46,711 bases of DNA from Oligoflexales bacterium (GTDB lineage Bacteria > Bdellovibrionota_B > Oligoflexia > Oligoflexales > Bog-1112). Below the pieces are notes generated by a model. It had not been told where the DNA came from, ran no database searches, and worked only from the letters and a program-made list of their open reading frames with translations. Position 1 is the first letter of the stretch. Each line of letters begins with the position of its first letter. The stretch covers positions 1-46,711 of the forward strand of contig JABSRF010000006.1 of NCBI GenBank assembly GCA_013215275.1, given 5' to 3'. This document shows positions 1-46,711 of the stretch, in pieces. A program made the translations under genes and the position numbers.

Positions 1-806
1 TTAATTGTCTGCAGATGTTTCGAAGATAGTTCGTCCATTTCAGCCTTCATAGAGTGCGCAATCACAGGCCAGAACTGTACTAAAATTAACCATCAATGGG
101 TAGGACATTTATTTGGAGTTACCTTATGTTCCAAACAAACGAGAATCCTTCAATCAGGGGCATGGTTCAAATATAGGCTTTAGCTATGACAAAGCAAACG
201 ATACCTATACATGCGAGCAGGGCCATGTTTTGACTCCATATAAAAAGCCAGTTGGCAACACCTATGTTTACAGAATGCTAGGATGTCACTGTAAGAACTG
301 TCCCATAAAGGAAAAATGTCTATCTGGAAAGTGGCAACTCGAAAACCAAATGAAGAAGATTAATCGCAACAAATACGAGGAATACATCAATAAAGCTAAA
401 GAGCACTCCAAGACATCTGAGTTCAAGGCACATGTTCACGAACGATTCTGGAAAATGGAAGGCTTATTCGCTGAAGGTAAAGAGAACCATTGTCTAAAAA
501 GGGCCAAATATAGGGGCATTGATAAAGTTCAAATTCAGGTGAAGATGTCTTCGATTGTTCAAAATATGAAGCGTATTCTGAAACATACCGAAGATAGACT
601 AAAAGGGCCAAAGGCTTCAGAAATGGCAGCAGGCCAGAGGCCTTCTCAGGCCTTTCTGAGGTCGATAGGTTCAATTTTGGCCGATTTATGCTCAGTTATC
701 GCGATATCGGTGGCAAGAATGGATAATCTAAAAAAAATTTTCAATGGCCTCAGATTCTCGGCCAGATTTTACTAAATTCCAAAATTAACGACTTTTTCAA
801 CAGCCC
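1..806 (+). mobile_element. Remnant of an IS (IS1182-like transposase) ending near 806
   Basis: ORF 113-775 resembles the C-terminal part of IS1182-type transposases (YVPNKRE..., CxxCPxxxxC zinc-like cluster, ERFWKMEGLFAEGKENHCLKRAKYRGIDKVQIQ). It is followed by an IS-end-like sequence AATTAACGACTTTTTCAACAGCC ending about 806. The left end lies outside the window. Confidence 0.7.
113..775 (+). pseudogene. Transposase C-terminal fragment (IS1182-like)
   Basis: 220-aa ORF with transposase-like motifs. In-frame stops at 101-103 and 50-52 precede it and no N-terminal half is visible. Confidence 0.65.
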
Positions 807-1271
807 GATATAAAAATTGCTTATGATGGAACCTATCTTTATCATAGTGGAAGTTTAGACGAAGCAAGTAAGCTCCATGTGAAGCAGCCATTCGAGATCT
901 TGGAAAACTTCTACAGCGAGCGTCTAGCGATTCCACTTCCGAAGCTAAGGCAAAACATTGGTCTGGCTTTCCATACTCGAACCCAAGGATTTGATAACCA
1001 GTCTGTTGATTTGTTTGAGCATTTTCTAAGTTTCGGTAAAAACATGGACTTTAGGATTGGAAATGAGGCTCACACGATTCACTTGCTACAATTAGAGCCA
1101 GAATCAATCAATCTGATCACTCAAACTGAGCTGATCCTATCGGTTCCGGATTTTAAGGGGGATGACCGTATTGAAATAGGAAAATTTTTGGTGTTAAGGT
1201 ATATGAACTTTGATATGCTTGAAGGCCTTTGTGGAAAGCAGCTTGTGACCATCGAAAAGGTTGAAGATTAA
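807..1271 (+). pseudogene. 3' remnant of a hypothetical gene interrupted by the IS end
   Basis: Reading frame is open from the IS-like end (DIKIAYDGTYLYHSGSLDEASKLHVKQPFEILENFYSERL...). The only predicted start is an internal GTG at 879. Confidence 0.5.
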
Positions 1272-1303
1272 GGGGCTTTCGTAAGTACGCTGGACTATGT
1301 ATA

Positions 1304-1419
1304 GCCAAACAAATCAGGTTTGCAGAAAAGTCACTCGACTGAAATGGAGAGATCTTAATAATTCCAGGAGATTTCTCGACAAGGCTCGAAATGACATATG
1401 CAAACCTGATTTGTTTGGC
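1304..1419. repeat. Intergenic palindromic element with perfect 21-bp terminal inverted repeats
   Basis: GCCAAACAAATCAGGTTTGCA (1304-1324) is the exact reverse complement of TGCAAACCTGATTTGTTTGGC (1399-1419). The interior contains a second imperfect dyad (GTCACTCGA...GAGAGATCT / AGATTTCTCG...CGAAATGAC). Confidence 0.85.
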
Positions 1420-1461
1420 CATCTTAATGAAGAATAATAAGCAAACGATAAAATCCATTAT

Positions 1462-2070
1462 ATGAGCACTTTAATCTATTACCTCAGACACGCCCAAAGC
1501 AAACCGGATCCAAGCGTTGATACATCCAATTGGCCCTTGAGTGAGTTAGGTTACCAGCAAGCAGAAAAGCTTGCTGATGTTTTATCCATAAGCAAGTTTG
1601 CAAAAATATACTCCAGCCCTTACCGTCGTTGCCTTGAGACGATTGCCCCATATTGTAAAAAGCACTCTCTTACGTATCAGAGTGTGGATGAGCTTAAGGA
1701 AAGGAAGCTCGTTGCCTCTTACAATAGGAAAAACTATCAAGAGGTTCATCGAAAATCATGGATATACTTTAGCTTTGCATTGCCTGGCTGCGAATCTTCA
1801 AAGGATGCTCAAAAGAGAATCATGACAAGCTTGAAGGATATTGCCCGAGAGCATCCAGGGGAAAAAGTTCTTATTTCAGGTCATGGGCAACTTCTTGCGC
1901 TGCTACTCAAGCATATCAACCCAAACTTTGGATTTAGTGATCAACGGCGTCTGTTTAACCCTGATATGAAAGTATTCAAAGTATCTGCAGATCAGATCAC
2001 TGAGAGCCAGGCCCCTTGCGCTTTGCAGTCGGCGGTTAAAGAGATCGCTGTTCCAGCAGTGAAGTTTTAG
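1462..2070 (+). CDS. Histidine phosphatase (phosphoglycerate mutase-like) family protein
   Basis: LRHAQS motif near the N-terminus, YSSPYRRCLET, and SGHGQ near the C-terminus. Confidence 0.85.
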   Translation: MSTLIYYLRHAQSKPDPSVDTSNWPLSELGYQQAEKLADVLSISKFAKIYSSPYRRCLETIAPYCKKHSLTYQSVDELKERKLVASYNRKNYQEVHRKSWIYFSFALPGCESSKDAQKRIMTSLKDIAREHPGEKVLISGHGQLLALLLKHINPNFGFSDQRRLFNPDMKVFKVSADQITESQAPCALQSAVKEIAVPAVKF

Positions 2071-2211
2071 TTTCACAAACTTAACTGAAAGGTTAAAACA
2101 TGCAGTAGTTCGCATGGCTACTTGGCCAGTTGTTTTTTCATGAACTTCACTGCAGCCCCAAATGTGGTATCAAGCGATGGTGGGTGAACAGTTTTAAAGG
2201 GAGATCAGTCT

Positions 2212-3417
2212 ATGGCCCCTTGGACGATGATTGTTGCAACCTTTTTTGCGCAAAGTGTAATGATGAGTTTGCCTCAAGGTAGCTTTTCTTCGGCTTTTAC
2301 ACCAAGTTTCCCATTGAAAGCCCATTTTAAAAAATCTGTTAGTGGCCCCTTAGGAACCATTAATTCCTTGCAAGCAACGCCGCATCATAGTGTTAGCTAC
2401 AACTCTTATCCATTCGACGACCCATCCTCGGTTTTACCACGTCACCCATCAAGCTATGATGAGCTTTATCCCGTTCCTAGTGTTAAGTGCGCCTTGGGTC
2501 ACAATCGATCCTATCAAAGCCCAGCATACGCCTATGGAAAACAGTTTTTGATGGCAGCTGGAGTGTCTGAAGGTGCATACACCGATGAGCAAACCATCAT
2601 TGCTTTCATGGGAACTCGCTATTTTAGCTTCAAAGAAGAGGTTCACTTTGTATTGGAGAATTCATCTCATAAGGCTCCTAAGATAAAGAAGCAGCTAAAA
2701 GGGATGGCCTCTAGGTTTGCAGGCAAAACACCAGCCAAAGAGCAAGTGGAGGTTGTGAAAGAGTATGCGAGTTCAGTGAACTTTTTACGCAAAATGAATA
2801 GTTTGGATGAAGATCAGCGAATCCAAATCCTATTTGGATTGACTTATAAGCTAGTGGTAGATAGCGTCGATCAAGGAGATGCCTACATCAATGTAAAAAA
2901 ATTAAAAGTTTGGATGGCCTTTGCGATGCCTCTATTAGCAAGAACAGACCCAAATATAAAACTACTTAAAATAAGGCTTGGAGACTTTCACCAAAACCCA
3001 GATTGGATCAGTGAGCTTCATCTAAATAGCTTTGCAAAGCATAGTGCCCGGCGAATCTATCGGCACCGAAAATCTCAGACCGTGATCGCAGAAACCCTTG
3101 ATGAGCAAGGTCAGGTCACTGAAACTGAGATGATTGAGAAGCTTCCTAGCGGGGCTTTTAATTTCGTTTCTTATGATGCAAAAACTGAGTTGAGTCCATT
3201 TGGAATGATTCGAAACCATCGCGGTCAAGCTGCTATCAGGCCTACTCCTGACGTTTGTTACGGTTGTCACTATAACTTAAAAACGCGAGAGTTTAACGTG
3301 GTGAGGCCAAGTTTTGCTGACCTTAATCTGAGGGACGCAGACTTTGAAAATGAAGAGCTTTTGCAGCATCGTCGTTCTTTTGCCAAACCTGGTGAGAGGA
3401 TGGTAATACATCAGTAA
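2212..3417 (+). CDS. Exported hypothetical protein with a single CxxCH motif
   Basis: Hydrophobic N-terminus compatible with a signal peptide. C-terminal PTPDVCYGCHYNLKTREFNVVRPSF contains one c-type haem-like CxxCH. Confidence 0.6.
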   Translation: MAPWTMIVATFFAQSVMMSLPQGSFSSAFTPSFPLKAHFKKSVSGPLGTINSLQATPHHSVSYNSYPFDDPSSVLPRHPSSYDELYPVPSVKCALGHNRSYQSPAYAYGKQFLMAAGVSEGAYTDEQTIIAFMGTRYFSFKEEVHFVLENSSHKAPKIKKQLKGMASRFAGKTPAKEQVEVVKEYASSVNFLRKMNSLDEDQRIQILFGLTYKLVVDSVDQGDAYINVKKLKVWMAFAMPLLARTDPNIKLLKIRLGDFHQNPDWISELHLNSFAKHSARRIYRHRKSQTVIAETLDEQGQVTETEMIEKLPSGAFNFVSYDAKTELSPFGMIRNHRGQAAIRPTPDVCYGCHYNLKTREFNVVRPSFADLNLRDADFENEELLQHRRSFAKPGERMVIHQ

Positions 3418-3575
3418 GATTAGGCCCTGAAAAATTCAAACCCCATTATTTAAAGCTTTCCGATCTGATTCCGATGTGAAGGTGTCCCATTCCGCCCTGT
3501 TGGCCAAAAATTTTGGTAAGCTTTTTTCACAGTTGTCGGTATGGTTTTATTGAAAATCTGAATCGGAGAATTAAA

Positions 3576-4835
3576 TTGACTACCTTACCACTTCCGGTTA
3601 ATGAAGAGCAGCGACTTAGGTCATTATATGATCTATTTATCCTTGATACGGATATTGAAACGGAATACCAGCATTTAGTGGAGCTGACAGCTAATATCTT
3701 GGAAACCCCTATTTGCCTGATCAGCTTGATCGATCAGAACCGGCAGTGGTGTAAAGCGAAGCTAGGCGTAGAGATTGAGGAAACGCCCAGGGAGATATCC
3801 TTTTGCACTCATACTATTCTAAAAAATGAGCCAATGATAATTAATGACCTAAACAAAGACAATCGCTTTGCTCAAAACCCGTTCGTGGTCAATGAGCCTA
3901 ATGTAAAATTTTATGCAGGAGTCCCAATCAAATATGAGAAAGACCTAAATTTAGGGACTCTTTGTGTGCTTGATGTTAAAGAAAGGCAACCCTCAGAGCG
4001 TCAGATAGATGGACTTAAAATATTAGCTGAAGCGGTCTCTTCAAACCTTAAGCTTAGATTCGAGCATTTTCAAAATCTTAAAAAAGAAGAAGAGCTTCAG
4101 TTCAATTTTTCAAGGGTCCAAGAGCTATTGCAAGAGAATCGCGATTTGACCTCAATGTTGATTCATGATTTTAAAAATCCACTCTCAGTGATTACCAGCG
4201 CATGTAACATGATCATAGACAAGAACAAAAAGCCTGAAAAATATATTGAAAAAATCTCTAGTTCAGCAGGCAGAATTGGCCAAATGATAGAAAGTTTTTT
4301 GGATACAGAGGATGATGAGCTTCTATCTGATCAACTTAATTTGGTACGTGTCAGCGTCAAGCGTTTCTTGGAAAAGCTAAGACAAAGCTTAAATAGTGAA
4401 GAAAGCCTGCCTATCGAGCTTGGGAAGATTCAATTAGAAGACGTCGTTTTAGATGAAGGCTTGATTAGTAGGGTTTTGGAAAACTTGATTTCTAATGCTA
4501 ATAAATACGCATCGGATAGTGAGAAAATTTACATAGAATGCCTAGATGAGCCACAAAAAAACAGCGTTGTTTTTAATGTTAAGGATCAAGGCCCAGGTAT
4601 TCCCAATAATTTGAAGCAAAAAGTCTTTAAAAAGAATTTCAAATCAGGGGTGGCACAAAAGCCCCAGACTAGCAGCCAAGGTTTAGGGCTTGCATTTTGT
4701 CAGAAAGTTGTTGAAGCCCACAAGGGACTCATTTGGATTGAGGATCATTACCCAAAGGGGTCAAGCCTGTGCTTTCGAATTCAGAAAGACTTAGATTTAT
4801 CAGAAAAAGAAGTGCTTTCAGAAAAAGCCGGGTGA
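3576..4835 (+). CDS. GAF-domain sensor histidine kinase
   Basis: GAF segment (ILETPICLISLIDQNRQWCKAKLG), H-box SMLIHDFKNPLSV, and N/G boxes (ENLISNANKYA, DQGPGIP, GLGLAFCQKVVEAHKG). TTG start at 3576 is preceded by GGAG; the ORF track starts at 3513. Confidence 0.85.
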   Translation: MTTLPLPVNEEQRLRSLYDLFILDTDIETEYQHLVELTANILETPICLISLIDQNRQWCKAKLGVEIEETPREISFCTHTILKNEPMIINDLNKDNRFAQNPFVVNEPNVKFYAGVPIKYEKDLNLGTLCVLDVKERQPSERQIDGLKILAEAVSSNLKLRFEHFQNLKKEEELQFNFSRVQELLQENRDLTSMLIHDFKNPLSVITSACNMIIDKNKKPEKYIEKISSSAGRIGQMIESFLDTEDDELLSDQLNLVRVSVKRFLEKLRQSLNSEESLPIELGKIQLEDVVLDEGLISRVLENLISNANKYASDSEKIYIECLDEPQKNSVVFNVKDQGPGIPNNLKQKVFKKNFKSGVAQKPQTSSQGLGLAFCQKVVEAHKGLIWIEDHYPKGSSLCFRIQKDLDLSEKEVLSEKAG

Positions 4836-4936
4836 GCATCATAGCCTGATCGTCCCCCAGATCACATTTTTTTGTATTCATTTGAGTCCTTTTTAAGCAT
4901 AATATTGAGACATTTCATTCATCAAAGGTCAATGCT

Positions 4937-5317
4937 ATGCCAAAGATACTCGTGGTTGATGACTCTGCCCCTATGCGTGCTAGTATGCGTACTATGCTGG
5001 AAGCAATAGGGCATGAAGTGGTGGAAGCTAGCGATGGGAGTGAGGGCCTAAAAAGACTTCAAGAAAATACTGACTGTAAATTGGCATTTGTAGATGTGAA
5101 TATGCCAGTCATGGATGGCTTGACGATGATTCAAACGGTCATTGTTAATGAGTATGCATACTATCCTGACATCCCCTTTGTTGTCTTGACGACCGAAGAC
5201 AATCCAAGTGCCATTAGCATGGCAAAGGTGGCAGGTGTTAAAGGGTGGTGTATTAAGCCCGTGAAGCAAGATGTGGTTGAAAAACTCATTTCACATATCC
5301 TGCCTAAAGAAGGCTAA
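4937..5317 (+). CDS. CheY-like single-domain response regulator
   Basis: ILVVDDSAPMR, phospho-Asp context FVDVNMPVMDG, VLTTED, IKPVK. Confidence 0.9.
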   Translation: MPKILVVDDSAPMRASMRTMLEAIGHEVVEASDGSEGLKRLQENTDCKLAFVDVNMPVMDGLTMIQTVIVNEYAYYPDIPFVVLTTEDNPSAISMAKVAGVKGWCIKPVKQDVVEKLISHILPKEG

Positions 5318-5346
5318 AGCTTCAGCCCTCTAAGTCCTGGTGAAAG

Positions 5347-5886
5347 TCAGTCTTCGTGTTGCCATTCGCCCTGCCAGTTTTCAATCGGTTTATGAATCTG
5401 AAAAACTTTTTGATTAACAAAGTCTGCGACGGCAAGGGCACGAGCATTGAGCTGAGGGGGCTTATGCTGGGCTAGGGTTTTTGTGGATCCAACAGGTTGA
5501 AAATAAGGGTCGAAACCGAAGCCCCCTTCTCCCTGAGGGCTTACAATAGACCCTTCGATTTGTCCTTGATACAGGTACACCTTCCCACCCTTTTTGTGCC
5601 CAAGGAGGACGGTCCAGGTTGCCTTTTTACCCAAGTGATTTTGCAAGTCCTTTAAGAGCCAGCGAATGTTGATACCCACCTCGGCACCTTCAACCTCTAG
5701 GCTTGTGTCGTCCACGAGGCATAGATCCTGCAGGCAACTTGCTTTATGGGCCATGACACTGATCGGGTCTGCAGCAATCTCTGCGAGGTCGTGATTGCTA
5801 GCTTGTAAGCTGATGCCAAATTGAGCAAAGAGTTGTTGAAACTCTGCTAACTTGCCTTTATTACTGGTGTTTAAAAAAACGTCCAT
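5347..5886 (-). CDS. Non-canonical purine NTP pyrophosphatase (RdgB/HAM1-like)
   Basis: N-terminal FLNTSNKGKLAEFQQLF, FGFDPYFQP, and C-terminal AQHKPPQLNARALAVADF. Confidence 0.8.
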   Translation of the reverse strand: MDVFLNTSNKGKLAEFQQLFAQFGISLQASNHDLAEIAADPISVMAHKASCLQDLCLVDDTSLEVEGAEVGINIRWLLKDLQNHLGKKATWTVLLGHKKGGKVYLYQGQIEGSIVSPQGEGGFGFDPYFQPVGSTKTLAQHKPPQLNARALAVADFVNQKVFQIHKPIENWQGEWQHED

Positions 5887-5895
5887 AGTTCCTTT

Positions 5896-7191
5896 TTAAT
5901 GCTTAAAATTATGAGGAAGCCCTGACCAACACTCTTGGTAGTTCTTCTGCAGTAAATGGGTATCAAGAGCAAATTTCGTTGGCTGCCAAACAAGCTTACT
6001 TTCGAACATAAATGCCAAGGTGTCTTTATAGTGCTCTGGCTTTAAATTTGCTTCGGTGGCATGGGCAAAGGCCTCTTGGTCTGGACCATGAGGAGCCATA
6101 CAGTTGTGGAGGGAGCCTCCACCTGGAACGAATCCTCCTGGCTTAGCATCATAAGCTCCGTAAATTAAGCCCATATACTCACTCATGATATTACGGTGGT
6201 AGTATGGGGGCCTAAAAGTATCTTCTGCAACCATCCAGCGTTCAGGAAAAATCACAAAGTCTATGTTGGCTACCCCTGGGGAGTCAGTCTGTGAAGTTAA
6301 TACTGTAAATATTGACGGGTCTGGGTGGTCAAAGCTGATAGAGCCAATGGTGTTGAATAAGCGCAGATCGTAACGGTAAGGTGCATAGTTGCCATGCCAA
6401 GCAACCACATCGAGGGGGTGATGCTCCTGGTAACTGAGCCACATATGCCCTTGGTAGCGGCAGATGACCTGGAAATCACCGTTTGTATCGTGGTATTCAG
6501 CACTTGGGTACTCAAAGTCACGAGGGTTTGCAAGGCCGTTTGCTCCAATAGGCCCAAGCTCTGGCAACTGGAAAGCTTGGCCATAGTTTTCGAGTAAATA
6601 GCCCCTGGCATGCTTTCCAATAGGGTTAACTTGAATCTTTAGCCCCCTTGGAATGCTCGCAATAAAGCCAGGCTCAAGCTCAAGCCTTCCAAGCTCTGTG
6701 CTAATTGATAGGGCACCATCCTGAGGTACAATAAGCATCTCGGCATCGCAATTATAAAAAAAGCGGTTTTTCATAGGCTTCGTGCATACAAAAAGGTGGA
6801 TCGCTCCTCCAGCAAAAGATTGAGGGCTTCCTATCCCTAACCAACTCACACAACCATCGATAAAATCGAGCTGTTCCTGAGGGATGGGGAGGGGATCCCA
6901 CCGGAGTTGATTGGGAGAGCTTGGTTCGCTGTTTGTAAAAGGAGGCGAAGAAAATAGCTTCATAGGTAGGTGTGAGAACTTACCTTGACTGACAGAAGGC
7001 CGAATACGGTATAACCAGCTTCTGAAGTTTTGGGACCTAGGGCGAGTGAAAGCAGTTCCACTCAATTGTTCAGCATATAGCCCGAGGGGTGGCTTTTGGG
7101 GAGCGTTTTTACCCCTTGGGAGGGCTCCTTCGATGGCCTCTGATTCAAAATAACTTGCAAATCCACTTGCATACTCTGTTCTCGCTGCCAT
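5896..7191 (-). CDS. hmgA: Homogentisate 1,2-dioxygenase
   Basis: YASGFASYFESEAIEGALPRGKNAPQKPPLGLYAEQLSGTAFT... PPYYHRNIMSEYMGLIYGAYDAKPGGFVPGGGSLHNCMAPHGPD are characteristic of the family. Confidence 0.95.
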   Translation of the reverse strand: MAARTEYASGFASYFESEAIEGALPRGKNAPQKPPLGLYAEQLSGTAFTRPRSQNFRSWLYRIRPSVSQGKFSHLPMKLFSSPPFTNSEPSSPNQLRWDPLPIPQEQLDFIDGCVSWLGIGSPQSFAGGAIHLFVCTKPMKNRFFYNCDAEMLIVPQDGALSISTELGRLELEPGFIASIPRGLKIQVNPIGKHARGYLLENYGQAFQLPELGPIGANGLANPRDFEYPSAEYHDTNGDFQVICRYQGHMWLSYQEHHPLDVVAWHGNYAPYRYDLRLFNTIGSISFDHPDPSIFTVLTSQTDSPGVANIDFVIFPERWMVAEDTFRPPYYHRNIMSEYMGLIYGAYDAKPGGFVPGGGSLHNCMAPHGPDQEAFAHATEANLKPEHYKDTLAFMFESKLVWQPTKFALDTHLLQKNYQECWSGLPHNFKH

Positions 7192-7333
7192 AAGGCCTCC
7201 TTATCTCCCTTGAGCCGCAAAATAGCTTCGTTTAGATGCTAGATATTATTGAACTCCAGGAAAGCAAGCAACGCGAAATTATCACTGGTGCTTTACCGAT
7301 AAGTATGGAGAGGATTGACGATGTATTAACAAA

Positions 7334-9271
7334 TTAGCTCGAACGATTTAAGTGCTTGTATAGCTTTTCAGGAACCTCATCCAAAGATATCACCTCGTCA
7401 GCAGCCCCTAGTCTAATGGCCTCTTTAGGCATCCCAAAAACCACGGAGCTATGCTCATCTTGGGCGAAGTTATAGGAACCAGCTTGCTTCATGCTCAGAA
7501 GGCCTTTTGCTCCATCTTTTCCCATTCCGGTAAGGATAATTCCTACACTGTCCTTACCAATGACCTTGGCCATCGATTCAAACAGAACGTCTGCAGATGG
7601 TATATGGCGGTTGACCGGTTCCCCCTCGGTTACATGGGCGACTAGTTGATGATCCTTATTTCTGGCAATTTTTAAATGCTTACCCCCTGGAGCAATATAA
7701 ACATGCCCCCACTCGATTGGAGCTCCATGCTTTGCTTCTGCCACTTCTAGTAAGCAACTTTGGTTGAGACGGTTTGCTAACAGCTGCGAAAAGTAGCTTG
7801 GGATGTGCTGCACAATCAGGATGGGAGGAAATGACTTAGGAAGCCTGCTAAGGACCTTCGCTAAGGCAACGGTACCACCGGTTGAGGTCCCTATGGCAAT
7901 AATTGTTTTTTTTCGACCTTTGATTTCAACATTGTTAATGTGAGACGAGGCAACGCTCATCTTTTGGATCATAGATTTTTTAATTTTGTGAGCGCTGCTA
8001 ATTTTGTCTCGCAAGATTGTCGAAAAATCAGCAAAAGACTTCAGTTCAGGCTTTTGAATGAAGTCGATGGCACCCAGCTCTAAGGACTTAAGTGATAGGA
8101 GGCCATCTTCGTTGTTGGCTGCACTGACCATGATCACGGGTAACTTGCGTTTAGGAATCAGAGTTTCTAAATATTCAATTCCAGATACATTTGGCATATT
8201 GATGTCCAAGGTGATCACGTCTGGCTCGGAGTGAGCCATCAACTTTTCGGCTTCGAGCGGGTCATTAGCGACCCCGAAAACCTTCATCTTTGGATCTTCT
8301 TCTATTGCTTTCACAAGGGTTTTTTGAATGACCTTTGAATCATCTACGATTAACACTGAAATCTTCTTATTGGGATCAGCCACAGGCTCGCTGATGGGAT
8401 TTATCGCTGTACTTCTTATCAAGCTTGGAGCAGCTTGATAAACTGACTGGGATGCTTTGGTTAATCGGTTTTTTGTAACACCTAGGTTTTCGCATAGCCC
8501 ACTAATAATGAATCCGTTATTGCTTAACTGTTTTTTTAACTTGCTAATCACCTTACGTATGGTCTGTTCGTCAAAGTAAATCAAAATATTTCTGACAAAA
8601 ATGTAGTTAAAGCTCATAGGGATCGAAAGGTCAAAGTCGCAGATATTGTGCTTTCGGAATTTAATCTTTGCAGCTAAATCAGGGCTTATACGGTAGAAAC
8701 CGGCATTCCTTCCCGTTCCTCTTAGGAAATACTTTTTGATGAGGTGGCTTGGAACCTCTTGCTCCACCAACTCAGCGTTATAGACACCTGTTGCCCCAGT
8801 TTCTAAAGCCTCTGTATCAATATCACTTGCCAAAATTCTAAAATCAAAACCATTTAGCTTTTCTGAAAGCTCTGCCATACACATTGCCAGTGAGTATGCC
8901 TCTTGTCCCGTTGAGGATGCAACCACCCAAATAGAAACAGGTCCCCGGGGAGGGTTTTTTATTAAGTGGTTCTCGATAAATGTGAAGTGTTCTTTCTCAC
9001 GAAAAAACTCAGTTTTATTGGTCGTTAGGGCATTGACGAAGTGTTCAAGCTCTTCTCCTTTGCGCAGAAGTAGCTCGTAGTATTGGCTCCAGTTCTGTAG
9101 GTTTAGGGCTCTCAGTCTTTTTCCTAGCCTAGCTGAAATAAGGCTATCTTTTGATGCTCCAAGGGTGATACCAGTTCTCTCTTTTAAAACCTTAGATATC
9201 TTGTCAAAGTGATTCTTGTCAATGGGAGGAAGCTCATATGCGCTCCAAGACTTTTTTTTCGCTAAAGACAT
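7334..9271 (-). CDS. Fused CheR methyltransferase - receiver - CheB methylesterase
   Basis: N-terminal CheR (ERTGITLGASKDSLISARLGKRLR, WVVASSTGQEAYSLAM, FNYIFVRNILIYFD), central receiver (SVLIVDDSKVIQKTL, VITLDINMPNVSG), C-terminal CheB (AIGTSTGGTVAL, QHIPSYF, TGMGKDGAKGL). Confidence 0.93.
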   Translation of the reverse strand: MSLAKKKSWSAYELPPIDKNHFDKISKVLKERTGITLGASKDSLISARLGKRLRALNLQNWSQYYELLLRKGEELEHFVNALTTNKTEFFREKEHFTFIENHLIKNPPRGPVSIWVVASSTGQEAYSLAMCMAELSEKLNGFDFRILASDIDTEALETGATGVYNAELVEQEVPSHLIKKYFLRGTGRNAGFYRISPDLAAKIKFRKHNICDFDLSIPMSFNYIFVRNILIYFDEQTIRKVISKLKKQLSNNGFIISGLCENLGVTKNRLTKASQSVYQAAPSLIRSTAINPISEPVADPNKKISVLIVDDSKVIQKTLVKAIEEDPKMKVFGVANDPLEAEKLMAHSEPDVITLDINMPNVSGIEYLETLIPKRKLPVIMVSAANNEDGLLSLKSLELGAIDFIQKPELKSFADFSTILRDKISSAHKIKKSMIQKMSVASSHINNVEIKGRKKTIIAIGTSTGGTVALAKVLSRLPKSFPPILIVQHIPSYFSQLLANRLNQSCLLEVAEAKHGAPIEWGHVYIAPGGKHLKIARNKDHQLVAHVTEGEPVNRHIPSADVLFESMAKVIGKDSVGIILTGMGKDGAKGLLSMKQAGSYNFAQDEHSSVVFGMPKEAIRLGAADEVISLDEVPEKLYKHLNRSS

Positions 9272-9283
9272 GACTCTTCCTTA

Positions 9284-11569
9284 CTAAATGCTTTCCCAGC
9301 CACCGCTGTTTTGATTAGAACTATTGGAGCTTTCTCCGACCGCAATCTTTTTCTTCTCATTTTGATTTACCTTGGGGCGAAAACGATCGAGCCCAATGAC
9401 GGTCTCATGAGGTGACTTAGGTTTATTTTCCAATATTTTTTGATTCAGAGGATCTGCTTTGCTGCCATTAATAAAGGTAAGCAGGTTAACCACAAGGTCT
9501 TTTAACTCGCTAGCTAAGGTTTCCATGGTTTCACTGGAATTGGCAGATTTCTCAGCTGTTTCTGAGTTTAGTTGAGTTGTTTGATCCAACTGGTTCATCG
9601 CCTCATTGACCTGGATAATACCCTCAGACTGCTCTTTGGATGAGTTGACAATTTGGCTTGATTGGGAAAATAAGTTTTCAGCTTCGAAAGCAATTTCATT
9701 GAGATGCTTTGCGGTGCTTTGCACGAGTGTATTAGCAGACTCAACTCGCTTACGATTTTCACCAGTGATGGCTTCAGCATTCTTTAGGGAATCTTTGACC
9801 ATGGATGCGATTTCTAAGGAGGCTTTACCACTCATCTGTGCTAAGTTTCCGACCTCCTGAGCAACAACGGCAAAGCCCCTTCCATGCTCCCCTGCCCTCT
9901 CAGCTTCTACGGACGCATTAAACGAAAGCAATTTAGTTTGAAAAACAATTTCGTCAATGATTTCAGTTTTGTCTCCGATTTCTTCAATGACTTTTACCAG
10001 GGCTCCAATTTTTTCATTACTTTCGGTGATTTGACCCATCGATTTTATCAGACCACTCATGGATTGATTGCCCGAGTCTGCCTTTTCCATCACTTGTTTG
10101 GAGTTGTCAGAGGACTTTCTCGCTTGTTCCACATTATTTTTGACCATGCCTGAAATTTCTTCGATGGATGCAGCAGTCTCAGTGATGGAGTTTGCCTGTT
10201 CTGTGGCTAGTTCAGCGAGCTGTCTACTTGAGTTTGACACGTCAATGGCAGCCCCTCCTACCTGCTTGCTGCTGGCTTTGAGTTGGGATGCTATTGAGAG
10301 GATGGGGGCTGAAATATACTTAGCTACAAAAACCCCTAAAATAATTGAACAAAATGCTGATAAAATAGCAATAAGAGTCATGCTCCAAGCCAGTTTGTTC
10401 ACAGGAGCTAAGGCCTCACTGACTTCTACCTGTGAAATAATTGCCCATTCAAAGCCAAGGATATTAACTGGGCGGTAACTAATAATTGCCTCTTTTCCAA
10501 GGTGGTTTTCACTAATGGTAACGCCTGACTTACCACCTAAGGCTAAATTTGCTTCGCCATTTGAAATTTTTCCTACCTCGGGTTTACGAAAGGCGCTTAC
10601 GACCCCACGATTTTCAGGGTCTATCCTTGAGTCAGAGCGAGGGAGCTGATCGGGGCCAATTAGGATCGACTCACCAGTTTCTCCCATGCCTTCTGTAGCT
10701 GTCATGATCTCGTTGATCGTCCCTATGGGCATTTGAAAGATCAAGATCGCAACCTTTTTTCCCTTATGAAAGATTGGAGAAGCAATAAAGCTTGCAGGTG
10801 CATTGTAAGAGGGAAGGTACTGAGCATAATCAACGAAAGCAGTGCTATGCATATCGGATAGACTATTTGCTAATTGGAATACTTTGCCGATTCCTGACTG
10901 GCTGTAGGGCCCATCTATCAAAGAGGTCGCAAAGTCAATTTCTTTAAAAACTGAATAAACAATAAGACCAGTTTTTGCATCAGCAATGAATATATCGTAG
11001 TACCCAAATTTCTCTAAATAATCTCTAATGGGTGGATGAAAGGAGTGGTGGATTTGTGAGTATTGCGAAGAATCATTAGCTTTATCAAGCAAATGCTTTG
11101 AGCCTAGAGGATTCTCATTGTTGGATATGTAATAGTATTGAAGTGCTGTTTCAGCAGGCTTTAAGCCCTTGAGTAACTCCATGGTCCCAGGGTCATCGGA
11201 ATTGTGTTTACGAAACTCAGAAGCAAAATTATTTAGATAGTAGTTTTGTATCTGTGATTTCATACTGGAGATTCGATTGGCATCCAGTGAGTTTTCGCTT
11301 ACGATACTTTGAAAGGCATCTTGGAGCTGGACAGCAGCGTCAACAATCATTTTATCTTCTGAGAAGGTTATCACCTGATTTTCAATGGTTTTGAAGTATC
11401 GTTGCACCTCACTCTTTTTTAGTTGTTCGATGGAAGCTAGTTTGTCGAACTTAGATTCAACCAGGAAATCACTGGCAAAATTGTACGCAATGATGCTTGT
11501 GATTAGCATTGGTAAAATACCATTGAGCATAAACTGGAAAACTAATTTTGACTTGAGTGACGATTTCAT
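9284..11569 (-). CDS. Methyl-accepting chemotaxis protein
   Basis: N-terminal TM, periplasmic sensor region, second TM, then signalling hairpin [42 protein letters not shown]-terminal tail ends GGWESI. Confidence 0.93.
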
Positions 11570-11577
11570 GATTGATC

Positions 11578-12084
11578 CTATGAAGCTTGCAGGTGCATGC
11601 TGGTTTCAAACGCAGTGCCTTCCAGGGTTTTTTCTAAATCAATGAGTAAGGTGAGATCCCCTGCAGAACTTTTTGCAACTGCATAGACTCCATCTTTCCG
11701 GTTTTTTCCCCGATCAAACTCCTCCAAGCTAATTTGCGACTCTTCATAGCTGGTAACATCAACGATTTCATCAACAATCGCGCCGACCAGTAAGTCACCA
11801 ACGTGAGAGATGATGACACAAGTTTTTTTAGGAATTGCTTTTTCCTCTGGCATTCCTAGGCACAAGCGCATATCGATGATTGATATAATTTGACCTCTAA
11901 CATTAATCAGTCCTTTGTAAAAACCAGGGACTTTCGGAAGAGGAGTGATCATAGGAGGACGGATGATCTCTTTGACTTTTGCCAAAGGAATCCCATAATT
12001 CTTTTTGTGAAGGCAGAAGACAATAAACCTGCCTTGTTTCAGTTTTTCGGCTTCAGAAGTTTCATTATTACTCATATGCATCAT
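11578..12084 (-). CDS. cheW: CheW chemotaxis coupling protein
   Basis: [55 protein letters not shown]. Start overlaps the cheA stop by 4 bp. Confidence 0.92.
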
Positions 12085-14024
12085 CCAGCTAGTTTAAGCT
12101 TTGGCTTCATTTTATTCCCTGCGATTAACTTTCTTAAATCAAGCACTAGCGCGACCTTTCCATCGCCCAAAATCGTGCCACCACAGGATTCTTTGATTTG
12201 GTTCACTTCCTTGCTAAGCTCTTTAAGCACAATTTGTTCTTGTGAAAGGATATCACTGACAAGAAGAGCATACTCTTGATTGTCAAAATGTGTGATAAGA
12301 GCTAAATGGTACTTTTTGTTGCTTTTATGTTTGCTTTCCTGACTATACCCAATTGCGAGAATTTCCCTTAAATCTAAGACAGTAAGAATACGGTCCTCTA
12401 AGCGAATCTTATTAAACTTAGAGTCAGCTTGCTGCAAGGTGCTTGTGCTTAGAGAGATGGTCTCATGAAAATCTGAGTTAGGAATCACATAGCGCTCACT
12501 GTTCACAAGAATAATGGTTCCGTTGAACATAGCTAGGCTTTGAGGGACTTTAATGGTGAATACTGTTCCTTTGTTTTTTTCGGACCGTATCTGACAAGTT
12601 CCCTTGAGTTGCTTTAGTTTTTCGTTGACCACATCCATACCGACCCCTCGGCCTGATATTTCGGTGGCTTCCTTTCTGGTAGAGAATCCAGAATTGAATA
12701 TTAAGTTATAGACTTCGTTGTCGGTGAGCTTAGACGGGTCTCCTGTGATTAGGCCTGAGTTCGTGGCTTTTTCAATGATTGCTTCCCGATCGAGGCCCTT
12801 ACCATCGTCGGTTAAAATCATTTCAAAAGATCCTCCATTGCGACCCGCTTTTAGGCTAATCACACCTTCTTTTGCTTTGCCATTTTTTAGCCTCGTTTCT
12901 TGATCCTCAATACCGTGGTCAACTGCGTTCCTAACCATATGGGTAAGAGGATCAACAAGGGCATCAACGATCGATTTATCAAGCTCCGAAGACTGACCCT
13001 CTTTTAAAAACTTAATGAGCTTTCCAGTTATTTTAGCCGTGTCACGAACGGCTCGTTCCAGCCTTGCGAATAGGGGACTAATGGGAACCATGCGTAGGTT
13101 GACCATGGTATACCGGAGGTCCTGGGTTATTTTTTTTAGTGAGGTGACGGTTTGTTCGATGAACTCTCTTTGCGCTTCAAGATTATCCTCTAAGCTATGG
13201 TCCAGGGAAGATTGTAAGATAACTTGTTCTCCAAATAACTCCATAAGCTCGTCTATGCGATTTAAAGGAATTTTTATAGACTCTATTCTTTTATTTGTCG
13301 CTTGCGCTTGTGCAGCACTTGGAGCTGCCTTCTTTTCTAAATGACTAGACTTCGGCTTATCAGCGGTGTTTGCATGGCCCTGAACCGGATTACTTGCCTT
13401 AGCATCGACCACTTTCGGTTTTTTGGCAGCTTGGTTTTTCCCTGGTAAATAAAACACACCGTAGGCTTGTGCATCGGGCGTTTCAGAGCTTTGATTTGAT
13501 TCTGCTTCAGCTTCAGCTTGATTGTCCTCGGACCTCTCCCCATCATCGGTCTTCGCTGATTGCTGATCCGTTGTTGCTTCTTCAGCCGGAGCCGATGCAT
13601 CATTGGCATCTGCTTGTTCATGGGTTTTGCTAAGCTCTTTGCGAAAAAGCTCAAGCTCCTCTACCATCTCACTGGTCTCTTCCTTGGGACCGGAGCTAAG
13701 CTTCATAAAGTATGAGCGCAAGAGGTCACTGGATTCCAGCAGCTTATCGATTAAAGGTGGAGTTGCTTGCATGTCTCCAGAGCGTAAAAGGCTCAGTATA
13801 TGCTCGATATCGTGAGCGTAAGATGAAAGACCGGTGAGTCCAATTGTTTTGCTTGAGCCTTTCACATTATGAAAATAGCGGAACAATTCATCGACCACGA
13901 GGTTGTTGCTAGAGTCCTTTTCGAATATCAGCAAGGTTTGTTCGATATGTTCGACGATATCTCCAAGCTCATCGGTAAAAGTTGTCAGTAAGTCATTTAG
14001 TAAATCACTTTGATCCATCGACAT
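12081..14024 (-). CDS. cheA: CheA chemotaxis histidine kinase
   Basis: Hpt motif YFHNVKGSS, P3 (IPLNRIDELMELFGEQVI), P4 (DPLTHMVRNAVDHGIE, DDGKGLD, GRGVGMDVV) and CheW-like P5. Likely start is ATG at 14024 with upstream GGGAG. Confidence 0.93.
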   Translation of the reverse strand: MSMDQSDLLNDLLTTFTDELGDIVEHIEQTLLIFEKDSSNNLVVDELFRYFHNVKGSSKTIGLTGLSSYAHDIEHILSLLRSGDMQATPPLIDKLLESSDLLRSYFMKLSSGPKEETSEMVEELELFRKELSKTHEQADANDASAPAEEATTDQQSAKTDDGERSEDNQAEAEAESNQSSETPDAQAYGVFYLPGKNQAAKKPKVVDAKASNPVQGHANTADKPKSSHLEKKAAPSAAQAQATNKRIESIKIPLNRIDELMELFGEQVILQSSLDHSLEDNLEAQREFIEQTVTSLKKITQDLRYTMVNLRMVPISPLFARLERAVRDTAKITGKLIKFLKEGQSSELDKSIVDALVDPLTHMVRNAVDHGIEDQETRLKNGKAKEGVISLKAGRNGGSFEMILTDDGKGLDREAIIEKATNSGLITGDPSKLTDNEVYNLIFNSGFSTRKEATEISGRGVGMDVVNEKLKQLKGTCQIRSEKNKGTVFTIKVPQSLAMFNGTIILVNSERYVIPNSDFHETISLSTSTLQQADSKFNKIRLEDRILTVLDLREILAIGYSQESKHKSNKKYHLALITHFDNQEYALLVSDILSQEQIVLKELSKEVNQIKESCGGTILGDGKVALVLDLRKLIAGNKMKPKLKLAG

Positions 14025-14543
14025 GGGCTCCCATCTGTTCACACAGCTTGTGTCGGTGTAGGATGCCCTGGTATTGAGTTGATTTATCCTTTGCTCGTCA
14101 TAAGCCCCCAATATATTGTGACTAAGTAAAGCATGCCTTTCAGATAAGTAAGTTTGTTGCTGAGAAAACCTCTTGCTTCAAGGTTTTTTTCTAAGAAGCA
14201 GTTTGGTGTGTTTGATTGATTCATTGGTGGACTATTACAGACGCAAAAAACCAAATTATGTGCTGATTATCAGTAGGCTAAGCTTGAGAAACAATAAAAC
14301 TAAGCTTTTTCTTTGGATTGGCGAATCTTATTTTGGGTGCTGCGTCGCACAGCTTACCAATCAGTAATAATCAGTTCGTTAGAGGAAAAAAATATGAACT
14401 TTTTAGGCATTTCAATCGTTATCGCATTTTTTTTGTCGGTTGCAATCGGGTATCTTAGTGCAAACTCTAAGTATGCTTCGAAGTCCCATGATGTGAAAAA
14501 GAAAGTTAAAACTGAACGCCTAGCCTCAGGATTGGAATGTGGT

Positions 14544-15593
14544 TTAGGCATCCCAACGTTTTTTTTGGGCTTTTTCTTGCTTTTCGTACTCAGCTCTTAC
14601 TTCGGGCTTAAGTGCCTCGAGCTTTTCCCAAACCAGCTCCAATGTAATCTTCTCAAGAGTTGGGTTTTTAACCTTACCAAAGTCTGGGCTTTGAATGGAA
14701 CGGTGCTTCAGGTTATTGGGGCACCATGATACTGCCTTAGTATGGCCATGAAGCTGAAGCGAACAAATATCAGCTGCAACAGCTAAGTGGCTTGGCCCAT
14801 TTGAGTTGCCTAAAAAGAGCTGATGGCTTGCAATAAGAGCTGCAAGCTCCTTGAAGCTAGTTGCTGGTGCTTTGTAGGTTTTAACTGAGCAGCGAGAGAT
14901 CGCTTCATCAATCTCCGCTTCTTCACCGGGCCCCCAAACCCAGGTAACCTTTGCTCCCCATTCACTCACCAGACGTCTAGCAATTTCACAATACCGTTCC
15001 AGTGGCCATTTGCGTATGGGCCTTCGATGGGTTGGGCTTAAGATCACCCTAAGGGGCTTACTGGCTAATCCTTCGCGGTAGCTTGTACTTTGAAAAAAAT
15101 CATTCGTGGGCTTTAGATGCTGTTCAAACCAGGGGAAGTCTAGCCTGCGATCTTGTGGTGAAAAACCACATTCCCTCAATAGCTCAAATTTTTCATCTAC
15201 AATATAGGTTTGAGAATTGTGGGCACGAGGGTAGGTTTTGTGGTACAAAAACCGACGAGAAGAGTCCGTAGAAACCTTAATCTTACCCTTGCTAATTAGC
15301 GTAAATAGACCACTTCTTGGGTCATTCATTAAGTCAATGACTAAGTCGTAAGCGTGGGAACGAACACGCTGAAAATGCTTTAAAAATTGAAGATAACTAT
15401 CTTTTTCATGGTAATAGATGAGCTCATCAAGGTAAGGATTGCCCTCTAGAACTTGTTTGCCCATTTTGTGGCAAAGAAAGCTGATGTGGGCGTTTGGTAG
15501 CTCACGGCGTATTTCTCTAATGCACGGGGTACTGAGAATAATATCCCCTAATTGGCGCAGTTGAATAATTAATACTTTTTGATACTCTGGCAA
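14544..15593 (-). CDS. Glycosyltransferase family 9 (heptosyltransferase-like)
   Basis: VLIIQLRQLGDIILSTPCIREIRRELPNAHISFL and C-terminal LFLGNSNGPSHLAVAADI. Confidence 0.87.
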   Translation of the reverse strand: MPEYQKVLIIQLRQLGDIILSTPCIREIRRELPNAHISFLCHKMGKQVLEGNPYLDELIYYHEKDSYLQFLKHFQRVRSHAYDLVIDLMNDPRSGLFTLISKGKIKVSTDSSRRFLYHKTYPRAHNSQTYIVDEKFELLRECGFSPQDRRLDFPWFEQHLKPTNDFFQSTSYREGLASKPLRVILSPTHRRPIRKWPLERYCEIARRLVSEWGAKVTWVWGPGEEAEIDEAISRCSVKTYKAPATSFKELAALIASHQLFLGNSNGPSHLAVAADICSLQLHGHTKAVSWCPNNLKHRSIQSPDFGKVKNPTLEKITLELVWEKLEALKPEVRAEYEKQEKAQKKRWDA

Positions 15594-15725
15594 TCCTGGC
15601 TCCTGGCTCTTTCTTTTTCATTCTACGGCGTAGTAAAATGTAGTACAAAGTGCATAACTTATTATTTAAACAAAGTTCTGTCGATGCTTTCTTAGGATTG
15701 ATCGCGACGGGGATTGGATGTTCTT

Positions 15726-16568
15726 GTGTGCAGGCTTTTTGGTTTCAGATCCATAACACTTAGCCAAGTTCATAAAAGCCTTATCAGTGCTAATAACGCA
15801 CTGGTTCAGCAAAGTTCAAAGCACCCTGATGGATGGGGGGTTGCATACTATGCTTTAGAAGTTCCTCATATCATCAAGTCTCTGACAGCAGCGATCAACT
15901 GTCAGGTCTTTAAAAAAGTCTCAGCCATGGTCTCCTCCTACACAGTCCTAGCGCACCTTCGCAAAGCAACCGTTGGGGAGATTGACCTTGTCAATACGCA
16001 TCCTTTTCAGCTTGGGCATTGGACGTTTGCACACAATGGTAATTGTAAGAATTTTAAGGGTGTTCGTGATCAGCTTATTGAAAAAGTAGACCAAAACCTT
16101 AGGCGATACATCATTGGAGAAACGGATAGTGAGCTTATTTTTTTTCTGATCTTAAGCTTCCTCTCAAAAGAGCATGACCTAGATTCGAGCGAACTCAAGC
16201 TAGACCACCTGGCTGATGCTGTTAAGAAGGCAAAAAAAGTTCTGGTCTCTGCAGCAGGGCCTTTGTTCCCTGATGATGCAGGCGATGCTAGTGAACACTT
16301 TTTAACCTTTATCATTACCAACGGCAGCTTGATGCTAGCTCACCAAGGTGGTAAGACCTTGTTTTACAGCACTCATAAAAAAAGGTGTCCGGACCGAGAT
16401 CAATGTCCAATGTATGCAAATGTCTGTGAGCGACCGACAGTCAGTGGCAAGGTTCATCATCTGATTTTTAGTAGTGAGCCCTTACAAGGCGAAAACGTCT
16501 GGATCCCGATGGGTTTTGAAGAAATGGTTGGGCTTGATGATGCTATGATGCTCAAAAAGTTTCACTGA
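15726..16568 (+). CDS. Class II glutamine amidotransferase (YafJ-like)
   Basis: GTG start gives MCRLFGFRS with Cys2; HPDGWGVAYY, HLRKATVG, NTHPFQLGHWTFAHNG. Confidence 0.85.
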   Translation: MCRLFGFRSITLSQVHKSLISANNALVQQSSKHPDGWGVAYYALEVPHIIKSLTAAINCQVFKKVSAMVSSYTVLAHLRKATVGEIDLVNTHPFQLGHWTFAHNGNCKNFKGVRDQLIEKVDQNLRRYIIGETDSELIFFLILSFLSKEHDLDSSELKLDHLADAVKKAKKVLVSAAGPLFPDDAGDASEHFLTFIITNGSLMLAHQGGKTLFYSTHKKRCPDRDQCPMYANVCERPTVSGKVHHLIFSSEPLQGENVWIPMGFEEMVGLDDAMMLKKFH

Positions 16569-16574
16569 CCAAAG

Positions 16575-17237
16575 TTAAGCTTTTTTTGTTCCGAGCCTAG
16601 CAATTTTTGCTAAATCTTTGACACTGAGGCGACCCACTAAGACTGCCAATGTGCTAGGTGAATCTTGCCAGACGACCATGTTCATTTGGTCAGACGCATA
16701 GGGTTGATATTTTAATCCGCTTTCATCACCTTCTTCTGCATTTTCAAGGTCTTTCAGTTTGCCAAAAAGGGTAAAGAAGAAAAGCTTTGCACCTTGCGCT
16801 TTCTGACCATATTGAACCACCGCAATTTTTGCGACCTCATAGTCAATGATAGAAGCGCCCTCCGGTTTCCAGCTGGGGTCGATTTTATTCAACGAACGGG
16901 GGACAAACTTCAAATTTGGGGTGTTGGCAAAGTACTGGTCTATCTCTAGTTTTTCCACACTAGGAAGGTATAATCTTTCACCTGATTGATCCTCTTCCAT
17001 AGCCAAAGCTTCATATGATAAAGCGTTGAGAGGGTCATTGAGTTTCGCTTCCTTTTGAGGGGCGAAAAACTTGAACATCCCTACAAGGCAACTGACGAAG
17101 ATAACGAAAAAAATTATTTTTCGGAAAAAATTTGACTGTGCAACGCTGGTTTCTAACTCACTTATTTTTGATTCTTCTAGTTCTTTATCTTGCCCTAATT
17201 CATCCAAGCTTGAGTCGTATTTATCTTGCAAGACCAT
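16575..17237 (-). CDS. Single-TM protein with anti-sigma-like extracytoplasmic C-terminus
   Basis: Short acidic N-terminus, TM (IIFFVIFVSCLVGMFKFF), and C-terminal AKIAVVQYGQKAQGAKLFFFTLFG ... NMVVWQDSPSTLAVLVGRLSVKDLAKIARL, which resembles the periplasmic domain of transmembrane anti-sigma factors. Confidence 0.5.
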   Translation of the reverse strand: MVLQDKYDSSLDELGQDKELEESKISELETSVAQSNFFRKIIFFVIFVSCLVGMFKFFAPQKEAKLNDPLNALSYEALAMEEDQSGERLYLPSVEKLEIDQYFANTPNLKFVPRSLNKIDPSWKPEGASIIDYEVAKIAVVQYGQKAQGAKLFFFTLFGKLKDLENAEEGDESGLKYQPYASDQMNMVVWQDSPSTLAVLVGRLSVKDLAKIARLGTKKA

Positions 17238-17742
17238 GGTCCTCTTAGAAAGAGTATGTTACAGCGGAAAACCTCGATACAATGTTAAGGTTCCGTGCCT
17301 AAGGATGGTATTTATACCTAATTATACCACGAATGCTCATCTTTCACCTTTTCAGAAAAATAACGTAAGTTATTGATTTTGACTTCTCGTAAGCTTTTGA
17401 AATTCACCCAATATCTGAGGTGTAGTCTAGCAAGTAATCTTTTTTTGGGTCGGGGGACGAAAGAGATGATCCATTAGGAGCCATTCGTAAAGCATGGGAC
17501 AAGAGCTCAGGATGCCTTACTAAAATGGAAAAAATTTTGAAGCTACCAACATTGTGCTCTGTGTTTGTTTATGATGCAGCTTGGCCTGTTTACAGGACTT
17601 GCAAACAGTCTCAAAAGACCTCAGAATAATTCCAAGGCATCTTTTTGTTTTCTATGGCAGGATCTCTTATAATTTTTAGGTCCCAATATCTTGTTTATGG
17701 TTACCAATAAGCTAAATCGTCCCTCTCTATACAAGGTCTTTT

Positions 17743-18003
17743 ATGTCCTTTGTCAATGAAAAGCAAAAGTCACCAAGAATCACTGTTCGTCACCAACTTA
17801 GATTTTTTGGATACCGGATTGATGGATTGAAAACGGTCAACTCCACTTATAATAAACCCCTAGAGTTAGAGAAGCTCGAAAAATTACGGGCATTGGAAAG
17901 CGACATGCTCAACCTTATGCTTGAAAATAAAATTTCAGGCCCTAAAAGGAAACCCCGCGGGGAACTTGAGGGGGCTAAAGATATCTCAGAGTGTGTTAGG
18001 TGA
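17743..18003 (+). CDS. Small hydrophilic hypothetical protein
   Basis: 86-aa ORF ending 5 bp before the ATG of the downstream gene, probably co-transcribed. Confidence 0.5.
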   Translation: MSFVNEKQKSPRITVRHQLRFFGYRIDGLKTVNSTYNKPLELEKLEKLRALESDMLNLMLENKISGPKRKPRGELEGAKDISECVR

Positions 18004-18007
18004 ATTA

Positions 18008-21000
18008 ATGAAACTCAACTCCTTGGCTTTCATCGTCTGTGTGGTTTTTTCGATTACTTACAGACTAATGGCACTTCCTATTGGATTTGGCTTCAACCAA
18101 GGCGAGCGTGAATACTTAGAAACTCGCTCTAAAAATTTTGACGTCTATCACGACAAAGAAGCAGCCACCGAAGGGGCAATGACTGTTAACGCTCTGGAGG
18201 CTGCTAAACCTATTGTTGAGGCTTGGATCGGTATCCAGCGAGATCGAAAGCTTCCAGTGGTGTCTTCTGCTGTCTCCGCGAATGCCTCATTTGCCAATTT
18301 TATCTTTGATACGATTGAGCTGCAAACGATGGCAGAGGGTGGGCGTGATTTATTTTGGCACGAATTTGCTCATACTAGCATGTATGACCACTTTCATCAT
18401 TTGCTAGGCCCTGCTGAAAGTGTCGTTTATTTACCTTGGGTTCCAGCATGGTTTCTGGAGGGTTTTGCTGAGTCTCTTACTATCTCTGTTGGTTCAGACG
18501 TTCAGGCGTCTATTGAGCGCTATCAAGCGCTACGCAGAGATTGGCCAAGCTTCGATAGCCTGCACCACTTGTACAATTCATCATTCGCTTTAAGGGCTTA
18601 TGCCACTTCTGGGGCCTTTGCAGCATGGTTTTTTCGTCGTATTGCAGCCAAAAATAAAGGGCCATTCCTCCACAAGTTTTTAGACAAACTCTCTAGCTAC
18701 ACCACTCCAAAATACTACCCTTGGTCTTTCAATCCTTTTAGCCGCTTTATGCCTATGGACGAGGTTTTACGTGATTACCTCGGCAAATCAGGCGAAGAGC
18801 TCTACGAGCAATACAAAAAGGAAGCAGCAGCTTATTGGAAGGCCCATCGAAAAGGGCCAAGCTTACTGGAGCTTCCCGGTGAGCGCCTATTGCTCAATAG
18901 CTTAGGGGGCTTTGATACTAATCAAAATGAAGCATACCTAATCTTTCGGCATGATGGTGAGAAAACACGCATGCGCTTGGAGTTTGATAAAGCGACCGGT
19001 TGGATGAAACGGGTCAAGCCAACACCGTTTAAGATCCTTGATCCAAGTAGCTCAAATCTGCAAATTGCCCGCCCTGGATTTCAAGTGGCAGTCGTGAGCA
19101 CCATCGAGGGTAAAACCGGATTTTATAAAAATCGTCTGGTGCTGATGGATACGAAGTCCAAAGGGGCAAAGGTCAAGAAAACCATTATGCACCTTAAAGA
19201 CAGTGTCTACGGCCTCTATGAAGCGCCAAATAAGATTGTTTGGTTAGAGAAAAAGGGTGGCCTTAACAGATTATGCTATATCGAAAAATCTAAGCTTAAA
19301 GGTCGTTTGCCGCTGGGGAGGAGTGAAGCTCAATGCCCAATTAAAGCAACTCTGCCAGCAAGCCTGCAAGTCCTTGGTGATATCAAGAAAACCTACCCTG
19401 CTATTGGAGTTTTCCCCCCTAGTGAGCAGGACTTATCCCTTAGCACAGAGATCTGGTTAGCGATAAAAGAGGAGACCCTCGTTGGTGATCGTTATCGCAT
19501 CATAGCGTGGGACACCACCAAAGAAAAAACGAGGACTGTGTACTATAATGGTGGTGGCCACCCCCTGCAAATGGCCCAGGCAGGAAATAAGCTTTGGTTG
19601 CTGGTCGCTGAGCATAACCGCAGATCTTTGAAAAGCATTGATATGCAGGGCCAGTGTCAAGGGAACTTTCATTTAGAAGACTTTCCTTTGCAAATTCGTG
19701 GCCTTCAGGATGGTGGTGTTATTTTTGGGCTCTACCGAGGGTCCTCATATGTCCTTCGTAAAATAGATGCAAAGCTTATGCGAACGAAAGCCTGCACCTT
19801 TAGTATGTCTCCTTCTTCACCCCTTCTTTGGGCAATGCAACAGGATAAGAAGGTCAGCTTTGCGCAAGCGCTAAAAAAATCTTCAACCTGGAATGAAAAG
19901 TTTGACGGCTTAGAGGTCAAAAAACAGCTTAATCAACTTGCCTTGGCTTCGGGCCTTGATCGGGTGAGCTCCTCGCAAGGTGAGGACTCAGTGACGCCTG
20001 CTAAGACAAAATCTGCAAGCTGGCGGGGAAGGCCTGTGTTCGCATTTCCTTGGATTGGTGCCGAAGATGTCTTGGGTACCCAGATTGGTATTGTCTCTGT
20101 ACCTCTCATCGACCACATGCAGAATGAGTCAATAAGAGCGACCATGCTTGTTGGTTTAGAAAGTCGCTACCCTAATACAGAAATTTCCATGATTTCCACC
20201 CGGTTTTGGCCCACGATTACCTTGGGGGTTTATAGACGCCAAGCCTGGAATGGGCGTTGTTTTTTCAGAATTGGCGAGGACATTGTTCCATACACATCTT
20301 ATTACGACGAGAAAGGGCTCAGGCCAGAAGTGAGGTTTCCATGGTACGGTTGGAATTACACCATCAACCTGACTCTTGGAATGCGAGCTGGTGTCCAAGA
20401 TCGCTATTTAGGTGCATGCAATGTGCCTGAGGGGCGCATCAATGAACCTTATGCTGAGCTGAGCGTCAGTCGCCGGTTTGGTCGTTTCTCCCTGAGTTAT
20501 TACCTAAACGCAAAAGTCGCGCCAGAACAAATCAACCCAAATTATGATTACAACACCCTGACTAGCTCAGTGAACGCAAGTGTAGCCCTGCCATTTTTAC
20601 GTTCCCGGCTTTCTCTAGGCGTTGAAGGCAGCCGCATGCGAGGGAAAAAGCTTCCTCTCCTCCGCCAAACATACCAAGCATTAAAGACCTTCGTTCCAGG
20701 AAGTGGCGGTGGCTATAACAAAAACAACTTTCCCATCATTGGGAGCGGGAGCCTCTTTGCCATTAAGTATGGTGATACGCAGGCAAGGTTAAAAACTTCC
20801 TGGACCTATCCTATCATGCCTTATCTGGACACTATGCTTTGGTTGTTTTACTTGCAAAGCATAAACTTTACAGCCTTTTATAATTACGGGGGAGCTTGGT
20901 ACCAGGGAATCACTGAAATGGAGGATAATCTCATTGCTGCCCACGGCTATAAAATCGACTTGCTCTTTGAAAACAAAGGAGTAGGCTTTAACGCTAGCTT

Positions 21001-21070
21001 AGGATCTGGGCAGGTGCTTGAAGAAGATTTTGAACTCTATGCTACCTTTGGCTTCGATGCCTTTTTTTGA
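18008..21070 (+). CDS. Large exported HExxH protein with probable C-terminal outer-membrane barrel
   Basis: ATG at 18008 starts a signal-peptide-like segment. HEFAH plus downstream GFAESL gives a gluzincin-like arrangement. Middle region is repeat-rich. C-terminus has alternating aromatic strands and ends FGFDAFF. Confidence 0.65.
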
Positions 21071-21119
21071 GCAAACCCTACCCATATATTTAACGGTAAT
21101 TGCAGATTGGAACGGTTTT

Positions 21120-22235
21120 ATGGCAAGCAGTTTTGGCCATTCTTTTAGGGTCACAAGCTTTGGTGAATCCCATGGGGGCGGAGTAGGTGTGGTGATTGAT
21201 GGCTGCCCGGCAGGTTACTCGATCTCGCTAGAAAAAATCCAAGCATTTCTTGATCGCAGACGGCCTGGACAAAGTGTCTTAAGCACTCCTCGCCAAGAAA
21301 AAGACCAAGTGGTATGCCTCTCAGGCTTAGAGGGTGGCAAAACCTTGGGAACCCCGATTGCCCTCGTTGTCTATAACAAGGATGCCAAAAAAGACCATTA
21401 TACTGATATGACTAAGGTTTTTAGGCCATCCCATGCTGATTACACGACGGAGTTGAAATATGGGATTCGAGCAGTCAGTGGTGGGGGGCGTGCCAGTGCC
21501 CGTGAAACGATCGCTCGGGTCGCAGCGGCAGCACTAGCGGAACAGGTGCTTGAAGAGTTGCACCCTTCCTTAAAAGTGATTGCTTACGTGGAATCGGTAA
21601 AGCACCTGCAAGCCAATTCGGTCGACGTGGATAGCCTTTCACGGGAAAAAATCGATGAGCATATGCTTAGATGCCCTGACGAACAGGCTAGAGAGCAAAT
21701 GAGCCAATTAATCTTAGAAGCTAAAAAAAAGGGGGATAGTGTCGGTGGATGCATTCGCTGCCTTTGTTTGAACCCACCTAAGGGTCTTGGTGAACCAGTT
21801 TTTGATAAACTAGAAGCTGATTTAGCTAAGGCTATGATGAGCCTACCAGCAAGTAAAGGTTTTGAAGTGGGCGAAGGGTTTGCTGCGACCCAACTTTTTG
21901 GCTCTGAACATAACGATCACTTTGAAGTCAAAAACAATGAGATTAGAACGACCACAAACTTTTCAGGAGGGATTCAGGGAGGGATCTCGAATGGAGAAAA
22001 CATTTCAATGCGCATAGCATTTAAACCGGTAGCCACTATTTTTAAAGAGCAGCAAACCGTTGACCGAGATAAAAACCCACAAACATTTAAGCCGAAAGCT
22101 GGTAGGCATGATCCATGTGTGCTTCCACGGGCTGTGCCAATGGTGGAAGCGATGACCTTACTGGTTCTTATGGACCATTTTTTACGTCAAAAAATGCTTG
22201 CAAGTTGTGCAAAATCCGATGCATCCCTTGCTTAA
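21120..22235 (+). CDS. aroC: Chorismate synthase
   Basis: [69 protein letters not shown]. Confidence 0.97.
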
Positions 22236-22364
22236 ACCACCTTGTGCTCTTAATAAAATTTTATTATTTTCATAGATTATCTTAAGCTATCCTCACCTGT
22301 CGCCAATTAGATTAAGGTGTTGTGAGCATGGAATTGTCATAACGTAATTGAAGGATCTTGATTT

Positions 22365-23819
22365 ATGGTTTTAACTAAAAATGTTTTAAGGTTATGGCTT
22401 TTGGCGTTTACCGCGAATTTATTCATACTTAAGCCCCTTTTCGCTTACAAATTACCACCTGCTGATACCAAAGTGGAGTTAGGTCATGATACCAAGATGC
22501 TGCGAGAGTTATCAAAAGGTGTGGGTGCTATCGCAGAAGCTTCCAAGAAAGCCTTAGTTTTTGTTTCCGTCTCTAAAACGGTGAAAGGCCTACCTGGAGG
22601 TATAGATCCTTACGATCTATTTGGTTTTGGACGACGCCAGATTCCAGTTCCAAGGCAGGAAGGCCTAGGCTCTGGATTTTTTATCGACTTGGACGAAGGG
22701 CTGGTTCTAACAAATAATCACGTGATTGATAATGCCGACGAAATTAACCTCAAGCTAGCAAACGGTGAGACTTACAAAGCGACCGTGGTGGGCGTCGACC
22801 CTAATACCGACGTAGCGGTGGTAAAAATTAATGAAAAGAAATTTAAGCGAGATGGTCTTTCTTCGCTGATTTTAGGAGACTCCGAAGGCCTCAATGTTGG
22901 CTCCTTTGTGGTTGCTCTTGGTGCTCCCTTTGGCCTGGAAGCAAGTGTATCCTTCGGGGCCGTCTCAGCCCTTGGTCGTGGTAGCTTGCAAATCACCCAG
23001 TTGGGTGACTTTATTCAAACCGATGCTGCAATAAACCCTGGCAATAGTGGGGGGCCTTTGGTTGATATGGAAGGTAAGGTCATTGGAATCAACACCGCAA
23101 TTTTCTCCAAATCAGGTGGTTATAACGGAATAGGCTTTGCAGTGCCTTCAAACTTGGTGAGAGAGGTTGCGACGAACCTTATCAATGGAGTCAAGCTTAC
23201 CCGTGGGTATATAGGGGTTCACTTTCAAGCTCTGACGAACGACATTAAAAAACTGTTGAAGGTTCCTGAAGATAACAACGGGGTGCTCGTGGTACAGGTA
23301 GAACCAAATGGACCGGCTGATAATGCAGGGATTAAGCCTAAGGATGTCATCACGGAAGTCGACAACAAAAAGTTGGAGAAAGATCGAGACTTAGTTAATC
23401 GTGTAGGCCTGATGAAGCCAGGAACCAAGGCTAAGCTAACAATCATCAGAAATGGGAAAGAATTAAAGAGGACTTTAACGATTGGAGTCTATCCTGGAAG
23501 TAATCAAACAGCATCCAATGATAAACAAGAAGCGAGTAAGGAATCCCTAGGCCTTGAATTCCAATTGAAAGAGGGGGGCTTATTTATCACATCAATTGAT
23601 AATGAGTCTCCTGCTAGAAGGCAGCTTCAGGAAGGTGATGTTATCATCAGTGTCGACAGCTTTGAGGTTGAGGGGACGAAAAACCTAGCCGATGCTATGA
23701 AAGGGTTCAAAGACGCTATTGCTAGGGCCCGAAAAAATAAGCAAAAATCAGTGTTGATGCGGATTAAACGCAACATGCAAGGTGGGTCAGGCTTCGCTTT
23801 TGTGAGTGTAGATATTTAA
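22365..23819 (+). CDS. HtrA/DegP-family trypsin-like serine protease with two PDZ domains
   Basis: N-terminal signal peptide, LTNNHVID, DPNTDVAVVKI, AAINPGNSGGPLVD, then two PDZ segments. Confidence 0.93.
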   Translation: MVLTKNVLRLWLLAFTANLFILKPLFAYKLPPADTKVELGHDTKMLRELSKGVGAIAEASKKALVFVSVSKTVKGLPGGIDPYDLFGFGRRQIPVPRQEGLGSGFFIDLDEGLVLTNNHVIDNADEINLKLANGETYKATVVGVDPNTDVAVVKINEKKFKRDGLSSLILGDSEGLNVGSFVVALGAPFGLEASVSFGAVSALGRGSLQITQLGDFIQTDAAINPGNSGGPLVDMEGKVIGINTAIFSKSGGYNGIGFAVPSNLVREVATNLINGVKLTRGYIGVHFQALTNDIKKLLKVPEDNNGVLVVQVEPNGPADNAGIKPKDVITEVDNKKLEKDRDLVNRVGLMKPGTKAKLTIIRNGKELKRTLTIGVYPGSNQTASNDKQEASKESLGLEFQLKEGGLFITSIDNESPARRQLQEGDVIISVDSFEVEGTKNLADAMKGFKDAIARARKNKQKSVLMRIKRNMQGGSGFAFVSVDI

Positions 23820-23832
23820 CTTTGGGTCAAGA

Positions 23833-24534
23833 ATGCTCTGTACGATCGATAAAATGACTTTCATTGCTGCTACGACTGAACCCAACCCCTTTACTGATGC
23901 AGGTTTGCAACTTAGGGTGGGAGGGGTTGGAGCAGTGAAGCCTGAGGGTCTTCATAGTTTGAAGCAGGTTCATGGGACCTGTGTTGTCGCAGCTCAGCAA
24001 GGACAAACAGACCTTGCTGAGCCGACCCTTCAGGGTGATGGTATCTACACCATGGAAAAAGCTCGGGTCATAGGAGTTAAAACTGCCGATTGTTTGCCTG
24101 TGGTAATTGCAAGTCGTGAGAAAGATTTTACGAGCGTTCTTCATGCAGGGTGGAAAGGCTTAGGTGCTGGTATCGTAAGGAAGGGCCTGGCTCTTGCTTG
24201 TGATTATGCTTCGAAGAAGGATATTTTTGCATTTTTTGGACCTTGTATAAGTTTAGCTTCTTTCGAGGTAGGCCCTGAAGTCCTTGAAGTTTTTAGGAGC
24301 CCTGATTTTGGCTTGAGTCATGAGCAACTAGCTTTGGCCCTATACCGAAGCAAGCATGATCGTTGGCACATAGACCTAGCTATGCTGGGAGCTTTTCAGC
24401 TACTGAATCTAGGTTTAGGACCCCAGAACATCACGATTCTGCGTTCTTGTACTTACTTGAGGTCTGACCTTTGGCACTCTTATCGAAGAACGGGTTCCCC
24501 TGCTCCCAGCAACTGGACTCAATCATGGATCTAA
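23833..24534 (+). CDS. pgeF: Peptidoglycan editing factor PgeF/YfiH family (multicopper polyphenol oxidase fold)
   Basis: LKQVHGTCVV, GVKTADCLPVVI, VLHAGWKGLGAGIV, FFGPCISLASFEVGPEV. Confidence 0.9.
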   Translation: MLCTIDKMTFIAATTEPNPFTDAGLQLRVGGVGAVKPEGLHSLKQVHGTCVVAAQQGQTDLAEPTLQGDGIYTMEKARVIGVKTADCLPVVIASREKDFTSVLHAGWKGLGAGIVRKGLALACDYASKKDIFAFFGPCISLASFEVGPEVLEVFRSPDFGLSHEQLALALYRSKHDRWHIDLAMLGAFQLLNLGLGPQNITILRSCTYLRSDLWHSYRRTGSPAPSNWTQSWI

Positions 24535-24705
24535 ATTAAGGACGGCCTTCTTTGCCGCAACCCCAGAGCCATAGCCCCTTCATTTTTTTGCTAGGTAGGC
24601 TTCATAATTGTGACAATAAAATTGAAACCTTGTGCTGCTTTCTAAACTATCCTCCCCGAAACCCGACATTGCTTATTGGATGTGAGAAAACAGTGGGATG
24701 TGGTC

Positions 24706-25071
24706 ATGGGAAGTGCATTATCTGTAAAAGATCTGAGACAGCATAGGCGTTTACCGTACAAAGGGGTATGCCCTGGGAAACTTATTGCCTCTTCTGATGG
24801 GAGGGAGATTTCCTTTCAGATTAAAGACTACTCTGTGGGTGGTTTGGGTATAATTACCACCGAGCGTATCCTACCTGACGTAAATTTCATTTTTCGTATG
24901 AACTCCTTGGAGGTTCCCTTAACCTTGATTTGGGGCTTAGCCCAGAATGACGAGCAAGGAAGCCACCGATATGGCTTCATGGCTAAAACACACAATCAAT
25001 TTGGTGAAGCTTTTGGCTCAGACTTAGTTTTTTCAAGATGCAGGGCAAGTGCTAAAAGTCCAGCCAAATAA
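24706..25071 (+). CDS. PilZ-domain protein
   Basis: RQHRRLPYKG (RxxxR-like) followed by DYSVGGLG (D/NxSxxG). Start uncertain (24676 TTG or 24706 ATG). Confidence 0.7.
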   Translation: MGSALSVKDLRQHRRLPYKGVCPGKLIASSDGREISFQIKDYSVGGLGIITTERILPDVNFIFRMNSLEVPLTLIWGLAQNDEQGSHRYGFMAKTHNQFGEAFGSDLVFSRCRASAKSPAK

Positions 25072-25487
25072 GAATCAAAGCCTAAGCCACAGATGGTCCC
25101 AATAGCATGAACAGCACAATAAGACCTTTGCCTAAACTCTTCTCTTTCAGCAATTTTTGACAGGTGTACTTCCACAAAGCAAAGCCTGAGTGCTGCGAGC
25201 CTATCAGCGAGAGCGAGGGAGGTGTGAGTCCAGGCACCGGGGTTTATGATGGCACCATCCCATGGTTTGGATAGCTCGCTTAAAAATTGTGACTCGTCGT
25301 TGCTTTGAAAGAAGCTTAGGCTAATTGGAAACTTATTGAGGAGATCTTTTGATTTTGTCTCAAGGTAAGACTGAAGTTCTAATAAACTTTGGGTTCCGTA
25401 ATACTGCTTCTCTCTTCTACCAAGTAAATCAAGGTTTACGCCATTTGCGATGAGGATTTCATAAGGTTTATCAGGGGCTTGGTTCAT
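24996..25487 (-). CDS. aroQ: Type II 3-dehydroquinate dehydratase
   Basis: ILIANGVNLDLLGRREKQYYGTQSL, FFQSNDESQFL, IINPGAWTHTSLAL, VEVHLSKIAEREEFRQRS. Confidence 0.95.
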   Translation of the reverse strand: MNQAPDKPYEILIANGVNLDLLGRREKQYYGTQSLLELQSYLETKSKDLLNKFPISLSFFQSNDESQFLSELSKPWDGAIINPGAWTHTSLALADRLAALRLCFVEVHLSKIAEREEFRQRSYCAVHAIGTICGLGFDSYLAGLLALALHLEKTKSEPKASPN

Positions 25488-26436
25488 GACTGAGCTTTTC
25501 CAATAATTGCTGGTAAAGTTTAACTTTTGGCTGGGCTTGCTCTTCTGGCTCAACAAGGTTTGGGTCTATCATAAGATCTTTTCGTTGCTGTGCTTCGGAC
25601 TTTTTTGCAAGCTCAACGACCATACGCTTTAGATAATCGTTGCCAGGAGATATCTTGAGCAAGCGTCTGTATATTTCAAGTGATTTTTCATAGTGCCCCT
25701 GTCTTTTATAAATCTCTGCAAGGGTTTGGCTTTCTAATTTTTTTGTTTGTGTTGTTTTTGAAAAGTATTGGGGCTCATCTTTGGCATGAAATATTTGAGA
25801 TAAAGGCACCACATGGTAGTGTTTAAGCGAAGGGTCTGAGATGACCTTGTCGTTGAAGCTAAACGCTTCACATGGTCTGGCTTTTTGACTTTTTGGGACC
25901 TCGAGTGAATTCGTGTGCAAACCATGTAAGTCACGAGGAAGTGAAAGTTTGATACCTTGTTTTCTGAACTGGTTTACAAGTGAGGATTTGGCTGATTGAA
26001 TGCCTCCCAGCTTAAGCTCCTTACCCAGTAGTTCCAATTCGTTGTCTAAAAGCCGTCTGTGAGTCATATGCTGTAGGATTGATTTTGCCGTACTTTCATG
26101 CTCATTCAGGATTGAAACTTTGAACATGATTTTCTGAGCTAGAATATTGTCATGAAGAGGCGCTTTAACCCTTTTTATTTGCTCCCATGCATCCTGAACC
26201 AGTCCTTTTTCATAAAGCTCTTTAGCTAGAAGGATGTTGGCTGCTGTGTATCTAGGATACTGCTTGACTCCATAGTTGAGTAATTCAAATGCCTCATCTT
26301 GAAGGTCATATTTTTTTAGTAGTTCGACCATGGGTAAGAAGCTTTGATTAAACGTCTTTCCCAAAAAACGCTTAATCATCTTCCGGTCTTTTCTCTCAAA
26401 ACGATTGTTTTTAAGAGCTTCTAGCCATGACTTCAT
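25471..26436 (-). CDS. TPR-like hypothetical protein
   Basis: Helical repeat segments such as LLKKYDLQDEAFELLNYGVKQYPRYTAANILLAKELYEKGLVQDAWEQI and LAEIYKRQGHYEKSLEIYRRLLKISPGN. Confidence 0.65.
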   Translation of the reverse strand: MKSWLEALKNNRFERKDRKMIKRFLGKTFNQSFLPMVELLKKYDLQDEAFELLNYGVKQYPRYTAANILLAKELYEKGLVQDAWEQIKRVKAPLHDNILAQKIMFKVSILNEHESTAKSILQHMTHRRLLDNELELLGKELKLGGIQSAKSSLVNQFRKQGIKLSLPRDLHGLHTNSLEVPKSQKARPCEAFSFNDKVISDPSLKHYHVVPLSQIFHAKDEPQYFSKTTQTKKLESQTLAEIYKRQGHYEKSLEIYRRLLKISPGNDYLKRMVVELAKKSEAQQRKDLMIDPNLVEPEEQAQPKVKLYQQLLEKLSHEPSP

Positions 26437-26446
26437 GAAAAATCCT

Positions 26447-27085
26447 CTAAAAAGGGTGAACTACTTCCAAGTTTGCTATGCCATAAAGTGAGCCGCTAAT
26501 GATCCCAACTTGAACAGCGTTGGTTGCATTAGCTAAACAACGGGGTCTAACTTCTAAAGATCCCACTCCACAAGCATCTGTGCACCATTCGGTCTCAGGG
26601 GTCACGATTCCCTTGTATCGGTCTAGAGCTTGGTTAGCAGGGTTGAGTGGGTCCATAATTCCGGCTAATAAAAGGGGTTGGAAAGCGATCCCAGAGACGG
26701 GGACCCACGCGTTTGCATCATTTGCAAAATCAGGGCGTTCTCCACCGATCACCACATCGATAGGGCCGTCTTGCTCTGCTGGTAAAATAGACCTACGCTT
26801 TTCCACGACGAATCGAATCGGCACCTCATTAACATAGTCGGCATTGACAACGTCAAAACAAGCCAAGGGCAAAGGGTCGGAAACGGTTATCCCTTGTGGC
26901 AATAAAAAACGAATGCGCATGTCATTGGCAGGTAATTTGGTGTCGGTGCAATTCAATGCACAAACCCCAGGAGCTTCTGCGAAGTCGGGTTCGCCTGCGC
27001 ATCCAATCTTTAGGAGGCTTAAGGCAGAGATTAAAGGTAATGTTTTTTTTATGGTTAAGAAAATCCTCTTGAAGCGACCTATCAT
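26447..27085 (-). CDS. Putative lipoprotein downstream of pilQ
   Basis: Signal peptide ending SLLKIGC (lipobox-like), followed by a Cys-containing exported domain. Spacing suggests the pil operon. Confidence 0.6.
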   Translation of the reverse strand: MIGRFKRIFLTIKKTLPLISALSLLKIGCAGEPDFAEAPGVCALNCTDTKLPANDMRIRFLLPQGITVSDPLPLACFDVVNADYVNEVPIRFVVEKRRSILPAEQDGPIDVVIGGERPDFANDANAWVPVSGIAFQPLLLAGIMDPLNPANQALDRYKGIVTPETEWCTDACGVGSLEVRPRCLANATNAVQVGIISGSLYGIANLEVVHPF

Positions 27086-27112
27086 TCAAACCTCCTTCTA
27101 AAACCATAATGA

Positions 27113-30100
27113 TTAGTAGTATTCTTCACCTTGGCCTTGCTCATACTCATCCGCTGCTTCACCCTCATCCTCACCTTGCTCATATGATTCAGCATCGTTA
27201 TAACCTTGTTCGCCTTGCTCATAGTTGCCTTCGGCACCATTTTCACCCTCAGCTCCCTGGTTACCATAGTAGTTGTCTCCTCCAGCATTATTAGCTGAGC
27301 CAAAGTTGTCGCTTTGTCCGTAGTTGTCTCCAAAGTTGTTGTATTCCGATCCGCCTGCATTGTTACCTACGTTGTTTTCAAAGCTCGAGGTTTCGCTAAG
27401 AGATCGATCACTATTAATGACGGTGGGAGTCACCATGATAATTAGCTCTCGCTTGCTCTCTTGATTGGTTTTGCGTCTAAAGAATACTCCGAGGATTGGA
27501 ATGCTTGATAAAAAAGGAACTCCCGAATATTCGTGGGTGTATTCGGTAGTGTAGACTCCTCCGATGACGGCTGTCTGGCCATTTTCCCTTAATAGCTTGG
27601 TTTTAATCACTCGGGTGTTTTTGTCAGGGATCGCTTTGTTGCTTGCGATTGCGGAGGAGTTTTCTACTTCAATATCCATTTGCACAGCACCATCTGCAGT
27701 GATATGAGGGGTTACCGTGAGTTTGAGGGCGTACTCAACATCGGTTAAGCGGTCTTCCCCATTCCCTACCGGGATGGGTTGGTAGATGATCTGCCCTACC
27801 TTTGTTTCAGCTTTTTCATTATCTAAGACCACAATACTGTTATTCTGGAGGCTACGGACTTGATTTTGCTGCTCTGCCATCCGCAACCTTATGTCCAACT
27901 CAAATAAGTTGCCGATACTCCCGAAATGGAGGTCTATGGCAGATCGATTTGATAGGGAAGCAGGCTCAATTCCAGTATCGACACTGAAAGCTGAGTACAT
28001 TTGATTAGGAAAGACCAAGTTACCTAGACCTAAACCTCGGCTTTGATCTGTCCTCATTGGCATAGCCCAGTTAATCCCTAGTTGGAGGTTGTCATTTTTA
28101 AGGACTTCTACGATTCTCGTGTCGACTTTTACCTGTGGAGTCTGCAAATCAACTCGGTTTATGAGGGCCTTGATTTTTGATAGAGCTGTTGGAATAGCCT
28201 CCACAATGACTGAGTTTGTTCTAGCATCAGCCTCCACTCTGGTACGCTTATCATGCTTATAAGATTCCAGCATACTGGTGACAACTTTGACCACATCTGC
28301 TGCGTTGGCATAGGAAAGTCGTACAATAAGAACTTTCGTAGGGATAAGCCTTGAAGCACTTTCCCGAACTTTTTCAAGCTCTTTTTTCTCCTTATCAAGA
28401 GTGGATAAGCGGTCAATGCGAATGACATCTCCATCAAGCTTGGATAATCCTAGAGAGTGAGTCTCAAGAACAGCCTGAAGTGCCTGATCCCAGGGGACAT
28501 TGGTGAAGCTAAGGTCTACTTTTTCTCCTCCGACATCCTGAGGAAAGATAAAATTGACTCCATTTTCTGAGGAAAAGGTTCTAATCACTTCTTTTAAATT
28601 AGCGCCCTTGAAATTCATACTAATCGGCTGTAATGCCTGAGATCTAGCCTCTACTGCTTGATCTTGACCCTCAGTTTCTTCTCCTGATAAGTCGACATTG
28701 TCATAGTTTTCATAATCCTCTCCGTCAGCACCTTGGTTGTCAAAGAGGTTGTTTGAGTTTTCATTATCGAGATTACTGGTGTTGATGTCTTCATTTTCAG
28801 CTTGATTATTTTGGTCTAGGCCATTATCAAATTGATTTCCATCGGAGTTATTAAAAACATCATCACCTCCGTCTTGACCATTTTGGCCTTCGTAAGGTTC
28901 ATTGTCGTAGTAATCACCCTCAGCATAATTGTTTTCGAAATCATCTTGAGCAACTGCAAATAAGCTCAAGCTTTTAATGTCATACTCTCTCCAAAGAGTC
29001 TTGTTCATGGCGTTGTAGTTTTCGTCGTCATAGTTTTCATTGTCATAATTCTCGTCGTTTTCGTTATTATTGTTGTCGTCATAATCGTTGTCGTTGCTGT
29101 CATTTTCTACGGAATAACCATCTTGACTGAAATCGTTGTACTGATCGAAGTCAGATTCGCCTGTCTGATTGTTGTTGTTATCAAAGTTACTATTATTGTC
29201 ATTGTATTCTTCATTACCGAAGTTATCTTGATTCTCTCCTGTATCATCTACATAGCTGTCTAAACCATCCGAGACTCCTACCGGGTCATAGCCATCTGGT
29301 CCAATACTCCCCGCTAGTAGTACCGGGGTAATATCAGCATCACCGAGCACCTCAACTTCCCCACCTGGAGTTTGACCAACCTCATTGTTACCAAAGTATC
29401 GATCCGGGATTTTAAAATTGAGTAGGATATTACCATCATGTGAAAATAACTCAGGCTTTACTGCATCCCTCAAGGTGATAATGACATCGGTGCTATCGTC
29501 TTCACTGTGGTACTTGGTCCTGATGTAAGCTACTGGGCTCAAAAATTCACTGGCGTCTATAGGGCGTTTGAGCTTTTTGCGCATCTTTGTTTCGAGGAAT
29601 TTTATGGTCAACTCTGGTTGTCCAGCTGGGTTTTGACTTTGGGAGAACTTGTAAATCGGTTTGCCAATGGTAACCATTTCAACTTTTACCATGCTTTCCG
29701 ATTCCCGAAAATCTAATCCTAGCCACCATAAAACGTTATATAAGACCTCCTCGGCCACTGATTCTTCCATTTGCTCTTCTGGGGCGTAGTCGGAGTTTTC
29801 TGGTAAGGGGTTGTACTCCTCCTCGAGGGGAGGGATCTGAGCATTTGCGTTTTGGTCGCTGTTTTGATTTCCATAGCCTTGATTGTAGTTGAACTGATCT
29901 CCCGATGAGTCCTCAAAAAAGTTATTTCCTTCTTCATCGTAATCGGATTGTTCCGAGTCTTCGGAGTATTGGTTGGAGTATTGATCTGAGTTGCCCTGAT
30001 CGTACTCTCCTTGCTCACCGTAGTCTTCTTGTCCCTCATAACCTTCGTCGTCGTACCCCTCATTGGAGCCTTCACCCTCTTCTGGCGACCCGAGGTTACT

Positions 30101-30238
30101 GTCTCCTACAAAAAATCCAGGATCATTAGGATCTTGCTGAGGATCTTCTTGCTGTTCAGTGGTTGAGCAAGCTAAGAAAAAACTTGCCAAAAGGATAAAT
30201 GTCAGCATGAATTCAAAGGTGTGTGGTTTGGTCCGCAT
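27113..30238 (-). CDS. pilQ: Type IV pilus secretin PilQ with extensive Asn/Asp/Glu/Tyr-rich low-complexity regions
   Basis: AMIN-like region, STN-like PISMNFKGANLKEVIRTFSSENGVNFIFP, and secretin domain (VKVDTRIVEVLKNDNLQLGINW, GGVYTTEYTHEYSGVPFLSSIPILGVFFRRKTNQESKRELIIMVTPTVI). Confidence 0.93.
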   Translation of the reverse strand: MRTKPHTFEFMLTFILLASFFLACSTTEQQEDPQQDPNDPGFFVGDSNLGSPEEGEGSNEGYDDEGYEGQEDYGEQGEYDQGNSDQYSNQYSEDSEQSDYDEEGNNFFEDSSGDQFNYNQGYGNQNSDQNANAQIPPLEEEYNPLPENSDYAPEEQMEESVAEEVLYNVLWWLGLDFRESESMVKVEMVTIGKPIYKFSQSQNPAGQPELTIKFLETKMRKKLKRPIDASEFLSPVAYIRTKYHSEDDSTDVIITLRDAVKPELFSHDGNILLNFKIPDRYFGNNEVGQTPGGEVEVLGDADITPVLLAGSIGPDGYDPVGVSDGLDSYVDDTGENQDNFGNEEYNDNNSNFDNNNNQTGESDFDQYNDFSQDGYSVENDSNDNDYDDNNNNENDENYDNENYDDENYNAMNKTLWREYDIKSLSLFAVAQDDFENNYAEGDYYDNEPYEGQNGQDGGDDVFNNSDGNQFDNGLDQNNQAENEDINTSNLDNENSNNLFDNQGADGEDYENYDNVDLSGEETEGQDQAVEARSQALQPISMNFKGANLKEVIRTFSSENGVNFIFPQDVGGEKVDLSFTNVPWDQALQAVLETHSLGLSKLDGDVIRIDRLSTLDKEKKELEKVRESASRLIPTKVLIVRLSYANAADVVKVVTSMLESYKHDKRTRVEADARTNSVIVEAIPTALSKIKALINRVDLQTPQVKVDTRIVEVLKNDNLQLGINWAMPMRTDQSRGLGLGNLVFPNQMYSAFSVDTGIEPASLSNRSAIDLHFGSIGNLFELDIRLRMAEQQNQVRSLQNNSIVVLDNEKAETKVGQIIYQPIPVGNGEDRLTDVEYALKLTVTPHITADGAVQMDIEVENSSAIASNKAIPDKNTRVIKTKLLRENGQTAVIGGVYTTEYTHEYSGVPFLSSIPILGVFFRRKTNQESKRELIIMVTPTVINSDRSLSETSSFENNVGNNAGGSEYNNFGDNYGQSDNFGSANNAGGDNYYGNQGAEGENGAEGNYEQGEQGYNDAESYEQGEDEGEAADEYEQGQGEEYY

Positions 30239-30263
30239 GAAAGATTCCTTTTACTTTTATCTA

Positions 30264-31142
30264 TCAGTTTACCCGTGGGACATTGACTCCAGGTGGTAGC
30301 TTTTTCTCTAAATCCTCAATAATTTTATTACCATTAGGGATGGGTACGTTTTTTGGCTTTTCAGGTATGAACGGCTTTTCAGGTAGGTCCTCGTCGGCCT
30401 CTCTTTCCTCTTGCTTAATTTGATCTGTAGCCGCATCAAAAAATTGGTCAACGCGGTTTTGTTCTTGATCTGTCGTATCTAAGAAATCCTGACCGTCGTA
30501 ATTGGTATTTCCATCTTGAGGCTTTCTTCTTGATTTGATGACGATGATTTCTTCCTCTTCGGGAAATTCATCTCCAAGATATAGGTCTCGATCGCTAAAC
30601 TGCCTGGTGCCATCAGGGGCAAGCGTAAACTCCCTGATTTTTACCATATCAGGCTCTATCGCAATGATTTTTCCACCCCGGTTGCCAGCATGATCTCCCA
30701 CTGCGACCACAACACCCTCATCTCCACTCGAGGTCAATAAGGCCTTTCGTGCATTATTTTCTAGGGTCCAAATACCAACGACGCGCAATTCATCCAAGCG
30801 GTACTTTTGCAGGACACTTACGATGGGAATTTCAAGCTGTGCTATGTGACTGGAAAGTAAGGGTGGGATAAATGGATCTGGTTTACCAAGTGACGCATAG
30901 GTGTACTCATCCGTAATCGATACGATATTCTTAATATTAACATCTCTAGTGACCTCTCTTCCTAAATCCCCTCCCCGAGCTTTAGAGTAGCTTTCCCAGT
31001 AGCCATCGCCTTCGTAAGAGTTCAAATTAGCTGTTTTTTGAGGGGCTGAGGTTTCCGTCGTTGGCTTTTTCACCTCATTAACCTGAGCGATCAACGAAGT
31101 CGTCACAAAATATAATAGGCATGTGAGTAAAGCTGTGTGCAT
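30264..31142 (-). CDS. pilP: Type IV pilus assembly protein PilP
   Basis: Position in pilMNOPQ. PDPFIPPL...LRVVGIWTLENNARKALLTSSGDEGVVVAVGDHAGNRGGKIIAIEPDMVKIRE is PilP-like. Confidence 0.85.
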   Translation of the reverse strand: MHTALLTCLLYFVTTSLIAQVNEVKKPTTETSAPQKTANLNSYEGDGYWESYSKARGGDLGREVTRDVNIKNIVSITDEYTYASLGKPDPFIPPLLSSHIAQLEIPIVSVLQKYRLDELRVVGIWTLENNARKALLTSSGDEGVVVAVGDHAGNRGGKIIAIEPDMVKIREFTLAPDGTRQFSDRDLYLGDEFPEEEEIIVIKSRRKPQDGNTNYDGQDFLDTTDQEQNRVDQFFDAATDQIKQEEREADEDLPEKPFIPEKPKNVPIPNGNKIIEDLEKKLPPGVNVPRVN

Positions 31143-31167
31143 AGTGGTCCTAACGATTAGCTATGGG

Positions 31168-31899
31168 CTATTTTTTCTTTTTTCCTTTTCCTTTTTTTGA
31201 TTTAGCTTGAGAGGCAGCTTCGATCGCAAGCTCCTCTCTGCGACTTAAGGTTCTGAATATGACCATGTCTGCAGTGCCCATAATCTTAGCATTCTCTCTT
31301 CTAGCCCTTTGAATGGCTTCTCTTTGTAAGTCCTTGTCCTTTATCGAGCCTGCAGCTTTTTCGGAGATGCTTTTTTCAATGTCTTTGGCTAACGATAGCT
31401 CAATATTTTTTATGTGAACTAACAAATCAAGGTGAACAACACGGTCAAAAAATGTAGCGATCTGCACATAAGTCCCAATAATCTGTAGTGATATTGGTAA
31501 CTCTACATACTTAAACACACCCCCAGCTGGAGCACCTTGTCCTGGTTGAAATAGGTTTAGATCGACTCCTACATCTTGGGCAATCATAGCAGTTTTTTGC
31601 AAAATTTTTCCCATCACGAATTCATCTGGTAGCTTCTTACTTGCTTTCGAAAGCTCTCCTTCCTTCAGGGCAAGTTTTTCTTCTAGCTTGGGAAGGTTTG
31701 CTTTTTGTTCCCTTGCTTTTTGAAACTTCGCTCTCGCAGCATTGCGGGTGTTGATCGCTCGGTCTAAGTCCTCCTGAAGGATCGGCCCCTCTTCAATGTA
31801 GGTACAGCTTCCAGGGACAGCTCCAATTATGATGATAATCAGGAGCTTCTTAACGATAGACATCTGTCTATAAGAAACTTTTATCGATTCAATATCCAT
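31168..31899 (-). CDS. pilO: Type IV pilus assembly protein PilO
   Basis: N-terminal TM, coiled coil, and VELPISLQIIGTYVQIATFFDRVVHLDLLVHIKNIELS. Confidence 0.87.
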   Translation of the reverse strand: MDIESIKVSYRQMSIVKKLLIIIIIGAVPGSCTYIEEGPILQEDLDRAINTRNAARAKFQKAREQKANLPKLEEKLALKEGELSKASKKLPDEFVMGKILQKTAMIAQDVGVDLNLFQPGQGAPAGGVFKYVELPISLQIIGTYVQIATFFDRVVHLDLLVHIKNIELSLAKDIEKSISEKAAGSIKDKDLQREAIQRARRENAKIMGTADMVIFRTLSRREELAIEAASQAKSKKGKGKKKK

Positions 31900-31916
31900 G
31901 ATCTATCATTGACCTT

Positions 31917-32663
31917 CTAATTCTCTGCGGGTACTGGGTTGTTGGATGCTCGCTCTTTATATTGAATGCTTACCTCGAACTTGGGGAATTTTGTCATTTC
32001 AGGGAAGTAAGTCGAACTCGTATCGCTTGCCCCTTTTGTTGTTTCTGTTAATTTTTGATCTTGTGTTGCTGCAAATGCTTTGTACTCTTTGTCATTTCGA
32101 CGTACTTGCTGTTTAGCCTGAGCATTGGCAATCGACACCCTTCCTAGGTAAGCAGCAGAAAAGAAAACCTGAGTTCTAAGGTCATTGGCATCAACTTCTT
32201 GCAGCCTTGTTGCTAGTAATGCAGACATAAACTCTGCGACTAGTAAGTTGTCGAATGAACGTCCGGTTAACCTAATGATGCTGTGATCAGACTCATCTTT
32301 CAAGTAGGTAAACCATAGGCCTTCTGGTTTTAAGTTTTGTAGATGCTCTAAGAGGATGATTGGTTTGTATCTTGATATTTTTGAAACGGTGATTTGTTTC
32401 AGGGAGTTTAGTTTTTTGTTGAGTTGCTCCACCTCTTTTGTGAGTTGGTCAGATCTCTCTAGATCTGGCTTGAGCCTGCGATAACTTCTCTCAAAATCTT
32501 TCCTCTCATCGTTCACACTCACGATCTCATCTTGTACCTGACCTAAGTAGAAATCCACTGCAGCGTAGCCACCGAAACCTATTAAAACAAGGAGAATTAA
32601 GTCTGGTAAAAACCAAAGTTTATTTTCTCGCTCTTCAATTGGTGACAGGTTAATATTAATCAA
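31917..32663 (-). CDS. pilN: Type IV pilus assembly protein PilN
   Basis: N-terminal ININLSPIEERE followed by TM and coiled coil; position between pilM and pilO. Confidence 0.87.
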   Translation of the reverse strand: MININLSPIEERENKLWFLPDLILLVLIGFGGYAAVDFYLGQVQDEIVSVNDERKDFERSYRRLKPDLERSDQLTKEVEQLNKKLNSLKQITVSKISRYKPIILLEHLQNLKPEGLWFTYLKDESDHSIIRLTGRSFDNLLVAEFMSALLATRLQEVDANDLRTQVFFSAAYLGRVSIANAQAKQQVRRNDKEYKAFAATQDQKLTETTKGASDTSSTYFPEMTKFPKFEVSIQYKERASNNPVPAEN

Positions 32664-32690
32664 AACATTTTTGCCTTATTGCTGCTTTCT

Positions 32691-33752
32691 TTAGACATTG
32701 TCTTCTACATCCCTCAAAGAGAGGCCTACGCCGATTCCGTAAAGGTGACCTTGGCTGAGGATACTCTCCATAGGAAATTTTCTGGGTATATCAATTTTAT
32801 GAAATGGATTAATGATATTCACAGGGATATTCATAGCTGACGCTATTGCTGAGTCTAGTCCGATGGTCCTAGATGCTCCCCCTGTAAGGAAAATTGCTGA
32901 CAGCGCAGTGAAGTCGAGGGGGGCTTCCCCACTTTGAAAAAAGAAGTCGGTTGTGACCTGAATTTCGGAAACTAGCTGTTTGTTTACCTGGGCTATCACA
33001 TTCTGCACATCCGGTGTAATCGATGCCCCACCCTCACTTGCAGCAATTTTAACGGCCTCAGCATTTTCAGGTGCGATGTTGAGTGCTGTCGAAAGGGCCT
33101 TTGTATAATTGTTTCCAGCAATCGCGATGTCACGAGTATAGAGGTGTTGCCCATTACCGATTAAGGAAACTTGGGCTGAAGATGCACCAATGTTTGTAAG
33201 TGCTATGAGCCCTTGAATCATTCCGAAGTTATATTCAAACATGTTGAAGGTAGCGAATACGTCGCATTCAATCACGGCTATTTTTAAGCCAACAGACTTT
33301 GCCACTGATATATGTTGATCGATGATATCTCGTTTAGCACCTATTAGCACGACGGAGCGATCTTGTTGATTGGGGTTTGGGTCTAAAATATGCCAATCGA
33401 AATGCAAGTCATCAATATCATGCTGAAAATGCTGTTCTGCCTCTGCCTCGATCATGTCAGCAAGTTCGGCTTCATCTTTGTTGGGGAAGTTCACTTTCTT
33501 AACGATGACAGAGTTGCCACCTAAGGACAGGCATGCCCTTCTGCGCATCGTGCTTAAACGCAAGCGTTTTACAAGCCTTTTCAAAGCTTGTTGTGCTGTG
33601 GGGATATCGGAAATAAACCCCTCATTTATCACCCCTTCGGGGACCAGCTCGATACCAACACTTCTCAGTTTCTTTTGATGCCCCCCAGAAAGCTCAACAA
33701 TCTTAATTGCAGAGGAGCCGATATCGACAGCAATGGGTGGTAATTTAAACAT
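32691..33752 (-). CDS. pilM: Type IV pilus assembly protein PilM
   Basis: IAVDIGSSAIKIVELSG, actin-like fold, PNKDEAELADMIEAEAEQHFQHDIDDLHFDWHIL, FLTGGASRTIGL. Confidence 0.93.
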   Translation of the reverse strand: MFKLPPIAVDIGSSAIKIVELSGGHQKKLRSVGIELVPEGVINEGFISDIPTAQQALKRLVKRLRLSTMRRRACLSLGGNSVIVKKVNFPNKDEAELADMIEAEAEQHFQHDIDDLHFDWHILDPNPNQQDRSVVLIGAKRDIIDQHISVAKSVGLKIAVIECDVFATFNMFEYNFGMIQGLIALTNIGASSAQVSLIGNGQHLYTRDIAIAGNNYTKALSTALNIAPENAEAVKIAASEGGASITPDVQNVIAQVNKQLVSEIQVTTDFFFQSGEAPLDFTALSAIFLTGGASRTIGLDSAIASAMNIPVNIINPFHKIDIPRKFPMESILSQGHLYGIGVGLSLRDVEDNV

Positions 33753-33953
33753 ATGAGACCAACATATTGAAGTTTATATACTGGAGTACGCACACCTAGA
33801 GAATCTAGCCTTATTGTTTCATCTGTGGAATTATGAAGCAATATATTCTAGGGGGTAAAAGCTGCCTACGTGGCATGACTTTAGTTATCGGGATAAAGTC
33901 TAGTAAAACAGCCTGTCAGTGGATTGAAGTTGGGTAAAAAATGCAGGCTACCT

Positions 33954-36368
33954 TCAAAGTTTCCAAGGATACTCTAGAGGTGAGCGTTCATGCATCATTT
34001 GGTAGATAGTATGAACGATATCATCAACGTTTGGCTTAGAAAAATAATCTCCATCAGAGCCATATGCAGCTCTGTGATCTTTTGCACTCAAAGTTCTAGG
34101 AGGTGCATCAAGGTACTCATAGGCACCCTGGGTCTCAAGCACTTGTTGCATCATGAATGCACTGCTTCCTCCTGGAACGTCTTCGTCTAAAAACAATACA
34201 GCGTTTGTTTTCTCCAATGATTTTTTGATGTCATGTGACAGGTCGAAGGGGAGTAAGGTTTGAACATCAATAAGCTCCACGGAAATTCCGAATGCTTTGA
34301 GTTTCTTTATGGCATGCATCGCAATTCTGACATTTGCCCCATAGGTAACTAGGCTCACATCGGTCCCAGGGCTAAGGACCTCAACCTTACCGAGCGGCAA
34401 AGCATACTCTCCGATATTGCTAGGGCACCTCTCTTTGACACGGTAACCATTAAGCACTTCAATCACTAAAGCTGGATCGTCCTGCTGGAGTAAGGTTTGG
34501 TACATTCCAGCTGCTTGAACACAGTTTCTTGGAACGCAAACATGCACTCCCCTAATGGACCCAAGGATCATTCCAATGGGAGAGCCGGTGTGCCAAATTC
34601 CCTCAAGCCTATGGCCTTTGGTTCGGATGATAACCGGAGCCGATTGGGTTCCGGCTGAGCGATAGTGGAGGGTAGCTAGGTCATCGCTCATGCCCTGAAG
34701 TGCATAGATTAAGTAATCAAGGTACTGGATATCAACGATGGGCCTTAACCCTCTCATAGCGGCTCCAAGACCTTGACCAAATATGGTTGCCTCTCTGATG
34801 CCTGTGTCTGAAATTTGAGATTCACCAAACTTTGCATGAAGCCCTTCGAACTCTAAATTTACGCCTCCGAGAACTCCTACATCCTCTCCAATGATGAAAC
34901 ACTCTGGTCTATGAGCTAGGGTGTAATCAAAGTATTTTTGGATGACTTGCCTACCATCAATATTAATACTCTCAGAATCGTAACTGGGCTCAATAGTTTG
35001 GCTTTTTTGGGAGATCCCCCTTTTTTCGTTCCAAAGATGATCGCTATATAAGGATTGATTCGACTTTTTGTATTCTTGATAAGCTGAAATGAGTGGAGCG
35101 GTATGTTCGGAGTGCTCATTTCTGAGGAGTAGCACTGCATCTGATAAAGCAGATTGAATCTGCTTTCGTAGGGGAAAGGATACCTTTCCTAGCTCGGATG
35201 TAACCTTATCTAGCTCAGGAATAGGGCAATTTTGCTTTACCTTTTCAATTATATTAAGAGCAGAATTTCTCTCTTTTTGGAGAGGTTTGTAAAAATCCTT
35301 CCATGCAGCCTCTTTTAAAGACTCAACTTCTTTGATAGCCTCTTCCTCTAATGTTGCAAGCTCTTCCTCAGTACAGACCTCCATTTGAATCATCCACTGC
35401 TTCATATGGGTAAGGCAGTCGAAGGTTTCTTCATATTGGAGCCTTTCTGCAGATTTATAACGCTCATGGCTACCACTTGTTGAATGTCCCTGAGGCTGGG
35501 TCATTTGGGTGACATGGATAACACATGGTGTGTGGTTAACCCTACAGTCCTCTATTGCCTTCGCGTAGGTCTCAAGAAGGCTAGGGTAATCAAAGCCTGA
35601 ACATTGGTATAGAGAAATGCCTGGAACCTCGGCCTCATTAGCAAACCCTGCAAGAACCTTCGATAGGTCACCTTTAGTGGTTTGGTATTGGTTAGGAACG
35701 GAAATACCGTATCCATCGTCCCAAATAGATAATGCCATGGGCACCTGAAGCACTCCTGCAGCGTTAAGGCTCTCCCAGAATAATCCCTCGCTTGTGGACG
35801 CATTCCCAATGGTTCCGAATGCAACTTCATTTCCTTTGTGAGAGAAGTTGCTTGCTCTTGTCCAAGTTTTGACGACATCCGAAGAACGGTAAAGCTTTGA
35901 GGCGTAAGCTAAGCCCAAGAGCCTAGCCATCTGCCCCCCAGTGGGAGAGATATCCGCAGAAGAATTCTTAATTTTTGTTTGATCGATCCAAGCACCCTTA
36001 TCATCTATGTAGGTTGTAGCAAAATGACTGTTCATCTGCCTTCCTGCTGAGGCAGGGTCATTTTGAGAGGATGCGTCCGCATACAGTTGAGCGAAGAACT
36101 GTTTAATCGTACACTGCTCTATTGCGAACATGAAGGTTTGGTCACGATAGTATCCAGAACGCCAGTCACCTGGCTTAAAAGCTCTAGCCATGGCAAGCTG
36201 AGCGACTTCTTTTCCATCACCAAAAATGCCAAACTTTGCTTTTCCTCCAAGTACTTCCTTTCTTCCAACTAAGCTTGCTTGTCTGCTTAAGAAGCCGATT
36301 CGGTAATCTTTTACGATTTCTTCGTTCGGGAGCGGAAGAGGGGTCAGAGGAACCGTATTATTTTGCAT
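33954..36368 (-). CDS. Fused alpha/beta E1 component of a 2-oxo acid dehydrogenase
   Basis: N-terminal E1-alpha-like half and C-terminal transketolase-like E1-beta half (FIIGEDVGVLGGVNLEFEGLHAKFGESQISDTGIREATIFGQGLGAAMRG) in one ORF. Confidence 0.88.
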   Translation of the reverse strand: MQNNTVPLTPLPLPNEEIVKDYRIGFLSRQASLVGRKEVLGGKAKFGIFGDGKEVAQLAMARAFKPGDWRSGYYRDQTFMFAIEQCTIKQFFAQLYADASSQNDPASAGRQMNSHFATTYIDDKGAWIDQTKIKNSSADISPTGGQMARLLGLAYASKLYRSSDVVKTWTRASNFSHKGNEVAFGTIGNASTSEGLFWESLNAAGVLQVPMALSIWDDGYGISVPNQYQTTKGDLSKVLAGFANEAEVPGISLYQCSGFDYPSLLETYAKAIEDCRVNHTPCVIHVTQMTQPQGHSTSGSHERYKSAERLQYEETFDCLTHMKQWMIQMEVCTEEELATLEEEAIKEVESLKEAAWKDFYKPLQKERNSALNIIEKVKQNCPIPELDKVTSELGKVSFPLRKQIQSALSDAVLLLRNEHSEHTAPLISAYQEYKKSNQSLYSDHLWNEKRGISQKSQTIEPSYDSESINIDGRQVIQKYFDYTLAHRPECFIIGEDVGVLGGVNLEFEGLHAKFGESQISDTGIREATIFGQGLGAAMRGLRPIVDIQYLDYLIYALQGMSDDLATLHYRSAGTQSAPVIIRTKGHRLEGIWHTGSPIGMILGSIRGVHVCVPRNCVQAAGMYQTLLQQDDPALVIEVLNGYRVKERCPSNIGEYALPLGKVEVLSPGTDVSLVTYGANVRIAMHAIKKLKAFGISVELIDVQTLLPFDLSHDIKKSLEKTNAVLFLDEDVPGGSSAFMMQQVLETQGAYEYLDAPPRTLSAKDHRAAYGSDGDYFSKPNVDDIVHTIYQMMHERSPLEYPWKL

Positions 36369-36676
36369 TTTTTAACCTCATTGGATGTGAGTGCTCGCCT
36401 TAATTAGCCATTCTCCACCAAAAGCATGCAAAACACTTGTGCTATCCTGATGGAGGCTAAACATGTTAGATGAGTCACGAGTGGGTCACCTAAACCCTCC
36501 TAGTTTCACCTGGGTATCGGAAGGTAATTGTTATAATTTAGAACCCTCTCGGAGTCTTTGCTCTAAGCCAGGGTTAATATAACACTGGTTTTCCTCTAGA
36601 GAAAAGGAGTGCGAGAGAAATCAACTTGGTAAGCCGAGGGAGCTTGGGCATTCGCTAAAGGATTATTTTTTATTCA

Positions 36677-39151
36677 TTAATCTTCAAAGTATACTACCGT
36701 AACGCCATCACCACCACAATACCTATCACCAGCTTGGTGTTTAAGGTCATAAGGCCCATCTTGGTTTAGTGCGTTGCGTATGCCTTGCTTAAGCGAATCA
36801 GTGCCATGACCATGGACCAAAATCACTTGCTTTTCTCCTCTGAGAACAGCTGCATCAATAAATCGCCATACTTTTTCAAGGGCATCATCGAGCATGCAAC
36901 CTCTTAAATCTATGGTGTTAGTGCTTGTTTGAAAGATTAATTCTGGTTCTTTTGAGCTGCCCTGAGCTTGGGCCCTCTTCTTTTTGAGGTGACTCTTCTG
37001 GGTGGGGTTTTTGGAGGATGAGGGTTTTTTACCAGAAATCTTTCTAAGATCTTTAAATTCTGCTTTTAGGCTTAATAAGCCTGCTTCGACTTCTACCTTC
37101 TCGTTTTGATTGGGGTTAATCTTAACGACCCTACCTTGTTGGCCTAGGGGCACAATGAAGACTTGGTCTCCAATATTGAGTTCGTCAAATGCAACCACCT
37201 TACCTGGGAGCTTGAGGGTTTTTTGATGCTGATTTAAGTCACCAATGGTGCGTTGGTAGGTTTCTATCTCTGCTTTTGCACGTTTTTTCTGAGCTGCTAG
37301 CTCATCTACTTGTTTGTCGACACCAGAGCTTGGAGCTCCCGATCTTAATTGTTTCAGCTCTAGCTTCATGTCCTTACTGGTGGATTCAAATCGATCTCTG
37401 ATGCTAGCGAGCTCTTTGTCGTATTTAACTTTTAGGCTTTTTGCAGCATTTTGTCTGGTTTCTTCGATGAGCTTCACCTCGTGGTTCCAGCGGGCTTTAG
37501 CTGCATCTGCCTCATCCATGGCAAGGTCATATTTTTCTTTAGTTTTCTGGGTGTCTTCCCGGGCTTTCATCAGTTGGGTGATCGCTTCGTCCAAGTCGGA
37601 TACAGAGCTGCCACGCAGCTCCGTAGACCGCTCGATGACCTCCTTAGGGACTCCGATCTGTTGAGCTAACTCTAGTCCGTAGCTTTGACCGGGTATGTCA
37701 AGTATTAGCTTGTAGGTAGGCTTAAAGTTACTGAGAGAATATTCCATAGATGCATTTCGGAATTTTTTGTTTTTGAGTGCAAGCCCTTTAAGGTTGTCGT
37801 AGTGAGTGGTGACCAATAAGGTGGTTTTTCTATCGACGAGCCGTTCAATAATCGCTTGAGCAATTGCAGCTCCTGTAGCAGGCTCCGTACCGACTGCTAA
37901 TTCATCTAGGAGGACCAGGTCACAAGGGCCAGCCTGGTTAATGATAGGCATTAAACCTTGTATGTGACCGGAAAATGTGGACAGGTTTGCAGTTAAAGAC
38001 TGTGAATCACCCATCTCAATATAGAGGTTTTCAAACAAAAACAATTCCGACTCTTCCTCTGCAGGGATCAGTAGGCCAGTCTTTGCCATGAGCAGGATCA
38101 TCCCAAGGGTTTTTAAGACGACGGTCTTACCGCCAGCATTAGGACCCGAAATAATGAGTGCACTCTGTTCCTGGCTTAATTCAATATGGTTAGGAACTGG
38201 AGGATGTCCCTGAGGGCCTGTGATCAGGGGGTGCCTTGCTTTTATGAGGTTCACCTTAGCGCTACTGCTTAGGTGAATGGGCTTGGCACCTAAGTCGAAA
38301 GCTAAGCGAGCTTCAGCAGTGAGCTGATCAAGGAGGATAAGCTGCTCGTAGTTGCTGATGAAAACCTCGGCGTTTACCGCGACACTCTGGGTTAAACTTT
38401 TGAGAATACGGAGCATTTCCAGCTTTTCTGAAAGCTCTAGATCTTGGCGCGATTGATTGAGAGTCGCAATAGCAAGCGGCTCAATATAAAGCGTCTGACC
38501 GCTATCTGAGGTGTCGATGATATTTCCTGATACCCTGCCGCGGCCATCAAGCTTAATGGGGATCACATACCTTTCAGCGCGGATCGTATAAAAATCATCC
38601 TGGATGTACAATTCCCAGCTTTGGTCATGTAACAAGGACTTTAACTTCTGCTCAATCCTTCTTCCTAGGTTGCTTTTCTGCTTACGAATGCTTGCAAGCT
38701 CGTTAGAAGCGGTATCGAGGAGTTTCCCATCTTTATCAATGGCTTTTTCAATTGATTTCTGTATTGCATGAAGTGGCTGGAGAGCGCTTTTAAAACTAGC
38801 CAAGGTGGAACACCGCGGAGCAAAGTCGTTTGCAAATTGGTGAACCCTAGCCACAGCCTGAAGCAGGTCGAGAAGCTCTCGCAAGTCGGTGCCTTCAAGT
38901 ATTTGGCCGACTTCAGCGGATTTGACAAAAGATCTTATCGGGCGAAGCTCGCCAATAGGAGCCAGGTAGCACTGGGCGAAAAGTTCTTTTAATGGGCTGA
39001 CCAAAGCCCAGCGCGCTAAAATTTGTTCTCGTTCTAGGTTAGGGGTGTATTGTTTTGTATTTTCAAGGCCTTCCTGAGTTTGGCATAGGTTGGCCAATTT
39101 TTCGATGAGGAGGTTCCAGTCTAGTTTATTATAAATTGAATCTTGGTTCAT
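36677..39151 (-). CDS. mutS2: MutS2 with C-terminal Smr domain
   Basis: Walker A ISGPNAGGKTVVLKTLGM, LVLLDELAVGTEPATGAAIAQAI, Smr segment TIDLRGCMLDDAL...VILVHGHGTDSLKQGIR. Confidence 0.94.
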   Translation of the reverse strand: MNQDSIYNKLDWNLLIEKLANLCQTQEGLENTKQYTPNLEREQILARWALVSPLKELFAQCYLAPIGELRPIRSFVKSAEVGQILEGTDLRELLDLLQAVARVHQFANDFAPRCSTLASFKSALQPLHAIQKSIEKAIDKDGKLLDTASNELASIRKQKSNLGRRIEQKLKSLLHDQSWELYIQDDFYTIRAERYVIPIKLDGRGRVSGNIIDTSDSGQTLYIEPLAIATLNQSRQDLELSEKLEMLRILKSLTQSVAVNAEVFISNYEQLILLDQLTAEARLAFDLGAKPIHLSSSAKVNLIKARHPLITGPQGHPPVPNHIELSQEQSALIISGPNAGGKTVVLKTLGMILLMAKTGLLIPAEEESELFLFENLYIEMGDSQSLTANLSTFSGHIQGLMPIINQAGPCDLVLLDELAVGTEPATGAAIAQAIIERLVDRKTTLLVTTHYDNLKGLALKNKKFRNASMEYSLSNFKPTYKLILDIPGQSYGLELAQQIGVPKEVIERSTELRGSSVSDLDEAITQLMKAREDTQKTKEKYDLAMDEADAAKARWNHEVKLIEETRQNAAKSLKVKYDKELASIRDRFESTSKDMKLELKQLRSGAPSSGVDKQVDELAAQKKRAKAEIETYQRTIGDLNQHQKTLKLPGKVVAFDELNIGDQVFIVPLGQQGRVVKINPNQNEKVEVEAGLLSLKAEFKDLRKISGKKPSSSKNPTQKSHLKKKRAQAQGSSKEPELIFQTSTNTIDLRGCMLDDALEKVWRFIDAAVLRGEKQVILVHGHGTDSLKQGIRNALNQDGPYDLKHQAGDRYCGGDGVTVVYFED

Positions 39152-39206
39152 ATACTTGGCATCTCTTCGTTGGTTTCGTTACCTTCATGAGTATCCCTGT
39201 TTTTAA

Positions 39207-40082
39207 TTGAGAATTCGTACTTGGGAAAGGGTAGAATCTTTGAATGGAATTATGTTTTGGCAACTTAAGGCATTTTTAATGCAACCAAGCACCTGGGTTC
39301 TAGCAATCATAGGGCTCATATTGGGAAGTTTTTATAATGTTTGTATCTATCGCATTCCCAGGGAAAGTTTTTGGGAGTCTAACCGGTCACATTGCCCAGG
39401 CTGTGGGACTATGATCCCTTTTTGGCATAATATCCCTATCTTGAGTTATATCTTCTTAAGAGGCAAGGCCCATTGCTGTGGTATGCGTATACCGATTCGC
39501 TACCCAATTGTGGAGTTTCTAGCTGCTTTGAGCCTATGTCTTATTTACTGGAAATTCCCTTTTTTATCGGAATTTCCAATTAAGGTTGTTGACTTTAATA
39601 ACATGCTCCGTTTCTTTCATGCTTTCACCTTTACGTCATTGCTATTGATCTGTTCCTTCATAGACATTGATCATAAGATTATCCCTGATGTGATTAGCAT
39701 CCCCATGATCTTGTCCACACCCCTCATTATTTTGATGCACCCTGAGCTAGATTGGAAAAGCGGGCTTATTGGGGTGTTTGCTGGAGGAGGCTCTGTCATT
39801 CTAATTAACAGGGTTTACTATATGATGCGCGGTGAGACTGGAATAGGGATGGGAGATGCAAAATTGTTAGCTGCTATAGGGGGCTGGTTAGGTTATCAAG
39901 CCATTTTCCCGACTTTTTTTTACGGCTCTATTTTGGGGTCAGTTTTCGGGGTAAGTGCTATGATATTTAAAAAGCGTTTGAATTTTAAATCTGAGATTCC
40001 CTTCGGACCTTTTTTGGCAGTGGGGTCTCTTCTCCATTTATTTTTAAGTCGTCAAGTCCAGGAGCTTTTTTTTATTTTTTAA
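39207..40082 (+). CDS. pilD: Type IV prepilin peptidase (A24 family)
   Basis: GLILGSFYNVCIYRIPR, HCPGCGTMIPFWHNIPILSYIFLRG, CSFIDIDHKIIPD, GMGDAKLLAAIGGWLG. Confidence 0.93.
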   Translation: MRIRTWERVESLNGIMFWQLKAFLMQPSTWVLAIIGLILGSFYNVCIYRIPRESFWESNRSHCPGCGTMIPFWHNIPILSYIFLRGKAHCCGMRIPIRYPIVEFLAALSLCLIYWKFPFLSEFPIKVVDFNNMLRFFHAFTFTSLLLICSFIDIDHKIIPDVISIPMILSTPLIILMHPELDWKSGLIGVFAGGGSVILINRVYYMMRGETGIGMGDAKLLAAIGGWLGYQAIFPTFFYGSILGSVFGVSAMIFKKRLNFKSEIPFGPFLAVGSLLHLFLSRQVQELFFIF

Positions 40083-40094
40083 TGAGGGGTTTAA

Positions 40095-41141
40095 ATGGAA
40101 AAACCTGCCACAGTGCCCTTAAAAAGGCTGCATCAGAATGGAAAGACCTACGAATTTCTCAGCGAGGTTTTTCGCGATTTTTGCTCTGAGACCAATAGTC
40201 CAGGCTTAATCAGATGCTTTTTGAGTAAGCTTCAGGAAATTTACGGGGTCGGGCGGTTTGCATGTTTTAAGGTGAGCTTAAGAGGTGGTCGGTATTCGTT
40301 TAATCCTGCAAATATTGGGTCAAACTCCTCCCAGCACCAAACTCGCTTTGATCAAGAATTTTTGTTAGGACTGCAAGAGCTGTTGTGCCTCGCTATCACC
40401 AAGGAAGAGTTCACAGGTAGCTGCATGGAACTGAGCTTTAGGGACGAACGCTTGCAATGGGTTAGCCTCGGCCACCCAAAACAAGACTCTTGGTTATGTA
40501 TTTGGGATGCTGTGAACTTTAAGGATCAAGACCAATTCGATTGTTTGGTCCAGCTCCTGCAAAATGAAGCAGCATGGTATCGGAAACTAGATCAGACCCA
40601 GGCTTTGTTATACTTAGATGAGCTGACGGGCCTTTTTAACTATAGATACTTAGATGTTGCCCTAGATAGTGAGCTGCGAAGGGCTAGCCGTTACCAAAAT
40701 AGCTTCAGCCTACTATTCATCGATTTAGATGACTTTAAAAAAGTGAATGATCGTTATGGTCATCTGGTCGGTAGCGGTGTTTTAAAGCAGTTTGCAAAAG
40801 TTTTAAAGGAAGAGCTAAGAGAGGTTGATACTATAATAAGATATGGCGGCGATGAGTATGTTATCCTGCTCTTAGGCACCAATACCCACGTTGGGGTCGT
40901 TGTTGCCGAGCGTATTCGCAAGCGAGTTGCTGCAAGTGTATTTGAAATAGATCAGCATCGAATTAAATTGACCTGTTCTTTAGGGGTTGCTTGCTACCCT
41001 GAGCATGGTAGGAGCAAAGAGAAATTATTAAGATTAGCTGACGAGACCATGTACCAAAGCAAGCGTAAAGGCAAGAATTTGGTCATGGTGGTTAGTGACA
41101 AGGGGGGAATCGGTAAAAGCGAGGCTTATGCTTCTACCTAA
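40095..41141 (+). CDS. GGDEF diguanylate cyclase
   Basis: DELTGLFNYRYLD, FIDLDDFKKVNDRYGHLVG, REVD (RxxD I-site pattern), RYGGDEYVILL. Confidence 0.9.
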   Translation: MEKPATVPLKRLHQNGKTYEFLSEVFRDFCSETNSPGLIRCFLSKLQEIYGVGRFACFKVSLRGGRYSFNPANIGSNSSQHQTRFDQEFLLGLQELLCLAITKEEFTGSCMELSFRDERLQWVSLGHPKQDSWLCIWDAVNFKDQDQFDCLVQLLQNEAAWYRKLDQTQALLYLDELTGLFNYRYLDVALDSELRRASRYQNSFSLLFIDLDDFKKVNDRYGHLVGSGVLKQFAKVLKEELREVDTIIRYGGDEYVILLLGTNTHVGVVVAERIRKRVAASVFEIDQHRIKLTCSLGVACYPEHGRSKEKLLRLADETMYQSKRKGKNLVMVVSDKGGIGKSEAYAST

Positions 41142-41155
41142 ACTCTCTAAAAGCT

Positions 41156-41683
41156 GTGAAAGGAAACCTTTTGTCGTTAGAAGGGAAATCACCAAAGGAA
41201 TCACATGTAGAGATGACGGAACTAGTGCTTCCTCAACACACCAATGCTTTAGGAACTATTTTCGGCGGTGTTGTCCTGTCATGGGTCGATATTGCAGCAG
41301 CAATTTGTGCTCAAAGACACACTAAGAAAACGGTGGTCACCGCCTCAATAGATGCAATGCATTTCCTTGCTCCTATTCGTCTAGGGTGGATTGTTAATAT
41401 TAAGGCTTCCGTTAATTATGCCTCCAACACAAGTTGTGAGGTTGGGGTTAAGATTTTAGCTGAAAACCCCCTGACTAACGAATACCACCATACTGCAAGT
41501 GCTTATGTGACCATGGTTGCTCTTGATGGAAATGGCAGGCCCACACCGATACCTCCTGTTCAGCCAAAAACCGATGATGAAAATAAGCGTTATGACGCTG
41601 CATTAAGGCGCCGTACAGCCCGATTGGCTTTGAAAAAGGATCTCAAAAAACGCAGTGCTCGCAAGCCATTGTTGGACCCGTGA
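41156..41683 (+). CDS. Acyl-CoA thioesterase (hotdog fold)
   Basis: LVLPQHTNALGTIFGGVVLSWVDIAAAICAQRH...DAMHFLAPIRLGWIVNIKASVNYAS. Confidence 0.9.
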   Translation: MKGNLLSLEGKSPKESHVEMTELVLPQHTNALGTIFGGVVLSWVDIAAAICAQRHTKKTVVTASIDAMHFLAPIRLGWIVNIKASVNYASNTSCEVGVKILAENPLTNEYHHTASAYVTMVALDGNGRPTPIPPVQPKTDDENKRYDAALRRRTARLALKKDLKKRSARKPLLDP

Positions 41684-41728
41684 CAGAGTCTAGTTCAAGA
41701 GGGCTTTTCTTCTTTAATGGGATGATTT

Positions 41729-42541
41729 ATGGCTTTAGATATTCTTTACCAAAATGAACTCTTCGAGTCTTATGCACAGGGTCAGAAAAGTAAGTTGCCT
41801 GAAATTTTGGATATTGAAAAGTCTTACCTTTATGACTTTTTGATTCGTATGACGGGAGATCAAAATCGTTCCACAACTGTGGTCGAGCAAGTGATCAATC
41901 AAATGCTAAACTCTGAGGATGCATGGGAGCAATTAAACAAACTTAGGCTAAACCTATATTCAAAAGCACGAACTTTGATGATAAAAGTTTGGAATGCTGA
42001 TGTCACCAAGTTAGAGCACCCATCTTTGATCCATGTGCTTAGAAACCCTGAGTCTGACCGTAAAGCTCTGAAGAGGGCCAAAGCTTATAGCCAACTGAAT
42101 CAAGCAATTTCTGCGTGTGAGGGTTATGGTCGAGAAATAGTGATCTTGCACCTGCGGACCAAATTTACATTTAGCGAAATTGCACAAGTCATGGGGCATT
42201 CCAGAGATTTTGTTGAGGAACACTACTCTACAGCTATAAAGCTTATCAAAAGCCGTGTGCCTAATTTACCTCCAGATCCGCGCAAAGCAATTAGCAACTT
42301 GGATGTCTATCCTTTCCCAAGGGGAAAAGAAACCGACATCACCGACCTCAGTGGACTGATTGGTGGAATTAAGCGTGACCGGCAAATGGATGTGGTCAAG
42401 ACTTCCTTTTACGGATTTCTCGTAGCTGCAGTGCTTGGATTATGTATTTTTATCATCATACTATTGATTAACCCCAAGCTCAGCAAGGCAGTGACCTACT
42501 GGTTAAAAATAAAGATTGGTGCGTTTAAATCCATGTTTTGA
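41729..42541 (+). CDS. Sigma-70-like protein with C-terminal transmembrane helix
   Basis: Region 4-like helix-turn-helix (EGYGREIVILHLRTKFTFSEIAQVMGHSRDFVEEHYSTAIKLIKSR) followed by hydrophobic GFLVAAVLGLCIFIIILLIN. Confidence 0.6.
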   Translation: MALDILYQNELFESYAQGQKSKLPEILDIEKSYLYDFLIRMTGDQNRSTTVVEQVINQMLNSEDAWEQLNKLRLNLYSKARTLMIKVWNADVTKLEHPSLIHVLRNPESDRKALKRAKAYSQLNQAISACEGYGREIVILHLRTKFTFSEIAQVMGHSRDFVEEHYSTAIKLIKSRVPNLPPDPRKAISNLDVYPFPRGKETDITDLSGLIGGIKRDRQMDVVKTSFYGFLVAAVLGLCIFIIILLINPKLSKAVTYWLKIKIGAFKSMF

Positions 42542-42577
42542 GAGTGGGTTGCATTGCGCATCGATCCTCTTTTATGC

Positions 42578-43972
42578 CTAACCAAGGCCTCTAAACATGC
42601 TGTCCTTGTGCTGCTCGAAAATCGACAGGAAGAAGCGGTATACAGACGCCGCCATGGTATTGATAGGCGTTTGGTGTTTTTCTGAGAGCTTTTTTGCAAT
42701 GTCCGTTAACGAAGTCTTGCCATCAACCAATGAGACGGTTTCATAATAGGTTAAGTGAGTCCCTTTAAAGGCGTTGAAAAAATCTAGGGAAGGGATTGCC
42801 TCTTCTGGGTTTAGAAGCCAGGAAGGCAAGTGGCTCTGGCTCTGAACTTCAAGTAGGGGGCTTTCCTTGTCCTTGTAAGCTTGCCAAACATAGACTCTCT
42901 CTTGGCGTCTGTGGCTACTGTGTGGTGAGTTGAGGTAAGGAAGGTCCGCACATTCATGACCCTCTATTTTTAAGCCTGATTTGAATGCGATATGCTTAAC
43001 CTCTTCAAGGGTGTATCGCCCTCCAGGCGGGCAGTGGTCAAACAACAATGGACCCAGGTTGAGCCATTGTCCACCTGGTCTAAGTAACTGGTTTATTAAC
43101 CGTGACAATACTTTAAAATCTACTTGAACAATATCGATAAACCAGGGTGTGACGATGGTGTCAAACTGTCCCGATCGAAATGGTGGTTTTAAGATATCAC
43201 AAAATATGAGATGAAAATTATCTATCTCAGGCCCAGAATCCTTCAGACTGTGCTTAACACAGGCGTTGGAAGCGTCTAAAGCAGGGTGGGGAAACTCGTA
43301 GAATTTGAGAGCCTGCTTAGCCAGCATTTTTTTTGCAGTGAGCAATAAATAAGGATTTAAATCGCATGCGACACTTAGGTCTGGATTAAGGGTGCGGTGG
43401 ACATCAACTGGAAAACGACAGCTTCCTGCTCCGATAAATAAAGTCTTTCCAAGAGCTTGTTTTTTCTGCTCCCAAACTTTCACGAAAAGTTCTAAAGTTT
43501 TTTCGTTTTCTTCTGCATCCCATGCCCAATCTCTAAAGATATTACGTTCATAGCTCAGAAGTTGTTGCTGGGCTGGAAACTTCCCCCAAAAAGCATTAGC
43601 CAGGCTCACATCTTGAATAGGAGCTGAGCCTAGAAGTGGTTTCAGCAGGTTTTTTAGGCATTTTAATTGCTCGTTCTTACCGCCTTGGATTAGCTTTAAG
43701 CGGCTTTTGGTGCCGCTCAAGACTTTTTTGTCTGCAATACTCTTTGTCAGGCCTGTGATTTCTGTTTCGATACTCTTGAAACATTGTGAGGTTCTAGCTC
43801 CCCACTCGGCCCAGGATTGTGCAGGATTAATGAACAACCAAGGTATTCCATCACAGAAAGGGAAGGCGTCTGCTTTAGTCTTACCGATGAGAGTCGACCC
43901 TTCCACTTTTAACTCGTCAGCTGTTTTTGGGGATGCAAGCAGTGGGAGAATGTTTTGGTCAAATTCCTGCAT
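42578..43972 (-). CDS. N2227/carnosine-methyltransferase-like SAM methyltransferase with Trm112-like N-terminus and PqqD-like C-terminus
   Basis: N-terminal LPLLASPKTADEL...FPFCDGIPWLF; LFIGAGSCRFPVDVHRTLNPDLSVACDLNPYLLLTA; GGQWLNLGPLLFDHCPPGGRYTLEEVKHIAFKSGLKI; C-terminal LVDGKTSLTDIAKKLSEKHQTPINTMAASVYRFFLSIF. Confidence 0.65.
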   Translation of the reverse strand: MQEFDQNILPLLASPKTADELKVEGSTLIGKTKADAFPFCDGIPWLFINPAQSWAEWGARTSQCFKSIETEITGLTKSIADKKVLSGTKSRLKLIQGGKNEQLKCLKNLLKPLLGSAPIQDVSLANAFWGKFPAQQQLLSYERNIFRDWAWDAEENEKTLELFVKVWEQKKQALGKTLFIGAGSCRFPVDVHRTLNPDLSVACDLNPYLLLTAKKMLAKQALKFYEFPHPALDASNACVKHSLKDSGPEIDNFHLIFCDILKPPFRSGQFDTIVTPWFIDIVQVDFKVLSRLINQLLRPGGQWLNLGPLLFDHCPPGGRYTLEEVKHIAFKSGLKIEGHECADLPYLNSPHSSHRRQERVYVWQAYKDKESPLLEVQSQSHLPSWLLNPEEAIPSLDFFNAFKGTHLTYYETVSLVDGKTSLTDIAKKLSEKHQTPINTMAASVYRFFLSIFEQHKDSMFRGLG

Positions 43973-44204
43973 GGAAATATCCTTAATGGCGCATAATTTT
44001 AAGCTAGTACTATTTTAGAGCAGAAGCATCAAAATTCCTCACTATTTTTTTGTGAAATAGGCTTGCTCCTTTTCATCCAGGTGGGTGTAATTATTGGTCT
44101 GTGTGCCTCGAGGGCTTGGGTTGTATTATGTTAAAATTTAAGAATAATATTATGTATAAAAATTTTCAATAAATATTGAGTTAAAGCTTTCTATATTAAA
44201 ATCC

Positions 44205-44356
44205 GAATAGAATTTTAAGAGAGCACTGCATGATTTGCTCTCCAAGCTCAGGATGGTTCTTAGCTAAGCTTAGACAACTTAGCGACCCTTTAGAGGCATG
44301 AGCTTTGCTCCCCCTATATAACCCGCGCTGGTATGAATGCCACGCGGGTTTTATTT
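44205..44356 (+). ncRNA. Candidate small transcript (sRNA or small-peptide mRNA) with intrinsic terminator
   Basis: AT-rich promoter-like region, GAGAGCA(44219-44225)/TGCTCTC(44236-44242) hairpin, and a strong terminator, all inside a roughly 700-bp gap between genes. Confidence 0.45.
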
Positions 44357-44358
44357 AT
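44320..44358 (+). terminator. Intrinsic terminator
   Basis: AACCCGCG (44320-44327) pairs with CGCGGGTT (44343-44350), followed by TTATTTATTTT. Confidence 0.85.
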
Positions 44359-44557
44359 TTTATCATCGACTTAGATCCACAAATAAACCTGTCTTGGCTC
44401 GTGACACGAACCCCCCCATAGCCATCTCCCAAATTGAAGGGCGTTAAAACAAAATCGAGTATGATCGGATGGTTTTTTTTAGAGGCTGACTTATACTAAG
44501 ACTGCATTCTTTTGGAGCAATTTAAGCAACTTTTGCTATCGTTTAATTCAAATGCAG

Positions 44558-44577
44558 AGGCCCATGAGGCCTTTTTG
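44558..44577 (+). promoter_or_regulatory. Terminator/attenuator-like hairpin in the leader of the RRM gene
   Basis: AGGCC CATGA GGCCT followed by TTTT, about 115 bp upstream of the RRM ATG. Confidence 0.35.
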
Positions 44578-44685
44578 CGTATAAAGAATGATTGTCTATT
44601 GCAGGAATTTAAGTTATAGGGTTTTTTACCTAGTTTTTCTTGCGAGTCTAAGAAAAGCTTATTAGATTTTTTGGAGTTTCGAGTT

Positions 44686-44964
44686 ATGTCAAAGAAATTA
44701 TTTGTAGGTGGATTAAGCTGGAACACTGACGATACATTATTGCGCCAGTCTTTTGAGAGATTTGGTGCGGTAAGCGATGCCAGAGTAATCCTCGACCGAG
44801 AAACAGGAAGATCACGAGGCTTTGGCTTCGTAACTTTCGACGATGATGAAGCAGCTATGAGTGCAATTTCAGCAATGGATGGAACTGACTTAGATGGCCG
44901 CAACATTCGCGTGAATGAAGCCCAAGACCGCCCTCAGCGCGGCAACTTTAGCTCACGCAACTAA
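44686..44964 (+). CDS. RRM-type RNA-binding protein
   Basis: KKLFVGGLSWNTDD (RNP2) and RSRGFGFVTF (RNP1); ATG at 44686 preceded by TTGGAG. Confidence 0.95.
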   Translation: MSKKLFVGGLSWNTDDTLLRQSFERFGAVSDARVILDRETGRSRGFGFVTFDDDEAAMSAISAMDGTDLDGRNIRVNEAQDRPQRGNFSSRN

Positions 44965-45178
44965 TAAAAACTTCTATCTTTTATCCTAATATATTCCTTG
45001 TTATTTATGCTTACGAATTGTTCTCCTACAAATTTTGTAGGGGATCCTCTGCCATTGCGCTAAAATTAGGCAGTGAAGCAAGCGAAACCCACTGTAGCAC
45101 TTTCGAAGTTTTAAGCTTTATGCAGGCAAGGAGGGCTTATAGAGGTGGGTTGAGAATCCAATTTATAGGGAGGACTAT

Positions 45179-46168
45179 TTGCGTAAGCTTGGCGACTTAG
45201 ATAATCATGAGGATGCGAAATGTTTTCGCTGGTATTTAGAAAGCCAGAGCATTGAGGCATGGCACGATGAAGAAGATTCTCTTAGCGTCACAGTTTGGTT
45301 AGTCCAGGATTCTCAAAAAGAGCAGGCCATGGCTCTCTTGCAAGAATTCAAAGAGGACCCAAAAGATCCTAGCTTCAAGACCTCATCAGAACAAGCAGCA
45401 AAAAAGCATCATGTTAAAAGCGTTCAAGAAGCAAAAGAACGTAAGCGGGCACTCAGTGCTAATCGAGACTCTTTTATTTCAAACTATCCGGTTACTTTTT
45501 GTTTAATCGCTGCTTGTACCGTTATTTTTTTGAACCATCACTATATCGATAAGCAGCACACGCTCTTCCAATATCTTTGTTTTTCTGCTGATCCAATAGC
45601 CAGGTTAACGGGGGTCAGAAATTTTTCAGAAATCTTAAGTGGGCAGATATGGAGGCTTGTAACTCCAGCTTTGATGCATGCAGATTGGTTTCATATCATA
45701 TTTAACATGCTGTGGTTCTACCAATTTGCGAGGCAAATTGAAGGGCATATGTCTTCAAAACGACTGCTTTCAATCATGCTTGTCATAAGTATCAGCTCTC
45801 ATGTGGTTTTCTACTTGGTAGCAGGGCCCATGTTTTTAGGGATGTCGGGAGTAAACTACGGGCTTTTAGCTTATATTTGGACGATGGAGCGTTTTTCCTC
45901 AGCCCATAGAAACTTAGATGGTCAGGCGTCCAAGTTTTTCGTTTTTTGGTATTGCCTATGCTTAGTCTTGACCTTGATTGGAATGCCTGTGGCGAATACG
46001 ATTCATGGGGTTGGAGGCCTAGCAGGCTTGGTGCTTGGAATTTTTCACTCGGGAAGAAATAAGAACCTAGTCATGTACTTTCGGTACGATGAGGATGCTA
46101 TGAAGTATAGCCTTTGGGGGCTTGGCTTACTTGTTGCTGGTATGATCATCGATCATTATACTTATTGA
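45179..46168 (+). CDS. GlpG-like rhomboid intramembrane serine protease
   Basis: TTG start with GGAGG upstream. N-terminal cytoplasmic domain, ALMHADWFHIIFNMLWFYQF, catalytic GMSGVNYG, and HGVGGLAGLVLG. Confidence 0.9.
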   Translation: MRKLGDLDNHEDAKCFRWYLESQSIEAWHDEEDSLSVTVWLVQDSQKEQAMALLQEFKEDPKDPSFKTSSEQAAKKHHVKSVQEAKERKRALSANRDSFISNYPVTFCLIAACTVIFLNHHYIDKQHTLFQYLCFSADPIARLTGVRNFSEILSGQIWRLVTPALMHADWFHIIFNMLWFYQFARQIEGHMSSKRLLSIMLVISISSHVVFYLVAGPMFLGMSGVNYGLLAYIWTMERFSSAHRNLDGQASKFFVFWYCLCLVLTLIGMPVANTIHGVGGLAGLVLGIFHSGRNKNLVMYFRYDEDAMKYSLWGLGLLVAGMIIDHYTY

Positions 46169-46641
46169 GCACTGGTTCCTGTGAGTTCTAAAGACTGGTC
46201 AAGGCTAGCTAAAAGGTTTTCTAGCTCAGCTTCAATGGCACGAATCCTCTCCACGTAAGTGTTTAGAGCGCTCTCAGTGCTATTCGTTAGCGCAAAAGCT
46301 GCCCCCACTAGGATGCTACCCAAGATGCCCCACCTAACAGGGCTACCCCATTTAAGCTGCGGCATGGTTGTGGAAAAACTCACCTGTTTTGGGGCGTTTC
46401 CTTGCCCGAGTAAGTCACTGGCTCGGGCTTTTATGGTTGTAAACTCTTTGGCATCAAGGTGCTTTCTCAGCTGGTCTGGTGAGTAATCCCGCCCACTTAG
46501 ACCCTCGGAAACCTTAACCCCGCTTTTCTGATAGTCTGGGCTTGACAGAACATCATAGCTCTTTCCAATTTCGTTTATGATTTTCTTTGCGTCTTCCCCA
46601 CCATTTTTTGCAAAGTCAGCGTCGGTAAATGACTCTTGAAT
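46162..46641 (-). pseudogene. Truncated J-domain-like protein with C-terminal TM helix
   Basis: Frame is open from 46641 down to 46162: IQESFTDADFAKNGGEDAKKIINEIGKSYDVLSSPDYQKSG... then TM WGILGSILVGAAFAL. An in-frame stop lies at 46642-46644 and no credible start precedes the J-like segment. Confidence 0.5.
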
Positions 46642-46711
46642 TCAATAAGAAAATGCAAAATTAATCTTGCCGTCCAAAATTCAAAGAAAAATTGTACTTG
46701 AAAAAAATATT

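Follow-up and report, generated by a model that had tools for sequence, protein, structure and literature searches.

The window, the whole stretch of 46,711 nucleotides of an Oligoflexales genome analysed here, carries a pilM-pilN-pilO-pilP-pilQ run on its minus strand, in which pilQ is the final pil gene (Table 1). The pilQ reading frame encodes 1041 residues, and translation of the plus strand across the same interval is riddled with stops. Four Pfam domains were detected above their cut-offs, in the order AMIN (residues 175-266), STN/N0 (561-608), Secretin_N (638-702) and Secretin (788-941). The top NCBIfam match is the PilQ model TIGR02515, at 278.4 bits, which is about 6 bits below the membership cut-off of 284.35, and the GspD model TIGR02517 scores 194.3 bits against a cut-off of 351.35. 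The protein is identified as PilQ by its architecture, with these four domains in order, and by its operon, since the gene follows pilM, pilN, pilO and pilP. The nearest solved structure is that of Myxococcus xanthus PilQ (3jc8), which matches residues 532-944 with an E-value of 5e-55. The same genome contains further secretins, encoded by two adjoining genes on contig C667 (approximately 18.1-21.3 kb; frames of 807 and 688 residues) and by a fourth frame of 442 residues on contig C27.

Table 1. Features of the pilQ locus. Coordinates are positions in the window and residue numbers refer to PilQ.
Feature	Coordinates	Strand	Basis or remark
ORF212, uncharacterised Cys-rich lipoprotein, directly downstream of pilQ	26447..27085	-	adjoins pilQ in nearly all loci of the order
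pilQ	27113..30238	-	ORF; Pfam AMIN, STN, Secretin_N and Secretin above cut-off; TIGR02515 best NCBIfam match; M. xanthus 3jc8
C-terminal low-complexity tail, residues 945-1041, net charge -22	27116..27406	-	composition; orthologue tails 24-176 residues
Secretin barrel/gate domain, residues 786-944	27407..27883	-	Pfam; orthologue domain mapping
N1 (Secretin_N) domain, residues 633-710	28109..28342	-	Pfam; orthologue domain mapping
N0/STN domain, residues 537-611	28406..28630	-	Pfam; orthologue domain mapping
IDR2b, residues 441-536, net charge -26	28631..28918	-	composition
Conserved motif LSLFAVAQDD, residues 424-433, within IDR2	28940..28969	-	enrichment in orthologue linkers
IDR2a, residues 283-412, net charge -36, K/R absent	29003..29392	-	composition
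Two degenerate 15-bp tandem arrays in IDR2a (DDENY-like units)	29016..29094	-	repeat search
AMIN domain, residues 167-282	29393..29740	-	PF11741, 24.3 bits against cut-off 20.5; segment conserved among orthologues
IDR1, residues 25-166, linking the putative lipid anchor and AMIN, net charge -42	29741..30166	-	composition; Uversky index -0.60
Signal peptide and putative lipobox, residues 1-24 (LLASFFLA, C24-S25)	30167..30238	-	lipobox-like Cys in orthologues
pilP, 292 residues	30264..31142	-	PF04351
pilO	31168..31899	-	PF04350
pilN	31917..32663	-	PF05137
pilM	32691..33752	-	TIGR01175 above cut-off

Three low-complexity stretches of 142, about 226 and 97 residues lie around the AMIN-N0-N1-secretin core. 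The segments spanning residues 25-166, 283-412, 441-536 and 945-1041 consist to 70-76% of Asn, Asp, Glu, Tyr, Gln and Gly, and jointly contain two Lys/Arg residues, no His, no Cys and approximately 126 net negative charges. PilQ rings typically comprise 12-14 subunits, so that the segments of a single ring would together contribute well above a thousand negative charges. The initial annotation had described long N/D/E/Y/G-rich regions at the N-terminus, middle and C-terminus of PilQ, and these are real: when the best 60-residue window was scored in each of 179 ORFs of at least 100 residues, drawn from 223 kb of sampled sequence of this genome, PilQ ranked first for N/D/E/Y/Q/G (0.87; runner-up 0.70), for N+Q (0.40; runner-up 0.35) and for N+D (0.58; runner-up 0.35). 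The run quoted at that stage, NDNDYDDNNNNENDENYDNENYDDENYN, is present and located in IDR2. The accompanying statement that the secretin core is interrupted needs correcting: the Secretin domain itself is intact, one segment preceding AMIN, another separating AMIN from N0 and the third following the final secretin strand. That such segments are atypical of structurally known PilQ proteins is borne out by the position at which the N0-to-secretin match starts in those chains, residue 282-338 of 714-761 in several of them and residue 476 of 901 in M. xanthus PilQ. The sampled ORF nearest to PilQ in composition, L085:3885-5120 (+), is a lipoprotein-like frame rich in N/Q/D/E (0.70 in its best 60-residue window).

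The synonymous codons for Asn, Asp, Glu and Tyr are mixed in pilQ (for example AAC 0.57 and AAT 0.43), and the segments are therefore not one recently slipped DNA repeat; a recent microsatellite is unlikely on the same grounds, tandem arrays being limited to two short, degenerate ones of 15 bp. An assembly artefact or collapsed repeats, raised initially as a possible refutation, can be rejected because independent orthologue assemblies have the same plan. Disorder was inferred from composition and the charge-hydropathy (Uversky) index, which places only 61-84% of the orthologue segments on the disordered side.

A secretin match was found in all 43 genomes of the order, many of them drafts, and 38 provided PilQ core sequence for a tree; a search for related loci in genome contigs returned only one distant Nitrospirota PilQ. 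Synteny of pilMNOPQ extends across the order, and domain mapping in the families with complete genes gives the succession lipobox, IDR1, AMIN, IDR2, N0, N1, secretin and tail, a plan that is thus order-wide and not peculiar to this pilQ. The folded domains (AMIN, N0, N1 and secretin) are nearly constant in length, whereas IDR1 ranges from 40 to 274, the AMIN-N0 linker from 85 to 398 and the tail from 24 to 176 residues. Composition turns over between groups, with N/D/E/Y predominating here, Q/N/F in G026, A/P/G/N in family f6, S/A/N in f11 and Y/N in G001, and the N/Q fraction of segments spans 0.05-0.52. Even in pairs from one genus IDR1 is mostly 29-43% identical, compared with 69-77% for AMIN, and short repeats of 4-9 residues occur in the orthologue segments (GYNNQ, NQQF, DNAT, YQQQEQQSE). 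Depletion of basic residues is a more lasting property, median K/R contents being 2.7-5% in the segments and 9-16% in the folded domains. Hence what is mostly kept among orthologues is low complexity and K/R depletion, but not the acidic, Asn/Gln or Tyr content.

The N-terminal module has been lost in some members of the order. Three members of family f1 with small genomes (G005, G006 and G008; loci L043, L042 and L041) encode PilQ proteins of 533-564 residues in which IDR1, AMIN, the long linker and the motif described below have gone together, and G006 has lost the lipobox as well, while that of G005 is doubtful; all three retain pilMNOP and ORF212. The possibility, likewise raised at the outset, that orthologues might lack the regions entirely is thus realised in part, as these three are without IDR1, AMIN and most of IDR2. 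A maximum likelihood tree of the N0-secretin core separates the order from the sister family f13 (97/98) and recovers f1 as one clade (100/98), within which the AMIN-less members sit on separate branches; the module has therefore been lost several times in f1. Two other genomes, G002 and G016, are scored as AMIN-less in the tree only because their contigs end inside the gene. In f13, PilQ lacks AMIN, its signal peptide is of the usual kind, N0 is preceded by a stretch rich in N/A/G/S, and the tail is rich in N/G; disordered tails thus extend more widely through the class.

Of 32 AMIN-bearing orthologues whose N-terminus is complete, 31 have a lipobox-like Cys where the signal peptide ends, and the residue at +2 is Ser, Ala, Val or Thr, never Asp. 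By this pattern PilQ is a predicted liposecretin, with a C24-S25 lipobox and no Asp at +2. A Cys is also retained in the N-terminal hydrophobic stretch of two AMIN-less proteins, those of G008 and G003. In Neisseria meningitidis it is PilP that is an inner-membrane lipoprotein (PMC3441751). PilP encoded in the window has a Sec-type signal ending SLIAQ and no usable lipobox, and among 35 PilP N-termini of the order and three of the outgroup, a few of them uncertain as start codons were picked mechanically, the signal in the order is mostly of Sec type, often ending xAQ or similar. Judged from these N-termini, the lipid seems to have shifted from PilP to PilQ in this order. No lipidated PilQ was described in the papers covered by a limited literature search. 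PilP proteins of the order also have long low-complexity extensions (158-507 residues in relatives), and PilP length shows a weak, non-significant correlation with PilQ length (rho 0.29, p 0.13). A TPR lipoprotein of about 292 residues encoded elsewhere in the genome (L083:8623-9501, contig C3) resembles the pilotins PilF, PilW and Tgl, scoring 64 bits against the TIGR02521 cut-off of 154, and similar proteins of 275-306 residues are found in other genomes of the order. The search with TIGR02521 gave no hit above cut-off in the 43 genomes, and in 13 of the 14 control genomes it picked up TPR noise. With a PilF/Tgl-like TPR lipoprotein present, lipidation of PilQ need not replace a pilotin.

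The neighbouring ORF212 is present in 37 of 41 genomes of the order, and five sister-family genomes give a weak C-terminal match. It has seven invariant Cys residues, including that of the lipobox, in a pattern containing WCTDxCGVG...PxC. No match was obtained in Pfam, NCBIfam or the PDB, and an AlphaFold model of ORF212 alone has an uninformative pLDDT of 29. We regard it as a candidate new component of the type IV pilus, perhaps a secretin-associated lipoprotein.

Within the otherwise divergent middle linker we identified a conserved motif, [FY][ST][ILV]x[GAS]V[AG]QD[DN], which is seen mid-linker in ten families. The core V[AG][QA][DNSAG] occurs in 29 of 33 AMIN-N0 linkers, compared with a mean of 7.5 and a maximum of 15 in 500 shuffles, and the strict form V[AG]Q[DN] in 16, compared with 0.8; the shuffles ignore kinship among the sequences. 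Among 34 sequences from the ten families, Val is found in 33, Ala or Gly in all 34, Gln in 26 and Asp in 23, and two further members carry VGKDN at this position. The AMIN-less PilQ of G003, a genome that is 75% complete and 5% contaminated, has kept the motif. Because the rest of the linker differs greatly among the ten families, inheritance of the motif without selection appears unlikely. An AlphaFold model of residues 410-715 built from two sequences, PilQ and one relative, an input too shallow to be informative, has a pLDDT of 43, with about 25 at the motif, and shows no docking. We found no earlier description of the motif in a limited search of the literature.

In domain order and operon context this PilQ resembles those of M. 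xanthus (3jc8) and Pseudomonas aeruginosa (6ve2), which share AMIN, N0, N1 and secretin domains and a pilMNOPQ operon, but it has one AMIN domain where they have three and two, respectively, and differs from both in its N-terminal lipobox, its long acidic and N/Q-rich linkers and tail, and the VAQDD motif in the linker. The AMIN domains of the M. xanthus and P. aeruginosa proteins bind septal peptidoglycan (PMC5285504; PMC10653833). Low-complexity sequence in the N-terminal half of PilQ has a counterpart in the small basic repeats of N. meningitidis PilQ, which are polymorphic and reported to influence pilus formation (PMC3441751); the Neisserial repeats, basic in composition, are placed between two beta-domains, whereas the segments described here are acidic and N/Q-rich, flank a single AMIN domain and recur at the C-terminus. 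For lipidation the closest parallel is HxcQ of P. aeruginosa type II secretion, a liposecretin that takes the Lol pathway to the outer membrane (as cited in PMC3542185). HxcQ serves secretion rather than a pilus, and the self-piloting shown for it is one we only infer for PilQ. Finally, a 2015 survey of bacterial proteins with prion-like domains listed secretins as the most abundant two-domain combination, with 67 cases (PMC4606120). These share an N/Q-rich disordered region with the present PilQ, but theirs is said to sit between the two secretin domains, whereas here the segments precede N0 and follow the barrel and are strongly acidic. Prion-like regions in secretins (PMC4606120) and a low-complexity repeat in Neisserial PilQ (PMC3441751) are therefore already in print.

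We propose that PilQ of this order is a type IVa pilus secretin turned liposecretin, in which disordered tethers give AMIN access to peptidoglycan with the lipid keeping its hold on the outer membrane, a reading of the sequences that we judge plausible and evenly balanced between right and wrong. The N-terminal lipid would place the PilQ monomer at the outer membrane, and IDR1 would act as a flexible, unsticky leash that lets AMIN reach and sample peptidoglycan with the lipid staying in place. IDR2 would be a second leash, uncoupling AMIN from the N0-N1-secretin ring, such that monomers could be captured by peptidoglycan before they assemble and the ring could flex during pilus passage. With an outer membrane lipid anchor and an AMIN domain that needs the wall, length and disorder rather than sequence would be what is kept in IDR1 and IDR2, and selection on the leashes would act on length, disorder and K/R depletion. 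The C-terminal tail, which has no conserved sequence, may encircle the ring near the outer membrane, and the linker motif may be a short docking segment of beta type, fastening mid-leash to a folded partner, for instance PilP, N0/N1 or some other protein of the pilus. Peptidoglycan binding by AMIN brings PilQ to division sites and poles in P. aeruginosa and M. xanthus (PMC5285504; PMC10653833), and M. xanthus PilQ monomers, for which a diffusion-and-capture model has been proposed, are found in the outer membrane without the pilotin (PMC10653833). Our scheme fits that model, with the lipid providing outer membrane association. Against it, orthologues without the N-terminal module retain the pilMNOPQ operon, and the module is therefore not required for having these genes; the N-terminal Cys of the AMIN-less G008 and G003 proteins and the orthologue segments that the Uversky index places outside the disordered side also tell against it.

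The motif could instead be a cleavage site, possibly the c-region of a signal peptide that has become internal. Cutting between VA and QDD would then yield two products, an AMIN protein held by the lipid and a secretin detached from it, and the long PilQ would represent a lipo-AMIN gene fused to a pilQ whose own signal peptide was internalised. The site pattern of signal peptidase I does match at the motif: the residue at -1 is always Ala or Gly, that at -3 mostly Gly, Ala or Ser; a hydrophobic run precedes the site and acidic residues follow it. In the AMIN-less sister family, moreover, PilQ signal peptides end FANAQ, ALGQ, LEAQ or TAQ and lead directly into a disordered stretch and N0, many PilP signals of the order likewise end xAQ, and the motif lies 33-184 residues ahead of N0, a spacing in the range of that between cleavage site and N0 in the outgroup. 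However, the hydrophobic run is short and weak, its best 10-residue Kyte-Doolittle values of -0.3 to 2.1 mostly falling below those at N-terminal signals (mostly 2-3.5), and some -3 positions are Gln, Tyr, Leu, Met or His. The residue before Ala/Gly is Val in 33 of 34 sequences but variable in PilP signals, a better fit to specific recognition than to signal peptidase. A separate lipo-AMIN gene was not found in the sister family, and AMIN was detected in none of its genomes. We prefer a docking strand, given the fixed Val ahead of Ala/Gly and a hydrophobic run less strong than those of N-terminal signals, and consider cleavage unlikely; the fuller proposition of an order-wide two-piece pilus gate, in which a lipidated precursor of gene-fusion origin is cut at this site and an internal signal-peptide end serves for maturation, strikes us as slightly less likely still.

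Two further readings concern the segments themselves. Neutral or nearly neutral expansion by repeat slippage in tolerant, exposed linkers, with nothing specific done by them, would account for the 15-bp arrays in pilQ, the short repeats and compositional turnover among orthologues, and the three f1 members that manage without most of the segments. Yet hardly any AMIN-bearing orthologue in the order is without the segments, the mixed codons point either to old expansions or to protein-level selection on them, IDR1 and the tail are consistently poor in K/R, and a conserved motif stands mid-linker, so that we hold this account to be improbable. The initial annotation had suggested that the segments might be prion-like, separate into phases or bind metal, and in this way modify the pilus gate. 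A prion-like domain is recognised by at least 30 Asn plus Gln in 80 residues, together with low charge. PilQ reaches exactly 30, and 13 of 41 orthologue sequences attain that level, but the same 80 residues of PilQ hold 25 Asp/Glu and no Lys/Arg, and by composition the segments carry much more charge than a classical prion-like domain would allow. Prion-like regions have been reported as common in bacterial secretins (PMC4606120), and acidic stretches could hold divalent cations; His and Cys are nevertheless absent from the segments, and orthologue net charge per residue varies from -0.31 to about 0. That neither acidity nor Asn/Gln or Tyr content is conserved between families argues, at the level of sequence, against both roles, and we consider this reading very unlikely.

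The liposecretin with tethers, if correct, has consequences beyond this genome. Across this order it is apparently the pilus secretin, and not PilP, that bears the lipid anchor, with the peptidoglycan-binding part on long disordered leashes; if true, a built-in lipid and leashes would be a natural, testable answer to how PilQ monomers get to the outer membrane and the right peptidoglycan before the ring assembles. Repeated loss of the module in f1 offers a natural experiment, and the VAQDD motif a concrete handle on the PilQ linker.
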